From contig NZ_NQOG01000017.1 of the NCBI RefSeq assembly GCF_002270485.1, forward strand, positions 1 to 58,687: DNA of 58,687 nucleotides, given 5' to 3'. The notes under the pieces are model-generated. The model made no database searches. It was not told the origin of the DNA and worked only from the letters and a program-made list of their open reading frames with translations. This DNA is from Anaerostipes hominis (ex Lee et al. 2021). Lineage in GTDB: Bacteria > Bacillota > Clostridia > Lachnospirales > Lachnospiraceae. The stretch's first letter is position 1; the number at the start of each line of letters is the position of its first letter. Both the position numbers and the translations under genes were made by a program. Shown one piece after another: positions 1 through 58,687 of this stretch.

Positions 1-206
1 AAGGGAAAATTTCCGAATCGCAATTAGCTTCTTAGCTTTTTAAAACAATAATCTTTTTTGCGCTGCCATTAGACAGCTTATTAAAGTGCGCCTTTTATTG
101 GCTGTCCTCTACTTTCTTTCACAGTATCCCCTCTCTTTGAAAAAGGGTAGTTATCTGTTTTTAGACAATCACCCATAAGAACATTGCTATTCTGTTATAT
201 TTAAGA
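1..206. other. gene-free AT-rich edge segment
   Basis: I see no convincing reading frame between the window edge and the end of the RpiR gene. The stretch holds short AT-rich runs and no clear intrinsic terminator. Confidence 0.4.
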
Positions 207-1016
207 TTATAGATATACATAATAAATATATAATATATCTACAATGCTATTTAGTGCATGATCTTGAATAATTGATGTTTGAAACTCCTCCATTTTTAAA
301 GTACTTACTAATAACCTAATTTCTCTAAAAGAATTCTTAATTTCATTTTGTGATGTAATCCAAATTATCTTTATATTCTTTTGTTTTAAAAGTTTATTTA
401 TTTGCTTTATATGTCGTGTTGTTCCAGAAAATGATACAATTATTGCAATATCATCCTCACTCATACTTTCTATTGCAAGTATCTGGCTTTTTAAAGTTGG
501 AAAAGAATAAGCAGTCTTATTTAACCTTGTAAATTTTTCGCTGAAATTTTTAGCAACAATATTAGAAAAAGAGCTACCAAAGACATAAATCCCCTTAGCT
601 TCTTCAATCCAATGAACAGCTTTAATCAGCTTCTTTTCATCAATAAGTTCTTTTGTTTCTACAAATGACTTATTAAGCGCCTTAAAATACCCATTCAATA
701 TAGAATTACTATTCCTATTTTCATTACCACTTTTAACACTTTTATTGCTTATTTCATCCTGAAGAAACTCATTATAAACAATAACATCCTCTTTTAACTC
801 CTTAAAATTTGAATTATTAACCCTTTTACAAAACCTTGTTATTGTAGAAGGTGAGGTGTTACATGCTTTTGCAATATCAAATATAGTCATGTCAGGGATT
901 ATTTCATGGTTATGTAAAATATACTGTGCTATATAGCTATCTATAGAAGAATACTCCGTTATTTCTTCTACACATCTTTTTATGTTAGAAAAAAATGAAT
1001 ACATACTTTCCTCCAT
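207..1016 (-). CDS. RpiR/MurR-family transcriptional regulator of alpha-glucoside uptake
   Basis: A 269-residue protein with an N-terminal RpiR-type helix-turn-helix (about residues 35-70, including the recognition-helix segment TSPSTITRFCKR) and a C-terminal SIS sugar-phosphate-binding domain (about 120-260, with the segment VFGSSFSN and the typical IVSFSGTTRHI). The ATG at 1016 is preceded by a GGAGG-type ribosome site. It follows the GH4 and PTS genes, as malR/glvR does in the Bacillus subtilis malA-malR-malP cluster, so it probably senses a phosphorylated disaccharide and controls that operon (inference). A terminator lies between it and the PTS gene, so part of its transcription may be independent. 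Codon use is AT-rich, like the rest of this cluster. Confidence 0.85.
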   Translation of the reverse strand: MEESMYSFFSNIKRCVEEITEYSSIDSYIAQYILHNHEIIPDMTIFDIAKACNTSPSTITRFCKRVNNSNFKELKEDVIVYNEFLQDEISNKSVKSGNENRNSNSILNGYFKALNKSFVETKELIDEKKLIKAVHWIEEAKGIYVFGSSFSNIVAKNFSEKFTRLNKTAYSFPTLKSQILAIESMSEDDIAIIVSFSGTTRHIKQINKLLKQKNIKIIWITSQNEIKNSFREIRLLVSTLKMEEFQTSIIQDHALNSIVDILYIYYVYL

Positions 1017-1070
1017 TTATCTTGACATAGGACCATTCTATAACTATTAAATATATATTATATTACAAAA

Positions 1071-1098
1071 ATATAGGGTAGCATAAACTACCCTATAT
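1071..1098 (-). terminator. intrinsic terminator between PTS gene and rpiR gene
   Basis: An 11-bp perfect stem (ATATAGGGTAG, 1071-1081, with its complement at 1088-1098) and a 6-nt loop. On the minus strand it is followed by a run of T. It lies just after the PTS stop codon, so readthrough would be needed to reach the regulator gene from the operon promoter. Confidence 0.75.
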
Positions 1099-1108
1099 CT
1101 TTATGTAA

Positions 1109-2668
1109 TTATTCAATACCTAAATATTCTCTCATTTCAGTTTTATAAACAGAAGCTTTATTACCATAAATAAATTGTACACCTTGAGCAACCTTAACTA
1201 TTCCATTAGCAGATAATTCATTTTTGAAATACTCATCTTTTTCTATTACTGAGGTGTCTTTTAGTGTTAAACGTAATCTAGTAAAGCATGCTTCTACTTT
1301 TAAAATATTATCTTTGCCACCAACGGCTTCTACTATTTTAGGAATTAAATTTCCTGTATTACTTTCATTTACTGCATTTTCTTCTACATCTACAACTTCT
1401 CTTCCAGGGGTTTTTAAATTGAATTTAATAATTACAAATTTGAATACGTAATAGTAGATTACAAAATAAACTATTCCAAGTATAGGTAACCAATACCAGT
1501 TAGATCCCTTATCAGCATTTAATATTCCATTGAATATCCATGATAATAATGGTCCTCCAAAGGCTGATGGTCCTGCTACATTAAATTGAACTATATATGT
1601 TAATACATAAGCTATTCCTGACAATAAAGCATGAACTCCAAATAGCATAGGTGCTACGAAAAGGAAACTATACTCTAGTGGTTCAGTAATTCCCATAAGT
1701 GCACAAGGTATAACTGCCGCTATCATAAGAGAGGCTACTTTCTTTCTATTTTCCTTCTTTGCAGTCTTATATATTGCAAGTGCCGCACCAGTTAAACCAA
1801 ACATAGCAAATAATACTTTACCATTCATTACATAACGACTTATATTAATGTCAAACATAGCACCAGGAGTATTTAATATTGCATTATATATATTTACAGC
1901 TCCCTCTACTGTTTGACCTCCAATTTCCATTGCACCACCAAGAGATGTGAAGAAGAATGGAAGATATATAAAGTGATGTAAACCAAAAGGTAATAACATA
2001 CGCTCTGCAAATCCGTATACAAATGCTCCAAACACACCAGTTGAATTAATAAATCCAGAAGATAACTCTAAAGCATTTTGTATAGGAGGGAATATAAATG
2101 ATAATCCAATACCTGCAAAGCTAGAAACTATAATTGTAATTGCAGGTATAAAACGTGTCCCATTAAAGATACCCAATACTGGAGGTAATTGTATCTTATA
2201 ATATTTATTATGAAGATAACTTACTATAAGACCAATTATTATACCACCAAACACACCAGTATCTAAAGTAGTTACACCTAAAATTGCTTTTTGACCAGTA
2301 ATTAAATTGCTTGTATCTATAACACCTCTGGCAATTAAGAAACTTCCCATTATTGTATTCATTGTCATATATCCTAAGAAACCTGATAATGCTGCTGTAG
2401 CTTTTTCAGACTTAGCATATCCATACGCAATACATATAGCAAAAATAATTGAAATATTATTATTTACAACGTTACCTGCATCCTTCATTAATTGGAATAT
2501 AAGAGAAAAGAAACTATTCCCTAAAAAAGGTGCAACTTCAACTAAGCTAGCGTTTGTAAATGCACTACCAACACCAACAAGAATACCTGAAATAGGTAAA
2601 AGTAGAACAGGCGCCATTAGAACTTTACCTAGTTTTTGAAATGAGCTAAATATTTTTTTCTTATCCAT
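1109..2668 (-). CDS. PTS alpha-glucoside/maltose transporter subunit EIICB
   Basis: Membrane permease of the phosphotransferase system that imports and phosphorylates a disaccharide of the maltose type. The order is EIIC (roughly residues 1-420, about ten hydrophobic segments, with the family signatures GITEPLEYSF and GLHHFIYLPFF) then EIIB (about 440-519), whose phosphorylated cysteine is in EACFTRLRLTLKD. No EIIA domain is fused. I place the start at 2668 (MDKKKIFSSFQ) because AGGAGG lies 5-6 bases upstream; the open frame extends 15 codons further but that would overlap the preceding gene. The gap to the GH4 gene is 11 bp, so the two are co-transcribed. GlvC/MalP is the closest recognised type; exact sugar is not visible from sequence. 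Confidence 0.9.
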   Translation of the reverse strand: MDKKKIFSSFQKLGKVLMAPVLLLPISGILVGVGSAFTNASLVEVAPFLGNSFFSLIFQLMKDAGNVVNNNISIIFAICIAYGYAKSEKATAALSGFLGYMTMNTIMGSFLIARGVIDTSNLITGQKAILGVTTLDTGVFGGIIIGLIVSYLHNKYYKIQLPPVLGIFNGTRFIPAITIIVSSFAGIGLSFIFPPIQNALELSSGFINSTGVFGAFVYGFAERMLLPFGLHHFIYLPFFFTSLGGAMEIGGQTVEGAVNIYNAILNTPGAMFDINISRYVMNGKVLFAMFGLTGAALAIYKTAKKENRKKVASLMIAAVIPCALMGITEPLEYSFLFVAPMLFGVHALLSGIAYVLTYIVQFNVAGPSAFGGPLLSWIFNGILNADKGSNWYWLPILGIVYFVIYYYVFKFVIIKFNLKTPGREVVDVEENAVNESNTGNLIPKIVEAVGGKDNILKVEACFTRLRLTLKDTSVIEKDEYFKNELSANGIVKVAQGVQFIYGNKASVYKTEMREYLGIE

Positions 2669-2679
2669 GAAAATCCTCC

Positions 2680-4023
2680 TTATCTTTCGTTCTTTAATTT
2701 TAATGTTGGCCAATAATCACCGTTTGCATCAATTAAGTCATCTAAGATTTTTCTTGCAACTGTTGTAGATGGTACTGTTTTGTTTATAGCTATAGCTTGT
2801 AATGCTTTATCATAAGAATTTTCAAAATAAGCATCTACAGCTAATTTTTCTGAAGCTAATTGATTTTCCATCATTCCTTTGTGGAAGGTTGGTATTGCTG
2901 GAATTGACACTGGCTCTGGCCCCCATGAACGTATATATGCTGGTACTTCTACCATGGCATCTGCTGGCATATTAGGGATAGCTCCATTATTTTCTACAAT
3001 TACTAAGAAACGTTCTCCCTTATTGTATGCAATAGATGAGGCTGCATCAACTATAAAGTCGCCAAATACTGTGAACTCTTGTAATGGACTCTTATAGTTT
3101 TCTGGTGACTCTAAATATTTCTTGTGTTCTGCAAACATTTCTTGTTCACGTTCTTCAATAACCATATCAGCTCTTGTACGATTTATATCCATTTTTGCTA
3201 CCATCTCTGAAGAATATAAATAGTATTGAAGATAGCTGTTTGGTAAGAAGTCAGGATAATCCTTAACTATCTCTGCATATTGCTTCCATGTCTTTTGCCA
3301 ATCCTTATCTTTATGATGCTTATCACTACAAGCTGTCATACCAGAAGTTAATATCATTTCTCTTAATTCTGGTAAACGGTCCTTCCCATCTTTATCATAT
3401 AAAGCTGTAAACCACCCAAAGTGATTTAATCCAAAATAACATGGGTCTAATGATTGCCAGCTATCTAAGCCTAACATCTTAGAATAAGATAAAAGAATTG
3501 CTGTTGGCATATCGCATATATTTAATATTCTTTCATTATTGAACTCTCTTCTTGTAGCCTCTGCAACAACTGCTGCTGGGTTTGAATAATTTAAAATCCA
3601 ACAATTTGGAGAATACTTTTTTGCCATTTTTATGATATGAATTATAGCTGGAATTGAACGCATTCCATAAGAAATTGATCCTCCAGGACCACAAGTTTCT
3701 TGTCCAACTACTCCATATTTTAATGGAATCTTTTCATCTGAACTTCTTAACTTTAATCCACCTTGACGAATTTGAGCAAATACAAAGTCTATATCTGTAT
3801 AAGCCTCTTCTTCATTTGTTGTAACTACAACCTCAAGACCTGGATAAGTTTCATTAATGAATTGCTTCATGATATCATATACTAAATGTAATCTTTTTTC
3901 ATCGATATCAAATAAAGCTAATTTTCTTAAAAGAAATTCATCCTTCTTTTGTAATAAACTTTGAATTATTCCTGGTGTGTGTGTGCTTCCTGCACCTACT
4001 ATAACTACTGCATTTTTCTTCAT
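2680..4023 (-). CDS. 6-phospho-alpha-glucosidase, glycoside hydrolase family 4
   Basis: Cytoplasmic GH4 hydrolase of 447 residues, the family's usual length. It cleaves the phosphodisaccharide delivered by the adjacent PTS. GH4 enzymes use NAD+ and a divalent metal: the NAD site is at the N-terminus (VIVGAGSTHTPGI), and the metal-binding CDMP motif of the MalH/GlvA branch is present near residue 172, as is the GPGGSISYGMRSIPAI segment. The start at 4023 has AGAGG seven bases upstream; an alternative ATG at 4029 lies too close to it. First gene of the minus-strand operon GH4-PTS-RpiR. The palindrome at 4094-4118 is the likely operator. Confidence 0.92.
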   Translation of the reverse strand: MKKNAVVIVGAGSTHTPGIIQSLLQKKDEFLLRKLALFDIDEKRLHLVYDIMKQFINETYPGLEVVVTTNEEEAYTDIDFVFAQIRQGGLKLRSSDEKIPLKYGVVGQETCGPGGSISYGMRSIPAIIHIIKMAKKYSPNCWILNYSNPAAVVAEATRREFNNERILNICDMPTAILLSYSKMLGLDSWQSLDPCYFGLNHFGWFTALYDKDGKDRLPELREMILTSGMTACSDKHHKDKDWQKTWKQYAEIVKDYPDFLPNSYLQYYLYSSEMVAKMDINRTRADMVIEEREQEMFAEHKKYLESPENYKSPLQEFTVFGDFIVDAASSIAYNKGERFLVIVENNGAIPNMPADAMVEVPAYIRSWGPEPVSIPAIPTFHKGMMENQLASEKLAVDAYFENSYDKALQAIAINKTVPSTTVARKILDDLIDANGDYWPTLKLKNER

Positions 4024-4093
4024 ATCCATACCTCTTTTCTGTAAATGTTTTCTTTGGGTGTCTATAATATATCACCTTACAGAAAAAAAATTT

Positions 4094-4118
4094 AAAAATT
4101 TCATTTTATGAAATTTTT
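4094..4118 (-). promoter_or_regulatory. inverted-repeat operator upstream of the GH4-PTS operon
   Basis: AAAAATTTCAT and ATGAAATTTTT form a perfect 11-bp inverted repeat with a TTT spacer, about 70 bp upstream of the GH4 start. A TTGACC box at 4141-4146 (minus strand) could be the -35 element, putting the palindrome over the promoter. Binding by the RpiR regulator encoded in the same operon is inferred. Confidence 0.6.
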
Positions 4119-4201
4119 TAGTATGAAAATGTAATAATCTGGTCAACAATATTATAAAATCCACTTATTAAAAGAGAAAGTACGCTGGGAAGAAGAAAAA
4201 A

Positions 4202-4228
4202 AGCGTAGAATCGTCGTGATTCTACGCT
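4202..4228 (-). terminator. intrinsic terminator after the cupin gene
   Basis: Perfect 11-bp stem (AGCGTAGAATC with its complement) and a 5-nt loop, followed on the minus strand by seven T. It ends the cupin/CMD transcription unit and marks the border between the AT-rich glv-type cluster and more GC-rich host DNA. Confidence 0.85.
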
Positions 4229-4276
4229 CTTCTGGCTGTTCTACTCATACTTTTTATTGTATAAAACTGTTTTTTG

Positions 4277-4717
4277 TCAAGATAATTCCCCATATTCTTC
4301 ATCAGAAACCGGCTCGCGCCATTCATTCCTGCAGTCAGTTCCAGGCACCTCCAATGCTATGTGGCTGAACCACGAATCTTTCTTTGCGCCGTGCCAATGT
4401 TTCACTTCCGGCCTTATATTGATGACGGTTCCGGGTGTCAGGCTTACCGCATCCTTTCCTTCCTCCTGATACCACCCTTCACCGGCGGTACAGATCAGCA
4501 TCTGTCCGCCGCCTGTCTCTGCGTGGTGGATATGCCAGTTATTGCGGCATCCCGGCTCGAATGTTACATTGGCTGTAAAGATTCCGCCCTTCTCCTGGGA
4601 GTTGTTCAGTACATTTAAAAAAGATGCTCCGCTGAAATACTGCGCAAATCCTTCGTTAGGCTCTCCCTGCCCAAATACATTGATTTCGTCAAATTCCTTT
4701 TTCTCTATCATCTTCAT
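4277..4717 (-). CDS. cupin-domain protein
   Basis: A 146-residue single-domain cupin. The metal-binding residues are visible as HIHHAETGGGQ (first cupin motif) and EVKHWHGAKKDSWF (second motif with the third histidine). Proteins of this type often stand next to carboxymuconolactone-decarboxylase-like genes, as here (20 bp downstream). I chose the ATG at 4717 (MKMIEKKEF) because AAGGAG is ten bases upstream; the longer frame runs into the previous gene. Substrate unknown; a small oxidised or aromatic compound is possible but not shown. Confidence 0.85.
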   Translation of the reverse strand: MKMIEKKEFDEINVFGQGEPNEGFAQYFSGASFLNVLNNSQEKGGIFTANVTFEPGCRNNWHIHHAETGGGQMLICTAGEGWYQEEGKDAVSLTPGTVINIRPEVKHWHGAKKDSWFSHIALEVPGTDCRNEWREPVSDEEYGELS

Positions 4718-4737
4718 TGATATCAATCTCCTTTTTC

Positions 4738-5484
4738 CTATTTCTTTGCCGCTGCATTCACACAGCTTAATGCGTTCAAACTCCTTGGGTATCCAATATA
4801 CGGCAGGCACTGAGAAATAATCCTGATTAAAAACTCCTTGCCATTGCCAATCCTCATATTGGCCGCCGCATGGCTGGTAAGCTGAGGCTCACATCCGCCC
4901 TGTGCTGCCAGAAAACAGAATGTGATCATCTCCCTTTGTTTGTAGTCAAGCCCGTTTCTCGTGTAATAATCCCCAAAGCAGTTTTCAGCCAGCCATTGAT
5001 TGATGTGCCTGCTCTCCCGAGGACCGGACTGCCAGAAATCCTGCATTCCTTCTCCGAAGATCTCCACTTGTACCTGTGTTCCTGTCTCCCTGCGGTTCTC
5101 CACAGTGTTGCCTGCCTGTCCTTCCAGCGGAAGTGATACCCCTTTTTCTGTCAGCACTTCATTGGTAATCTTTAAAAATGGAAGGACTCTACCCATTCCT
5201 AAATAAGCTGCTGCCTGATATACAATTTCTTTCACTTCAACAGGTGTAACCCCTAAATCCATGGCCGCAGGCAGTAATTCTCTGAATGCTTCTTTTCCCT
5301 GACAGCCTAAAAGAGCTGCCAAAATTGCCATAAATCCGATCTTGTCATCAAGTTTCACCTGATTGACCACCTCATCAAATACAAAATGATTAAAACGCTC
5401 CATAAACTCCGGATCTGTTTCTATAAGCTCAGACTCGCATCCCTGAAATATTTTTTCCTTGTATTTTTTTGAAAATTCTGTCAT
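4738..5484 (-). CDS. carboxymuconolactone-decarboxylase family protein with two CMD domains
   Basis: About 248 residues, consisting of two tandem AhpD/CMD-like helical domains (about 20-110 and 135-245). The family covers gamma-carboxymuconolactone decarboxylases and AhpD-type peroxidase partners; I see no CxxC redox pair, so the AhpD role is unlikely. The start is uncertain between 5484, 5490 and 5493; AGGGAG favours 5484 or 5490. It forms an operon with the cupin gene and is transcribed divergently from the LysR gene at 5613, which probably regulates it through the palindrome at 5571-5597. Confidence 0.85.
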   Translation of the reverse strand: MTEFSKKYKEKIFQGCESELIETDPEFMERFNHFVFDEVVNQVKLDDKIGFMAILAALLGCQGKEAFRELLPAAMDLGVTPVEVKEIVYQAAAYLGMGRVLPFLKITNEVLTEKGVSLPLEGQAGNTVENRRETGTQVQVEIFGEGMQDFWQSGPRESRHINQWLAENCFGDYYTRNGLDYKQREMITFCFLAAQGGCEPQLTSHAAANMRIGNGKEFLIRIISQCLPYIGYPRSLNALSCVNAAAKK

Positions 5485-5570
5485 TGCCATCATTCTCCCT
5501 CGCTTTCCCTATCCATCTTTCCTTCATTATATTTGCCATAAGCTTGACCTGGAATCTCCAGTACGTTACG

Positions 5571-5597
5571 ATAGTATAAACTAAATGTTTATACTAT
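5571..5597. promoter_or_regulatory. LysR-type operator between divergent genes
   Basis: ATAGTATAAA and TTTATACTAT form a perfect 10-bp inverted repeat with a 7-nt spacer. It contains the T-N11-A pattern typical of LysR-family binding sites and lies 16 bp before the LysR start, in the divergent intergenic region. Binding is inferred. Confidence 0.65.
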
Positions 5598-5612
5598 GAT
5601 TGGAGGTGCCCT

Positions 5613-6509
5613 ATGTATAACAGTCTCTTAACAGCCTTTGTAACGGTGGCTGACTGCGGCAGTTTTACAAAAGCTGCAGAAATCCTGTACATTTCACCTA
5701 CCGCTGTTATGAAACAGATCAATTCCCTGGAAAACCATCTGGACCTGAAGCTTACAAAACGGACACCCTCAGGGATTCGTCTGACGCCTGCCGGGGAGGT
5801 AATCTATAAAGATGCAAAGTTTTTATTCGATTTTTCCAAAAAATCAATTACGAATGCCAGACATGCTATGTCTTGTACAGACCGAACTTTCTATGTCGGA
5901 ACATCACTTCTTAACCCGGCAAAACCCTTTATGAATTTGTGGTACCGCGTAAATAAAGATTTTCCTGGCTATAAACTGCATCTTGTTCCTTTTGACGATA
6001 ACCATAAAGGGATTCTTTCAGAAATATCACAATTGGGAGAAAAATTTGATGTCCTGATCGGTGTCTGTGATTCTAAGACATGGCTAAACAAATGCAATAT
6101 GTTTCCTCTCGGAAGATATAAAAAGATGTGTGCAGTCTCAAGGGAACACCGTCTTGCAGAGAAAAAACTGCTGAAAATTACGGATTTATACGGTGAAAAA
6201 CTCATGATGGTAAAGCAGGGTGACTCCGATACCAATGATCATATCAGAGACGATCTCAAGAAACATCATCCCCAGATACAAATAGAAGACACCCCGCATT
6301 TTTATGATATGTCCGTGTTTAACCGGTGCGCCGAGACAGAAAATATACTGTTATCCCTGGAATGCTGGCAGGATGTTCATCCTGGGTTAGTGACAATTCC
6401 CGTAGAGTGGGAATACAGCATATCCTATGGGCTGTTGTATTCACTCAAACCTGCAGATTATGTGCTGCGGCTGGTTCGGATATTAGAACAGATGAATTTG
6501 TCATCGTAA
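5613..6509 (+). CDS. LysR-family transcriptional regulator
   Basis: A 298-residue LysR protein: N-terminal winged helix (residues 1-60, with GSFTKAAEILYISPTAVMKQ) and a C-terminal substrate-binding domain from about 90. The ATG at 5613 has GGAGG six bases upstream. Transcribed away from the CMD/cupin operon with the palindromic site between them, the classical arrangement for a LysR regulator and its target. The effector is unknown. A fragment of a close paralogue follows at 6553. Confidence 0.92.
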   Translation: MYNSLLTAFVTVADCGSFTKAAEILYISPTAVMKQINSLENHLDLKLTKRTPSGIRLTPAGEVIYKDAKFLFDFSKKSITNARHAMSCTDRTFYVGTSLLNPAKPFMNLWYRVNKDFPGYKLHLVPFDDNHKGILSEISQLGEKFDVLIGVCDSKTWLNKCNMFPLGRYKKMCAVSREHRLAEKKLLKITDLYGEKLMMVKQGDSDTNDHIRDDLKKHHPQIQIEDTPHFYDMSVFNRCAETENILLSLECWQDVHPGLVTIPVEWEYSISYGLLYSLKPADYVLRLVRILEQMNLSS

Positions 6510-6552
6510 TCATAAACCCTCCAAAAGGGAACAATATAGGCGCTATAAAAAT

Positions 6553-6858
6553 CAATTTGTAGGAACGTCTTTGCTTAATCCATGCCGTACTTTTTTCAAC
6601 CTTTGGAAATCGATCAGCGAGAAGCATTTAGAATATCAGTTAAACATTGTTACATTTGAAGATGACCACAGAAATATACTTTCAACACTTGAACACTTAG
6701 GGAAGGATTTTGATTTTTTTGTAGGAACGTGCAGTTCAAGATCCTGGCTGTCGAAATGTAACTTTTATCCTCTGGGATATCACTATTTGAATGTGGCAGT
6801 TCCATACGGGCATCCTCTTGCCGGATATAAAACGATAGAACTTTCTAATGCCTACCCA
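6553..6858 (+). pseudogene. LysR effector-domain fragment, paralogue of the preceding gene
   Basis: The frame reads FVGTSLLNPC..FFNLW and continues with WLSKCNFYPLG, matching the start of the effector domain of the gene at 5613 (YVGTSLLNPAKPF..NLW, WLNKCNMFPLG). The helix-turn-helix is missing and similarity stops near 6858, where unrelated sequence takes over. There is no start codon with a ribosome site. It is a remnant of a duplicated LysR gene, truncated at both ends. Confidence 0.75.
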
Positions 6859-6893
6859 TGCTTCAACCTTTATAGATTATTCCGCATCTTCTA

Positions 6894-7205
6894 TTATGCT
6901 AAATATCTTCTTTCAATTTTCATCCTCATTGATGCATAGTCCAAATGGAGCAATGCAGAGTAATCCTTATCTTCTAAAACAACACCATAGGCATATTTTT
7001 TGAACAACTCAATTTCCGTATGTTTTCGCTTGTTGACCATGTCTTGAAGATAAATTAGATATACTCCTCTTGGAAGGTATATGGCCAACTCTGGTTCCAT
7101 GCTATTCATATCTGTATCAACTTTATCCGCATTTATTGATTTCCCTATAACTAATGACATCACTTTAGGGTATTTTGCCGCATTAAATTCTATCCTATTT
7201 TCCAT
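6894..7205 (-). CDS. hypothetical protein
   Basis: About 103 residues from an ATG at 7205 with GAAAGGA eight bases upstream. No family recognised. It is charged, soluble-looking, and has the notable segment PRGVYLIYLQDMVNKRKH. It sits between a LysR fragment and a recombinase fragment, in a stretch scarred by mobile elements, so it may be accessory DNA or itself a partial gene. Confidence 0.4.
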   Translation of the reverse strand: MENRIEFNAAKYPKVMSLVIGKSINADKVDTDMNSMEPELAIYLPRGVYLIYLQDMVNKRKHTEIELFKKYAYGVVLEDKDYSALLHLDYASMRMKIERRYLA

Positions 7206-7268
7206 AAAACAAATCCTTTCTTCAACACCCATTATTGCCTGTTCGTATCCAACACCCAAGGTTTCTAC

Positions 7269-7663
7269 CTATACCTTTATCTCCATCCCATTCTTAAAAG
7301 TAAAATGGATATCTTCCTTGCTGAAGACTGTCACATAATCCACCAAACTGTACCAGATCCGTTCTCTGAATTCCGTAACCGTCCCGTCCTGCTGTTCCAG
7401 TTCTGTGAGGAACATCTCTATTTTTTCACGCCTTGCCAGTTTCTCAGTAATGGCAAGCGTGACGGCATCCATCTGCCCCTTCACCCTGTCGAAACGCTCC
7501 GACAGGCCATCATACCTTTTCTGGTATTCGCTTTGGTCGAGGGCAATGCGGGCGTTCTCGTCAATGCACTGCTGTATCATCCCCGCTATCACGTTCAGCT
7601 CTTCCTTCAGCCCCGCTTTCTCCCTTTCAAGCTTTCCCGTGGAAAAGGCGGCATCCGTCAGCT
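7269..7663 (-). pseudogene. C-terminal fragment of a large serine recombinase
   Basis: About 130 codons resembling the tail of a large serine recombinase: a coiled-coil stretch (YQKRYDGLSERFDRVKGQM) and the terminal element WYSLVDYVTVFSKED followed by FTFKNGMEIKV. Catalytic and zinc-ribbon parts are absent. Its upstream edge at about 7663 abuts the broken vanH fragment directly, so the junction looks like the scar of an insertion plus deletion. Confidence 0.75.
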
Positions 7664-7796
7664 AATTTTGCGTTGTGCTCTGATACGACATCTTCTATGA
7701 GCGAAACTGTAATGCCATACTCAGATGAAAGTTTACGGAATATCTCTGCTTCGTCCGGCTCACATCCAAAAACCGTAATATGTGTTTTTTCTTCAT
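7664..7796 (-). pseudogene. vanH: truncated vanH (D-lactate dehydrogenase) fragment
   Basis: After a good ribosome site (AAGGAGG) and ATG at 7796, the sequence carries the VanH N-terminus (ITVFGCEPDEAEIFRKLSS, then EDVVSEHNAKLA) in a frame one base off the ATG; seven instead of six A in the run after ATGAAG would restore it. Similarity ends after about 40 codons, where the recombinase fragment begins. VanH makes D-lactate for D-Ala-D-Lac precursors in glycopeptide resistance. This copy cannot work. It follows the vanY gene by about 20 bp, as in vanD operons. Confidence 0.75.
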
Positions 7797-7815
7797 TCGT
7801 TTCCTCCTTAAAATC

Positions 7816-8883
7816 TCACTGGGCTTTGATTTTATCCAAAATATCAACGCTGTCCTGAAATCTGCTTTCCTTCGTAGAGCCCATGACTACGCAGATATAG
7901 GTTTCTCCGTCAATCACTGCGGCAGAAACGACACAGGCGCCGCCAAGGCTGCTGGTTCCGGTTTTCAAGCCGATAACCTCCGGATGGTAATATGGACTAT
8001 TCGGATCAAGAAGCTTATTGGAATTTTTATAAGTCACCTCTCTTCCGTTCGGCCATTTTTCATTTGATGTTTTGCTTGCCACAATTTCTGAAATAATGGA
8101 ATTCTCCAAACATGCCTTTGCAATAATGGCAAGGTCATAGGCTGTGGTATACTGTCCCTCGGCGTCATACCCATCCGGGACCACAAAATTTGAGTCTGTG
8201 GCGCCAATCTCCCTGGCCTTCTCATTCACCTTATCCATGAATATTTTAATGGCCTGCTGATTGGTCAGGCTGTTATCATCTGCAATGGCCTTTCCGGTAT
8301 TGACTGCAAGGGTATAGGCTGCATCATTGCCGGACGGAAGCATAAGGGCAATCAGTAGCTGCCTGACAGTCAATGTATCGCCCTGCATAAGCCATGCGGT
8401 TGACGAATCATTATGGATCATTTCAATCTCCGCACCTACCCTCATTTCATCCTCCGGGGAACAATGGTCAAGCACGGTCAACGCCGTAATCATTTTGGCT
8501 GTACTGGCCGGCGCAATCTTATCCGTGCCGTTTTTCTGATACAATACCGTATTGGTGTCTTTATTCACCAAAATGGCGTTTGCTGCTGTGATGTCTGCGG
8601 AAATCGTGCCAGCCTGATCTGATACGGCAGGCTCTGAAAATGGAAGAACCTTTTCGCTCTGGTCATCAGCCACCCGCGAAATGTCTTTGCCGGGTTTTGT
8701 GCTCTCTTCGACTGGAAGGGCAGGCTCTTTACCATCCTTAAGGAAATGTGCGACCCCAAAGATTACAGAGGCTATGAGTAAACAGAGCATGGCACACGCA
8801 GCCCTGTAAAAAAGCAATTTTCTTCTTTTCGCTTCTCTGCGGTTCCTTCCATCGTAATTTCTTCTGTTGTTTTGACGTTTCAC
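7816..8883 (-). CDS. VanY-D-type serine D,D-carboxypeptidase
   Basis: A 355-residue membrane-anchored D,D-carboxypeptidase of the penicillin-binding-protein family: positively charged N-terminus, one membrane segment (about 25-47), then the catalytic motifs STAK (127-130), SGN (184-186) and KTGT (307-310). It removes the terminal D-Ala from peptidoglycan precursors outside the membrane. Unlike the zinc VanY of vanA/vanB, the vanD type is a PBP-like serine enzyme, which fits this gene and the order vanR-vanS-vanY-vanH. A VanR-like box lies upstream at 9004-9015. It is probably intact, although the operon downstream is destroyed. Confidence 0.85.
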   Translation of the reverse strand: MKRQNNRRNYDGRNRREAKRRKLLFYRAACAMLCLLIASVIFGVAHFLKDGKEPALPVEESTKPGKDISRVADDQSEKVLPFSEPAVSDQAGTISADITAANAILVNKDTNTVLYQKNGTDKIAPASTAKMITALTVLDHCSPEDEMRVGAEIEMIHNDSSTAWLMQGDTLTVRQLLIALMLPSGNDAAYTLAVNTGKAIADDNSLTNQQAIKIFMDKVNEKAREIGATDSNFVVPDGYDAEGQYTTAYDLAIIAKACLENSIISEIVASKTSNEKWPNGREVTYKNSNKLLDPNSPYYHPEVIGLKTGTSSLGGACVVSAAVIDGETYICVVMGSTKESRFQDSVDILDKIKAQ

Positions 8884-8929
8884 GTTTCTCTTAGCTCCTT
8901 TCTGAAAGCAAAAAAAAATCGCTCCCCCT

Positions 8930-9015
8930 AGTATAAAAGCATACCAGAATGGAACGATTTATGTTTTCGTATTCTTTTATGGATAACACACGGTTTATCC
9001 TGGAATTTCTTACGA
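8930..9015 (-). promoter_or_regulatory. putative VanR-dependent promoter of vanY
   Basis: On the minus strand TCGTAAGAAATT (9015 to 9004) matches the consensus TCGTANGAAATT that I recall for VanR sites. A TATACT -10 box lies at 8935-8930, with no good -35, as expected for an activator-dependent promoter. The box overlaps the end of vanS; spacing to the -10 is about 70 bp. Confidence 0.5.
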
Positions 9016-10155
9016 TTTTTCTACGAGCGGCAATGTAACCTCAAAACAGGTGGTGCCGTTTTCACTGTGGGCAGTGATCTGCCCATGGTGCAGTTCCACA
9101 ATCTCCCTTGCAATCGCAAGCCCCAGACCGGCTCCGCCGGTGCTTGAGCTCCGTGACACATCCAGGCGGTAAAACTGCTCAAAGCTCCTTTCTAATCTCT
9201 CTCCAGGAATCGTATCCCCCTCGTTCATGATTTTGATCAGCACATGGTTTTCTGTCTTCCTGGCCTTCACCTGAATGGTGGTATTCTCATAACAGTAGTT
9301 GACGGCATTTCTCATCACATTATCGAACACCCGCTGCAGCTTGTTGGCATCGCAGGACAACATCATGTCCGGCTGAACATCAAATTCACATCTCAGATTT
9401 TTCCCGGCCAGCATCGGCTTAAACTCATGCCCCAGCTGTTCCAGCATCATCGTCAGATTGATTTTGCTGTATACAAGCGTAATGTTTGAAAGATTAAAAC
9501 GGGTAATTTCAAAAAACTCATTGATCAGCCCTTCCAAACGCTCCGCCTTATCCAGTGATATGGAAAGATATTTTTCCCTGAGTTCCTCGGAGATCTGCTT
9601 CTCATCCCTTAACAGGTTCAAATACCCTATGACCGATGCAAGCGGGGTCTTCAAATCATGGGCCAGGTACATGACAAGGTCGTTTTTCCGTTGCTCTGCA
9701 AGCTCGACATCCGTTTTCCGTTTCGTCAGGGTATGCCGTATGGAATTGATTTTCCTTTCGGTCGAAGCCAGTTCCGGAGGCAAGGCAATATCATTGGTAT
9801 CTTCATGCACCAGGGTATCAATCCCCCGGTTGATCTCCTTAAAATACTTTGAAATGCTGTCCAGATAGTGGCGGAAAATGATAAAGAACACGCCCATGAC
9901 GGCAATCAGGAAAAGCCATATCTCATACGCCTTGAAAGTTCTCAGGTAAACAGCCACCGCCTCATTCCGGTCATGATAAACAAAACACTCTAATATGGCT
10001 ACCACCACATTTGCAAAATTATCTTTTAAGACGAACAGGTAAATAACCGCTATAATCAGAATGGAGCATGCCATGATCAGCAGTATTTTAACAAACAATC
10101 TGTTTTTAAAAAGCAAATAGTCATCTTCATGACTGATGTTATTTTTATTTTTCAA
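9010..10155 (-). CDS. vanS: VanS-type sensor histidine kinase
   Basis: A 381-residue sensor kinase: two membrane segments (about 22-46 and 80-95), a HAMP-like linker, dimerisation/phospho-acceptor helix with HDLKTPLASVIGYLNLL, N box (DNVMRNAVNY) and G box (GGAGLGLAIARE). It would control the partner regulator by phosphorylation in response to glycopeptides. It overlaps the end of the regulator gene by 11 bp, so the two are translationally coupled. The assignment to the vanD branch rests on gene order and on the PBP-type VanY next door. Confidence 0.85.
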   Translation of the reverse strand: MKNKNNISHEDDYLLFKNRLFVKILLIMACSILIIAVIYLFVLKDNFANVVVAILECFVYHDRNEAVAVYLRTFKAYEIWLFLIAVMGVFFIIFRHYLDSISKYFKEINRGIDTLVHEDTNDIALPPELASTERKINSIRHTLTKRKTDVELAEQRKNDLVMYLAHDLKTPLASVIGYLNLLRDEKQISEELREKYLSISLDKAERLEGLINEFFEITRFNLSNITLVYSKINLTMMLEQLGHEFKPMLAGKNLRCEFDVQPDMMLSCDANKLQRVFDNVMRNAVNYCYENTTIQVKARKTENHVLIKIMNEGDTIPGERLERSFEQFYRLDVSRSSSTGGAGLGLAIAREIVELHHGQITAHSENGTTCFEVTLPLVEKS

Positions 10156-10843
10156 TGGTATATCCCACTCCCCACACGGTTTTTATAAATTTCGGATTTC
10201 TTGACGGCTCCTTCATTTTCTCTCTGAGGCGCCCGATATGCGCCATCACGGTATTATTGCTATCAAAATACCGTTCTCCCCATACTGCCTCAAATAATTC
10301 CTCCGTAGAAACAACCATCCCCTGACGCTCGCACAGATACCAAAGGATGGAAAACTCCGTTGGCGTCAGCTGGATCTCCTTTCCAAACAGGATACATTTA
10401 TGGCTGCTCTTGCTGATTGTCATCCCTCTGATATCGTATTCTGTGCGTTCAGCCTCCTGCTTTATGCGGGGCTGCTTGTACCGCATGTACTGCCTTAACT
10501 GCGCCTTTACTCTCGCAACCACTTCCAGCGGGTTAAATGGCTTCGTAATATAATCATCCGCAACGGACAGCCCCATGATTTTATCCCCGTCCTCGACTTT
10601 CGCTGTCAGCATGATAACAGGGAAGTAGGACTTCTCCCGGATTTTCTGGCAGATCTGAAAGCCGTCAACATCCGGAAGCATGATATCCAGTATGGCTAAA
10701 TCCAATTCTACGGATTCAATGCACTTTAATGCATCCTTGCCATTATAGAATTTATAAACGGAATATCCATCATTTTTCAGATATACTTCAACTAAGTCGG
10801 CCAGCTCTTTTTCATCATCAACCACTAAGACTTTTTCATTCAT
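10145..10843 (-). CDS. vanR: VanR-type response regulator
   Basis: OmpR-family regulator of 232 residues: receiver domain (VDDEKELADLVEVYLK, phospho-acceptor D in LAILDIMLPDVDGF) and winged-helix DNA-binding domain (SLTPTEFSILWYLC-like segment, ending in FIKTVWGVGYTIEK, the tail typical of VanR). The loop reads LSVADDYITKPF in place of the usual GADDY, a feature I associate with the VanD version. The ATG at 10843 has GAGGAG upstream. First gene of the remnant operon; it would activate the vanY promoter and its own. Confidence 0.88.
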   Translation of the reverse strand: MNEKVLVVDDEKELADLVEVYLKNDGYSVYKFYNGKDALKCIESVELDLAILDIMLPDVDGFQICQKIREKSYFPVIMLTAKVEDGDKIMGLSVADDYITKPFNPLEVVARVKAQLRQYMRYKQPRIKQEAERTEYDIRGMTISKSSHKCILFGKEIQLTPTEFSILWYLCERQGMVVSTEELFEAVWGERYFDSNNTVMAHIGRLREKMKEPSRNPKFIKTVWGVGYTIEK

Positions 10844-10940
10844 ATATTGCTCCTCACTGTTGGGCCAACTCAACTATCCTACAGACGGTGTTTGCGTTTT
10901 GATTGTCAGAATAGGAATTTGCTGATTTGTCCACTGTGTA

Positions 10941-11405
10941 CTAACGATTCAGAAGTTTTGTTAAATCCCCAATAGAAGTATCCATCTTCACAGATATTTC
11001 TTCCATAGTCATACCAGAAGCGAGAAAACGCCTAATCACCATTTTCATATCCTCGCCAACCTCTATAAGATGTCCATCCAAGTCGTAGAAGCGGATTACA
11101 CGCTGCCCCCAGCTATGCAGGGCGACTTCTCCCAGATATTCGATCTCCGGGTACTCCTTCAGCTTATTCAGGAAACCATCGAAATCCTGCTCCTCAAAGA
11201 CGACTTCCGCATTATTGGATTTTTTCAGTACCTTTTCTTTTGGTATACTTACCAGCCAGTCAAAATCCTGCTGTAACGCCAGCCCACAGGTAAACGCGAT
11301 GTTCCTTCCATAATCCTGATACACTTCTAATCCGAATAGGTCTTCATAGAACTTCCTTGCGGTCTTGATGTCAGCTACTGATATAACCACACATACATAC
11401 TTCAT
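10941..11405 (-). CDS. VOC-family (glyoxalase/bleomycin-resistance fold) protein
   Basis: A 154-residue protein with one vicinal-oxygen-chelate domain (about 1-120, with the segments DIKTARKFYEDLFGLEV and FYDLDGHLIEVGE) and a C-terminal helical extension (about 125-154) resembling a small helix-turn-helix. Function unknown; members bind metals and act as lyases, dioxygenases or drug-binding proteins. Upstream of vanR on the same strand with no obvious link to it. Confidence 0.8.
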   Translation of the reverse strand: MKYVCVVISVADIKTARKFYEDLFGLEVYQDYGRNIAFTCGLALQQDFDWLVSIPKEKVLKKSNNAEVVFEEQDFDGFLNKLKEYPEIEYLGEVALHSWGQRVIRFYDLDGHLIEVGEDMKMVIRRFLASGMTMEEISVKMDTSIGDLTKLLNR

Positions 11406-11425
11406 TTAAATTCTCCTTTTCATCG

Positions 11426-11974
11426 TCACTTTTTCTTGCGCAACTTCAGGTCAATATCATTCTTTGCTGCCACAGCCTTCAGCAATCCTGCGGCAAGAGC
11501 GCTTTTTTCTTTGAGCGTCAGCGTTTCCAAATCGGATCTGTTTTCAATTTGCCGGAGTACCTCCTGCAGTTCCTGCAGTTCCAACAGGTTGACTGCCACA
11601 CAGAACAGCGTCTTTTTCCTCCCGTCATTATAGTGGGCGAGGAGGATGTCCAGAATGCATGCCTTTTCTGCCTGCTCTGCGTTGTAGGCTTCCACTCCAA
11701 TCTGCTGTGCCTTTTTCATATCGCGCTTTTGATTCCTTCCTGTGATGAAAACATCATAGTCTTCGATATGATCATATTTCGGACAAGGGTATTCACCGCA
11801 CTGAAAGCAGTATTCAATCCCTCCATGTTCCATGCTACATCTTGCAATTTTACAAGACTGATTTCCCTCGCCGCCCCCGCAGCCAGGGCAGTGTTTACTC
11901 AAAAACATAGGGCAAAGCCCACAGTTCAAACCACAGAGAGCGAATAATTGATTTTGTCGATTAAATCCTTTCAT
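11426..11974 (-). CDS. DUF3795 cysteine-rich protein
   Basis: A 182-residue protein whose first 65 residues carry many cysteines (CGLNCGLCP, CPGCGGGEG, YCFQCGEYPC), the zinc- or iron-sulfur-like pattern of DUF3795 proteins common in Firmicutes and archaea. The rest is helical. Separated from the VOC gene by 20 bp on the same strand, so probably co-transcribed. Function unknown. Confidence 0.82.
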   Translation of the reverse strand: MKGFNRQNQLFALCGLNCGLCPMFLSKHCPGCGGGEGNQSCKIARCSMEHGGIEYCFQCGEYPCPKYDHIEDYDVFITGRNQKRDMKKAQQIGVEAYNAEQAEKACILDILLAHYNDGRKKTLFCVAVNLLELQELQEVLRQIENRSDLETLTLKEKSALAAGLLKAVAAKNDIDLKLRKKK

Positions 11975-12130
11975 GATACCTCCTAAACATCTTGTCCCCA
12001 GCCGTTCTTTTCGTAAGATTTTCTCACATTAAAATCATCTTCCAACACCTACAAGAAAATTCATTGACAGCGCATTTTTTGTAATTCCACAAATGGGCAT
12101 TGATGGGGTTATTATATCATGATACTTCAA

Positions 12131-12275
12131 TATAGTCATTTCTTTTCTGCTTTTGATAAATTACTTATCAGACTATGATTTATAAAGGATGCTAAAGCAT
12201 TGCTTACGCAACAAGCCCTTGACAAACCATAATCTAATAAGTTTTAAGGTAATCAAGCAGAAATGAAATATTATA
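12131..12275. repeat. imperfect long inverted repeat, MITE-like
   Basis: Arms of about 47 bp (12131-12177 and 12228-12275) are roughly three-quarters complementary, with a 50-bp centre. The unit has no reading frame. Either a miniature transposable element or a structured RNA; no target duplication was identified. Confidence 0.4.
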
Positions 12276-12294
12276 CTGTTTCATGGCAAGAACA

Positions 12295-12416
12295 AAGTGG
12301 GCAAGCCCACTTCAACGCCCCAACCCCTCCCTCACTCTTTGAGGGGCTTGACAACTTTGCGTGCCAGATGCAATTTGCCGCAGGCAAATAATTTCCTTAC
12401 GCATCTGTGCACAACC
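12295..12416. other. hairpin-rich non-coding segment
   Basis: Contains AAGTGGGC/GCCCACTT (about 12295-12312) and a nested pair: outer CAGATGC/GCATCTG around inner ATTTGCC/GGCAAAT (about 12367-12410). No gene. Such nested hairpins occur at transfer origins and element ends; here that is only a guess from the surrounding scars. Confidence 0.3.
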
Positions 12417-12430
12417 CGCGGAGCGTTTTT

Positions 12431-12465
12431 TTTCATAGGGAAGGTCGTAGAACTTTCCTATGAAA
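12431..12465. repeat. dispersed palindromic repeat, copy 1 (complete)
   Basis: Outer arms TTTCATAGG and CCTATGAAA enclose GAAGGTCGTAGAACTTT. The right half plus the following A-rich bases recurs at 24437-24470, so this is an interspersed repeat family of REP type rather than a one-off hairpin. Confidence 0.6.
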
Positions 12466-12519
12466 TGAAAAAGAGATCCTGAACATTTACGCAGTATCTC
12501 TTAGCTTAGTAGCAATATT

Positions 12520-12664
12520 CTTTTATTTGGGAAACTCCATTTTCCTACCGTGAAACTGTTTTATTCGTCACCCCGATTTTTTCACCAGGTTCTGCCTGGG
12601 TAATTCCCCGTTCCTTACGAAGCAGAGCAATAAACACTCCGATTTTCTTCTGATCCAAGATCAT
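12520..12664 (-). pseudogene. XRE-family regulator fragment with premature stop
   Basis: From an ATG at 12664 directly after an AGGAGG site, the frame reads MILDQKKIGVFIALLRKE and on through IGVTNKTVSR, a standard XRE helix-turn-helix. The next codon, normally Trp in the SRWENG motif, is TAG, then ENG follows in frame. No further similarity after about 10 codons. A G-to-A nonsense change plus loss of the C-terminus. Confidence 0.7.
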
Positions 12665-12929
12665 CCCCTCCTTTTTATGCTCATTATAACAGGAGGAGAT
12701 CATTTTGTATTCCCCACAGACAGCGAAACACCCTTTTGTCGTCTTTTAATCTCAACAAATCATTACAGGATGTCGATCACCATCTCAATGAACGGAATAA
12801 TAATGCCAAGCAGAAAAAATATTAAAATAATTTTAGCAACGATGACTTTATTTTTATACCATGGCACTTAGCTGGTTGTCAGCATTAAATACTTTTATTT
12901 TATTCCTTTCCATAAACAAATAACCCCTT

Positions 12930-13316
12930 TCAGTCACTTAATTTGTTTATCAAATCTTTCAGTTCCTCAACTTGCCCTTGTGAAATCGTTTCTGTAAAGG
13001 CACATACCATATCTGATAAAGAATCATCGAACCAAAATTCTTTTATATTTTCTAACTGTTTCTTCTGATATGCTTTTTCTTCTATGAGAGAAATTACATA
13101 ACTATAACGCCCTTTCCATTCCATGTGTATAAAACCTTTTTTTTCGAGTTTTGTTAGATAGGTTCTGACCGTGGCTCGACTGTATTCTTTTTCATAATCT
13201 TCCTTTAAACTTTGAATTATATCATAAACAGTTATAGCTTTCTCTGTTTTTTCTAATTTCCAAATGGATTTCATAATAATAGTTTCTACACCATATAGTA
13301 TATCTTTATTTTCCAA
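12930..13316 (-). CDS. BlaI/MecI/CopY-family transcriptional repressor
   Basis: A 128-residue repressor with the BlaI winged helix (ETIIMKSIWKLEKTE at the N-terminus, then YSRATVRTYLTKLEKKGF as recognition and wing region) and a C-terminal dimerisation helix pair. Relatives repress beta-lactamase or copper genes and are usually paired with a BlaR1-type M56 sensor protease. No such partner is present here: the downstream 260 bp holds only fragments. The inverted repeat AAATAGA/TCTATTT (13347-13373) upstream may be its operator. AT-rich, likely acquired. Confidence 0.82.
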   Translation of the reverse strand: MENKDILYGVETIIMKSIWKLEKTEKAITVYDIIQSLKEDYEKEYSRATVRTYLTKLEKKGFIHMEWKGRYSYVISLIEEKAYQKKQLENIKEFWFDDSLSDMVCAFTETISQGQVEELKDLINKLSD

Positions 13317-13493
13317 TGCTATCTTTCCTTTTCTGTTTATTGTTATAAATAGATTCTACTATAATTTCTATTTTTTTCAAGCCCTTAATTCTGTTCCTGA
13401 AAAATTTTTAAATATATAAAAATAAATTATACTAATATTCCCTTTTGATTTTACTCTCAAAATAACGATTCTATTCAAATGGTGAGGAATAAA

Positions 13494-14264
13494 TTAAACC
13501 ATCTTAAAATATTTGAATGCCTTTTCAATTCCGTCTTCATCCACATCATCTGTTATATAATCCGCACACACTTTGACATCTTCCTCAGCATTTCCCATCG
13601 CGACCCCGATTCCTGCATAGCGGAGCATGTCCATATCATTTTCACCATCTCCAAATGCCATGACTTCATTACGTCGAATCCCGCAAGCCTGTATGATCCG
13701 CTTGATTCCGGCCACTTTCCCCCCGCTTTTTGAAATGATATCGACCCCATATGGATTCCATCTGGTCATCTTGCAGTCCTCAAGTCCCGCAACGATTTTC
13801 TCTGCCGTTTTTTCCTCCGAATACAAAATAAATTGATAGATCGGTTCTCCGGAATAAGTGCCGATATCGGGAACTGCTGTATTAATCGCTGCTTGTGCTT
13901 TTTCCACCATCTCATCGATATAATTGATATACATTCTGTCTTTTTCAACCAGCATAAGCGGCACCTTCCGCGCCTCAAACATAGTAAGCATCTGCTCGAC
14001 ATTCCTCTCACTGATTGGCTCACCGTAAAGCAGTTCTTTCCTGCTGTCCAGGCAGAGCTGCCCGTTCAGTGTAATGAAGCCGTCAAACTGTATGTCAAAG
14101 GCTGGCAGATCTTTGATCTCCGACATGTGTCTGCCGGTCGCCGTAAATACACGAACTCCGTTCATTCTCAGGCAGTCTATGGATTTTCTGGCGCTTTTCG
14201 GAATTCCACCAGTTGTATTAGAAATCAATGTGCCATCAAGATCAAAAAAAACTGCTTTTATCAT
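13494..14264 (-). CDS. Cof-type HAD-superfamily phosphatase
   Basis: A 256-residue HAD hydrolase with motif I FFDLDGTLI, motif II in VFTATGRHMSEI, and motifs III/IV in SGGKVAGIKRII and AFGDGENDMDML. The large C2 cap places it in the Cof/YidA group that dephosphorylates small sugar or cofactor phosphates. Stands alone downstream of the leuS terminator; substrate not predictable. Confidence 0.9.
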   Translation of the reverse strand: MIKAVFFDLDGTLISNTTGGIPKSARKSIDCLRMNGVRVFTATGRHMSEIKDLPAFDIQFDGFITLNGQLCLDSRKELLYGEPISERNVEQMLTMFEARKVPLMLVEKDRMYINYIDEMVEKAQAAINTAVPDIGTYSGEPIYQFILYSEEKTAEKIVAGLEDCKMTRWNPYGVDIISKSGGKVAGIKRIIQACGIRRNEVMAFGDGENDMDMLRYAGIGVAMGNAEEDVKVCADYITDDVDEDGIEKAFKYFKMV

Positions 14265-14293
14265 TTTCTGATTCTCCTTTTATCATCAAATTC

Positions 14294-14332
14294 AAAAATG
14301 GCGCAAGCAATGTCTCCACTTGCGCCATTTTT
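14294..14332 (-). terminator. intrinsic terminator of leuS
   Basis: Perfect 14-bp stem (AAAAATGGCGCAAG with its complement) with an 11-nt loop, 15 bp after the leuS stop. A and T flanks make it usable in both directions. Confidence 0.88.
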
Positions 14333-14346
14333 CTGGATTTACTTTT

Positions 14347-16758
14347 TTATTTCTGCACAATATTTACAATTCTTCCCGGAACATAAATCTCTTTTACAAC
14401 GGTTCCGTTCAGCTTGTCACCCAATGCTTCTTTTGCCTTTGCAATGACCGCATCTTTTGCATCATCTGCTCCGATGGTAATAGTTGTTCTCGCTTTTCCG
14501 TTAATCTGCACTGCAATCTCAACCTCATCGTCTTTTAAATACGCTTCATCATAGGCCGGCCATTTCTGTGAAAATACACTGTCCTCATGTCCCAGCTCAC
14601 TCCAGAGTTCCTCAGAAATATGAGGCGCGAAAGGTGCCAGCAGCACAATGAAAGTTTCCAGAGTCTTTTTGTCCACTCCGCCCTTTTTCGCCAGATCATT
14701 GAGTTTATTATTATACTCCATGAATCCGCTGACCACTGTATTCAGGCTGAATTTCTCAAGCCTGCTTGTCACATCATATACAAGACGATTGCGTACCTTG
14801 AGCAGATCCTTTGTCTCTTTAACATTCTTGTCCTTCTGGTCCAGAACCACGTTATAGAAACGGCTTAAGAAACGGCGCACACCGTCGATTCCTCTCTCAT
14901 CCCACTCCGCATCCAGTTCAGGCGGTCCCACGAACAGTTCATACATTCTGAGGGAATCACATCCGTAATCTCTTACCAGATCATCCGGTGAGACTACATT
15001 TCCCTTGGACTTGCTCATCTTAATTCCGTTTTTACCTGTTATCATACCCTGGTTGAACAGCTTGTGGAACGGTTCATCAAAGTCCACTGCACCGATGTCA
15101 TACAAGAACTTCGTGTAGAATCTGGAATACAACAGATGGAGCACGGCATGCTCTACACCGCCGATATACATATCAACCGGCAGGTATTTGTCCGCTTTTT
15201 CTTTGGAAACCAGTTCTTTACTGTTCTTGCTGTCGATATATCGCAGAAAATACCAGGATGATCCCGCCCACTGCGGCATAGTATTCGTCTCTCTCTTAGC
15301 CGGTTTTCCACAGACAGGACAGGTTGTGTTGACCCATTCATCAATGTCTGCAAGCGGAGATTCTCCTGTTCCCGTAGGCTCGTATTTTTCAACTTCCGGA
15401 AGTGTCAGCGGAAGTTCTTCTTCCGGCACCGGCACGGCACCGCAGTCCGGACAGTGAACGATCGGAATCGGTTCTCCCCAGTAGCGCTGGCGACTGAATA
15501 CCCAGTCTCTGAGCTTATAGTTGGTAGTCTTTTTGCCCACTCCCATCTTCTCAATGATGGCCGGGGCTTCCTCTTTTAATACAGAAGATTCCATACCGTT
15601 CCAGTCACCGGAATTGATCATTGTTCCGGCTGCCTCTGTGTATGCCTCTGTCATATTTTCGATTTCTTTTCCATCTTTAGCAATGACCTGTACGATCGGA
15701 ATATTAAATTTCGTGGCAAATTCAAAGTCACGGTCATCATGGGCAGGAACACACATGATAGCACCTGTTCCATAGTCTGCGAGGACATAGTCAGACAGCC
15801 AGATTGGAACCTTTTTACCATTGATCGGGTTGACTGCATAGCTTCCGGTAAACACACCGGTCTTTTCTTTATCCTGCAGGCGGTCTACGGAAGATTTCAA
15901 AGATGCCTGGTAGATATACTCCTCCACTGCTTCTCTGGTCTCATCAGTGGCAAGTTCCGCTGCCAGCTTGTGTTCCGGCGCCAATACCATGAAGGTTGCT
16001 CCGTGAAGTGTATCCGGCCTTGTCGTATAGACAGTGATCGCCTCATCGCTGTCTTCTATTTTAAAGTCAACCTCGGCGCCGTGGCTCTTTCCGATCCACT
16101 CTGCCTGCATTTTCTTGACTTTTTCCGGCCAATTCAGCTTATCCAAGTCACCCAGGAGGCGGTCTGCATATTCTGTGATCTTTAACATCCATTGTCTCAG
16201 ATTTTTCTTCGTCACATCTGCACCGCAGCGCTCACATTTGCCGTTTACAACTTCTTCATTTGCAAGCCCTGTCTTACAGGAAGGGCACCAGTTGATCGGC
16301 ATCTGTTTTTCATAGGCCAGTCCCTTTTTAAACATTTGAACAAAAATCCACTGGGTCCATTTGTAGAACTCAGGGTCTGTGGTGTTGACTTCCATATCCC
16401 AGTCATAGATGGCCGCGATCTCGCCGATCTGGCGTTTGATATTCTCTATATTCTTTGCTGTGGATTCTTTCGGATGCACGCCCATCTTGATCGCGTAGTT
16501 TTCCGCCGGCAGTCCAAAGGCATCCCATCCCATAGGGTGGATCACATAGTATCCATTGAGCATTTTGTAACGGCTCCACACATCGCTGATCACATAGCCT
16601 CTCCAGTGTCCCACATGAAGTCCGCTTCCTGACGGATACGGGAACATGTCCAGACAATAGTATTTCGGCTTTTTGCCGTCATTTTCGTTGACCGGCTGTT
16701 CCTCCCAGTGTTTCCTCCACTTCTGTTCGATTGCCTTATGATTATAAGGTACTGCCAT
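14347..16758 (-). CDS. leuS: leucyl-tRNA synthetase
   Basis: Class I aminoacyl-tRNA synthetase of 803 residues, normal for bacterial LeuRS. The HIGH motif appears as the SGSGLHVGHWRGY segment, KMSKS as GIKMSKSKGNVV, and an editing (CP1) domain lies between, with the TTRPDTLHGAT segment. A zinc-binding cluster with CPxC-type cysteines (WCPSCKTGLANEE) is present. The start at 16758 (MAVPYNHKA) has AGGAGG nine bases upstream; the open frame runs further but without similarity. It has its own promoter; I find no T-box in the 80-nt leader. Confidence 0.97.
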   Translation of the reverse strand: MAVPYNHKAIEQKWRKHWEEQPVNENDGKKPKYYCLDMFPYPSGSGLHVGHWRGYVISDVWSRYKMLNGYYVIHPMGWDAFGLPAENYAIKMGVHPKESTAKNIENIKRQIGEIAAIYDWDMEVNTTDPEFYKWTQWIFVQMFKKGLAYEKQMPINWCPSCKTGLANEEVVNGKCERCGADVTKKNLRQWMLKITEYADRLLGDLDKLNWPEKVKKMQAEWIGKSHGAEVDFKIEDSDEAITVYTTRPDTLHGATFMVLAPEHKLAAELATDETREAVEEYIYQASLKSSVDRLQDKEKTGVFTGSYAVNPINGKKVPIWLSDYVLADYGTGAIMCVPAHDDRDFEFATKFNIPIVQVIAKDGKEIENMTEAYTEAAGTMINSGDWNGMESSVLKEEAPAIIEKMGVGKKTTNYKLRDWVFSRQRYWGEPIPIVHCPDCGAVPVPEEELPLTLPEVEKYEPTGTGESPLADIDEWVNTTCPVCGKPAKRETNTMPQWAGSSWYFLRYIDSKNSKELVSKEKADKYLPVDMYIGGVEHAVLHLLYSRFYTKFLYDIGAVDFDEPFHKLFNQGMITGKNGIKMSKSKGNVVSPDDLVRDYGCDSLRMYELFVGPPELDAEWDERGIDGVRRFLSRFYNVVLDQKDKNVKETKDLLKVRNRLVYDVTSRLEKFSLNTVVSGFMEYNNKLNDLAKKGGVDKKTLETFIVLLAPFAPHISEELWSELGHEDSVFSQKWPAYDEAYLKDDEVEIAVQINGKARTTITIGADDAKDAVIAKAKEALGDKLNGTVVKEIYVPGRIVNIVQK

Positions 16759-16837
16759 AATTTTCATCCTCCTAAACTGTATCTCTTGTCTAAATACAAT
16801 ATATAAAATAAAGTAATATATACTTATTAACTTATTT

Positions 16838-16865
16838 ATTTTATCATATACCCGTTTGATGTCAA
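16838..16865 (-). promoter_or_regulatory. leuS promoter
   Basis: Minus strand TTGACA (16865-16860), 16-bp spacer, TAAAAT (16843-16838), about 70 bp upstream of the ribosome site. Confidence 0.65.
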
Positions 16866-16878
16866 TATTTCTATATAC

Positions 16879-16909
16879 AAAAGGCATCCGGCAAAGCCGG
16901 ACACCTTTC
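16879..16909 (-). terminator. intrinsic terminator after the L,D-transpeptidase gene
   Basis: Stem built from AAAGG/CCTTT and TCCGGC/GCCGGA around a 3-nt loop with a small internal bulge, 20 bp after the stop codon at 16930. Short T run on the minus strand. Confidence 0.65.
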
Positions 16910-16929
16910 ATAGTTAAAAGCTATTTAGT

Positions 16930-18471
16930 TTATTCTACTGCTGTTGTCGTCTCAGAGGCAGGTATAGCTTTGGTATTTTTACCGTCTAACGGAATTTCGG
17001 TTTTTACAGAAATATTCACGATAACAGATACCGGCTTCTTATTTTTTGTACCAGTATAAGTAACTTTCACTCTGCAGTTTCCGTCTTTTGAGAAGTCTGT
17101 ATAGGCTGTATCATCGTTTTGCCCAATATATTCAAACTTCAGATTTTTATCAGACGGTATCACCTTAGTACCATTGTCTGTAATGCTGATGGCCTTTATA
17201 ATCTGTGCCTCTAATTCTTTCTTTGCCTGATCTACCGCATTTGGATCGGTCACTGTCATTGTAAATGCCGTCGGATTTGCTTTTATCTCAGCATTCTTAT
17301 AACCTTTGACTGTAACTTTTACTGTCTTGGATGCCGCTCTGTAAGGCTTATTGCTGTTCTTCACCGTATACTTCACAGTGTAAGTTCCGGCCTTGTTAAA
17401 CACGTAAGATTTGGCCTTAGAGTAAGACATGGACGTGGCCTTCTTCTCTCCCGGTTTTGTGATGGAGACTGTCATGGCAGAAGTTCTGCTCTTGCCGCTT
17501 CTCATCTTGGCCGTTGTCTTAAACACAGCATTCTTCGTATTAATCGTAACTGTTTTATTTGTCGCGTTGGAAATTACCGGTGCAAGAGTATCCACAACTT
17601 CTACCTTGATCGTCTTGCTTGCGCTCTTTCCAAGGGCAGATTTTACAGAATACTTAATCTTGTATGTACCTAAAGATTTTGTGCTGAATTTCGCTTTATA
17701 ATACTTTTTCTTCTCTGCATTATACTTGGTGACTGAATACTTCACTTTCTTTGTAAGGCTTTTCTTTGTCACATTGTCTTTCGCCGTTACATGAGACTTC
17801 ACGCTGTAAGATTTGCCGTACTCCACTGTTTTTTTCTTCTTGGAAGAAATCTTGATGGTCGGTTTTACCTTGCGGTACGGATTGTTCTTATCCGGATCGG
17901 TCGGGTCCCAGTACATACTTCTGGAAGTGGACACCTTGATGGGCTTTGGTTTTCCTAACGGTCCCGGATTCTTGCTGCTGTATATGGTAACCTTTGTTCC
18001 CAGTTTACAGTTATCATAGATCCACTTTGCGTCAGCAACACTTAAACGCACGCATCCGTGTGATGCGGTCTTTCCAAGCTTATTGAACTGAACGGTGGAC
18101 TGGCTGGCCTTGCTGTGGCTGTAATACCACACAGAGTGGAATAAAATCCCTCCATGAATCCTTGTACAATACTGTCCATAGCTCGGTCCCATCAATGTCT
18201 GCCAGCGATATTTCGCCGGAGTATAAAAGGTTCCGGACGGTGTATTGGAGCCCCCGCAGGACACTAAAAACGCCTTGATCGGTTTATACTTTCCTTTGGT
18301 AAGCTTATATACAGTGGCTACATTTGCCTGCTTATTAACCTTAATCCAGTATTTTGTCTGTGCCGCGCTGACGGTCTTTGCCTTAGCCGGACCGATTCCT
18401 GTCCCGATAAGCAAAGACAACATCAGAAGGACTGCTGTCAACTTCTTTAACTTGCTGATTTGCTGCTTCAT
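16930..18471 (-). CDS. secreted L,D-transpeptidase (YkuD domain) with Ig-like repeats
   Basis: A 513-residue exported enzyme that forms 3-3 peptidoglycan cross-links or anchors proteins. Signal peptide at about 1-38 (AVLLMLSLLIGTGIG core, AKA-type cleavage region), YkuD catalytic domain at about 40-165 with SHGCVRLS and catalytic Cys140, then a lysine-rich tail of three to four beta-sandwich modules (about 200-490). Start at 18471 with AGGGGAA upstream. Monocistronic. The basic tail probably binds wall polymers (inference). Confidence 0.92.
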   Translation of the reverse strand: MKQQISKLKKLTAVLLMLSLLIGTGIGPAKAKTVSAAQTKYWIKVNKQANVATVYKLTKGKYKPIKAFLVSCGGSNTPSGTFYTPAKYRWQTLMGPSYGQYCTRIHGGILFHSVWYYSHSKASQSTVQFNKLGKTASHGCVRLSVADAKWIYDNCKLGTKVTIYSSKNPGPLGKPKPIKVSTSRSMYWDPTDPDKNNPYRKVKPTIKISSKKKKTVEYGKSYSVKSHVTAKDNVTKKSLTKKVKYSVTKYNAEKKKYYKAKFSTKSLGTYKIKYSVKSALGKSASKTIKVEVVDTLAPVISNATNKTVTINTKNAVFKTTAKMRSGKSRTSAMTVSITKPGEKKATSMSYSKAKSYVFNKAGTYTVKYTVKNSNKPYRAASKTVKVTVKGYKNAEIKANPTAFTMTVTDPNAVDQAKKELEAQIIKAISITDNGTKVIPSDKNLKFEYIGQNDDTAYTDFSKDGNCRVKVTYTGTKNKKPVSVIVNISVKTEIPLDGKNTKAIPASETTTAVE

Positions 18472-18593
18472 AACTTCCCCTTTCGTCTTTCCTAAATACT
18501 CTACCATTATATCCACTCTCTTTTACACTTGTAAATAGCAAAAAGTATGTTATTATAAATTTAAGAAAATCGTAAAATATCAAGGAGGACATT

Positions 18594-18962
18594 ATGATTG
18601 CATTTAATCACTTTAACTTCAACGTTCTGGACTTGGACAAAAGCCTTGACTTCTATAAAAAAGCATTGGATCTTGAGCCTGTCCGTGAAAAAAACGCATC
18701 CGACGGGAGTTTTAAGCTCGTATTTCTGGGAGACCAGACTACAGGCTTCTCTCTGGAGCTCACATGGTTAAAGGACCGCACGGAACCATATAATCTGGGA
18801 GAACTCGAGTATCACCTGGCTCTGGAGACCGACGATATGGAAGCCCTTCACAAGCGTCATGAGGAGATGGGCTGTATCTGTTATGAAAATCCGGATATGG
18901 GTATTTACTTCATCAGTGATCCCGACGGCTACTGGATCGAGATCATACCGAGCAAAAAGTAA
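18594..18962 (+). CDS. glyoxalase/VOC-family protein, lactoylglutathione-lyase-like
   Basis: A 122-residue protein with a GloA-like fold: HFNFNVLDLDKSLDFYKKAL at the start, then YHLALETDDME and ISDPDGYWIEIIP containing the last metal-ligand glutamate. Start at 18594 with AAGGAGG seven bases upstream. Promoter TTGTAA-16 bp-TATTAT near 18531-18558. True glyoxalase I activity is uncertain because the cell may lack glutathione. Confidence 0.85.
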   Translation: MIAFNHFNFNVLDLDKSLDFYKKALDLEPVREKNASDGSFKLVFLGDQTTGFSLELTWLKDRTEPYNLGELEYHLALETDDMEALHKRHEEMGCICYENPDMGIYFISDPDGYWIEIIPSKK

Positions 18963-18983
18963 TTTATTTTCAGAATCTAAAAT

Positions 18984-19030
18984 AAAAGAGAATCCTGACA
19001 GTGATAAGGAAACTGTCAGGATTCTCTTTT
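18984..19030. terminator. bidirectional intrinsic terminator
   Basis: Perfect 19-bp stem with a 9-nt loop, A-rich on the left and T-rich on the right. It lies between the convergent VOC gene (18962) and the M18 aminopeptidase gene (19045), ending both. Confidence 0.92.
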
Positions 19031-19044
19031 TATCTACATGATGT

Positions 19045-20424
19045 TCAGCAGTTTCGCAGGAATACTTCGTATCCCTTTTCCACTTCGTAGAGATCGGATT
19101 TGCTTGTGATCTCCCATGGAGCGTGCATATTCAGCACTGCAACACCGCAGTCGATGACGTCCATAGCATAGGAAGCCGGAATATAAGCGATGGTTCCCCC
19201 GCCTCCTTCATCTACTTTTCCGAGTTCTGCAGTCTGGAATGCTACCTGATTATCATCAAACATTCTTCGGAGTTTCGCAACGAATTCAGGGTTGGCGTCG
19301 TTGGAACCGGATTTCCCCCTGGAGCCGGTATATTTATTCAAGACCAGTCCCTTTCCGAAGTAAGCCGCATTCTTCTTTTCCATGACCTGAGGATAATTCG
19401 GATCAAAAGCCGCACTCACATCAGAAGACAGCATATGAGAATTCTGAAGGATTCTGCGGAGTTTTAACTCACTGTATTCTCCTGTCAGGGCCATGATCTC
19501 GGCCAGTGTATTTTCAAAAAATCTGGAATGCATGCCGGTAGCGCCCACGCTTCCGATTTCTTCTTTGTCCACGAGGATACAGCAGGTAGTCCTCTGAGCA
19601 TCCTCCACATTCAGCATAGCCACAAGGGATGTGTAGGCACAAACCCTGTCATCCTGCCCGTAAGACATGATCATGCTGCGGTCTAATCCGAAATCTCTGG
19701 CGGGCCCTGCCGGGACAACCTCGATCTCAGCAGACAGGAAATCTTCTTCCTCAATCCCGTATTCCTCTTTCAATATGCCAAGCATTTCTCTTTTTACGGC
19801 ATCCTTCTCTTCACCTTTGGCCGGGCGGCTTCCGATCAGTACATTCAGATCTTCACCTTCGATCACGACCTTAGCCTTCTTTTCCAGCTGCTGTGCGGAC
19901 AGATGGATCAAAAGATCGGTCACCCCTACCACAGGATCGGTTTCTTTCTCACCAATGCTGATCTCAATTGTAGTTCCGTCCTTTTTAATGACAACTCCGT
20001 GGAGAGCCAAAGGCAGCGTCACCCACTGATATTTCTTCACACCGCCGTAGTAATGGGTGTCCAGAAGCACCATTTCTGTGTCCTCATACAGTGGATTTTG
20101 TTTTAAATCCATCCTTGGGGAATCGATGTGCGCCCCCAAAATGTTCAACCCGTCTTCCATCGGCTTTTCCCCGATCTGGAATAGGACAATGGTTTTGTCC
20201 ATCCACGTGCGGTAAACTTTATCACCCGGGTTCAGCTTCTTTTCCTCTGCTATAAAATGCTCTAAATCCTGATATCCTGCTCTCTGGGCCAGTTTTACTG
20301 ATTCTTTCACACATTCCCTCTCTGTTTTTCCGCCGGTGAGGTACTCTTTATAATCAGACGCCAGAGATTCCAGTTTTTCTATCTCTTCTTCTGTATAAGA
20401 AAGCCATGTATTCTTTCGTTCCAT
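19045..20424 (-). CDS. M18-family aminopeptidase
   Basis: Cytoplasmic zinc aminopeptidase of 459 residues (AspAP/ApeA type), removing N-terminal acidic or neutral residues from peptides. Metal ligands are in LGAHIDSPRMDL and YGQDDRVCA, the catalytic pair is in DKEEIGSVGATGMHS, and the final ligand is near VLNMHAPWE. Start at 20424 (MERKNTW) with AAAGGA eight bases upstream. It follows the ArsC-like gene by 33 bp and is probably co-transcribed. Confidence 0.92.
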   Translation of the reverse strand: MERKNTWLSYTEEEIEKLESLASDYKEYLTGGKTERECVKESVKLAQRAGYQDLEHFIAEEKKLNPGDKVYRTWMDKTIVLFQIGEKPMEDGLNILGAHIDSPRMDLKQNPLYEDTEMVLLDTHYYGGVKKYQWVTLPLALHGVVIKKDGTTIEISIGEKETDPVVGVTDLLIHLSAQQLEKKAKVVIEGEDLNVLIGSRPAKGEEKDAVKREMLGILKEEYGIEEEDFLSAEIEVVPAGPARDFGLDRSMIMSYGQDDRVCAYTSLVAMLNVEDAQRTTCCILVDKEEIGSVGATGMHSRFFENTLAEIMALTGEYSELKLRRILQNSHMLSSDVSAAFDPNYPQVMEKKNAAYFGKGLVLNKYTGSRGKSGSNDANPEFVAKLRRMFDDNQVAFQTAELGKVDEGGGGTIAYIPASYAMDVIDCGVAVLNMHAPWEITSKSDLYEVEKGYEVFLRNC

Positions 20425-20457
20425 TCGCAATATCCTTTCTGTCTGCAAAAATACTTT

Positions 20458-20808
20458 TTATTTGATAGTATTGCCCCATTGTTCCTCTTTAAATCCAATC
20501 AAGACAAAGTCATCCCCTATGACTAAAGGACGTTTTACCAGCATGCCGTCTGTCGCCAGAAGATCGATCTGTTCCTCCTCGCTCATTTCCGGGAGTCGGT
20601 CTTTCAGTCCCAGATCCCTGTATTTCATCCCGCTTGTATTAAAAAAACGCTTGACCGGAAGTCCGCTCACTGCAATCCATTCTTTTAATTCCTCTGCTTT
20701 TGGATTGTTTTCCACTATATGGCGGTCTTCATAGGAAATCTGATGCTCGTCCAGCCATTTTTTCGCTCTTTTACAGGTTGTACATTTCGGATATTCTATA
20801 AATAACAT
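20458..20808 (-). CDS. ArsC/Spx-family thioredoxin-fold protein
   Basis: A 116-residue protein with the ArsC-family N-terminus FIEYPKCTTCKRAKKWL (CxxC at the active site) and the downstream segment PLVIGDDFVLIGFKEEQW. This branch (YffB/Spx-like) lacks proven arsenate reductase activity in most cases; a redox or regulatory role is as likely. First gene of a two-gene unit with the M18 peptidase. Confidence 0.87.
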   Translation of the reverse strand: MLFIEYPKCTTCKRAKKWLDEHQISYEDRHIVENNPKAEELKEWIAVSGLPVKRFFNTSGMKYRDLGLKDRLPEMSEEEQIDLLATDGMLVKRPLVIGDDFVLIGFKEEQWGNTIK

Positions 20809-20865
20809 TGTCTTGTTCTCCTTTCCTTGGTTTATTCTCCGGTTATCTTATCATATTTCAGTTTA

Positions 20866-20903
20866 GAAAAAAAGGCAGTTGATCCAGAATCTCAACAACC
20901 TTT
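20866..20903 (-). terminator. intrinsic terminator of the dacF-like gene
   Basis: Imperfect stem (AAAGG, TTGA and complements) followed by seven T on the minus strand, 15 bp after the stop at 20918. Confidence 0.7.
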
Positions 20904-20917
20904 TCCTCTAATATTTT

Positions 20918-22069
20918 TTACAGGCAGAACTCATCCAGTGTTTTTCCGAGATACCACCAGTAATCCTTTTTGTCGATAGAATTTTTCGTAAAGACTTTTT
21001 CCTCCCGGATCACCTTGCCGTTCAGCACATATTCGATCTTCCCCACCTGTTCTTTCTTCTTTACAGGTGCATCTAAACTCTTCGGGATCTGGCATTTGAT
21101 ATCGACCTTTTCCCCTTTTTTCAGCAGAAGCGTCATACCTCCGCCTTTGGCCCCTATGGAGACTTTGTGCTCCATCCCTCCATTTACATACAAGTCCGTT
21201 AATTTGCTGTAGTCCGGAATAATCTTGTGATAGGAATAATTTTTGGCACCGTAGTCTATCAAAGTTCTGACATCCGACCATTTGTAAGTTTTATGGGGAG
21301 GCCATCCGCAGGCCAGCACGACCGCGATCATGGTCATGCCATTTTTCTTCACGGCTCCCACGTAGCAGTACCCGGCTTTAGAAGTAAATCCGGTCTTTCC
21401 GGAAACCGCACCGTCCATCATGGACAGCAGGGCGTTGTGGTTATTGCAATTAAAAGAACGCTGCCCGGATGCGTCATGAAAAGAATGGCTCCTGGCTCTG
21501 GTGATCTCCAAAAATTCTTTATTTTTGATGCACTGTTTCATGATCAGTGCAAGATCATATGCCGTAGTGGAATGAATCCCGTTTTTGTCGGTGCGGTCCA
21601 ATCCGTTGGGCGTGACAAAGTGTGTCGACTTTGCCCCATAGGATCTGGCCTCTGCATTGAGCTTTTTTGCAAAGTTTTCAGTTGATCCCGCCGCGTGCTC
21701 CGCCAGGATCACCGCACAGTCATTGTAAGACTCAAGCATCAGTCCGTAAAGGAGGTCCTTAACTTTGTATTTTTCCCCGGCCCTTGCCCCCAGATGGACC
21801 TGTGGCTGGGCAGCGGCATTTTTAGAAACTGTCGCTTCCTCTTCCAGATTGCAATGTTTAATAATATACAGGCATGTTAAAATCTTTGTAGTGCTGGCAT
21901 TCGGCATTCTGGCTTTTCCGGATTTATCAAATAAGACTCGTCCGCTGCCCGCATCCATCAAAATTGCAGATTTTGCATAGAGCTTTAACGTATCATCCGC
22001 CCGGACCGTGTGAAATCCGAGCTGCAGACACAAAAACAGAGACCATATTACACAGAAAATCTTCTTCAT
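20918..22069 (-). CDS. D-alanyl-D-alanine carboxypeptidase, DacF/PBP5-like
   Basis: Secreted serine carboxypeptidase of 383 residues that trims the terminal D-Ala of peptidoglycan stem peptides. Signal peptide 1-24, catalytic motifs STTK (59-62), SYN (114-116) and KTG in SGKTGFTSKAGY, followed by a beta-rich C-terminal domain (about 280-375). A second member of this family lies in the window (7816), but that one is in the vanD remnant and differs in sequence. Stands alone; a tandem-repeat array lies just upstream of its promoter region. Confidence 0.93.
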   Translation of the reverse strand: MKKIFCVIWSLFLCLQLGFHTVRADDTLKLYAKSAILMDAGSGRVLFDKSGKARMPNASTTKILTCLYIIKHCNLEEEATVSKNAAAQPQVHLGARAGEKYKVKDLLYGLMLESYNDCAVILAEHAAGSTENFAKKLNAEARSYGAKSTHFVTPNGLDRTDKNGIHSTTAYDLALIMKQCIKNKEFLEITRARSHSFHDASGQRSFNCNNHNALLSMMDGAVSGKTGFTSKAGYCYVGAVKKNGMTMIAVVLACGWPPHKTYKWSDVRTLIDYGAKNYSYHKIIPDYSKLTDLYVNGGMEHKVSIGAKGGGMTLLLKKGEKVDIKCQIPKSLDAPVKKKEQVGKIEYVLNGKVIREEKVFTKNSIDKKDYWWYLGKTLDEFCL

Positions 22070-22197
22070 TCCATTTACTCTCCTTCAAGCCAGCTAAGAT
22101 ATTTCTCTCCGTTATCGGAAGGAGGCCTGTTAAGAGCCGACTGGGATAATGGAGAAAAACTCATACAATTAATACTATATGAAACGTCAGAACAAAA

Positions 22198-22563
22198 TAT
22201 ACCCACAGGGCACACCGTATTTTATACCCTTCGGGTGGACGTGCTCCGCACGATAAGGTATACCCACAGGGCACACCGTAACTCATACCCTTCGGGTGGA
22301 CGTGCTCCGCACGATAAGGTATACCCACAGGGCACACCGTAACTCATACCCTTCGGGTGGACGTGCTCCGCACGATAAGGTATACCCACAGGGCACACCG
22401 TAACTCATACCCTTCGGGTGGACGTGCTCCGCACGATAAGGTATACCCACAGGGCACACCGTAACTCATACCCTTCGGGTGGACGTGCTCCGCACGATAA
22501 GGTATACCCACAGGGCACACCGTAACTCATACCCTTCGGGTGGACGTGCTCCGCACGATAAGG
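22198..22563. repeat. six tandem copies of a 61-bp hairpin-rich repeat
   Basis: Unit starts fall at 22198, 22259, 22320, 22381, 22442 and 22503, exactly 61 bp apart; a seventh breaks off after TATA at 22564. Copies 2-6 look identical and copy 1 differs by a few bases. Each unit contains ACCCTTCGGGT (a stem with a UUCG tetraloop) and CGTGCTCCGCACG (5-bp stem). The unit length is not a multiple of three and no gene spans it. Confidence 0.93.
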
Positions 22564-22577
22564 TATAACATAGTCTC

Positions 22578-23183
22578 ATGGTTTCCCGCAGACGACGCGA
22601 TTCTTCCCTGCAGTCTTGCCCTTGTACATCTGTCTGTCGGCCAGGGCAATTATCTCCTCGGAAGGACTGACTCCGAAGGTCATAGTAATATGCAGATTTT
22701 TATCATCACAGCAAAAAACATGTCCGGCCACCGTATCACACAGCTCCTAAAGCTTTATGAGCACATCCTCCAGCGGTGTGTCCCGGAAAAGAAAAATAAA
22801 CTCTGCTCCTCCCCACCGGCAGACATCCACGTCTCCTCCCAGAAAAGAACAGATAAGTTCTGCTGGTTCACTCAGAATCTTATCTCCGCAGAAATGTCCC
22901 CACGTGTCGTTTACAATCTTAAAATCATCGATATCGCGCAGTGCCAGCACTGCAAAGGCCGCCAGACAGTTTTCCACCTTTTTTAGGAAAGCATGCCGGC
23001 TCAGCAGTCCGGTGAGCTGGTCATAGTTTGCAAGCGTCGACAGGCTGCGGTTCTCATCCTGCAGTTCCTGCTGGCTGACAGCGGCAGAAAGCTGCGAAGA
23101 AACAGCTGCATATAAAATAATCGTAATAACCTCAGCGCAAGGAAAACGCAGTTCTAAAGTCCCGCCAAAAGATAAGGAACGTA
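22578..23183 (-). pseudogene. diguanylate cyclase (GGDEF) remnant
   Basis: One frame bounded by stops encodes YDQLTGLLSRHAFLKKV, DIDDFKIVNDTWGHFCGD and the degenerate signature RWGGAEF, then hits a TAG near 22745 and continues in the same frame with ITMTFGVSPSE and ALADRQMYKGKTAGKNRV to the true stop. The sensor part is missing and no start codon precedes the domain. Diguanylate cyclases make the second messenger c-di-GMP; this copy is dead. Confidence 0.8.
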
Positions 23184-23230
23184 TTTATGTTTGAAGGGAC
23201 AAAAATAAATCAGGGAGGTCATATTCATTG

Positions 23231-23826
23231 CCTCCCGCCCTTCTTCCAATATTTCTCCTCAAACTGATCCGCCGGGATCGGATTTGAAATATAAAATCCC
23301 TGTATACTGTCTGCACCCAGGGAACACACTGCTTCCAGTTCTCCCGGATGCTCGACTCCTTCCACACATACAGCAATCCCTACACTGTGGCATAGCTTTA
23401 TGACCGCCCCGATAAAAGAATGATTAAATACATGATCCGGATATGAAGCAGCCAGCGTTTACATGTAGAGAATGCCTGCTCCAATATTCATTTTCCTGCC
23501 TCTATAATCAGCCCGCTGTTTTCAAGGAGCGGTATAAACTGAGCAGGACCTGCGGCTTCAGTATCAGGACAGGACCATCGGAGCAAGCCCGGGTACGATT
23601 CTTCCCGCAGTTCAAAATCCTGCAGCATATTATCGGAAATCAGAGCCATATCGGTTGTCATATCGATGATATAGATATAATCTTCTGTACTGCTCACAAT
23701 CGCATCATAAAACGCCTGTCCGTCTATATGGAACGCACCGTTCTCTCCCGCAATTTTTTTCATAAAATCTTCCTCCATCTTTAAAATGCCGCAGAAATTA
23801 AAACCCGGTTTTAAACTTTCTTCCAC
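23231..23826 (-). pseudogene. sensor-EAL (c-di-GMP phosphodiesterase) remnant
   Basis: Begins with about 70 residues of a PAS-like sensor (FYDAIVSSTEDYIYIIDMTT), jumps directly to an EAL start (PAQFIPLLENSGLIIEAGK), where the expected Trp codon is TGA, and continues with ILEQAFSTCKRW. After another break a second frame gives the EAL C-terminus (AVCVEGVEHPGE, ADSIQGFYISNPIP). The GGDEF part and the EAL core are deleted. It adjoins the GGDEF remnant, so two neighbouring c-di-GMP genes have decayed together. Confidence 0.78.
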
Positions 23827-23860
23827 TCATAAATTACAATGTGCCGGAGGAAAGAGCAAG

Positions 23861-24409
23861 CTAATCCAGTTTCAAAATAAGTACCGGAAGCGGAGGATGA
23901 TTCTGTTTATTATAAAAGTCCTGTTTTATAACAATATATCTCCTGTCATCCAGCTGCTTTAAGTATTGAAGGACTTCTTCTTTCTCCGCAAACCCGGTAT
24001 CTCCTCCACTATAAATACAAACACTGATAACTCCTCCCGATTTCAAAAGCTCAAGTCCCACTTTAATAGCCTGTATCGTACTTTTCGGCCTTGTAGCAAT
24101 ACTGTGATCCCCACCCGGAAGATAACCCAGATTAAACAAAATCGCCTGTACCGTACCTTTTTCTGCATACCGGTCCATATTTTCATGGCTGTCCAAAATA
24201 AACTTTGGATGGTATCCTTTTAATTTCAGCCGCTTCCTGGCATTGAACAGTGCTTCCTCCTGTATTTCAAATCCAATCACTCTGTCTGTGAGCCCGCACA
24301 AGTACTCAGTGTCACCTCCGTTTCCAACCGTTGCATCGATACATAAGTCTCCTTGTTTAATAAAGCGTCTCAGCTCTCCATGCACCCACTGTGTTATGCT
24401 GATCCTCAT
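23861..24409 (-). CDS. mnmM: class I SAM-dependent methyltransferase, MnmM/YtqB type
   Basis: A 182-residue methyltransferase with the SAM motif CIDATVGNGGDTEYL, catalytic-region segment LFNLGYLPGGDHSIAT and the terminal KQDFYNKQNHPPLPVLI, all typical of YtqB/MnmM, which methylates nm5s2U34 to mnm5s2U34 in tRNA wobble positions. Start at 24409 with GGAGGG seven bases upstream. Monocistronic. Confidence 0.88.
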   Translation of the reverse strand: MRISITQWVHGELRRFIKQGDLCIDATVGNGGDTEYLCGLTDRVIGFEIQEEALFNARKRLKLKGYHPKFILDSHENMDRYAEKGTVQAILFNLGYLPGGDHSIATRPKSTIQAIKVGLELLKSGGVISVCIYSGGDTGFAEKEEVLQYLKQLDDRRYIVIKQDFYNKQNHPPLPVLILKLD

Positions 24410-24436
24410 TTTCATTCCCTCCTGATCCGTGGACAA

Positions 24437-24470
24437 AAAGGTCGTAGACCTTTCCTATGAAATAACAAAA
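24437..24470. repeat. dispersed palindromic repeat, copy 2 (half)
   Basis: AAAGGTCGTAGACCTTT forms a 7-bp hairpin and is followed by CCTATGAAAT and an A-rich tract, the right half of the repeat at 12431-12465. The left outer arm is absent here. Confidence 0.55.
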
Positions 24471-24471
24471 A

Positions 24472-24505
24472 GAGAGAGCCCGGACTATTTAAATCCTGCT
24501 CTCTC
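24472..24505 (-). terminator. intrinsic terminator after the second L,D-transpeptidase gene
   Basis: GAGAGAGC (24472-24479) pairs with GCTCTCTC (24498-24505); five T follow on the minus strand. Confidence 0.75.
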
Positions 24506-24513
24506 GGTTTAGT

Positions 24514-25896
24514 TTAGTAATAGCAGATAACCGGTGTTCCGGCATCGATCATATTGTAAAGGGTTGCAGCTGCATAAGGCGGCATATTGACACATCCGTG
24601 TGATCCCCCGGAAATATACTCACTTCCTCCGAAAGAAGACCTCCAGCTTGCATCGTGAAGTCCCACGTTGCCGTTGAACGGCATCCAGTAAGATACCGGT
24701 GAGTTATAACCCTGACCGCTCAATGTCGCATTGCGCTGTTTGTACAGTACAAATGCCACACATTCCGGTGTTTTTCTTCCCGCTTCCATCTTGCCTGTGA
24801 CTACGGATGAAGAAAAGACAACCTTTTTCTTTTTAATGTAGAAAACTTCCTGCTGTCCCATATCGACCTCGATATAAGTATCGCCGATGTCTCCCTGATA
24901 TCCGTCGTATACCTTTGCCTTTTGGCGCCAGTATGGCTCTCTTGTCTCTTGTGTGCCCTCTTTCAGCATTTTTTTGACTGCGGCTTCTTCCTTTTCACGG
25001 CTCATTCTCCAGCCGTAAGGACCTCCGAAAATCTTTTTGGTTCTTCCGTCGTGAGTCTTGACAGTGCGCATAGTCCCCATCGTGTTATATTTGTATGCAA
25101 ACTTCATAACCCAGTTTTCCATCTTCTTCATGTCGATAGTAAAATCTGTGTCATTCTTGATCTTAAACCACTTGTGGTATACATCCTTATCAAGAACTAC
25201 CGTCTGTTTCCCGAACTTATAAGTAATACTTCCCTTCAGAGAATCGTTCATCCTGTCTTTCAGAGAAATGATCTCTTTGCTCTTGCTAGTATACTTCGGG
25301 ACATCATAGGCGCCTTCCTTGTCCAGATCCACGACAGCGACACCGCCTTCTACGGCACTCTTTATGAGTTTTTCCGTCTGTTCCTTCTTTAAGACCGTAC
25401 CGATTTCTTCTTTTTGGATCTGATAAGCTCCGTCTTTGTAAACCGGTTTGGCATTTCGGATCTTGATGATATTTTTCTTTTTGAAGCAGTCAAGGTTTTT
25501 TAAGGCCTTTTGAAATGCTGCTTTGTCATAAGCAAACATATCGATATCGTTGTACTTCTCTCCCCCGAAAACACCTTTGATCCACAGAAAAGAACTCTGT
25601 CCGTCTTTGAGCTTCCTGATCTGGTCTTCACCGTCAAAGGAAACCTTGAGCACACTGCTCTTTAAAACTTCCTCTCTGCCTTTTCGCTCTTTTACGGTCA
25701 GCGAATAGCCGTCCGCCTTTTTTTTGAAAATGTCTGTAACTTCGTCAACTGTCTTGTTGGAAACATCGACACCATTGATCTTTGTCCCATATGTAAACTT
25801 CTTGCTGAAATACACTGCGATACAGCAGTAGATCACAAAAATAATCCCGACTGTGATCAGTGTGTAATGCTTCCAAGTAAATTTTTTATGTTCCAT
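24514..25896 (-). CDS. membrane-anchored L,D-transpeptidase with PG_binding_4 domain
   Basis: A 460-residue protein: cytoplasmic tail, one membrane anchor (about 12-32), a VanW/PG_binding_4-like region (about 35-330, with the TYGTKINGVDVSNKTVDEV start) and a C-terminal YkuD domain (about 335-460) with GGSHGCVNMP and catalytic Cys435. It cross-links or modifies peptidoglycan on the outer face of the membrane. The domain order differs from the secreted transpeptidase at 16930. Monocistronic, divergent from but. Confidence 0.93.
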   Translation of the reverse strand: MEHKKFTWKHYTLITVGIIFVIYCCIAVYFSKKFTYGTKINGVDVSNKTVDEVTDIFKKKADGYSLTVKERKGREEVLKSSVLKVSFDGEDQIRKLKDGQSSFLWIKGVFGGEKYNDIDMFAYDKAAFQKALKNLDCFKKKNIIKIRNAKPVYKDGAYQIQKEEIGTVLKKEQTEKLIKSAVEGGVAVVDLDKEGAYDVPKYTSKSKEIISLKDRMNDSLKGSITYKFGKQTVVLDKDVYHKWFKIKNDTDFTIDMKKMENWVMKFAYKYNTMGTMRTVKTHDGRTKKIFGGPYGWRMSREKEEAAVKKMLKEGTQETREPYWRQKAKVYDGYQGDIGDTYIEVDMGQQEVFYIKKKKVVFSSSVVTGKMEAGRKTPECVAFVLYKQRNATLSGQGYNSPVSYWMPFNGNVGLHDASWRSSFGGSEYISGGSHGCVNMPPYAAATLYNMIDAGTPVICYY

Positions 25897-25973
25897 AAAT
25901 GTCCTCCTAAACTCAGTATCTAATTATAGTACAAAACTTGTAAAAAGGCCACCCATAATTTAAATTATTTTAC

Positions 25974-26027
25974 TTGTGTTTCTTTTATGCGGATGGTACA
26001 ATGAAACGGTATGTTAATAAATTAACA
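25974..26027 (+). promoter_or_regulatory. but promoter with Rex-like operator
   Basis: TTGTGT (25974-25979), 17-bp spacer, TACAAT (25997-26002). Directly downstream TGTTAATAAATTAACA (26012-26027) is a perfect palindrome matching the clostridial Rex core TGTTAANNNNTTAACA. A repressor bound here would cover the transcription start. Confidence 0.7.
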
Positions 26028-26050
26028 GATAAAAGACAGGAGGATTACTT

Positions 26051-27391
26051 ATGTCATTTAAGGAAGAATACCAAAAGAAACTTAAAACAGCCGATGAGGC
26101 CGTAAAAGTTGTGAAATCCGGCGATTGGCTGGAGTACGGCTGGTGCGTCACCACACCGGTTGCCCTTGACAAGGCTTTGGCAAAAAGAATGCCGGAATTG
26201 GAAAATATTAATATCCGGGGCGGAATCGTCATGTGGCCGCTGGAGATTACAAAGATCGACTCCCCTGCCGATCACTTTACATGGAATTCCTGGCACATGG
26301 GCGGACTGGAGAGAAAATGGATCAACGAAGGATTCGCATATTATGCACCAATCCGTTATTCTGAGCTTCCAGGATACTACCGCAATTACATCGATCACAT
26401 AGATGTTGCGATGATGCAGGTTGCCCCGATGGATGAACACGGATTCTTCAACTTCGGGCCAAGCGCATCCCACCTGGCTGCAATGCTTGAAAAAGCCGAC
26501 TGTGTCATCGTGGAGGTTAACGAAAATATGCCTCGCTGCTTAGGCGGATTTGAAGAGGGCGTACATATTTCCAAAGTTGATATGATCGTCGAAGGCGGAA
26601 ATCCTGCGATTGCAGAACTGGGCGGAGGCGGAGCAGCCACTGATGTGGACAAAGCCGTTGCAAAACTCATTGTAGACCAGATCCCGAACGGCGCATGTCT
26701 CCAGCTTGGTATCGGCGGAATGCCGAATGCCGTAGGTTCCATGATCGCGGAATCCGACCTGAAAGACCTGGGTGTTCACACTGAAATGTATGTGGATGCG
26801 TTCGTAGACATTGCAAAAGCAGGAAAGATCACCGGTGCCAGAAAAAATATCGACCGCTACCGTCAAACCTATGCGTTTGCAGCAGGAACCAAAAAATTAT
26901 ATGACTACTTAGATAACAATCCGGAATGTATGAGTGCTCCTGTAAACTATACAAATGACATTGCAAGGGTTTCTTCCATTGACAATTTCATCTCTATCAA
27001 TAACGCCGTGGATGTGGATCTGTACGGACAGATCAGTGCAGAATCTTCAGGAATCAAACAGATCAGCGGCGCCGGCGGACAGTTGGACTTCGTCATGGGA
27101 GCTTACTTATCAAACGGTGGAAAGAGCTTTGTATGTCTTTCTTCCACTTTCACAGACAAGGCCGGCCAGATGCATTCCCGTATTCTTCCTACCCTGCATA
27201 ACGGGTCTATTGTAACAGATACCCGTGCCAATGCCCACTACATCGTCACTGAATACGGAATGGCAAACATGAAGGGACTCTCTGCATGGCAGCGCGCGGA
27301 AGCCCTGATCAATATCGCTCATCCAGACTTCAGAGACCAGCTGATCAAAGACGCAGAAAAAGCTCACATTTGGAGAAGATCCAACAAATAG
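26051..27391 (+). CDS. but: butyryl-CoA:acetate CoA-transferase
   Basis: Family I CoA-transferase of 446 residues that moves CoA from butyryl-CoA to acetate, releasing butyrate and regenerating acetyl-CoA; the last step of butyrate formation in many Lachnospiraceae. The nucleophilic glutamate is probably E245 in [12 protein letters not shown]. Other family segments are [13 protein letters not shown] and [17 protein letters not shown]. 4-Hydroxybutyrate CoA-transferases are close relatives, but overall sequence and context fit But. Start at 26051 with AGGAGG upstream. It is 24 kb from the operon that makes butyryl-CoA, and shares a Rex-like site with it. Confidence 0.93.
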
Positions 27392-27436
27392 ATTTTGATA
27401 CAGTTTCTCACTTTATCAAAATTCGATGAATATTTT

Positions 27437-27479
27437 ATCCTCCTTTGTTAAACTACTTAATACAAAGGAGGATTTTTTA
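27437..27479 (+). promoter_or_regulatory. terminator-like hairpin that contains the ldh ribosome-binding site
   Basis: ATCCTCCTTTGT (27437-27448) pairs perfectly with ACAAAGGAGGAT (27462-27473), followed by TTTTTT and then the ldh ATG. The right arm is the AAAGGAGG ribosome site of ldh. The same structure can therefore end but transcripts and hide the ldh ribosome site. Another 9-bp inverted repeat (ATTTTGATA, 27392-27422) precedes it. Confidence 0.75.
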
Positions 27480-28423
27480 TGATTAATAATAGAAAAACGG
27501 CCATCATTGGCTGCGGATTTGTCGGTGCGTCCACCGCATTCAGCCTGATGCACCAGGGACTGTTTTCCGAACTGGTCTTAATCGATGTAAACGAAGAAAA
27601 AGCCAAGGGTGAGGCGATGGATTTAAGCCATGGGCGCCCGTATGTAGATACATCCAAGATATATGCAGGCACCTATGATGATGTCGCGGACTGCGGGCTG
27701 ATCATCATAACCGCCGGTGCAAATCAAAAGCCCGATGAAACCCGTCTCGACCTGGTACACAAAAATGTATCCATTTTTAAATCTATCATTCCGGAGATCA
27801 CCAAACGAAACTCCGAGGGGATCTTATTGGTTGTTGCCAATCCGGTTGATATTCTTACTTATGTGACTTTAAAGCTTTCAGGATTTCCAAAAAACCGGGT
27901 CTTTGGCTCCGGAACCGTCTTGGATTCGGCACGTTTCCAATACCTGCTCAGCGAACACTTGGAAGTAGACAGCGGCAGCATTCAGGCATTTATCATCGGG
28001 GAGCATGGAGACAGTGAACTGGCTGTCTGGAGTGACACCAATGTCTCAGGGATCGGCATCAACGAATTTTGTGAAATGCGCGGGCATTTTGACCACGAGA
28101 AATCTATGAAGAGGATTTTTGACGATGTGAGAAACAGCGCCTATGAGATCATCGAGAAGAAAGGTGCTACCTATTACGGCGTCGCCATCGCAGTCAGCCA
28201 TATTGCAGAGAGCATTATTCGAAATAAAAATTCGATCCTCCCGGTCTCCAGCCTGCTTAGCGGAGAATATGGCCTGTCTGACCTTTGTCTGAGCGTACCG
28301 ACCATTGTCAACAAAAACGGTGCGGAACAGGTCATAGAAATTGATTTAAACAGTAAAGAATCCAATCTGCTGAATAAATCTGCAGGACAGTTAAAAGAGA
28401 TCCTTTCATCCCTGGATTTATAG
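27479..28423 (+). CDS. ldh: L-lactate dehydrogenase
   Basis: NAD-dependent L-LDH of 314 residues interconverting pyruvate and L-lactate. NAD site IIGCGFVGASTAFSLM, substrate loop TAGANQKPDETRLDL with the binding arginine, and active-site histidine in IIGEHGDSE. The MDLSHGRP segment is typical of LDH rather than malate dehydrogenase. The gene follows but by 87 bp on the same strand, which suggests balancing of lactate and butyrate routes. Translation start is embedded in the hairpin described at 27437. Confidence 0.93.
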   Translation: MINNRKTAIIGCGFVGASTAFSLMHQGLFSELVLIDVNEEKAKGEAMDLSHGRPYVDTSKIYAGTYDDVADCGLIIITAGANQKPDETRLDLVHKNVSIFKSIIPEITKRNSEGILLVVANPVDILTYVTLKLSGFPKNRVFGSGTVLDSARFQYLLSEHLEVDSGSIQAFIIGEHGDSELAVWSDTNVSGIGINEFCEMRGHFDHEKSMKRIFDDVRNSAYEIIEKKGATYYGVAIAVSHIAESIIRNKNSILPVSSLLSGEYGLSDLCLSVPTIVNKNGAEQVIEIDLNSKESNLLNKSAGQLKEILSSLDL

Positions 28424-28561
28424 CAGGCTCCGTTTTGTATCTTTTGTATACGAAAAAGTACAGTGGAAATATTTACACATTATGAGATCTGTGCTATTGT
28501 ATGATTCAAACAAAAATTTACTGATTTTTTATTAGATTCATACAAAAAGTGAGGGTTCCAT

Positions 28562-28927
28562 ATGAAAAGATATCTCTTAGCCGGTATTGTAGCTTTGGCG
28601 ATTGCAGTTACTTTAAGCGGATGCGGTACAGCACACGTAAAACCGGAAGGACTCAGTGACAGCCAGTACAGGCTGGGCCTGAGAGCGATTGAGACGACAG
28701 ATAAATATTTAAACGCTGAACTTTCAAAAGATCTGGCCAGCGAACAATTTAAAAATATCAAAAAGGCGTTTGAACAGTATACAAAAAGCAGAAAAACTGC
28801 TTTTTCACGGGTAGATTCCCGGATGGAACAACTGGAACACTGCCTGTCTGCAAAAAAAGTTTCAGACAAATCAGTGACCAAAGCCAGAAACCGTTTGGCA
28901 GAGATATTAAATCAAAATCTTTTATAA
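28562..28927 (+). CDS. small lipoprotein of unknown function
   Basis: A 121-residue protein with a lipoprotein signal peptide (basic MKR, hydrophobic core, lipobox LSGC with Cys21). The mature part is helical and highly charged. No family recognised. Start at 28562 follows GTGAGGGTTCC, a weak ribosome site. Located between ldh and the group II intron; a strong 9-bp hairpin (GGCTAGTCA) follows at 28943-28965. Confidence 0.75.
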   Translation: MKRYLLAGIVALAIAVTLSGCGTAHVKPEGLSDSQYRLGLRAIETTDKYLNAELSKDLASEQFKNIKKAFEQYTKSRKTAFSRVDSRMEQLEHCLSAKKVSDKSVTKARNRLAEILNQNLL

Positions 28928-29015
28928 GTTCAATCGAGTAGGAGGCTAGTCATTAAGTGACTAGCCGACCTCTCAGTCGAGTAAGTAAGAGGAATTTCAC
29001 CTCAAACTTCTCACG

Positions 29016-29049
29016 GAACCGTACGTGAAAGTCTCCTTTCATACGGCTC
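29016..29049 (-). ncRNA. group II intron domain V
   Basis: A 34-nt catalytic hairpin: GAGCCGTAT pairs with ACGTACGGTTC, with an upper stem GAAAG/CTTTC. Sequence and length fit domain V; RNA catalysis may survive even though the protein gene is broken. Confidence 0.85.
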
Positions 29050-29056
29050 TTATCAT

Positions 29057-30275
29057 TCAGCAGTACGAATATATCATACTCCAATGAGCAAATAGTTTTG
29101 GCTCTCGCTTTCTCAAAGTGCAGAGCCATTCTTCTGCCCTGCGTCTTCTCCCACGGAAGTTCTTATACATACACATGCCCATTTCACAAGTCTTCTTTCT
29201 ATGCATAGCAGCGTATCTTTCATTGCGGATGGATTGTATTTCCCAAAATAATTCATCCAGCCACTTAGTATCGGATTCTATACATTGCTTTAAATGTGTA
29301 TCCCAGAAAAATCAAACTCTGTAAGTTCTTCTTCCTTTCACCTGTCCTCGTCCTTACAATACACAATCCTTGTCTTGGTCGGATTCAGTTCCAGCTTACA
29401 TTCTTCAAACCTTTGAGCCAGGCTCTGCTTGATACATATTGCCTCCTCTTTTGTACGGCAGTGGACTATTCTATCATCTGCATACCTCTCAAACGGGGCT
29501 TGCGGAAAATTTCATTTCATCCACATATCAAATACATAGTGCAAAAACATATTTGCAAGAACCGGACTTATTACTCCACCTTATGATTAGAAAGGCATAA
29601 CGCTCCTTGCGGTGAACCCACTTTTGTTGGGAAGTATTTTCCGTCTTCTATTACTCCTGCTTTTAACCATTGCCGAAACAATTTCAGAACTCGTCTATCA
29701 CTGATTCTTCTTTCGATAAGACTCATAAGTATTTCATGGTCGATGTTATCAAAATATCCTTTTATGTCTGCATCTACTACATACCAGCTCTTATATAAAG
29801 TCTTCTGTACCTTCTTCGTTGCCTGTATTGCGTCCCGTTTTGGTCTGAACCCATATGAGCATTCTAAAAAGTTTGCTTCAAAAACTGGTTCAACTACTAT
29901 TTTGCATGCCTGTTGTACAATTCTATCTCTAATAACAGGTATACCCAATGGTCGCTGTTTACCATCTGGCTTTGATATATAAACTCTCTTAACTGGTTTT
30001 GGATAATAGATGCCTTTTACTAAATCTTCCTGGGTATCCAATAAGTATGATTCCACTCCATACTCTTCAATCATTTCAAAGGTCACACCATCTATTCCGG
30101 CACTTCCTTTGTTTTCTTTTACCTCTTTCCACGCCCGCCATAAAACATCCAGGCGAAAAATACGGTCATACAACGCATGAAATCTGCGTTGCTTATCCTT
30201 TTTGGCAGACAAGTATAGTTTGCATTGAAGTTGTCGTGATTTATCTATTGAGTGTTGTTGTCCCTTTTGAGGCAT
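29057..30275 (-). pseudogene. group II intron reverse transcriptase/maturase, frameshifted
   Basis: From the ATG at 30275 (MPQKGQQHSIDKSRQLQ) the frame covers the RT fingers and palm start (GSAGIDGVTFEMIEE, DADIKGYFDNIDHE) up to GSPQG. There a 26-bp insertion shifts the frame; GVISPVLANMFLHYVFD and the active-site YADD follow in another frame. A further shift precedes LIFLGYTFK, and the maturase tail (RRRAEEWLCTLRKREPKLFAHW) is recognisable to 29057. Needed for splicing and mobility, so this copy cannot mobilise itself. Confidence 0.85.
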
Positions 30276-30747
30276 GCACTGTCCCTTACCTTCCTGTTTA
30301 ACTTGACTAAAGTAGAGCCCCTTTTCCAAATACGTTTATCTTACCGCACCATCATAGATACTATGGGCTCCTCCGACTCCTCATAATGCGTCTTCTTGAA
30401 TTTCGTGTGTTACTTATATCAAGAATTACATGTTTATGGTTCCATGACACTATGAGGTCTCTTCTGTTCCATCAACAACTATGTTAACATTCCGCTCCCT
30501 CTACACCGAAGGGTTCTTCAGCGCTGCTTCCAGTTTCTTCACGCCTTCCGTGGTCTTCGTCAGAAAGCCAGTGACTCGACACCCTCTTTTTCCCAAAAGG
30601 GCTAACGTAACGATGCTACAGGATTCACTTAATGTTACGGAGCTCACTGGTGATTACTCCGACCAGACTTTCACTGGCAAGCTGTTGACAGCTTGCAGAA
30701 CACACGACTTTCACCCATTAGTAACGTGCGCAGCCAGGCGCACTCAG

Positions 30748-30785
30748 AAAAAACTCCGGTCATAGATTTTAACCGGAGTTTTTTT
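30748..30785 (-). terminator. intrinsic terminator of the M15 peptidase operon
   Basis: Perfect 13-bp stem (AAAAAACTCCGGT with its complement), 11-nt loop and a T run on both strands. The group II intron begins 4-5 bases beyond it. Confidence 0.88.
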
Positions 30786-30819
30786 ATTAAAGGTCATAAA
30801 ATACAATGCGTCTTGGCGC

Positions 30820-31515
30820 TTATCGTTTCTCAAAATGCTGATAGTCTTTATATGTAATCCAGTCACCGCCCCACTGAAAACCGTGTTTCCTGAAAATCCG
30901 GTACACACGGTCATTTCTGTGGATCATATTATATTTATACTTGCCTCTGCACTTTTTTACATCTCTCTGCGCATAGATTTTTCCGTTTTCAGGTGTGATG
31001 GAATTTCTCTTTACAAAGGGGTTGACCCTCGGATTAATGTCAATCGCTTTGCCGTAAGCATGGTTGGACAGGTGACTGGTCCCTTCTACAATCCGGTAGT
31101 TAAAGGCGGAGGTGTTATTGGCTTCCATAGATTTTGTGTCATCGGCGCCGTAATCATCGACCAGACGGATACTCTCGATCGGGTACTGCATATCATAAAG
31201 CTCCTGAAAAATTTCCACCGTATCTTTGGCAATGGACTTATTCACAAGCAGCTGCCCACTCCTGATCTTCCCGTCATAACCGTAATATTTCACCTTCACA
31301 TAGCGCAGGTCCTGAATTTTTATGTTCGGATTGGACCTGTAAGAAACCCCGCTGATTTTTTCTTTCACTGCCTTCGGGACCTTTTCGTAAGAAAAACCGC
31401 TGATGCTTTTATTGGAAAATGCCGGTTTGACGGGTTCCTTTTCTCTTATCTCCTGAACGGATGCACCCAGTCCAATCAATGCCGCCAGCATCATACTTAC
31501 AATATGTTTCCCCAT
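30820..31515 (-). CDS. M15-family D-alanyl-D-alanine carboxypeptidase/endopeptidase
   Basis: A 231-residue exported zinc peptidase. Signal peptide about 1-22; catalytic M15 domain at the C-terminus with SHLSNHAYGKAIDINP (metal ligands H and D) and the final DYQHFEK histidine. Acts on cell-wall peptides. The ATG at 31515 has GGGAGG upstream and lies 14 bp after the split GH18 gene, so the two were co-transcribed with yjdF in a wall-remodelling operon; the inserted element now separates it from the upstream promoter. Confidence 0.85.
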   Translation of the reverse strand: MGKHIVSMMLAALIGLGASVQEIREKEPVKPAFSNKSISGFSYEKVPKAVKEKISGVSYRSNPNIKIQDLRYVKVKYYGYDGKIRSGQLLVNKSIAKDTVEIFQELYDMQYPIESIRLVDDYGADDTKSMEANNTSAFNYRIVEGTSHLSNHAYGKAIDINPRVNPFVKRNSITPENGKIYAQRDVKKCRGKYKYNMIHRNDRVYRIFRKHGFQWGGDWITYKDYQHFEKR

Positions 31516-31529
31516 AAGATCCCTCCCGT

Positions 31530-31956
31530 CTACGGTCTGCCGTTTAGCTGAAATAAACTGTCTAACAGCAGCCAGTTGGCCCGAAACGGCCTCATCAGAT
31601 TCCAGTATCCGACACCCGTAAAACCATATTCTTTTGCTGTCCGGACTTTTACATCGATACTCCGGACATCTTCAAACCATACTTCATGTTCTGTTCCATT
31701 TAACGTGTAGTTAAAAAATGGGCTCATAGCAGTCTCATCGAACCGGATCTGTACTCCGTTCTGATCTGCGATCTCCACTGCTTCCACATTTCCGATCGTC
31801 CTTGCCCTTGTGGTTCCTCTCTCGTAGGGGAGCGGCCAGTCATAGGCATAGTTCGGAATGCCCATATATATTTTCTCCGGCGGGATCTCTGTCACTGCGT
31901 AATCCAAAACCTGTTGGACTTTGTTGATCGGTGCAACTGCCATTGGCGGCCCGAAC
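31530..31956 (-). pseudogene. 3' part of the interrupted LysM-GH18 gene
   Basis: C-terminal third of a glycoside hydrolase family 18 protein (KIYMGIPNYAYDWPLPY, GVGYWNLMRPFR). Read upstream it runs in frame through TTC GGG CCG CCA ATG into the repeat GTATATCCCC at 31957-31966. The 5' part lies at 40089-40943. As it stands, translation from the internal ATG at 31943 would give an inactive tail. Confidence 0.9.
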
Positions 31957-31966
31957 GTATATCCCC
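31957..31966. repeat. left attachment-site core (GTATATCCCC)
   Basis: Identical to 40093-40102. The repeat reads in frame as part of the host gene at both ends, as expected for a site-specific recombination core. Confidence 0.85.
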
Positions 31967-32032
31967 GTGCACGTCAATGGTAGTATTATATTCTTATTTT
32001 CTAATATTATAACACACATTTATGTCTACTTT

Positions 32033-32064
32033 TACTTGACATATGTCAAGTAGCGTAGTATACT
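32033..32064 (+). promoter_or_regulatory. consensus promoter with 20-bp palindromic operator
   Basis: TTGACA (32036-32041), 17-bp spacer, TATACT (32059-32064). The -35 box lies inside the perfect palindrome TACTTGACATATGTCAAGTA (32033-32052). Drives the DUF4160/DUF2442 pair; the palindrome suggests autoregulation by a dimeric DNA-binding protein. Confidence 0.8.
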
Positions 32065-32091
32065 ATAACTTATAGAAAGGAAGTGAAATAA

Positions 32092-32343
32092 ATGCCTGAA
32101 ATAACAAGATTTTATGGAATCGTCATTAAGATTTTTTTCCGTGGCGAACATAATCCCCCACACATACATGCTGTATATGGTGAACATAATGGGGTATTTG
32201 AAATTTCCACAATGGAAATGATCGAAGGTGACCTGCCTAGGAAAGCGATTAAGTTAGTGCAGGAATGGGGAGAATCTTATAAAGACGATTTGCAAGAAAT
32301 GTGGGATAGCAAACAATTAAAAAAACTTCCGCCGCTTGAATAG
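32092..32343 (+). CDS. DUF4160-domain protein
   Basis: An 83-residue protein with the DUF4160 signature FRGEHNPPHIHAVYGEHNG. DUF4160 genes are commonly paired with DUF2442 genes on mobile elements, and the pair is suspected of being a toxin-antitoxin-like system; that role is not proven. Start at 32092 with GAAAGGAAG upstream; 29 bp before the DUF2442 start, under the palindromic promoter at 32033. Confidence 0.88.
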   Translation: MPEITRFYGIVIKIFFRGEHNPPHIHAVYGEHNGVFEISTMEMIEGDLPRKAIKLVQEWGESYKDDLQEMWDSKQLKKLPPLE

Positions 32344-32372
32344 CGGTGGAAGCCAGATTGGAGGTGATTATA

Positions 32373-32816
32373 ATGCTTTCCATAAAAGTAAAAGATGTAA
32401 TTCCGTTAAGCGATATGAGGTTACTTGTATTCTTTGAAAACGATATGATAAAACTATTTGACGTGAAGCCCATCATGAAAGATTATCCAGAATTTGAAGC
32501 ATTGAAAAATACAGATCTTTTTAACCTTGTAAAAGTTGAACCTGGCGGCTACGGAATTTCTTGGTCTCATGAACTTGACTGCTCTGAAGGTGAGTTGTGG
32601 GAAGACGGAGTTGAATTACCTATTACCCCTGAATTTTTTATAAACTTTGTTAAGTATGGCATTATAAATACAAAAGATGCCTGTGATCTTTTAGATTGCA
32701 GTCGTCAGAATATTGATGATCTATTAAAAAGAAAGAAAATAACTCCTGTAAAATCGTTCCAGCGTAATAAACTATTTTTAAAAAGCGATATTCTAAAAAG
32801 ACATGATGTACTTTAA
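32373..32816 (+). CDS. DUF2442 protein with C-terminal helix-turn-helix
   Basis: A 147-residue protein. The first 85 residues match DUF2442 (VIPLSDMRLLVFFEND, GGYGISWSHELDCS). The rest is a helix-turn-helix (DACDLLDCSRQNIDDLLKRKKITPVK), not present in short DUF2442 proteins. It may be the antidote and repressor of the pair, binding the palindrome at 32033 (inference). Start at 32373 with GGAGGTGA upstream. Confidence 0.87.
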   Translation: MLSIKVKDVIPLSDMRLLVFFENDMIKLFDVKPIMKDYPEFEALKNTDLFNLVKVEPGGYGISWSHELDCSEGELWEDGVELPITPEFFINFVKYGIINTKDACDLLDCSRQNIDDLLKRKKITPVKSFQRNKLFLKSDILKRHDVL

Positions 32817-32829
32817 TTATCTCATTAAA

Positions 32830-32863
32830 TTTAAAGAGCAGCTCATCTGAGCTGCTCTTTAAA
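32830..32863. terminator. bidirectional terminator hairpin
   Basis: Perfect 16-bp stem (TTTAAAGAGCAGCTCA with its complement) around a 2-nt loop, between the convergent DUF2442 and tail-fibre genes. Confidence 0.8.
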
Positions 32864-32871
32864 TTCCTATT

Positions 32872-33732
32872 TTAATATCTCAAAGGGTAAAATCTAACGC
32901 TTTCGCTAGTTACGAAAGAACTTTGGATTATACATTCTATAACATCTCCACTTTTTACTGGAAATAAGCCAGAGGTTGCTTTAACATAAGTTGTTTGGTA
33001 ACCAGTTCTATATGTGAATACACCAATATTATTTATTCTCAGGTCGATTTCCGGTTTTACTGACTTATTGCCACTTGACCCAATAAACTGAATAAATCCA
33101 TCTTCTGTACACGTGTATGTTTTTGTACCAACTCCGTCGGATATAGCTATTTTAATTTTAGAGTAGTCTGGATAAGATTGCTTGTTTAATAAAGCCGAAT
33201 TTAAAACTTCAAATTTTCTGTCAAGATTTACAATCGAATTTTTCAGACTATGAATCTCTCCTGTATGTACCTGATATTGCTCGATACTTACAAGACCCAC
33301 AGAGTCCAGATCAACCTCAAACGGTGTCGTATTTGAAGTTTTGATTACAAAGTCCCATGTGATAGAAAATCCCGGCCCCTCTGTCGCAGAAGGTATATGC
33401 CTTGCCTCCGATGCCTGAGCAAGACAATACAAAATTTCGCCTTCCTCCGGATCTTCCGCGAAAAAACCAACCTGCCATAAGTCATAACTTTCTTTTAAAC
33501 TTGTGTTCTCAAGCAGAACCGGAAGAATCGTTTTTTCACCTTCTGTCCTTGAGGGCTGAAGTGTAATATCATATCCACCTTCCGTGACATCCGTCTGCTG
33601 CCGAAGATCTACAATCGGGACCTTTTTGGAACCCGTCGTAACTCTGCTGATCTTTAAAGTCTGCCCTTGAATCAGTTTAGCCTGCAGAGCTGTCCCTTTG
33701 TCTGTTAAAACTGCGTTTTCCCAAATATTCAT
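32872..33732 (-). CDS. phage tail-fibre-like protein
   Basis: A 286-residue protein. The N-terminal part (NIWENAVLTDKGTALQAKL, ITWDFVIKTSN) resembles the tail-collar/fibre attachment region of Clostridiales phages; a coiled-coil-like stretch (about 160-185) leads to a beta-rich tip. Start at 33732 with GGAGGT seven bases upstream. It is the only virion-type gene in the element, so it is probably a relic of a larger prophage or adapted to another role. Confidence 0.78.
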   Translation of the reverse strand: MNIWENAVLTDKGTALQAKLIQGQTLKISRVTTGSKKVPIVDLRQQTDVTEGGYDITLQPSRTEGEKTILPVLLENTSLKESYDLWQVGFFAEDPEEGEILYCLAQASEARHIPSATEGPGFSITWDFVIKTSNTTPFEVDLDSVGLVSIEQYQVHTGEIHSLKNSIVNLDRKFEVLNSALLNKQSYPDYSKIKIAISDGVGTKTYTCTEDGFIQFIGSSGNKSVKPEIDLRINNIGVFTYRTGYQTTYVKATSGLFPVKSGDVIECIIQSSFVTSESVRFYPLRY

Positions 33733-33801
33733 GATAATACCTCCTGATATAAACGGTTGTTTCACAGAAGCCATTCAAAAATCTATGGCTATGCTACTTT
33801 T

Positions 33802-34358
33802 TTATTTCTTCAGATCATGATCTCTATAAAGAATATAGCATGGTGCCCTGGGACAATGTGGGCAAGTTAATCTAGAGACAATTAAGTTTCTAAACATATA
33901 TAATATGCAACTAAATTTAAGTGATATTACTTCTATACATATTAAATATCTATTTAGTCCAAATAGTGGTATTTGAACTTCCATCATAATACCTATACAC
34001 AATATTAGTAGCATTTCAAACAACTGATCATAAATTTCCTCATCATTTTTCGATACAATGCAGAGAAGAAATTCATATTCTTCCAATCCTCTTTTTTCTG
34101 CATTAAAAATGGCTGCTAATCTCCTACGGTGCCCCACAATCACTTCATATTCTCCCATATCTTACTTTTTAACCAACAGCGGCTGAAGGATATCACCTGT
34201 AGATCTAAAGGATGCTGCAAGTTCCTCTATCCCTTTCGTTTCATAAAAGTTATCATCTGACGGATATAGCTTTTTATAGTGAATCATAACAATCTTTTGC
34301 GGACTTTGCGTTTTTTCGGCTCTGTATTCTTTAAAATATCATCAATCGTGAAGGCCAT
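33802..34358 (-). pseudogene. ParB-type partition protein remnant
   Basis: Starts with an ATG at 34358 overlapping the ParA end (MAFTIDDILKNTEPKKRKVRK), shifts frame to IVMIHYKKLYPSDDNFYETK and EELAASFRSTGDILQPLL, then shifts again to GEYEVIVGHRRRLAAIFNAE, the ParB/Spo0J core with its GHRR motif. The DNA-binding C-terminal part is lost. At least two frameshifts. Confidence 0.75.
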
Positions 34359-34932
34359 TATAGTTCACCTCCTGAAGCAGTTCTTCTACAAAATTTCTAT
34401 AATCCTCTGCGGCTGTGGAACTGCGTGCACATTTTTCAAGTGGTTTTCTTTTATATGTACTCTCGTCCGCTTTCACAGTACGACGGATGACACTTCGAAA
34501 AATTGGATACCTGTTTAATGTCACAAGTTCCTCATATCCTCTGCGCCCTGAGACACTCTTTTGGAACTGTGTGATCAGTATCTTATATCGGATTTTTCCC
34601 GTTATTTTCTCTATCTCACTTATCTGATCATCCATGATTTCAATACCATTAATGGCATATTGGTCTAATTTTATCGGTATGATACATAAATCAGATGCAA
34701 CCAATGCCGCAATAGTATAGTCTTCTAAAGACGGATGACCGTCTATGATGACAAAATCGTATTGTTCCTTTATTTTCTTTAATTGCTCTTCTAAAAGAAA
34801 ACATACACATTCAGTTCGCACAAGCGTGTTATTCGCCTGAACTATATCCAAGTTTTTATATTTCGTCCTGCTTTTAAAGTTCTTCTCATTGATCAGATAA
34901 GAAAGATTTGTTGCCGTGGTCGTCTTCCCCAC
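34342..34932 (-). pseudogene. ParA-type ATPase remnant
   Basis: Carries the Walker A GVGKTTTATNLSYL without the preceding N-terminus, and after it a deletion removes the Walker A' region; later parts (YDFVIIDGHPSLEDYTIAAL, ILITQFQKSVSGR) are normal. Its 5' edge is fused into the end of the DUF4373 gene. It overlaps ParB by 17 bp, the usual parAB arrangement. Non-functional as a partition ATPase. Confidence 0.75.
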
Positions 34933-35630
34933 ACCTCACAGAATTTGTCTAGTAACTCATCAAAATTTTGAATTTCTGATTCTTTTGTATTCGTAAAGAA
35001 TCCTTTTTTATTCTTCTTGTCTTGACTGAGAAATTGAATGATCTTATTTCTGGTAGGATACCCGTAGTAGTCTGATGTTCTTGCGATGTAATAATCAATA
35101 CATTCCTTGCCATAGGTTTTATAGAGATCTTCTACTTCTACTTTATCTTTAATTTCATTTCCTTTACTTTCTTCTACTTTCCTTTGTTCAGGAATGTCTA
35201 CATTTTTACTGTTTTTGACTACATTTTTTCCGGTTAGGTGTACATTTTTATTCAAAATGGCGTAATTTAACAGAAGGTATTCTCTTCTCATTTCAACTTC
35301 TTTTCTTCGAACTGTCCCTTTTAAAAATCTAACTTGTATTCCAGCACTCGTCAGAATTTTATATTTGTGAAACAATTCTTTGTTAAAAATACCTCTTTTT
35401 ATTGCTTCTTCAATTATTTCAGACAAAAGATTGGCACCCACTCCGATCCTTGAAGCAAACAGCAATCTAACATCATCATTCCAATCACAGTAATACCCGT
35501 CTCCCCCGTATATCCTTTGGAAGAGCTTTATAATTACTGCATATCCTTTTATCCCGTATGCAGCTTCCAAAAGCTGCATTTTATCATTCATTACACAGTC
35601 AAGACCAAAATCGTCAAGACTCTGTTTCAT
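34893..35630 (-). CDS. DUF4373 (Lin1244/Lin1753-type) replication-associated protein
   Basis: A 245-residue protein. The first 100 residues match DUF4373 (YGIKGYAVIIKLFQRIYGGDGYYCDW), found in phage and plasmid replication-initiation proteins; the middle is a charged linker. The last ~15 residues (VWGRRPRQQIFLI) are parA DNA read in another frame, which marks a deletion junction near 34950, so the true C-terminus is lost. Start at 35630 overlaps the preceding gene by 4 bp. Confidence 0.8.
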   Translation of the reverse strand: MKQSLDDFGLDCVMNDKMQLLEAAYGIKGYAVIIKLFQRIYGGDGYYCDWNDDVRLLFASRIGVGANLLSEIIEEAIKRGIFNKELFHKYKILTSAGIQVRFLKGTVRRKEVEMRREYLLLNYAILNKNVHLTGKNVVKNSKNVDIPEQRKVEESKGNEIKDKVEVEDLYKTYGKECIDYYIARTSDYYGYPTRNKIIQFLSQDKKNKKGFFTNTKESEIQNFDELLDKFCEVWGRRPRQQIFLI

Positions 35631-35848
35631 TTTTTACCTCCGGCCTCTGGCCTGAATTTATTAAACTTTTTTAATTCCTCCTTGCAAACATGGAGATTAT
35701 TAATTACATCTGCATTTTGGCATTTACACTCAGGACAAACACAGTTTAGAGATACAGACCAATATTCATGACCGCAGTTAATACAAATATCGTCCCAAAA
35801 TTGATCTGTAATTTTTGTAATGCCATCTGAATATGTATTACTCTCCAT
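35627..35848 (-). CDS. small zinc-ribbon protein
   Basis: A 73-residue protein with two Cys pairs (CINCGH and CPECKC), a typical zinc ribbon. Its stop overlaps the start of the DUF4373 gene (ATGA-type coupling), so it belongs to the replication operon. Function unknown. Confidence 0.7.
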   Translation of the reverse strand: MESNTYSDGITKITDQFWDDICINCGHEYWSVSLNCVCPECKCQNADVINNLHVCKEELKKFNKFRPEAGGKK

Positions 35849-35856
35849 ATAGTTAC

Positions 35857-35964
35857 CTATCCTTGAACTTTAAGAATCTTTTCGTTATAATAAAACTGTA
35901 GTATTTGTTTTGCCCCTTTTTGGAATTGCAGTTCCGAAGGGCCTTTTTTATTTGTTAGATTCAC
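35857..35964 (-). CDS. 35-residue protein with GTG start
   Basis: GTG at 35964 with AAGGAGGT seven bases upstream; the peptide contains GPSELQFQKGAKQILQFYY. Ends 8 bp before the zinc-ribbon gene. The strong ribosome site supports translation. The opposite strand of the same stretch carries a candidate small RNA. Confidence 0.5.
   Translation of the reverse strand: MNLTNKKGPSELQFQKGAKQILQFYYNEKILKVQG
35863..35950 (+). ncRNA. candidate counter-transcribed small RNA of the replication operon
   Basis: A near-consensus promoter (TTGAAC 35863-35868, 17 bp, TATAAT 35886-35891) would start at about 35898. About 25 nt later a GC stem (GCCC/GGGC and GGAA/TTCC, 35921-35943) is followed by six T. The product would be about 55 nt, antisense to the leader of the DUF4373 operon, like plasmid copy-control RNAs. 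No expression evidence. Confidence 0.4.
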
Positions 35965-36018
35965 TCTCTCTACCTCCTTTCCAACTTGTCCTCCCACAGC
36001 CGCTTAACGCAGCTGTGG

Positions 36019-36183
36019 TTAAATGGCTTTTCTTTTCCTGCTTTTCATTACAATATCAGCTGCCTCTTTCAAGATCAGTTGAATATCTTCTTCTGTTTTA
36101 TTCCTGCAAAAATTATCTGCTATTTTTACCTTTGTTTCTCCAATAGAAAATTCTTTTACAACATGAGGTTCCTCATGATCCAT
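36019..36183 (-). CDS. 54-residue mobile-element protein
   Basis: ATG at 36183 preceded by GGGGGAA; encodes EFSIGETKVKIADNFCRNKT and ends in KSRKRKAI. Small proteins with this IxDxxCxxKTxED pattern occur in conjugative elements and prophages of Firmicutes; function unknown. Lies in the minus-strand early operon of the element. Confidence 0.6.
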   Translation of the reverse strand: MDHEEPHVVKEFSIGETKVKIADNFCRNKTEEDIQLILKEAADIVMKSRKRKAI

Positions 36184-36289
36184 CGCAATTCCCCCAATCT
36201 TTGATTAATTCATTTTATGAAGATATGTTTGTACTTCTTTCCTGCTCTCTGATTATTTCAAAGAGTATTTTATTAACTGACCAGTTTTT

Positions 36290-36433
36290 TTACCTCTTTA
36301 AGCCGGTTCTTTCTCTTTGTCCGTTGTTTCTCTCATTTTTCCATCTAAGAATAATTAACATTACTTCCTTAACATCCCTTGATACTCCTAGTAATAATTC
36401 AGCGGTTTCTTTTATCTCTGCTACTCTTTTCAT
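36290..36433 (-). CDS. 47-residue protein divergent from the repressor gene
   Basis: ATG at 36433 with a perfect AAGGAGGT seven bases upstream; the product (MKRVAEIKETAELLLGVSRD at its start) is helical and basic at the end. Divergent from the XRE repressor, the position of a cro/excisionase-like early gene. No family recognised. Confidence 0.55.
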   Translation of the reverse strand: MKRVAEIKETAELLLGVSRDVKEVMLIILRWKNERNNGQRERTGLKR

Positions 36434-36505
36434 AACATTCACCTCCTTGTGTTCTATACACACATTATCATTTTTGTGGTGGTATGCAATACTATTTTTG
36501 TTTTT

Positions 36506-36539
36506 TTGTGTTGTCACGCACAATTCTTCATGCTATAAT
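36506..36539 (+). promoter_or_regulatory. repressor promoter and TTGTG/CACAA operator
   Basis: TTGTCA (36511-36516), 17 bp, TATAAT (36534-36539). The -35 box lies inside the inverted repeat TTGTG-N8-CACAA. A related pair (CACA...TGTG) sits about 40 bp to the left, before the divergent small gene, so the region looks like a two-operator immunity switch. Confidence 0.6.
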
Positions 36540-36560
36540 GAAGCAAATGGAGGTGAGAAA

Positions 36561-36941
36561 TTGAAAATTGGTGAAAGAATAAAATATGTGAGAGAGAGTT
36601 TAAATCTCTCTCAGTCAAAATTTGGTGAAACTATGGGTGTTAGTCGAGATGTAATATCCAATGTTGAGTTAGGAAGGGTTGAACCTAAAGAATATATCTT
36701 GCGCCTAATATGTAAAACATACCGTGCTAATTATTTATATTTAACTGAAGAATTTGGTGATCCATTCGTAGGTGTTCCAGAAATCATTATGGATGACGTG
36801 ATTGAAGAATACAGACTAGATGCAACCGACAGAGCACTAATTGAAGAATATGTTAAATTAGATGAAGAAACACGACAATCGTTTAAACAATATTTGTTTC
36901 GTGTTTTAGAAAAGGCACAGAAGGAATCGGCAATAGTATAG
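36561..36941 (+). CDS. XRE-family phage-type repressor
   Basis: A 126-residue repressor starting at TTG 36561 with GGAGGTGA four bases upstream; the open frame upstream of this is not similar to anything. HTH at about 10-40 (LSQSKFGETMGVSRDVISNV), then an acidic linker and a helical dimerisation tail. Probably controls the divergent early operon of the element. Confidence 0.82.
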   Translation: MKIGERIKYVRESLNLSQSKFGETMGVSRDVISNVELGRVEPKEYILRLICKTYRANYLYLTEEFGDPFVGVPEIIMDDVIEEYRLDATDRALIEEYVKLDEETRQSFKQYLFRVLEKAQKESAIV

Positions 36942-37219
36942 GTGTCGAACAAACTACTATAAGCTATATGGAACGAGAGGGTTCTGTTGTGAAACCTTCC
37001 AATCTCCAATTGATTTGTGCAGTTCATCACATCAACTTTTTATAGCTTTTAAAAGGAATGGATAATCAGGGCCAATTATTTATAGAAAATTATGTTAAGC
37101 TCAATAAAGAAGCAAGGAATATAATAAAAAGTCTGCTCTCAGGTGCATTTGAAAAGGCACCGGCCGGATTAAACTCCGATGCCTTCTACAAAAATCTTAT
37201 GAGCATATTCAAATACTAG
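36938..37219 (+). pseudogene. fragments of a second XRE repressor
   Basis: GVEQTTISYMEREGSVVKPS and LQLICAVHHINFL correspond to the recognition-helix half of the preceding repressor, then a stop; after a shift, FIENYVKLNKEARNIIKSLL matches its tail (LIEEYVKLDEETRQSFKQYL). A decayed paralogue, lacking its N-terminus. Confidence 0.65.
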
Positions 37220-37288
37220 TCTAACTTGCGCCGTATTCATTTTTGTAATTAATTTGAAGATGCCAATTATGTAATCATATTTTGTCAT
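37169..37288 (-). CDS. 39-residue small protein
   Basis: ATG at 37288 with AAGGAG ten bases upstream; product contains IGIFKLITKMNTAQVRLVFE. Resembles very short helical proteins common on integrative elements. It overlaps the repressor remnant on the other strand. From 37300 to 37534 I see no further gene. Confidence 0.45.
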   Translation of the reverse strand: MTKYDYIIGIFKLITKMNTAQVRLVFEYAHKIFVEGIGV

Positions 37289-37534
37289 TTGTCTGTTTCT
37301 CCTTTGTTATTCATAGAATGTTTTTTATTGTAAATTAGTTTGAGGTCTTAAATACGATTAAGAACATTTATTTTGCAACCTGTTACCGAAAGCACCATAA
37401 AGGTTAAGGAGTAAACATGTTTATCCTACAGTAATTCATATCTCTTTTTTTGGTTTTTTATAAATTACCATAATTTACATGCTATAGTACACTTAAGAGG
37501 GACGTAACTTTAAAAAGCACTAAGGAGGTAGCAC

Positions 37535-38251
37535 ATGAAGGAAAAGAAAAAGGGCGGATGCCTAAAGACACTATTAATCATTTTTGGAGTCTTAATTGTA
37601 ATCGGAGTAATTGCCAGTATATTTGGTAATGATGAAGATGATACGAAGCAAAATTCCAAAAGCAATAACAAAGTCACTACTGAAAAGATTACCGAATCCA
37701 CTACTGAGAGAAAGGTTGAACTAGTAAACTTTTCAAAGACATTTTCTCCTGGATATTATACTGCGGGATATGACTTTCCATCTGGTACATATAATCTAAA
37801 AGCTACATTCGGGGGCGGAAATGTAATTTCAGAAGGTGCAGGACTAAATTTAATAATGGGCCTTAAATCTGATGATATGTATACAAAAACATATAACAAT
37901 GCATCTTTCAGTGAAGGAGATATAGTACAAATAGCATCAACATTAAAGTTGAAGTTCAAAACGACAGAAAAGGTAGAAAAGAAAAAATTATTAAAATACG
38001 GACGAAAAGGTGAGAAAAAAACCTTATCTCCAGGGAAATATCTAGTAGGAAAAGATATTAAACAGGGAATTTATGATATAACTCTAGTAAATGGATCAGG
38101 AAATGTAATATCTGATGATGGAGTCTTAAATGAAATCATGGGTTCAGGAGATACAAGCATGTATGTTAAAAAATTTATGCATGCACCTTTACAAGATGGG
38201 ACAACCGTTGAAATTGACGGTGTAACTGTCAAAATTTCACCAAGTAAATAG
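37535..38251 (+). CDS. membrane-anchored protein with a duplicated domain
   Basis: A 238-residue protein: basic N-terminus (MKEKKKGGCLK), one membrane anchor (about 12-30), a Ser/Thr-rich spacer (about 35-62) and two copies of a ~65-residue beta domain. The copies share GxYxxGxDxxxGxYxxxxxxGxGNVIS...LNxIMG (about 75-130 and 165-220). Outside-facing topology is likely. Start at 37535 with AAGGAGG upstream. Unknown family to me; as element cargo it could act in exclusion or surface change, which is speculation. Confidence 0.7.
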   Translation: MKEKKKGGCLKTLLIIFGVLIVIGVIASIFGNDEDDTKQNSKSNNKVTTEKITESTTERKVELVNFSKTFSPGYYTAGYDFPSGTYNLKATFGGGNVISEGAGLNLIMGLKSDDMYTKTYNNASFSEGDIVQIASTLKLKFKTTEKVEKKKLLKYGRKGEKKTLSPGKYLVGKDIKQGIYDITLVNGSGNVISDDGVLNEIMGSGDTSMYVKKFMHAPLQDGTTVEIDGVTVKISPSK

Positions 38252-38263
38252 TTTGAAAAAAAG

Positions 38264-38287
38264 TCCGCCCGGCGGCAACCAGGCGGA
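38264..38287 (-). terminator. GC-rich terminator hairpin
   Basis: TCCGCCCGG pairs with CCAGGCGGA (one mismatch), followed by a T run only on the minus strand. It lies after the membrane-protein gene; which transcript it ends is unclear. Confidence 0.5.
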
Positions 38288-38361
38288 AAAAGTTGATACT
38301 ATTCATGTATGACGTTGAAAATGAATAATACCGTACTCGCAATACATATTATACCATTTCA

Positions 38362-38392
38362 AACGCCGTGCTTGCAATAGGCGTTCTTTTTG
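38362..38392 (+). terminator. intrinsic terminator before the recombinase gene
   Basis: AACGCC pairs with GGCGTT, then CTTTTTG. It insulates the recombinase gene from upstream transcription. Confidence 0.6.
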
Positions 38393-38444
38393 TACTCATT
38401 TTTATTACAATATAGATCATAAAATAAAATGGAGGTATAATATT

Positions 38445-40049
38445 ATGCTGAAAACAGACGGAAAATACTGCATCTACTTGAGAAAATCCAGGGCTGATCG
38501 TGACACTCAATTATATAATCATAGTAAAGAAGATGTCTTGAAAAGACATCGTGAAATACTTCTCTCTACATCAAGGAATTTAGGTATTCATATCTCTAAA
38601 ATTTTTGAAGAGGTTGTTTCCGGTGATACCATTGCAGCAAGGCCGGAAGTCCAAAAACTTCTTAGTGAGGTTGAAAATAATTTATGGGATGGCGTTCTTG
38701 TTGTAGAGGTAGAGCGTCTTGCTCGTGGCGATACAAAGGACCAGGGCACAATCGCAGACACTTTTAAATACTCTGATACACTAATTATCACCCCTCAGAA
38801 AATATATGATCCCAGCAGCGAATTTGACGAAGAGTATTTTGAGTTTGGTTTGTTCATGAGCCGCCGTGAGTACAAAACGATCAACCGCCGTCTAAATCGT
38901 GGACGAATAAAGTCCGTGAAGGAAGGGAAATGGATTGCGGCTGAAGCTCCTTACGGATACAGAAAAGTTAAAATTAAAGGTGATAAAGGATATACTATTG
39001 CATTTCTTGAGGGTGAAATTGACGTTGCCCGAATGATATTTAATTGGTTTCGTATTGGTGAGTTACAGGAAAACGGCACATACAAGACACTTAGTCCAGA
39101 CAATATTGCTGTACGTCTTGATTCAATGGGGATTAATCCTCGCAAGGCGAAAAAATGGAGTAGGGCTACGATAAGAGATATCCTTACAAACCCAGCCTAT
39201 GCTGGTATGGTTCGTTGGGGCTATAAAAAAGAAGAAAAAAGGATGGTTGGTGGTATTCTTTCAGTAGAAAGGAGACGGTCTAAAGATTTTCATTTGTATG
39301 ATGGCATTCATCCAGCCATAATTACAAAAGAAGATCATTATGCTATTCTTAGGAAATTGACTGGCAATGCCCGATCTTCTTCAGTAAATAGCAACAATAA
39401 GCTGAAGAATCCTTTATCTGGATTAGTCTATTGTGATAACTGTGGTCATCTCACAACCAGGCTTGGACAAAACTCAAAAAACAAATATGAAACAATTAAG
39501 TGTCCAAATAGAAATTGCGATAATGTTTCTGCACCCTTGGTTTTAGTGGAAGAAAAGATATTAGCTTCATTAAGTGACTGGCTTTCTAAATATAAATTAG
39601 AATGTGACAATAAGGATTTTGCGGCGGAAGAATTACATCTAAAGCAAGCATTAATTAGTAATTTATACAAAGATAAAGAAAAAGTCAAAAGACAGTTAGA
39701 TAAAACATACACTTTACTTGAACAGGAAGTATATACAATTGAGATCTTTGTGCAGCGAAATAAGGCATTGACAGATCAACTACAAGCTATAAACACCAAT
39801 ATTATTGACCTGGAATCTGCCTATAACGCAGAACTTAATACAAAATATGAGTATGAAGAATTGATTCCCAAAATGGAGAATATTATTGATATATATTTTA
39901 AAATTGAAGACATACAAACTAGAAATGAATTATTAAAATCTGTATTAGAAAAAGTTACATACAAAAAAACAGTACGGAACACGAAGGGTAACGCACTGAA
40001 CGCAAACTTTGAAATTACAATTTTCCCGAAACTGCCTAAAAAGAAATAG
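38445..40049 (+). CDS. large serine recombinase (integrase/excisionase)
   Basis: A 534-residue large serine recombinase. Resolvase domain with catalytic Ser15 (YLRKSRADRD) and the conserved arginines in VEVERLARGD and EYKTINRRLNRGRIKSVKEG; recombinase domain at about 180-280; zinc-ribbon cysteines (CDNCGH and CPNRNC, about 330-360); coiled-coil region after 390. No frameshift is visible. Its stop is 43 bp from the right attachment core, as is usual for such integrases. Start at 38445 with GGAGG upstream. It should catalyse integration and, with a directionality factor, excision. Confidence 0.95.
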   Translation: MLKTDGKYCIYLRKSRADRDTQLYNHSKEDVLKRHREILLSTSRNLGIHISKIFEEVVSGDTIAARPEVQKLLSEVENNLWDGVLVVEVERLARGDTKDQGTIADTFKYSDTLIITPQKIYDPSSEFDEEYFEFGLFMSRREYKTINRRLNRGRIKSVKEGKWIAAEAPYGYRKVKIKGDKGYTIAFLEGEIDVARMIFNWFRIGELQENGTYKTLSPDNIAVRLDSMGINPRKAKKWSRATIRDILTNPAYAGMVRWGYKKEEKRMVGGILSVERRRSKDFHLYDGIHPAIITKEDHYAILRKLTGNARSSSVNSNNKLKNPLSGLVYCDNCGHLTTRLGQNSKNKYETIKCPNRNCDNVSAPLVLVEEKILASLSDWLSKYKLECDNKDFAAEELHLKQALISNLYKDKEKVKRQLDKTYTLLEQEVYTIEIFVQRNKALTDQLQAINTNIIDLESAYNAELNTKYEYEELIPKMENIIDIYFKIEDIQTRNELLKSVLEKVTYKKTVRNTKGNALNANFEITIFPKLPKKK

Positions 40050-40088
40050 GTTTTTTATTTTTACTTATTACCATAGACGTGATGATCC

Positions 40089-40943
40089 TTATGTATATCC
40101 CCATTCGTACGTCATCAAAAATACGGAATCTGCATTAGCACCCAAAAGTCCGTAGTCCATTCCTTCATATAACAGGCCTGCCTGTTCTGCAGAAATTTTA
40201 GGTGCTAAAGCGACAGACACCTTATATCCTAAGGGATTCATCCGCTCTCTTAAGTTACCTACGAATGCGGCATATCCCTCCCGGTCCTCCGGAAGGATGT
40301 ATTCAAAATCCACATCCACTCCGGCATATTGCTTTTCCTGAACCGTCTGAACCAGATTCTCAATAAGAACCTGCTGCATCTGAAGATCTTCCGACACAGC
40401 CTTAACCAGCTGATTGTTAAAACTTCCGGTCTCTGCAAACGGCGTCAGCACAAGCATGGGATCAACCCCAAACTCCAATGTCTGTTCAATCAGAGGCTCT
40501 TCCATAGCCGGCGGTATGAGCGTTCCTTCGGTTGTAAAGCCATAAGAAAAGATCAGAAGTTCATTCAAATATAAGAGTACTTCTCTTAAAATCTCCGTGC
40601 TGATATATGGATAAGCATATCCCGTTACATTGAGGTTCCCCAGCTGCTCCTGCCGATAGCGGATCGTTAGCACATCTCCCGGCATCAGATTTGATTCATT
40701 CAGCAGATATGGATTTTTTCTGACAATCGAAGAAACCGAGGTGCCGTACTGCTGCGCAATAGATGTCAGCGTATCTCCTTCCTGTACCGTATGGACAACA
40801 GAGGGCTCCAGAATGAGCAGTGCCTGGCCGGGCACAACTCTCCCGGCATAAATCTGGTTGTCATAGATCAGCCGGCTACTTGAAATATGAAACTGCCCTG
40901 CAATAGAATTAATGGTATCCCCTTCATTTACTACATATATCAT
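40089..40943 (-). pseudogene. 5' part of the interrupted LysM-GH18 gene (YaaH/SleL type)
   Basis: Encodes two LysM peptidoglycan-binding repeats (about 2-46 and 50-95) and the first two thirds of a GH18 domain including the catalytic DxDxE motif DVDFE (Glu214). The frame ends in FLMTYEWGYT followed by a stop supplied by the inserted element; the remainder is at 31530-31966. The rejoined product has 425 residues, like spore cortex-lytic N-acetylglucosaminidases YaaH and SleL. It starts 3 bp after yjdF. Interrupted, but potentially restorable by excision. Confidence 0.92.
40093..40102. repeat. right attachment-site core (GTATATCCCC)
   Basis: Identical to 31957-31966; lies at the break in the host LysM-GH18 frame. 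Confidence 0.85.
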
Positions 40944-40946
40944 ACT

Positions 40947-41384
40947 TCATTCCTTTTTTTGGTCTTTTTCTAAATATATGCACCCGTCAAAAAAGGAATT
41001 CCTGGGCTTATTCTTTTCATGCTGCTTCCGTTCTTCCCGCAGATCTTTTCTGCGCTCTTTCCTTACGGTTATTTGTTCTTCCCTCCGGGCAGCCAGCGCC
41101 TGCTGGGACTTGGTTCCCAGCCCTTCGTTCCTGTGCCTTCGAAGACTTCTCTGCATTCGTTTGGGATTCAGATTTTTTACCTCTTTGACCGAAACATCCA
41201 CGGGAGGGCTGAAACGAAGTTCTCCATGATGCTCCATCAGAAATGCCAAGACCTCATAGTCTTTTGGTTCTGCCCCGAACGTAATTTTGGACACTTCCAA
41301 CCCTCCGTCCAGAACACGTTCATAAATCCCGACCCAAAAGGGTCCGTCAAAATATACTGTCAGCCTGCTCTCGATTTTTTGCAT
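40947..41384 (-). CDS. yjdF: YjdF-family protein
   Basis: A 145-residue protein with the YjdF/DUF2992 signature (LTVYFDGPFWVGIYER, then ITFGAEPKDYEVLAF) and a long basic, charged C-terminal helix. Function unknown; the family is linked to a riboswitch that responds to azaaromatic compounds. Start at 41384 (MQKIESR) with GGAGTG upstream. Followed within 3 bp by the GH18 gene, an unexpected operon partner. Confidence 0.9.
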   Translation of the reverse strand: MQKIESRLTVYFDGPFWVGIYERVLDGGLEVSKITFGAEPKDYEVLAFLMEHHGELRFSPPVDVSVKEVKNLNPKRMQRSLRRHRNEGLGTKSQQALAARREEQITVRKERRKDLREERKQHEKNKPRNSFFDGCIYLEKDQKKE

Positions 41385-41399
41385 AAAAAACACTCCTCG

Positions 41400-41505
41400 C
41401 TTTCGACAGCAAAGAACGGACAACCGAGGAGGCAGGTTACTGACAGATTTTATCTCTGCGCCCGGACTACCGGCCGGGACTGTGTTTTTATCTTTGCACG
41501 ATTTA
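41400..41505 (-). ncRNA. candidate yjdF riboswitch
   Basis: About 100 nt directly upstream of yjdF are GC-rich and foldable: GTCCCGG/CCGGGC and CAGA/TCTG stems, and the stretch AACCTGCCTCCTCGGTT next to the ribosome site. Position and character fit the yjdF motif; I cannot run a covariance search. Confidence 0.55.
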
Positions 41506-41692
41506 ATTTTACATGTTTCATTTTAATCCATTCTCCAGTGGTTTTCAAGGCATGACTGTGTCGGTGGGCCTGCTTTTACCCCAGTCTCCGGCTTCTGATG
41601 TGTTTTTCTATCCGGGACAGACAGCGTCACACTCATCACCGATAAAAATCCGGACTTTATGGTTGAGAACATGATCCTTGTGGGTACAGAAT
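41506..41692. other. intergenic stretch, possible gene relic
   Basis: No complete gene. The plus strand ends a short frame with PDFMVENMILVGTE before a stop at about 41690, which could be the tail of a lost gene; too short to assign. Confidence 0.3.
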
Positions 41693-41742
41693 AAAAAAGC
41701 TCCTTTCAGTGCCAATAAATTCACACTGAAAGGAGCTTTTTT
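41693..41742 (-). terminator. intrinsic terminator overlapping the OYE stop codon
   Basis: Perfect 19-bp stem with a 12-nt loop and T runs on both sides; the right arm includes the last bases of the flavin oxidoreductase gene. Confidence 0.9.
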
Positions 41743-42811
41743 ATTCCCCTGTATTTCTCTTTCTGTTCAGCAGGACCCTTCCTGCACATTTTTCGGCATC
41801 GATCCTCCACTGACATTCTTTGCAGTGCAGGCATCTGCCGGTATTTCTTCCTTCTCTCGCATCTATGGCCCAGTTATAATTGACCAGTACACCCCTGCCG
41901 ATATCCACCATATCCACACCGGTGCGCTCTAAAATGTCTTCTGCCATCCGGGCATCCGTTATGCTGTTGACCGCAAAAACAGGAACCGATACATGCTTTT
42001 TGATCTCCCCCGCGGCATGGATCACATCTTTATACGGAAAATCTTTTGGAGCCTCAGGCTTATCTTCCCCTGAAAATCCATAGGAAATATCCAAGAAATT
42101 AATTCCGTGCTTCTCCAGAATCTTTGCATGACGGATACCGTCTGCAAGAGCGGGTTCAAAGGCTCCCAGCCGGATTCCCACAACAAAATTTTCTGGTACT
42201 TCTTTTTTGATCCTCTCCAGAATCTCCAACGCAAACTTTTCCGGATGCCGTCCGTATTCGTCGGTTCTTTTGTTGACTCTCGAATTGAAAAATTCACACA
42301 TCATATACCTGTGGCAGCCGTGCAGCTCCACCCCGTCATAACCGGCTTCATATGCTCTCACCGCAGCTTTAACAAACTGATCCTGCACCTTATGAATCTG
42401 TTCTTTCGTCATTTCATGGCCGATTCTTTTCTCTCCGTCTTTGTCCATCTCATAATCGCTCGGACACAGAAGATACTCACCGGAGCCGTTCACCCCTGCG
42501 TGATGGATCTGCAAAAATATCGGGCAGCCTTCTTCATGCACCGCACCGACGATCTCTTTCAGCCCGTCAATCTGTCTGTCCTCCCAGATGCCCAGCTGGT
42601 CCTTGGAGAGTTTTCCCTCCGGGTCAACACAGGTGGCTTCCTGAATGATCAGGCCGGCACCACCCCTGGCAATGGCTCTGTAATGTTCAATATTTTTGTG
42701 CACCACGCAGCCGTCTTCCTTCACCCAGTTATAGCATACCATCGGCGGCACACAGATACGATTCTTTATTTTTAAATGCTTTATGTAAAACGGCTCAAAC
42801 AATCGTTTCAT
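41741..42811 (-). CDS. NADH:flavin oxidoreductase of the Old Yellow Enzyme family
   Basis: A 356-residue TIM-barrel flavoprotein (single OYE domain, without the FAD/NAD domain of the 2,4-dienoyl-CoA reductase type). Typical segments are RICVPPMVCYN, YDGVELHGCHRYMMCEFF (active site) and VDMVDIGRGVLVNYNW. The C-terminus carries a Cys cluster (CLHCKECQW...C) reminiscent of iron-sulfur ligands in larger relatives. Reduces activated C=C bonds; substrate unknown. Start at 42811 with GGAGGAA upstream. Confidence 0.9.
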   Translation of the reverse strand: MKRLFEPFYIKHLKIKNRICVPPMVCYNWVKEDGCVVHKNIEHYRAIARGGAGLIIQEATCVDPEGKLSKDQLGIWEDRQIDGLKEIVGAVHEEGCPIFLQIHHAGVNGSGEYLLCPSDYEMDKDGEKRIGHEMTKEQIHKVQDQFVKAAVRAYEAGYDGVELHGCHRYMMCEFFNSRVNKRTDEYGRHPEKFALEILERIKKEVPENFVVGIRLGAFEPALADGIRHAKILEKHGINFLDISYGFSGEDKPEAPKDFPYKDVIHAAGEIKKHVSVPVFAVNSITDARMAEDILERTGVDMVDIGRGVLVNYNWAIDAREGRNTGRCLHCKECQWRIDAEKCAGRVLLNRKRNTGE

Positions 42812-42843
42812 ACGTTCCTCCTGTCATTTTCTGCATCTGATCC

Positions 42844-43657
42844 TCAGGCATTGATTTTGCATAATAGAAGCTCATCGCCCTTCTGCTGTCCGCATGTATT
42901 GTTAACCTGGTGGAAATCCCTCAGAGAGACGACGACAAGTATAAACTGCTTCTCGGGCAATTTTTTGATCATCAGCCCCAGCATATTGAAAAATTCCTTC
43001 CGGTTGGGCACATTGATCAGATAATCCATCGAAATCTGCTTATTCTGCAGGTGCAGATAAATTATAAGCAGGGCACAGGTTGCTGCAGATCCGGACAGAA
43101 TTACATTTGGATACCTCTGCTGGACCAGAATAACCAGTACGGCCAGAATCGGAAAAGCCGCAAGTATATGGTATATATTTCTGTCAATCTTTCTCTTGTT
43201 CAGTACGGTGACCACAATGCTGATGGCACAGTACGCATAAAAGATCAAATAAGTGTAGACTATCCACGGCCTCCTTACATAACCCTGCCCAGGGCTGATA
43301 TCAAACAGATTTCTGGTCAATGGGTTGATCATAACGAGCACACTGTACACTAGGGCAGGTATGATTCCAAAGCCTATGACCTTTCTCAGTTCCTTCCTCT
43401 CTGTATAGACGATAGATACGGTGTAAAGCCCCCATCAGCGGTGGCTGAATATAGTAAACCATTATTACAGGCCAGGTCATCCATATGGGAAACTCATCGA
43501 CACGTTAAATCATGGCCGTAGACAGAATGTTGGTCAAAATTGATCCTGACGTAATCAGAAGACACCCCTGAAAAATATTATTTTTTAATGTGGTGAGATG
43601 GCTTACCTTTCTTGAATGTACCCACATGATCCCCTCATTTTTTGTCCCCTTATACAT
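42844..43657 (-). pseudogene. membrane diguanylate cyclase (GGDEF) remnant
   Basis: From ATG 43657 the frame gives the first membrane segments (LKNNIFQGCLLITSGSIL), an in-frame TAA (near 43508) then FPIWMTWPVIMVYYI; a frameshift near 43428 leads to YTVSIVYTERKELRK and four more membrane segments. The GGDEF domain starts (DYLINVPNRKEFFNM) and breaks off before the GGDEF signature. One nonsense change, one frameshift, truncated end. Confidence 0.78.
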
Positions 43658-43713
43658 ATCCTTATCTTACCATGACTTCTCTTGAAAGAAAATGATCATT
43701 TTACTCTTCCCAC

Positions 43714-44379
43714 TCATAATACCTGCCTCAAAAAGCGATATGGATTTACACTGTATTCTCCATGCCCTGCATCCTTCCGATATATGCCGAGGTGCAGATG
43801 CACCGGGAACTTCCCCACTGTTCCCTCTTCCTTCCCATATCCTGAATCCCCCATATACCCGATCATATCTCCCGCATGAATCTTTGTTCCCTGTTTGATT
43901 CCGGGAGCATAACTGTAAAGGTGTGCATAATAAAAATAAATACCTTTCGGAGAACGGATGCCGACACGGTAGCCTCCCAGTTTCAGCCATCCGATCTGCT
44001 CTACGACTCCGTCAGACATACTGAGCACAGGTATTTCACCTCTCTTCTTCGATACCGTATCGGACATAATATCCGTGCCCTCGTGATGCCTGTCTCCGCC
44101 AAAATTCCTCGCCTCATTCCAAGAATCCGAATAGTTTACAAACGGTATATATTCATCCGGCACCGGAGGTCCCTTGATCTCCTCTTGTATCAGCGGATCC
44201 GGTCTTCCGCTTTTACATCCGGTACTTCGGTATTCCTGATATACCTTTTCTTCTTCGATGGCTTCGTTCCGCCTTAGAATCCTTTCCACAGTCAAACTCT
44301 CGGCTGTGACCAAAAGTCCCAGGAAAAACACCGTGCAAAGCAGCCAAAAACTCCTTTTTGTATTGTTCATCCGCTTCAT
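43714..44379 (-). CDS. M23-family zinc endopeptidase (LytM domain)
   Basis: A 221-residue exported peptidase: membrane/signal segment (about 10-30), LytM domain from about 85 with RHHEGTDIMSD (first metal-ligand group) and FPVHLHLGIYR (HxH group). Cleaves cross-bridges or stem peptides of peptidoglycan. Starts at 44379; no clear operon partner, flanked by two pseudogenes. Confidence 0.87.
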   Translation of the reverse strand: MKRMNNTKRSFWLLCTVFFLGLLVTAESLTVERILRRNEAIEEEKVYQEYRSTGCKSGRPDPLIQEEIKGPPVPDEYIPFVNYSDSWNEARNFGGDRHHEGTDIMSDTVSKKRGEIPVLSMSDGVVEQIGWLKLGGYRVGIRSPKGIYFYYAHLYSYAPGIKQGTKIHAGDMIGYMGDSGYGKEEGTVGKFPVHLHLGIYRKDAGHGEYSVNPYRFLRQVL

Positions 44380-44430
44380 CCCCTATTCTTTTCTGCACTA
44401 TGTATATGCAAAAAAGAATAGAGTTACAAC

Positions 44431-45055
44431 CTAAGGATTTCCCAGAAGGTATTCATACAGCATCTGTTCAAATGCTTTCACATCGATTGGTTTCGCAAAA
44501 TGCCGGTCCATGCCCGCCCGCTTTGCATTTCCGGCCGTCTGTGTCTGCAGCTTGAATACTCTTCACAAGACTGTCTTAATCGTCCGGATGAATCAGATTC
44601 TTTTGCTTATGTTTTTTCAGCAAATCCTCATTGCAGTAGGATCCCAACGCAAATACCGTAGTCGGAACCCAATACATCTTTCCCTTATCTTTCATCTTAG
44701 TCAGCATTTGATCTGTATAGTCCGGAATCGTATGAAGGCCCGACAGATCTGCCACCTGTTCTTTCGCCTTCAGTTTCAGAAGGATATCGTGATTGACCAT
44801 GAAAACATCAGCACCCTTCCCTGTTTCCATCCGCTTTTCCAGGGCTTCAAAGTATTCTGCCCCTTTCAGGCTCTCATATGATCTCCTCGATTACTTTGAC
44901 ATTTTCAGGCTCATATTTGTTCCGGAAAAACGTAATAAATAATAGTAACATCCTCAGAATCTGTTTCTTCATTCAAGAGCGTATTTTTGCCGCTGCACCC
45001 GCTCAGTGCCAATGTACAGATGAACACAGCACCTTGTCATCTTCCTTTTCTTCAT
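44431..45055 (-). pseudogene. hybrid sensor remnant: solute-binding lipoprotein to receiver domain
   Basis: Begins with MKKRKM at 45055, shifts to a lipoprotein frame (TLALSGCSGKNTLLNEET), then to an extracellular solute-binding domain (KGADVFMVNHDILLKLKAK, YWVPTTVFALGSYCNED). After a large deletion the end reads AKRAGMDRHFAKPIDVKAFE, the last part of a response-regulator receiver domain. Lachnospiraceae have large sensor proteins of this build. Several frameshifts and an internal loss. Confidence 0.7.
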
Positions 45056-45091
45056 TGCACCTATCCCCTTTTCTGTGTAAATAATGATTCT

Positions 45092-45865
45092 TTACGTCTG
45101 CGGATCATCGGAAAGGGGCAACAGCCCGTCCAAACATTCCAAAACTTCTTTGTTGACACGGTCACTTTGCATGATCTCTCTTCCGTCGGACAGCAGGCCG
45201 CCCTGATATTCACCGCAGATATCGGCCCCTAAGATTTTTCTTTCCTGTGATATCATTGTACATATCCTGCAGACCTGCCCGACGGTCATGCTGCCCTGGT
45301 CCCAGTTTGTGGACATCTCGCTCTGGCTCAGCACATCCTTGTCCAAAGACAGATAGACATCCGTCAGGATCTCTCTTTGAAGCCATGTCTTCCAGTCAAA
45401 ATCCGGGGATATAGCTTCTTCCTCCGGCACTGCCGCCATGTGGTTTCTGTATCTCGGCTCCACCTCCCGCAGATATGCGGCCGAAGTACCGATCAGAATC
45501 ACTTTTTTTAGATGTTCAATCTCGTCCATGGCCCTCCGCACCCAGCATCCGCAGGATAAAAGTTCAGGAAACAGCGGCTTCTGAAGATCAGTGTGGTAGT
45601 CAAACAGCACCAGCGTAAAATCCCTGCACATCTCTTTTTGCAGAAGAAAGGAGACATAATGGTAATTTCCGGAACCTAGAAAATAAATATGAGAGGGCTT
45701 TCCTGCCCTGATCCTTTCTCTGATCGTCTCCGCCGCAGTATCCTCACAGTATCCGTTGGTCCCCTGAACTTCTGTCAGGCCGATCCGCTGATAAGGGGCT
45801 GATTTATAAAACTCTTCCTTATCGTATAAATCGTCAAAGTCCAGGACCGTAATCATCTGCTGCAC
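45092..45865 (-). CDS. arginase/agmatinase-superfamily protein
   Basis: A 257-residue ureohydrolase-fold protein. Metal-site motifs are present in modified form: GSGNYHY (for GGDHS), FDYHTDLQ (for DAHxD) and SLDKDVL (for SxDxDxxDP). Which guanidino or amide substrate it cleaves is not predictable. Start: GTG at 45865 has AAGGAG eight bases upstream; the GTG at 45874 sits on the ribosome site itself. Confidence 0.75.
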   Translation of the reverse strand: MQQMITVLDFDDLYDKEEFYKSAPYQRIGLTEVQGTNGYCEDTAAETIRERIRAGKPSHIYFLGSGNYHYVSFLLQKEMCRDFTLVLFDYHTDLQKPLFPELLSCGCWVRRAMDEIEHLKKVILIGTSAAYLREVEPRYRNHMAAVPEEEAISPDFDWKTWLQREILTDVYLSLDKDVLSQSEMSTNWDQGSMTVGQVCRICTMISQERKILGADICGEYQGGLLSDGREIMQSDRVNKEVLECLDGLLPLSDDPQT

Positions 45866-45888
45866 ATCACTCACTCCTTTTCGGTCTG

Positions 45889-46299
45889 TTAAAGATAAAT
45901 CTTAATGAATTCCTCCGGCGGGACCGGCCTGCCGTAATCCTCTCTCTCAGCAGTACGCCGGCTCCTGCGAACAAATGAGTAATCATGACGATCGACAGCA
46001 GATTCAGTATGGATAAGTTGAACAAATACTCTGCTCCCGCCGTATGCATCGCTTCAAACTTCTTTGCCGCCCTGACACTCAGCCGGAACAGCGCACAGGA
46101 TAGCATCGTGATGCACATGGCCGTAGCATCTAAAATATTCAAAATCCGCCCTCCCAGGAAAGCGGTTATAAATTCCTGATAAGGCGGATATGGAAAACTC
46201 TTAAATAAAAGTACAAAGGAACCCAGAATTAAGCCCCTGCTTAACCGATAAAATCGCTGTCGATTTCCCAAGATCCCTATAATAATCCCTGATTTTCAT
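45889..46299 (-). pseudogene. small membrane protein gene with two frameshifts
   Basis: From ATG 46299 (GGGGAG upstream) the frame reads MKIRDYYRDLGKSTAILSVK; a shift near 46225 moves to a frame with three membrane segments (FRLSVRAAKKFEAMH between them), and a second shift near 45940 gives a natural-looking end (EDYGRPVPPEEFIKIYL). No family recognised. Either a recent pseudogene or sequencing errors. Confidence 0.6.
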
Positions 46300-46320
46300 T
46301 GCATAACTCCCCAGATTCGA

Positions 46321-46716
46321 TCACTGCCCGGACATCTGTTCATGTTCTTCCCTGAGATTCTCATATAGAGTCATAGAGTCCCAAGTCTGGTTTGTATCCG
46401 TCAGAACGGCCTTTAAATTTATCTTTTTAAGCTTCTCTTTTCGGAAACTCAAAATCATCTCATCAATCTGACGGCCGGAGAAGCCTTTCATGACAAGCAT
46501 CTCTTCTGTGAATCCGGGGCCGTCATAGCAGCTGTCTCCTGGTTCAATGCCGGGAACTCCTGCCAGTGCCCCGATTGGTTTCAGATAATCTTCTTTTTTT
46601 ATATTTTTTATCCGTACACCCATGCGGATCAGGATAAACTTTATCTTTCTTGCCCGCTCAGAGCTGTCTAAATTATATAGCAATACAGCTGCACTGCCGT
46701 TTTTTGCTTGATTCAT
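46321..46716 (-). CDS. DUF3783-domain protein
   Basis: A 131-residue protein with the DUF3783 core (VLLYNLDSSERARKIKFIL, then EEMLVMKGFSGRQIDEMI). Small soluble protein of unknown function, widespread in Lachnospiraceae. Divergent from the DUF1622 gene. Confidence 0.8.
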   Translation of the reverse strand: MNQAKNGSAAVLLYNLDSSERARKIKFILIRMGVRIKNIKKEDYLKPIGALAGVPGIEPGDSCYDGPGFTEEMLVMKGFSGRQIDEMILSFRKEKLKKINLKAVLTDTNQTWDSMTLYENLREEHEQMSGQ

Positions 46717-46835
46717 TTTTATTTCCTGCCTTTTTGTTATAGTAGTTTTATTATACCATATTTGAATGAAATCTTACAAACATGCAGACTATAAAATGAA
46801 GCTATTTTACAAAAACATAGAAAGCGTACAGCAAT

Positions 46836-47156
46836 ATGCCTGATCATCTTTTAACGGAAACCGTGATGCTCTGCATCCACCTCTTGGAACTTTTCGGGAT
46901 CTTTGTCATCGTCTTTGGCTGTATCAAGGCTTTTCTCCAATATCTCCGGGCAGGATTTACCACGGAGGGAAGGGAGATCAAACTGGAATTGGCCAAAATG
47001 CTGGCTTTTGCCCTGGAGTTCAAACTGGGAGGCGAAATACTCAGGACCGTCATCACCAAAAACATGAACGAACTTTATATGCTGGGAGCCGTCATCCTTT
47101 TGAGATCTTTTCTGACTCTGGTGATCCACTATGAAATCAAGTTCGAGTCAGATTAA
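46836..47156 (+). CDS. DUF1622-family membrane protein
   Basis: A 106-residue protein with three hydrophobic segments (about 9-33, 55-72, 80-98) and the family segment LELAKMLAFALEFKLGGEIL. Function unknown. Its end overlaps the convergent aminotransferase gene by 4 bp. Confidence 0.82.
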   Translation: MPDHLLTETVMLCIHLLELFGIFVIVFGCIKAFLQYLRAGFTTEGREIKLELAKMLAFALEFKLGGEILRTVITKNMNELYMLGAVILLRSFLTLVIHYEIKFESD

Positions 47157-48331
47157 TAACTCTCCATCAGCCTGCCGAGCCGCCGGATTCCCTCCCGGAT
47201 CACTTCCGGCTCGGAATTCGTATAATTCAGGCGGAATGTGGGCACCGGCTTCTCATCGTTCACATAAAACGGATTGCCCGGTACGAAAGCGACCTTTTCT
47301 TTCATCGCACGATCAAATAATTCGAGGGATGACTCGCCTTCCGGAAGAGATCCCCATACAAACATGCCTCCTTTCGGCATGGTATAAGTGACAGTGTCCG
47401 GAAAGAAATCCTTCATTGCCTGGAGCATGACATCGCTCTGCTCTTTATAGAGGGCTTTGATTTTGCCGATGTGTTCGTTTAATTCATGGTTCATGAGATA
47501 ATCATACACTGCATACTGGGCAAATATATTGCTGTGCAGATCGGCCGCCTGCTTTGCGGTCACGAGATGCTGCATCAGTTCTTTGTCTTTCGTGCAGATC
47601 CATCCAAGTCTCATTCCCGGTGTGATGATCTTTGAAATCGTCCCGAAGAGCACACTCTTTTTCAGGCCGAACGATCCGATATAAGGAAGCGCCTCTCCCT
47701 CAAACTTCAGCTGTCCGTACGGATCATCCTCGATCAAATAGGCAGAATAGCGGTTTAAAAGACTGCACAGTGCATTTCTTTTCTCCACAGAATATGTAAG
47801 TCCGGTTGGGTTTTGAAAGTTTGGAACCGTATACAAAAGTTTTACATTCCTCTCCTCCAGGATCTGCTCCAGCCTGTCCAGATCCATCCCATCATCCAAA
47901 AGAGGCACCGGGCAGAAATCCGGCTCAAATACGGTAAATGCCTGAATAGCTCCCAAATAGCCGGGTTCTTCGATCGCCAGCGCGTCACCGGGATTGATCA
48001 GTACCTTTCCCATCAGATCCAAAGCCTGCTGCGACCCTGTCGTGATCAATACATCGACCGCCTGTACATCCATCCCGTATTCGTCCCGGTATCTCTTTGC
48101 CACCCATTCCCTGAGCGGCCGGTAGCCTTCCGTACTGGAGTACTGGAAGACCTCATCACCATATTGGTCAATGACCCTTTCCATAGACTGTTTAAGATCT
48201 TCCTTTGGAAAGGAAACCGGATTAGGCAGTCCTCCTGCAAAGGAGATGATGTCATCCTGCTGGATCACTTTTAAAATTTCCCTGATAAAGGATGCGGGCG
48301 TGTTTAAGATTCTCTCTGAAAACTGTGTCAT
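47153..48331 (-). CDS. PLP-dependent aminotransferase (class I/II, LysN-like)
   Basis: A 392-residue fold-type I aminotransferase. Starts SFAGGLPNPVSFP (substrate-binding segment), TTGSQQALDLMGKVL for PLP phosphate binding, the ring-stacking aspartate in YLIEDDPYGQLKF, and the PLP lysine in FGTISKIITPGMRLGW. Close to 2-aminoadipate or aromatic/branched-chain transaminases of the MocR-like group, but without a DNA-binding domain. Start at 48331 (MTQFSERIL) with AAGAGG upstream. Its leader contains a terminator-like hairpin. Confidence 0.9.
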   Translation of the reverse strand: MTQFSERILNTPASFIREILKVIQQDDIISFAGGLPNPVSFPKEDLKQSMERVIDQYGDEVFQYSSTEGYRPLREWVAKRYRDEYGMDVQAVDVLITTGSQQALDLMGKVLINPGDALAIEEPGYLGAIQAFTVFEPDFCPVPLLDDGMDLDRLEQILEERNVKLLYTVPNFQNPTGLTYSVEKRNALCSLLNRYSAYLIEDDPYGQLKFEGEALPYIGSFGLKKSVLFGTISKIITPGMRLGWICTKDKELMQHLVTAKQAADLHSNIFAQYAVYDYLMNHELNEHIGKIKALYKEQSDVMLQAMKDFFPDTVTYTMPKGGMFVWGSLPEGESSLELFDRAMKEKVAFVPGNPFYVNDEKPVPTFRLNYTNSEPEVIREGIRRLGRLMESY

Positions 48332-48369
48332 ACTTTTGTACCTCTTCTTTCCGCGATGATGTAAGAAAA

Positions 48370-48451
48370 GCTCTAAACCGGACATCCTCCGGCCTAGAGC
48401 GTTCAAATAATGAATTTTGCTTATTATATTCCTTTCTCTTCTGTCTGTCAA
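48370..48451 (-). promoter_or_regulatory. consensus promoter followed by a leader terminator hairpin
   Basis: TTGACA (48451-48446), 17 bp, TATAAT (48428-48423), a perfect consensus. About 20 nt after the predicted start the leader forms GCTCTA/TAGAGC plus CCGGA/TCCGG (48370-48400) followed by TTTTCTT, before the aminotransferase start. Looks like an attenuator or a short-RNA terminator. Confidence 0.65.
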
Positions 48452-48462
48452 GAAATCGCGGA

Positions 48463-49479
48463 CTATTTTATCTTCACCTGTTCTATGTTCTTAATGATGA
48501 TTGTGCTTCCTCCTCCCTGTTCTTCCAGGATCTCCACATTGTCTTTTGTGATATATTCTTCCATGGGGATCTTAATCTCGATCCCTGCGTCGGTCTCAAG
48601 AATCTGATATTCCAGCTTCTTCACGGTATTTTCTTTGGCCACCGTAAAGGTATCATACTGCAGGTCATATCTCTCGATGCGGTCATCAAACTCCTGTTTC
48701 TTCTCCGTGCTGTCTCCAAAGATCCTGTCGCCGATCTCGTTGACCCGAAACTCATTTTTTTCCGCGAATTCTTCTCTCAACTTACTCCTGGCATCCAGTC
48801 GGTTTCTAAGAGGTTCATTCTCGTACCGGTTATTGATGTCTGTGATCACCTTGTTTAAGATCTGGAACTTCTTTTTGGGAGCCATGTCCGCATGGCACTG
48901 AAGAAAGCGCTCCGAAATATAGTTTATCTTGTCGCCTGTCAGCATCTCAAACTTCTTTTCCACCAGCTGGACCTTATACTCCAGAAGATCCACGATCACG
49001 GCCTCTGTAAGCTTTGCCCCGTCCATAGGCATCACCCGCTGCTTTACAATGTCGTTGACTTCGTTTTCTTCCTCTTTATGTATGTAAGTCTCCTTATAAT
49101 TCATTTTCAGAAGCGCCAGATGTACGACGCTGTAAAGCTGGAAACTGACCACGATCAGGTCTGCCGCCGGAATCGTCACACTGTCGCACATAATATCAAA
49201 AAGACTTTCCGACAGTACACGGCTGGCTTCCACAAAGCTTTCGTCCTCCTTTTCATCCATCGATTCCAAAAGGCTTAAAACCGGTGAAAGACTTCCGTCA
49301 AACTGGCATTTTTTTGTGTCATCGCTTTCCAGTATTTTAAAAATGTGTCCTCTGATAAACTCCATCAAGTCCGGACCCATATCCAGCAGGTCATTGGACA
49401 GGCCAAGGTATCCGTTATGGCTGTCCAGTATATGGATAATTCCTTTTCTGATGATAATATCGTCTCTCTGTATCTGCAT
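48463..49479 (-). CDS. 37-kDa nucleoid-associated protein family (NdpA-like)
   Basis: A 338-residue protein of the nucleoid-associated-protein family, with the characteristic N-terminus IIIRKGIIHILDSHNGYLGLS and the DIVKQRVMPMDGAK region. Relatives in Proteobacteria bind the nucleoid; the Firmicute role is unknown. The start at 49479 (MQIQRDD) has AGGA five bases upstream. Own promoter embedded in the preceding terminator. Confidence 0.85.
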   Translation of the reverse strand: MQIQRDDIIIRKGIIHILDSHNGYLGLSNDLLDMGPDLMEFIRGHIFKILESDDTKKCQFDGSLSPVLSLLESMDEKEDESFVEASRVLSESLFDIMCDSVTIPAADLIVVSFQLYSVVHLALLKMNYKETYIHKEEENEVNDIVKQRVMPMDGAKLTEAVIVDLLEYKVQLVEKKFEMLTGDKINYISERFLQCHADMAPKKKFQILNKVITDINNRYENEPLRNRLDARSKLREEFAEKNEFRVNEIGDRIFGDSTEKKQEFDDRIERYDLQYDTFTVAKENTVKKLEYQILETDAGIEIKIPMEEYITKDNVEILEEQGGGSTIIIKNIEQVKIK

Positions 49480-49514
49480 GTTTATCCTACTTTCTAATAA
49501 ATTTTCTTTAACTA

Positions 49515-49554
49515 TTATACTAGAAAAAATCCGTCCGGACAACTCCGGACGGAT
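49515..49554 (-). promoter_or_regulatory. terminator with an overlapping promoter
   Basis: A 10-bp stem (ATCCGTCCGG, 49529-49538 with 49545-49554) and T6 end the upstream gene on the minus strand. TTGTCC (49542-49537) within the loop and right arm, 16 bp, TATAAT (49520-49515) form the promoter of the nucleoid-protein gene. Confidence 0.65.
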
Positions 49555-49572
49555 CTCCATAACCCCTTCACC

Positions 49573-50128
49573 TTACATTTCTGCAAGAACATTTTTGACA
49601 TATTCATAAGCTCTCGGGCAGTGGCTCTTTAAAGAAGCTCTGTTCATAGAATACTCTTTAAATACCTCTGTAAAAAACTCTTTGTTGTTTGATACTGCAT
49701 ATGCACGGTTGTCGCCGGCAAAATTGTTCTTTTCTGCCGTCTGCCCCTTTCAGCAAAGAAGAATTCGGATTCGTCTGGATGGTCATACCCACTCTGTTGA
49801 ATTCGCTGATTACTTTGTCATCGACGATGCCCTTTAACTGACTGATATTTGCATTTCCTGCCTGCGCAAAATTTGTTGTTTTGATAACCTTTTTAATGAT
49901 TGTTGTTGTTTTGACAGTTTTTTTCTTTGCTTTTTTTGTTGTGACCTTTTTACGTTTTACTATTTTCTTTAATTTATATATCTTTGTTTTAACTTTCTTG
50001 GATGTACTTGTTTTGACCGTTACTTTATTGCTGGCTGCTGCCACAGGTTCTGCTGCCGGAGCTGTGAACCCGATAACAAGCAAAACTGCCAATGCACTTA
50101 CCAGAACTTTTTTGATTGCTTTCTTCAT
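49573..50128 (-). pseudogene. secreted lysine-rich protein with frameshift
   Basis: Signal peptide (MKKAIKKVLVSALAVLLVIG), a Lys/Thr-rich stretch (about 30-80) and a C-terminal part that shifts frame in a GGGG tract at 49744-49747: with one G fewer it continues QTAEKNNFAGDNRAYAVSNN and EFFTEVFKEYSMNRASLK to a stop at 49573. The restored end resembles ATLF-type metallopeptidase tails (weak). Single-base homopolymer change, so possibly reversible. Confidence 0.65.
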
Positions 50129-50256
50129 GATCATGTGCCTCCTCATTTCACAGACACAAGCCAGTGACCATCTTGATCTCTGGTACGAAAAAAGCAACCT
50201 GCTTATTTCTTACACATGAGCTTCTCTCATGCGGCAACCGGCTGTCATAAATATAG

Positions 50257-50328
50257 TCACTTTTCAGCCATCTTCTCCTGAGACATTTTTGCCTGCTTGC
50301 GCAGGTCTTTTAATTTTGCAGAAAACAT
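50257..50328 (-). pseudogene. truncated XRE-family regulator
   Basis: Strong site GAGGAGG, then MFSAKLKDLRKQAKMSQEKM and a TGA after AEK, in the middle of an XRE helix-turn-helix. The rest of the gene is gone. The 130 bp between it and the secreted-protein gene hold only a hairpin (CATGAG/CTCATG). Confidence 0.7.
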
Positions 50329-50432
50329 TTTATGTTCCTCCTCTGTTTTGATGGTGAAAGTATAGCAATCAAAGTTTTTTCCAGCAAGCAACTATAGTTT
50401 ACATCTGAGTATTTTATGCAACTTTCCGTAGC

Positions 50433-50466
50433 AAAAGAGGTCCTGCACGGATGCAGAACCTCTTTT
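50433..50466 (-). terminator. intrinsic terminator of the butyrate operon
   Basis: AAAAGAGG plus TGCA and complements form a 15-bp stem with one mismatch and a 4-nt loop, 24 bp after the etfA stop. Confidence 0.85.
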
Positions 50467-50489
50467 ATAAGTTTTATTGATGTTTATAA

Positions 50490-51536
50490 TTATTTTACTA
50501 CAGTCTTTAACTGTTCTGTCAGCATTGGAACGATCTTATTTAAATCTCCAACGATTCCATAGTCTGCTACATCGAAAATCGGTGCTGTGTCATCTTTGTT
50601 GATTGCAACGATAATGTCAGCCTCTTCCATACCTGCCACGTGCTGGATTGCTCCTGAGATACCAATTGCAAAGTATACATTTGGGCGTACAGTCTTACCA
50701 GTCTGTCCAACCTGGATATCTCTAGGCTTCCATCCTGCGTCTACTACCGCACGGGAACAGCTCACTTCTCCACCTAAAACTTCTGCTAAATCTTCTAAGA
50801 TCTTGAAGTTTTCAGGGCTTCCGACTCCACGTCCGCCGGATACAAGGATGTTTGCATCCATGATATCCACAACGTCAGTCACAGATTTTACAACTTCCAT
50901 GATCTCAACATATTTATTGTCCGGAGTAAATCCAGGATTGAATTCAATCACTTCCGCTTTTGCTCCTTCGATCTTGTCAATCGCCTGCATAACACCAGGA
51001 CGTACTGTAGCCATCTGAGGACGGTTATCCGGGCATGCAATGGTAGCGATCGTATTTCCGCCGAACGCAGGACGTGTCATCAGTAACTGGTTATGTTTCT
51101 GCTCTTTTCCCGGAATTGCTACTAATGGGAAATCACCGATTTCAAGGACTGTACAGTCAGCAGTAAGACCAGTTGCAACTCTCGCAGACACACGAGGTCC
51201 TAAGTCTCTACCGATTGCTGTCGCACCAACTAACATGATTTCTGGTTTGTATTCATTGATCACAGATGCAAGTGCATGTGTATAAGGCTCTGTTCTGTAT
51301 TCTTTCAGTTCAGGATCATCAACTACGATCACCTTGTCCGCACCGTAAGCTGCAAGTTCATCTGCAAGGTCTTTCACTTCAGATCCAATTAAAACAGCTG
51401 TAACATCTGTATCTAAATCTTTTGCAAGGTCTTTGGCTTTTCCAAGTAATTCAAAAGCGATGCCGCTTAATTCATTGTCCACCTGCTGTGCAAAGACATA
51501 AACTCCTTTATATTCTTCTAAACCCATTTTATTCAC
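50490..51536 (-). CDS. etfA: electron transfer flavoprotein alpha subunit
   Basis: FAD-binding EtfA of about 348 residues. N-terminal domain from YKGVYVFAQQVDNELS; FAD domain with SGGRGVGSPENF, VGQTGKTVRPNVYFAIG and SGAIQHVAGM. With EtfB and Bcd it forms the complex that couples crotonyl-CoA reduction to ferredoxin reduction by flavin-based electron bifurcation. Start probably GTG 51536 (AAGG seven bases upstream); ATG at 51527 is an alternative. 17 bp after etfB; last gene of the operon. Confidence 0.95.
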   Translation of the reverse strand: MNKMGLEEYKGVYVFAQQVDNELSGIAFELLGKAKDLAKDLDTDVTAVLIGSEVKDLADELAAYGADKVIVVDDPELKEYRTEPYTHALASVINEYKPEIMLVGATAIGRDLGPRVSARVATGLTADCTVLEIGDFPLVAIPGKEQKHNQLLMTRPAFGGNTIATIACPDNRPQMATVRPGVMQAIDKIEGAKAEVIEFNPGFTPDNKYVEIMEVVKSVTDVVDIMDANILVSGGRGVGSPENFKILEDLAEVLGGEVSCSRAVVDAGWKPRDIQVGQTGKTVRPNVYFAIGISGAIQHVAGMEEADIIVAINKDDTAPIFDVADYGIVGDLNKIVPMLTEQLKTVVK

Positions 51537-51553
51537 CACTTTTCCTTTTTAAA

Positions 51554-52336
51554 TTAGATTACATGTTTTTCTTTCAATTTGTCCATGATATATGCTACGG
51601 ATTCTTCCGGATCAAGGGTTACCTTTTCCCCTGCACCTTTACGAACCTTATCAGATGCTTTCGCAATCTTTGTAGGTGATCCGGCAAGTCCGATGTTTGC
51701 ATCATCGACATCTTTTAAGTCTTTTCTTCCCCAAACAGTCACTTCTGCATCGTATGCATCAAAGATTCCGCCCGGTGTCATGTAACGCGGCTCGTTTAAT
51801 TCAGAAAGTGCTGTGATCAGGCAAGGCATTTTTGCCTTTACAACATGATATCTGTCTTCATACTGACGTTCAACAACAACATTGTCTCCGTCGATTTTGA
51901 TATCCTGAGCGTAAGAAATAACTGGAATATCCAGATGTTCTGAAATCTGAGGACCTACCTGTGCGGTATCTCCATCGATTGCCTGACGTCCTGTGATGAT
52001 CAGGTCGTAGTCAAGATTTCTGATCGCACCTGCAAGCGTTGTAGAGGTAGCCCATGTATCTGCTCCTCCGAGAACTCTGTCTGTGACAAGGACTCCCTTG
52101 TCTGCTCCCATAGCCATAGCCTCACGTAAAACTTCATCTGCTTTCGGAAGTCCCATCGTAAGAACAGTAACTTCTGCATCATATTCATCTTTTAATTTTA
52201 ATGCCGCTTCCAATCCAGCTTTATCATCTGGATTCATGATGGTCAGCATTGCACCTCTATCCAAAGTACCATCCGGGTTAAATTTAACTCCGCCCTTAGT
52301 ATCTGGTACCTGTTTTACACATACAACGATTTTCAC
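51554..52336 (-). CDS. etfB: electron transfer flavoprotein beta subunit
   Basis: EtfB of 260 residues with the N-terminus IVVCVKQVPDTKGG, the DLIITGRQAIDGDTAQVGPQ nucleotide-binding segment and the LPCLITA-like PCLITALSELNEPRYM. In bifurcating Bcd-Etf complexes this subunit carries the bifurcating FAD and binds NADH. 15 bp after bcd. Confidence 0.95.
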   Translation of the reverse strand: MKIVVCVKQVPDTKGGVKFNPDGTLDRGAMLTIMNPDDKAGLEAALKLKDEYDAEVTVLTMGLPKADEVLREAMAMGADKGVLVTDRVLGGADTWATSTTLAGAIRNLDYDLIITGRQAIDGDTAQVGPQISEHLDIPVISYAQDIKIDGDNVVVERQYEDRYHVVKAKMPCLITALSELNEPRYMTPGGIFDAYDAEVTVWGRKDLKDVDDANIGLAGSPTKIAKASDKVRKGAGEKVTLDPEESVAYIMDKLKEKHVI

Positions 52337-52351
52337 AGTAAAGTACCTCCC

Positions 52352-53503
52352 TTATTTTAACAGATTTCCAGAAATGACCATACGCTGAACTTCAGATGTT
52401 CCTTCGTAGATCTCTGTGATCTTAGCATCGCGCATCATACGTTCTACATCGTATTCTCTGATATATCCGTAACCACCGTGTAACTGAACAGCCTTTGTTG
52501 TCACTTCCATTGCCACTTCTGCTGCATATAACTTCGCCATAGCTGCTTCCACACTATATACTTTCTGTGTAGCTTTTGCCATTGCCGCTTTATAAACTAA
52601 CAGTTTTGCAGCTTCCACCTTAGTCGCCATATCAGCTAACTGGAACTGTGTGTTCTGGAACTGTCCGATCGTACGTCCGAACTGTTTTCTTTCTTTTACA
52701 TATTCGATGGTTGCTTCTAATGCACCTTCTGCCAGTCCAAGAGCCTGGGAAGCGATACCGATACGTCCGCCGTCAAGAGTATGCATTGCGATTCCGAATC
52801 CTTTGCCCTGTTTTCCTAATAAGTTTTCTTTTGGAATGCGGCAGTCTTCGAAGATCAGTTCATAAGTGGAAGATCCGCGGATACCCATTTTCTTTTCCTT
52901 TGTTCCAAAGGAGAATCCTGGAGTTCCCTTATCTACGATGAATGCAGAGATCTCTTTTAATTTTCTTCCGCGTTTTTCAATGATTCCTGTAACAGCGATC
53001 ACGATGTAAACGTCTGCTTCTTTACCATTTGTGATGAAGCATTTAGAACCGTTTAATACCCACTCGTTACCGTCTAAGACAGCCTTAGTCTGCTGTCCCT
53101 GAGCGTCGGTACCAGCTCCCGGTTCAGTCAGGCCGAATGCACCTAATTTCTTACCGGATGCAAGATCAGGAAGGTATTTTTTCTTCTGTTCTTCTGTACC
53201 GTAAGTCTGGATTGGATCACAGCACAGAGATGTATGTGCAGATACGATAACGCCTGTGGTACCGCAGACTTTTGATAATTCTTCTACACACATAACGTAT
53301 GTCAGAGGATCACAGCCCTGTCCGCCGTACTCTTTCGGAATCGGGATACCAAGAAAACCATTCTCAGCCATCTTCTGAACAGTTTCTTTTGGGAACTGTT
53401 CTGTTTCATCCACGTCCTGTGCAAGAGGCTTTACTTCATTTTCGGCGAACTCTTTGAACAGAGTTCTTGCCATTTCGTGTTTCTTACTTAATGCGAAATC
53501 CAT
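52352..53503 (-). CDS. bcd: butyryl-CoA dehydrogenase
   Basis: Acyl-CoA dehydrogenase of 383 residues reducing crotonyl-CoA to butyryl-CoA. FAD/substrate segments AFGLTEPGAGTDAQGQQTKA and CFITNGKEADVYIV, and the C-terminal catalytic glutamate region EIYEGTSEVQRMVIS. With EtfAB it bifurcates electrons from NADH to crotonyl-CoA and ferredoxin. 19 bp after hbd. Confidence 0.96.
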   Translation of the reverse strand: MDFALSKKHEMARTLFKEFAENEVKPLAQDVDETEQFPKETVQKMAENGFLGIPIPKEYGGQGCDPLTYVMCVEELSKVCGTTGVIVSAHTSLCCDPIQTYGTEEQKKKYLPDLASGKKLGAFGLTEPGAGTDAQGQQTKAVLDGNEWVLNGSKCFITNGKEADVYIVIAVTGIIEKRGRKLKEISAFIVDKGTPGFSFGTKEKKMGIRGSSTYELIFEDCRIPKENLLGKQGKGFGIAMHTLDGGRIGIASQALGLAEGALEATIEYVKERKQFGRTIGQFQNTQFQLADMATKVEAAKLLVYKAAMAKATQKVYSVEAAMAKLYAAEVAMEVTTKAVQLHGGYGYIREYDVERMMRDAKITEIYEGTSEVQRMVISGNLLK

Positions 53504-53522
53504 TTCTTATTCCTCCATTTAA

Positions 53523-54362
53523 TTATTTACTATAATCGTAGAATCCTTTGCCGGTCTTCTGGCCTAACATACCGCCGCGTACCATCTTTCTCAGCAATGG
53601 ATGCGGACGATACTTGGTATCTCCAAACTCATTGTAAAGCACTTCCATGATAGCAAGGCAAACGTCTAATCCGATCAGGTCACCCAATGCTAACGGTCCC
53701 ATCGGGTGGTTAGCTCCTAATTTCATGGCTGTATCAATACCTTCTACAGATGCTACTCCGTCTGCATAGATTCCGATTGCTTCGTTGATCATAGGGATGA
53801 GGATTCTGTTAACAACAAATCCAGCTGCTTCTTCTACCTGAACCGGTGTCTTTCCAATATCTTTAGAGATCTCGATAATTCTGTCAACCGTTTCCTGAGG
53901 AGTATTGATTCCTGCGATAACTTCAACAAGCTTCATAACCGGAGCCGGATTGAAGAAATGCATACCGATCATCGGACGGTCAAGTCCTGCTCCGATTTCA
54001 GTAATAGAAAGGGAAGATGTATTGGTAGCGAAGATTGCTTCCGGTTTGCAGATATCCTGTAATTCTTTGAAAGTCTGCTTTTTGATCTCCATGTTTTCAA
54101 TCGCTGCTTCCACAACAAGGTCACAGTCAGTGCAGATGTCTTTCACACCAGTTGTGATTTTAGCTAAAATGGCGTCAGCTTTTTCCTGATCCATCTTACC
54201 TTTTGCTACTCTTTTTTCGAATCCTTTTGCGATTCTTGCTTTTCCGTTTGCTGCGAATTCTTCATTGATATCGCAAAGGTAAACTTCATAGCCTTCTGTC
54301 TGCGCAAATGCCTGAGCAATTCCGCTGCCCATTGTTCCAGCACCGATAACTCCAACTTTCAT
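53523..54362 (-). CDS. hbd: 3-hydroxybutyryl-CoA dehydrogenase
   Basis: NAD(P)-dependent dehydrogenase of 279 residues reducing acetoacetyl-CoA to 3-hydroxybutyryl-CoA. Rossmann motif [18 protein letters not shown], catalytic His in [15 protein letters not shown], and the C-terminal domain [18 protein letters not shown]. 45 bp after crt. Confidence 0.96.
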
Positions 54363-54407
54363 TATGATTCCTCCTGTATTTAAACTCTAATTGTTGCCTG
54401 ACACTGA

Positions 54408-55184
54408 TTATTTATTTTTGAATCCGTCGACTTTCGTCTTGTTTAAGAATGCTTCCATGCCTGCTCTCTGGTCTTCACTCTCGAAGCAGCTTCCGAATGC
54501 TTTTTCTTCCACGACAATGGCCTGATCCATGTCCACATCCAGTCCTTCATTGATGGCTTTCTTTGAAGCGCGGACTGCAATAGGAGCATTCTTAGCGATC
54601 TTCGCAGCCATCTTCTTTGCTGCATCCAAGAGATCTGCCTGCGGATATACAGCATTTACAAGTCCGATCCTGTATGCCTCATCTGCTTTGATATTGAAAG
54701 CAGTATAAATCATTTCTTTTGCTTTTCCAGCGCCTACAAGACGGGCAAGCCTCTGAGTTCCTCCAAATCCAGGAGTAATTCCAAGACCTACTTCCGGCTG
54801 GCCGAATACTGCGTTTTCAGCACAAAGGCGGATATCACAGCTCATGGAGATTTCACATCCTCCTCCCAGTGCAAATCCGTTCACTGCGGCGATGGTCGGA
54901 ATAGGGAATGTCTCTAACTTGCGGAACACGTCATTTCCCTTCTTACCGAAGGCTTCTCCTTCTGCTTTTGTCAATGTACTCATCTCAGCGATGTCAGCTC
55001 CGGCCACAAAGGATTTATCTCCTGCTCCGGTAAGGATCAAGGCTCTTGTATTTTCCAGATCAACAGCATCCAGTGCTTCCTCAATCTCGCCGAGCACCTG
55101 GCTGTTTAATGCATTTAATGCTTTTGGACGGTTGATGGTGAGGATACCTACAAAACCTTCTGTTTCATATGTGATGAATTCCAT
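54408..55184 (-). CDS. crt: 3-hydroxybutyryl-CoA dehydratase (crotonase)
   Basis: Enoyl-CoA hydratase family, 258 residues, dehydrating 3-hydroxybutyryl-CoA to crotonyl-CoA. Oxyanion-hole segments SFVAGADIAEM and ALGGGCEISMSCDIR, catalytic glutamates in AENAVFGQPEVGLGITPGFG. 25 bp after thl. Confidence 0.95.
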   Translation of the reverse strand: MEFITYETEGFVGILTINRPKALNALNSQVLGEIEEALDAVDLENTRALILTGAGDKSFVAGADIAEMSTLTKAEGEAFGKKGNDVFRKLETFPIPTIAAVNGFALGGGCEISMSCDIRLCAENAVFGQPEVGLGITPGFGGTQRLARLVGAGKAKEMIYTAFNIKADEAYRIGLVNAVYPQADLLDAAKKMAAKIAKNAPIAVRASKKAINEGLDVDMDQAIVVEEKAFGSCFESEDQRAGMEAFLNKTKVDGFKNK

Positions 55185-55209
55185 GGATTCAATCTCCTTT
55201 CAAATTAAA

Positions 55210-56391
55210 TTAGTCCATTTCAACGATGGTAGAGCATCCCATACCGCCGCCGATGCAAAGTGTTGCAAGACCTTTCTTAGCTCCCCTGTCTTTCATTGCA
55301 TGAAGCAGAGTAACCAAGATACGGCATCCTGAAGCTCCAACCGGATGTCCGATGGCAATCGCTCCGCCGTTTACATTTAATTTGCTTAAGTCGAATCCTA
55401 AGTCTTTTCCTACTGCTACAGACTGAGCTGCAAATGCTTCATTTGCTTCGATCAGGTCGAAGTCATCAATGCTCATTCCTGTTCTTTCCATAACTTTTCT
55501 TGTAGAAGCAACTGGTCCGATACCCATGATCTTAGGATCTACACCGCCGAGTGCTCCGGCAACCCATGTAGCCATCGGGGTAACGCCTAATTCTTTTGCT
55601 TTTTCTTCACTCATAACTACAACTGCTGCTGCACCGTCATTGATTCCTGAAGAGTTAGCAGCTGTCACCATTCCGCCCTGTTTGAACGCTGGTCTTAATC
55701 CTGAGATTCCTTCTGCTGTTGTTCCCGGACGAGGACCTTCATCTTTGTTTACGATAATGGTTTCTTTTTTCTTTTTTACTTCTACCGGTACGATCTCTTC
55801 GTCGAATTTTCCGGCTTCCTGAGCTGCAACTGCCTTCTGCTGGCTCGCTGCTGCAAACTCATCTAATTCTTCACGGGTAAGTCCCCACTGGTCACAGATG
55901 TTCTCTGCTGTCATACCCATGTGGTAGTCATTAAATGCACACCATAATGCATCATTAACCATAGCATCTTTTAATACGCCGTTGTTCATACGGTATCCGA
56001 AACGTGCCTGATCTAATACATATGGAGCCATTGACATGTTCTCACATCCGCCTGCTACGACAACGTCAGCGTCACCGCTTCTGATCATGTCTGCAGCCAT
56101 GTTTACCGCCTTCAGTCCGGAACCGCACACAACGTTGATCGTTGTTGCCGGAACTTCGATCGGAAGACCTGCCTTGATGGATGCCTGACGAGCAACATTC
56201 TGTCCTAAACCAGCCTGGATAACACATCCCATGTATACTTCATCTACCTGCTCTGGCTTAACATTCGCTCTGTTCAGCGCTTCTTTGATAACGATTGATC
56301 CTAAGTCAGCAGCCGGAGTTGTGCTCAATGCTCCGCCCATCTTACCTACTGCTGTTCGACAAGCACTTGCAATAACTACTTTTCTTGACAT
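55210..56391 (-). CDS. thl: acetyl-CoA acetyltransferase (thiolase)
   Basis: Thiolase of 393 residues condensing two acetyl-CoA to acetoacetyl-CoA, the first step of butyrate formation. Nucleophile Cys89 in [13 protein letters not shown]-terminal [17 protein letters not shown] and CIGGGMGCS active-site segments. Start at 56391 ([12 protein letters not shown]) with GGAGGA six bases upstream. First gene of the operon thl-crt-hbd-bcd-etfB-etfA. Confidence 0.96.
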
Positions 56392-56447
56392 ATCAATTCC
56401 TCCATAATAATTCTGTGTTATATAGTGTTTGGCAGTTTCCCGCCGAT

Positions 56448-56482
56448 ATGTTAATAGTATCACAATCACTTTTTCATTTCAA
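56448..56482 (-). promoter_or_regulatory. butyrate-operon promoter with Rex-like site
   Basis: Minus strand TTGAAA (56482-56477), 17 bp, TACTAT (56459-56454). TTGTGATACTATTAACAT (56465-56448) overlaps the -10 box and fits the Rex pattern TTGTTAANNNNTTAACAA with a weaker left half. The ~270 bp further upstream, to the next gene, is AT-rich and holds no gene. Confidence 0.55.
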
Positions 56483-56755
56483 TTACTAATTTTTTTCAGG
56501 CTTTAATCCAGGCTTCATATCATCTTAAAAACTGCGTATTTAAGCCATTTGTTTTAGTCTTTTGTATACAGTATAGATTGTACTTTTTTAAATACATCCA
56601 TATGTTCGTTTTTTTATTTAGAAAAATTTCATATATTTTTAGACATTGTATCCCTTAAAATCAACATAAAATCGTCATAAAATTAACAATATACACTGTC
56701 TTCATGATGAAGGCTTATCATAAGCATCTGTGCCTGTCTCTTTTTCCTTCATTTT

Positions 56756-57001
56756 TTATCTTAAAAGAGGCAGGCTACCAGTTAATTTATTCACCATCTT
56801 TTTGGGTCCGCACAGGGCAATCCCGAGATAATCGAGCTGTTCCTCTGCCGTCTGTAACATTTTTTCAATAAACTCACTGTAAATCATACAGCCCTGAGCC
56901 AGATCAGAGAAGTCTGCCGCGATAAGTTCTTTAAACTCGGGCAGATTTACTTTATACCTCAATTCTTTTAAAATTTCACGGCTGCCTTTCAGGACAGGCA
57001 C
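56756..57001 (-). CDS. hypothetical short protein
   Basis: An 81-residue frame from a GTG at 57001 without a clear ribosome site; contains KELIAADFSDLAQGCMIYSE. No family recognised. The open frame continues upstream without a start up to the Hsp20 terminator, so this may be the tail of a lost gene. Confidence 0.4.
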   Translation of the reverse strand: MPVLKGSREILKELRYKVNLPEFKELIAADFSDLAQGCMIYSEFIEKMLQTAEEQLDYLGIALCGPKKMVNKLTGSLPLLR

Positions 57002-57035
57002 AGGAAAAGTTATGATTCCCGAATGCCTGAGGAAT

Positions 57036-57082
57036 AAAAGATTTGACCGGGGTACCTTTTAAACACCCCGGTCAAATCTTTT
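57036..57082 (-). terminator. intrinsic terminator of the Hsp20 gene
   Basis: Perfect 18-bp stem (AAAAGATTTGACCGGGGT with its complement) and 11-nt loop, 4 bp after the stop. Confidence 0.9.
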
Positions 57083-57086
57083 ATCG

Positions 57087-57533
57087 TTATCCCTCTATTG
57101 AAATGTATTCCTCTGCCGGAACTTCTTTTCTTTCCTCGGCCTTTGGAAATCTCAGCACCAGTTCGCCGTTGTCAAACTTCGCCTTGATATCCTCCTGTTT
57201 CAGTTCTTTTCCGACATAGAAGCTTCTGCTGCACTGTCCGGAGTAACGCTCTTTCCGGATATAGTTGCCCTCTTTGTCTTTCTCATCTTTTGCTTCGTTC
57301 TTTGCCGCACTGATGGTCAGATAACCGTCTTTCAGCTGGGCGGAAATATCCTCCTTGCTGAAACCAGGAAGTTCCATACTTAATTCATATCCGTCTTCTG
57401 TATCTTTGATATCTGTCTTCATGCCGCGTTCAAAATCTCCAAAGCCAAAACGGTCAGCAGGAAATGCATTTTTAAACGCCCGGTCCATCCATCCGTCAAA
57501 AACATTTTCTCCAAAAATACTTGGCATCAACAT
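57087..57533 (-). CDS. Hsp20/alpha-crystallin small heat-shock protein
   Basis: A 148-residue holdase chaperone. Alpha-crystallin domain about 38-138 with YELSMELPGFSKEDISAQ and the ending GELVLRFPKAEE (the LxLxxP-like motif). Prevents aggregation of unfolded proteins in the cytoplasm. The start may be 57533 or 57527; GGAGGA lies upstream. Promoter TTGACA-17-TATATT at 57636-57608. I see no CIRCE element. Confidence 0.93.
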   Translation of the reverse strand: MLMPSIFGENVFDGWMDRAFKNAFPADRFGFGDFERGMKTDIKDTEDGYELSMELPGFSKEDISAQLKDGYLTISAAKNEAKDEKDKEGNYIRKERYSGQCSRSFYVGKELKQEDIKAKFDNGELVLRFPKAEERKEVPAEEYISIEG

Positions 57534-57607
57534 AAGTCATTCCTCCTATTCTATCTCCTGTACGGGAATACCCGCACTGTTATATGTTGTTTATTTGTTC
57601 TATGTGT

Positions 57608-57636
57608 AATATAACAATTATCTTTCAATATGTCAA
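57608..57636 (-). promoter_or_regulatory. Hsp20 promoter
   Basis: TTGACA (57636-57631), 17-bp spacer, TATATT (57613-57608), near-consensus housekeeping promoter. Confidence 0.7.
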
Positions 57637-57683
57637 CTCCTCCAATAAAAGTTCACAGTTTTTTCACAAAACAATCATCAGAA

Positions 57684-57717
57684 AAAGGCTCGGGAGCCTG
57701 TTTGCTCCTGAGCCTTT
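57684..57717 (-). terminator. intrinsic terminator after ilvN
   Basis: AAAGGCTCGGGAGC pairs with GCTCCTGAGCCTTT (one mismatch), 6-nt loop, five T on the minus strand. Confidence 0.8.
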
Positions 57718-57777
57718 AAATCACATATAGTATTTGTCGAAGAAGTTTCCCACCAACGGAAGGAAACATCCAGAGGC

Positions 57778-57839
57778 AGTTTTTTATCACTATTGTAGGA
57801 ACACATTTCAAAGCGTGACGGAAATAGTAATAAAAAACT
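57778..57839. repeat. 17-bp inverted repeat between ilvN and its terminator
   Basis: AGTTTTTTATCACTATT and AATAGTAATAAAAAACT are complementary at 16 of 17 positions with a 28-nt centre. Too AT-rich for a normal terminator; may be a 62-bp miniature element or a mRNA 3' stabiliser. Confidence 0.45.
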
Positions 57840-57842
57840 CAA

Positions 57843-58340
57843 TTATCTGTCCTGCATACTGATGGAGTCGATCGCGACACTTCCGCCCCGCACCACCTCA
57901 ATACTGGAAAACCTTTTCTTAAAAACTTTTAATATAGAGTTGTTCTTCGCTTCTGTCCGTACAGATTCGATCAAAATACTGTCTTTCCCCATATCCTTCA
58001 CACGAAATTTGAATACCTGCGCCATCTGAAACACTTCATTTCTGTCCTTCTGGGTACAGCCTTTCACCTTGATAAACATGATCTCTTTCATGCGGATAGA
58101 CATGTTTGTGTAATCCATGACTTTGATAACTTCCACGCTGCGGTTCAGCTGTTTTTTAATCTGCTCAAAGGTGGCGTCATCGCTTTCTACGCTTATCGTC
58201 ATTCTGGACACCGTCTCATCTTCTGTCGTTCCCACCGTGAGGCTCTGCAGATTGTAGGATTTTCCTGAGAACAGACCCGCAATCCTCGCCAGCACTCCCA
58301 CACGGTTTTCAACATATAAGGATAACCATCTTTTTTCCAT
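57843..58340 (-). CDS. ilvN: acetolactate synthase small (regulatory) subunit
   Basis: A 165-residue ACT-domain protein: ENRVGVLARIAGLFSGKSYN at the N-terminus and SLTVGTTEDETVSRMTISV, typical of IlvN/IlvH, which gives valine feedback control to acetolactate synthase. Start at 58340 (MEKRWLSLY) with AGGAGG seven bases upstream. No ilvB or ilvC gene is adjacent within the window; a 12-bp direct repeat (CTCGTATAATAT, 58353-58376) and a structured RNA-like region lie upstream. Confidence 0.9.
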   Translation of the reverse strand: MEKRWLSLYVENRVGVLARIAGLFSGKSYNLQSLTVGTTEDETVSRMTISVESDDATFEQIKKQLNRSVEVIKVMDYTNMSIRMKEIMFIKVKGCTQKDRNEVFQMAQVFKFRVKDMGKDSILIESVRTEAKNNSILKVFKKRFSSIEVVRGGSVAIDSISMQDR

Positions 58341-58420
58341 AGAAAAACCTCCTCGTATAATATCTCGTATAATATCTTTTAGATACATTAAATGTACCTT
58401 GATAACTGAATAAAAATTGT

Positions 58421-58687
58421 TCAATAGGCTTAGTAAAGCCCATGGTATAATTGTTCCCTAGTGTCAATCAGGTAATAGTTCTGTTACCTCCTGTTGAACC
58501 AAAAATGGTTGCTTCAAAGATAGTCTGTTCCCCTGACATGGAAGTTAGCTTCAAACCAGTTGGCTGTTTGTCTGAGTACATGGACTGCCATTTAGCAGTG
58601 TGGTTCGCATCAGCCCATCTCAGACCGGATTCTTATATGCGAGGGTGTTGATGCTCCGTGATCATGGGTTTTACCAAGCCGATTGAA
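58421..58687 (-). ncRNA. candidate structured non-coding RNA (class not identified)
   Basis: About 265 nt without a coding frame. Ends 58421-58445 and 58663-58687 form a 25-bp terminal stem with two mismatches and one G-U; on the minus strand it is followed by AATTTTTATT, a terminator-like T run. Inside are hairpins (ACTGC/GGCAGT, AACCA/TGGTT, AGGTAA/TTACCT) and interleaved helices TCGCAT/ATGCGA and GTCTGAG/CTCAGAC forming a possible pseudoknot. Promoter would lie beyond the window. Not tRNA, tmRNA, 6S, SRP or RNase P by eye. Confidence 0.6.

Follow-up and report, generated by a model that had tools for sequence, protein, structure and literature searches.

A phage remnant within a sleL/yaaH-like gene of Anaerostipes hominis as a probable skin-like intervening element

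The window analysed here is a stretch of 58,687 nt, contig NZ_NQOG01000017.1 (GCF_002270485.1), from Anaerostipes hominis (ex Lee et al. 2021), a member of the Lachnospiraceae. Within it, a sleL/yaaH gene encoding two LysM domains and a GH18 domain is interrupted at a 10-bp direct repeat by a low-GC phage remnant of 8,136 bp. Judged from the sequence, the insertion is exact and site-specific, with a 10-bp core and both attachment half-sites retained. The remnant at this attB is probably a skin-like intervening element that is precisely excised to restore SleL, most likely in the sporulating mother cell.

The split gene and its empty counterpart

The initial annotation placed the two halves of a YaaH/SleL-like gene at 40089-40943 and 31530-31966, and both are indeed open on the minus strand. 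The 5' part (40089..40943, open frame 40092-40943) encodes two LysM domains and the first part of GH18 (Pfam LysM 1.3e-21, Glyco_hydro_18 1.4e-10). It ends ...MTYEWGYT, after which a TAA is contributed by the element. The 3' part (31530..31966, open frame 31533-31964) begins GYTFGPPMAVAP and encodes the remaining GH18 (Pfam Glyco_hydro_18 1.7e-11, profile 207-314). Its boundary at 31966 coincides with the end of the core, whereas the in-frame part starts at 31964, from GYT. The cut lies inside a single GH18 domain: the 5' piece holds the DxDxE motif, and the remainder of the domain falls in the 3' piece. The two pieces are the sole GH18 matches in their own genome.

The core repeat GTATATCCCC lies on the plus strand at 31957..31966, the far end of the element, and at 40093..40102, the recombinase end. 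Both copies share one orientation, and the 58,687-base window holds no further exact copy on this strand and none on the other. The earlier claim of a repeat at both break points, in frame on each side, therefore stands.

A natural empty site is found in a genome of the same genus (G003, locus L091). The flanks of the window align to it at 92.0% (1,161 bp) and 93.8% (930 bp), and the two alignments overlap by 10 bases at L091 1502-1511. This overlap is the lone core copy, which reads GTATAGCCCC there, one base different. The far-end copy was located by sequence search and from this site, in which the second copy coincides with it. The empty site excludes a chance repeat.

The intact gene in L091 is 1,278 bp long, or 425 aa and a stop, precisely the fused length of 1,278 bp (426 codons) that had been forecast. 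Comparison with related genomes had been proposed as a check; the gene is also whole in two further genomes of the genus (G006, 423 aa; G008, 421 aa), and the frame in G003 runs across the core as foreseen. Because this uninterrupted gene has one core copy, the predicted frame would result from exact excision between the two cores. A search with the 5' piece detects the gene in 4 of 11 same-genus genomes, a LysM-only match in five, and nothing in two. The gene is therefore dispensable in the genus.

Since the split from G003, nonsynonymous and synonymous changes number 9 and 24 on the window branch, compared with 6 and 33 on that of the intact gene (Fisher p 0.25). A recent insertion would account for the absence of decay in the gene pieces of the window.

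Among solved structures, the L091 protein is closest to 4s3j, a cortical-lytic enzyme (7.8e-82), and to 4s3k, a YaaH entry (5e-78). They match it over nearly its full length (residues 2-421 and 2-424, respectively), and the protein has two LysM domains followed by GH18. The annotated SleL/YaaH-like target is thus a full-length relative of solved SleL, and by this similarity it is a cortex-lytic-type hydrolase of the SleL/YaaH kind, whose spore role is taken from SleL/YaaH relatives. In Bacillus, SleL/YaaH is made in the mother cell. The host has an endospore programme: SpoIVA scores above its cut-off, SigE, SigG, and SigK each score above an NCBIfam cut-off, and SigF falls just below. Its own sigK is uninterrupted.

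The element and its recombinase lineage

The inserted element (31967..40102; 8,136 bp) has a GC content of 0.347, compared with 0.427 in the rest of the window. Beside the core lies a putative recombinase-binding arm, TACCATAGACGTG (40069..40081, plus strand), of an imperfect inverted repeat. Its other arm, CACGTCAATGGTA, lies at 31970..31982 on the same strand; the arms were paired by eye.

The large serine recombinase (38445..40049, plus strand; 534 aa) has resolvase, recombinase, and zinc-ribbon domains (Pfam PF00239, PF07508, PF13408; PHROG integrase 3.9e-88), and its stop codon lies 43 bases from the core. Inactivation of this enzyme had been named in advance as an argument against excision. 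Of 108 columns conserved at 95% or more across 80 relatives, it retains 102, the serine and the four zinc cysteines among them, and it is apparently intact on this evidence.

A 54-aa ORF (36019..36183, minus strand) belongs to a small family linked to this recombinase lineage and is a candidate recombination directionality factor; the window's own copy has no Pfam or PHROG match. A second, weaker candidate is an ORF with DUF2442 and a helix-turn-helix (32346..32816, plus strand), which resembles PHROG excisionases. It is paired with a DUF4160 ORF (32092..32343, plus strand; Pfam). The pair was rejected as a general directionality factor, with similar ORFs in just 2 other loci, and is kept as a weak candidate.

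The remaining ORFs include a tail-fibre-like phage remnant (32872..33774, minus strand; PHROG 5.4e-24), a ParA-like partition ORF whose AAA_31 match is confined to the later part of the profile (34342..34932, minus strand; 87-169 of 177), and a phage replication-initiation-like ORF (34893..35630, minus strand; PHROG 3.4e-49). A phage-type helix-turn-helix regulator (36561..36941, plus strand; Pfam, PHROG) and an ORF of no assigned function, with a weak superinfection-exclusion-type PHROG match at its N-terminus (37535..38251, plus strand), are also present. When 10 element ORFs are compared with PHROGs, the head, tail, packaging, and lysis gene set of an active prophage is not found, the tail-fibre piece being the sole structural match. 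By its gene content, the element is a phage-derived remnant with few phage genes left.

The initial annotation treated the insertion as one case. The insertion itself is confirmed, but it is not single, since it belongs to a broad recombinase lineage. Among the best 80 of 461 recombinase relatives, the recombinase adjoins a sleL piece broken at the identical codon in 38 (the 5' piece in 28, the 3' piece in 16, both in 6), a manganese catalase (cotJC-like) piece in 26, and an asparagine synthetase piece in 3. The sleL pieces (34 distinct 5' and 21 distinct 3') are free of internal stops in their aligned parts, and purifying selection persists in the split 5' pieces. At eight other loci, an element of between 1.35 and 12.8 kb has a sleL piece on either side; the 1.35-kb element, in G259, has a truncated recombinase.

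Insertions of the sleL type occur in many genera and on both sides of the midpoint-rooted recombinase tree. For some pairs, the dS values of recombinase and gene disagree (0.04 and 0.61 for L045/L055; 1.11 and 0.47 for L018/L028), which implies transfer or repeated insertion there. Many relatives of the recombinase are found in viral contigs.

Excision and competing explanations

In the proposed mechanism, a temperate phage would have integrated via its large serine recombinase at an attB within the conserved EWGYT codons of sleL/yaaH. Loss of most of the phage genome would then have left a skin-like intervening element of 8.1 kb. Recombinase and directionality factor together would excise the element precisely and so restore a complete SleL. 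Judged from skin and SPbeta, the likeliest time and place would be the mother cell during sporulation. With excision there, the rearranged chromosome would be discarded and the spore would keep the element.

A joined-end form is seen for a relative's element. Over 7,813 bp, the viral contig L194 is 99.987% identical to an element integrated in sleL in L031. The contig crosses the core and then continues for 338 bp with 100% identity to the sequence that lies beyond the 5' sleL piece of L031 in its genome; in L194, therefore, the ends of the element are joined to each other. This form may stem from a phage or from chance excision rather than from sporulation. In G143, one contig begins at the core and another ends at it.

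Promoters were sought upstream of the recombinase at 51 sleL-type, 50 cotJC-type, and 76 other loci, near-copies included, against shuffles and with sporulation consensus motifs. Sites for sigE within two of the maximum are not enriched (0.02, 0.04, and 0.00 of loci in these groups, compared with 0.01, 0.02, and 0.01 shuffled). The commoner excess is of sigA-like sites (0.22, 0.20, and 0.05, compared with 0.09, 0.09, and 0.07). Counts for sigK rise slightly in all three groups, as do those for sigG at sleL-type and cotJC-type loci. In the window itself, the best sites match the consensus at 10/10 (sigG-like) and 13/15 (sigE-like); by eye, its nearest relative, L008, is without the sigE-like -10 box.

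Upstream of the candidate directionality gene, the sigE consensus is matched within two of the maximum at 0/35, 0/22, and 0/60 loci, and within three at 6, 4, and 5, against 2.7, 2.1, and 2.5. Matches to sigK in the sleL group number 33/35, against 22.7. A CATAAAAT-like box upstream of this gene is, by eye, the coding end of the preceding gene (..VQ(T/P)VxHKI and stop), and is thus not taken as promoter evidence.

The absence of a clear sporulation-promoter signal in both scans would suit ordinary lysogeny, in which the phage uses a conserved coding attB, SleL is lost while the prophage stays, and excision follows induction or chance, unlinked to sporulation. The relatives in viral contigs, the joined ends in L194, and a gene found in just 4 of 11 same-genus genomes agree with this explanation as well. 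It is nevertheless rather unlikely: the lineage often targets spore-type genes (38 sleL and 26 cotJC-like of the best 80 of 461), elements of a few kb still have a recombinase beside open gene pieces, and an identical arrangement is known as programmed in skin and SPbeta.

Joined ends of the window's element are found neither in its own assembly, where the contig runs through both junctions, nor in the viral contigs searched. Its 2.6-kb recombinase end gives just short matches, in 2 other same-genus genomes. The element may thus be a dead insertion that cannot leave, the sleL pieces forming a recent pseudogene whose decay is yet to come. The few phage genes that remain are in keeping with such a state, which G259 exemplifies. 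Set against a recombinase with nearly all its conserved columns, the retention of both cores and arms, and two open gene pieces that have changed little, a dead insertion is quite improbable.

Other candidates for excised forms were set aside. A 7,853-base Robinsoniella contig (L021/L168) has a 542-base terminal repeat and a related recombinase; it has no sleL-type core and is therefore not counted. An uninterrupted sleL-like frame (381 aa) is present in the same genome. Viral contigs that stop a few bases past the recombinase are not counted either, because trimming may explain their ends.

That the two pieces function as separate polypeptides, making excision unnecessary, is hardly credible, for although both are open frames and the 3' piece has an ATG at 31943, the cut divides one GH18 domain.

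Programmed repair of the gene, as first proposed, is supported in part: by the precise, recombinase-borne insertion, the restorable frame, the apparently intact recombinase, the SleL target, the sporulation genes of the host, and a relative's element in integrated and joined-end forms.

Known systems and wider meaning

Elements of this kind are already known, as skin in sigK, SPbeta in spsM, gin in gerE, and yin in yabG. Several marks of the skin/SPbeta type are found here: a direct core repeat, with an empty site giving one exact frame; a large serine recombinase with all its domains, near one junction; and an interrupted coding part of a spore gene, this role being that of its SleL/YaaH relatives.

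In Bacillus subtilis and Clostridioides difficile, skin is described as a prophage-like element with a large serine recombinase, whose removal restores the spore gene sigK (PMC5025042). For C. difficile, the same source gives CD1234 (72 aa) as the directionality factor and a sigA promoter for the recombinase. Like skin as described there, the window's element is prophage-like, carries a large serine recombinase, and splits a spore gene restorable by removal. Unlike skin, it targets a cortex-lytic-type hydrolase rather than a sigma factor, and its directionality factor is a candidate.

SPbeta in spsM and phi3T in kamA are described as having a large serine recombinase and attP inverted repeats, with the gene restored in sporulation; SPbeta-related phages vary in target and recombinase orientation (PMC4191935, PMC8270828). 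As described, SPbeta is an active phage of 134 kb, whereas the window's element is an 8.1-kb remnant. The window recombinase is 28% identical to the yokA product of the SPbeta-like phages Goe12 and Goe13.

Intervening elements are further described in Bacilli and Clostridia as gin in gerE, yin in yabG, vfbin in spoVFB, and vrin in spoVR (PMC5595907, PMC10747680, PMC4191935). As reported, they resemble the window's element in being insertions in sporulation genes, with targets that differ from sleL. While yin is described as unique to one strain, sleL-type insertions occur in many genera. The best NCBIfam match of the window recombinase is XisF of the cyanobacterial fdxN element (NF041201), at 104 bits against a cut-off of 375. 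XisF is a developmental excision recombinase; with this score, the window recombinase does not belong to its family.

Prophage excision is known to rebuild only a handful of spore genes, for the most part in Bacillus and some clostridia. No literature report of sleL or cotJC as targets was found; the site tables of Mageeney et al. 2020, a work reportedly on regulated gene integrity, could list such sites. The present case adds a germination-type hydrolase in the Lachnospiraceae, and since relatives with the whole and with the split gene occur naturally, the idea can be tested directly. The att sites, being precise and divergent, may serve as integrase tools.

The recurrence of this lineage at spore-type genes (sleL, cotJC-like) suggests that anaerobic spore formers may commonly carry such switches. 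Tentatively, an old phage recombinase lineage may have specialised, across many Clostridia, on spore-gene attachment sites (sleL, cotJC-type coat catalase, and a few others), with some of its elements now reduced to resident switches of a few kb. If this is true, and if the mother cell is where these genes are used, phage DNA discarded with the dying cell would regulate whether a germination hydrolase and a coat enzyme are intact. The phage family would then have made terminal differentiation a general, nearly cost-free niche.

Insertion site, target gene and element

The window corresponds to contig C9 of a genome of 3.33 Mb, which is assembled into 85 contigs. The initial annotation described a sleL/yaaH-like gene (minus strand) split into a 5' piece at 40089-40943 and a 3' piece at 31530-31966, with a 10-base repeat, the core, at each break. 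A reading of the sequence bears out the pieces, their frames and both repeats. The initial annotation had also proposed comparison with intact relatives. In G003, a genome of the same genus, the gene is uninterrupted (425 amino acids), a natural empty site, and both window flanks stop within it at one shared stretch of 10 bases. This is the decisive check of precise insertion.

The pieces hold two LysM domains and two parts of one GH18 domain, and they are the sole PF00704 matches in their own genome. For the intact relative, the best matches among solved structures are a cortical-lytic enzyme, 4s3j (residues 2-421), and the YaaH entry 4s3k (residues 2-424). We take these entries to be SleL, from B. 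cereus and B. megaterium. An azaaromatic (yjdF) riboswitch at 41400-41501 (minus strand) lies directly before an open reading frame (ORF) at 40947-41423, which precedes the split gene.

The host looks spore-forming: SpoIVA exceeds its cut-off in all 11 same-genus genomes, and for each of the host's SigE, SigG and SigK one or more NCBIfam models of that name pass their cut-off, with SigF just short of it. Its sigK is uninterrupted.

The element (31967-40102; 8,136 bp) has a GC content of 0.347, versus 0.427 for the rest of the window. Its large serine recombinase (38445-40049, plus strand) has all three domains of that class. Exact excision by this enzyme had been proposed; a check for inactivating changes found 6 of 108 conserved columns different, with the serine and zinc cysteines all unchanged. 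The other genes are a tail-fibre piece, a replication-initiation gene, a ParA-like gene, a phage-type regulator, a DUF4160/DUF2442 pair and one ORF without assigned function. The element is the remnant of a phage and no longer a phage itself. An imperfect inverted repeat, paired by eye, places one arm beside the core at each end (TACCATAGACGTG and CACGTCAATGGTA), as would be expected of a retained attP.

Upstream of the recombinase, the intergenic stretch 38256-38412 has short, unexplained matches of 71-83% elsewhere in same-genus genome G006. Outside the element, the stretch 28976-30329 has a group II intron match (minus strand) and, close by, a reverse-transcriptase-like ORF (named by eye) that is seemingly cut short.

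Recombinase relatives and their targets

Named genomes yielded 461 recombinase relatives, of which the best 80 (42 to 54% identity) were analyzed. For 37 of the 80 a sleL piece is no more than 3 kb away, and another, L083, is flanked by such pieces on both sides at a greater distance. L083, whose element measures 12.4 kb, also carries another GH18-like gene (6158-7414, 34% identical) between its two sleL pieces. A further 26 adjoin a manganese-catalase (cotJC-like) piece, three an asparagine synthetase piece, and 13 lie elsewhere or at unknown targets. The catalase is cut near GTEE codons, each locus lying beside one piece (L024, L029, L032, L033, L035, L038, L039, L042, L043, L050, L054, L056, L059, L060, L062-L065, L067-L069, L076-L079, L085). 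CotJC itself has a role in the coat. At the synthetase loci (L072, L082, L087) the recombinase lies at the 3' part of the gene. In B. subtilis, one asparagine synthetase is linked to sporulation. Pfam confirmed two catalase pieces, one 3' and one 5', and a single synthetase piece.

Across the 38 sleL loci, most of which have available sequence for one gene piece only, the 5' piece breaks off at residue 283 or 284 in 28, and in 16 the 3' piece begins at residue 1 or 2. Both cut ends are seen in six loci, and none lacks both. In 30 of the 38, no more than 120 bp separates the 3' end of the recombinase from the junction; its neighbour may be either piece.

The recombinase occurs at E 1e-60 or better in 28 of 397 same-family genomes. 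Fifteen of the 28 were searched with the intact protein; in nine of these, as in the genome of the window itself, sleL is cut at the site, with both pieces present in all but G150 (5' piece only). The best 80 of 140 relatives in viral_contigs comprise 11 sleL, 12 cotJC-like and 2 synthetase loci, 19 contigs that are cut just after the recombinase gene, and 36 others. The 50,697 phage records gave 287 recombinase matches, the best at 43%.

In a tree of 81 recombinases, midpoint-rooted for drawing only, the window's recombinase groups with L008 (100/99). SleL-type rows fall on both sides of that root (25 and 13). Together, the 26 cotJC-like rows, the three synthetase rows and 9 of the 14 rows of unknown target form a supported set of 38. 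Mapping the target labels onto the tree takes 10 changes, versus 35.8 when they are shuffled, a clustering that near-copies inflate.

Signs of element movement and condition of the split genes

The locus L031, from Eubacterium sp. UBA5416, has the recombinase and a 3' sleL piece. It shares 7,813 bp at 99.987% with L194, an 8,195-base viral contig, and the two diverge just past the core. The 5' sleL piece of the Eubacterium genome is on a separate contig, and the DNA downstream of it is the post-core sequence of L194 (100% over 338 bp). L194 therefore joins both ends of the L031 element at the core. It is a free attP, belonging to an excised circle or else to a phage. The case for precise recombination in a relative is thereby firmer; L194 is silent on timing.

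By eye, L016, L181 and L192 have a core-like sequence with element-like sequence on either side. L198 and L200 show, also by eye, a free-attP-like form of the cotJC-like type. In genome G143, a contig with the 5' piece begins at the core and a contig with the recombinase finishes there, while a third overlaps the recombinase contig by 326 bases and continues into the 3' piece. This single case has the pattern expected if integrated and excised DNA were mixed. Robinsoniella peoriensis WT has an unbroken sleL-like frame and a 7,853-base contig (L021/L168) with a 542-base terminal repeat, a circle of about 7.3 kb, and a related recombinase. No sleL-type core was found in that contig.

Both pieces surround an element in eight other loci (about 1.35, 4.5, 4.9, 5.6, 9.3, 10.7, 12.4 and 12.8 kb). 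The shortest, in genome G259 (L171, 2086-3436), has a truncated recombinase; it is likely a dead end, and possibly a fossil of such an element.

No stops were found in the aligned part of 34 distinct 5' or 21 distinct 3' pieces; in 19 of the 34, alignment begins after residue 30 and the test covers the downstream part only. Ten pairs of 5' pieces of at least 236 residues give dN/dS of 0.04 to 0.22, several with dS above 1.4. Three pairs of shorter length are outside this set, as is a 3' pair whose dS is infinite. The values for intact genes of the same genus are 0.054 and 0.029. The window's own branch, which takes in time before the insertion, has 9 nonsynonymous and 24 synonymous changes, far off the neutral 3:1 (p 1e-8); on the intact branch the counts are 6 and 33.

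Recombinase and gene dS are similar in L046/L053 (0.57 and 0.71) and L046/L057 (0.73 and 0.67), where the two seem to have diverged jointly. They disagree in L053/L057 (0.44 and 0.18), L018/L028 (1.11 and 0.47) and L045/L055 (0.04 and 0.61), and therefore transfer or repeated insertion occurs.

Possible control of excision and known targets

A 54-residue ORF at 36019-36183 (minus strand) belongs to a family of small ORFs that, by size and linkage, is a candidate directionality factor. Its profile, built from 103 of the same ORFs it then counted, matches in 117 of 161 loci. Of the 122 loci whose sequence extends 5 kb or more upstream of the recombinase, 100 have such an ORF: 31 of 38 sleL, 17 of 25 cotJC-like, 3 of 3 synthetase and 49 of 56 others. 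The profile had no match in L031 or L194.

Upstream of the recombinase, a promoter scan found a sigA-like rather than a sigE-like excess; before the small ORF it gave no clear signal. According to two papers, on C. difficile (PMC5025042) and SPbeta (PMC8270828), sporulation sigma factors control the directionality factor, not the recombinase. The sigA-like excess therefore does not speak against the model.

Targets of intervening elements named in the open PMC papers searched are sigK, spsM, kamA, spoVFB, spoVR, gerE and yabG. Within that literature, whose scope does not take in the 2020 survey of regulated gene integrity, sleL, yaaH, cotJC and asparagine synthetase were not found as targets.

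The sleL element is a real and precise intervening element that looks competent for excision. It is of a kind already known, at a target for which those open papers yielded no report, and it belongs to a wide lineage. Its likeliest use would be developmental programming.
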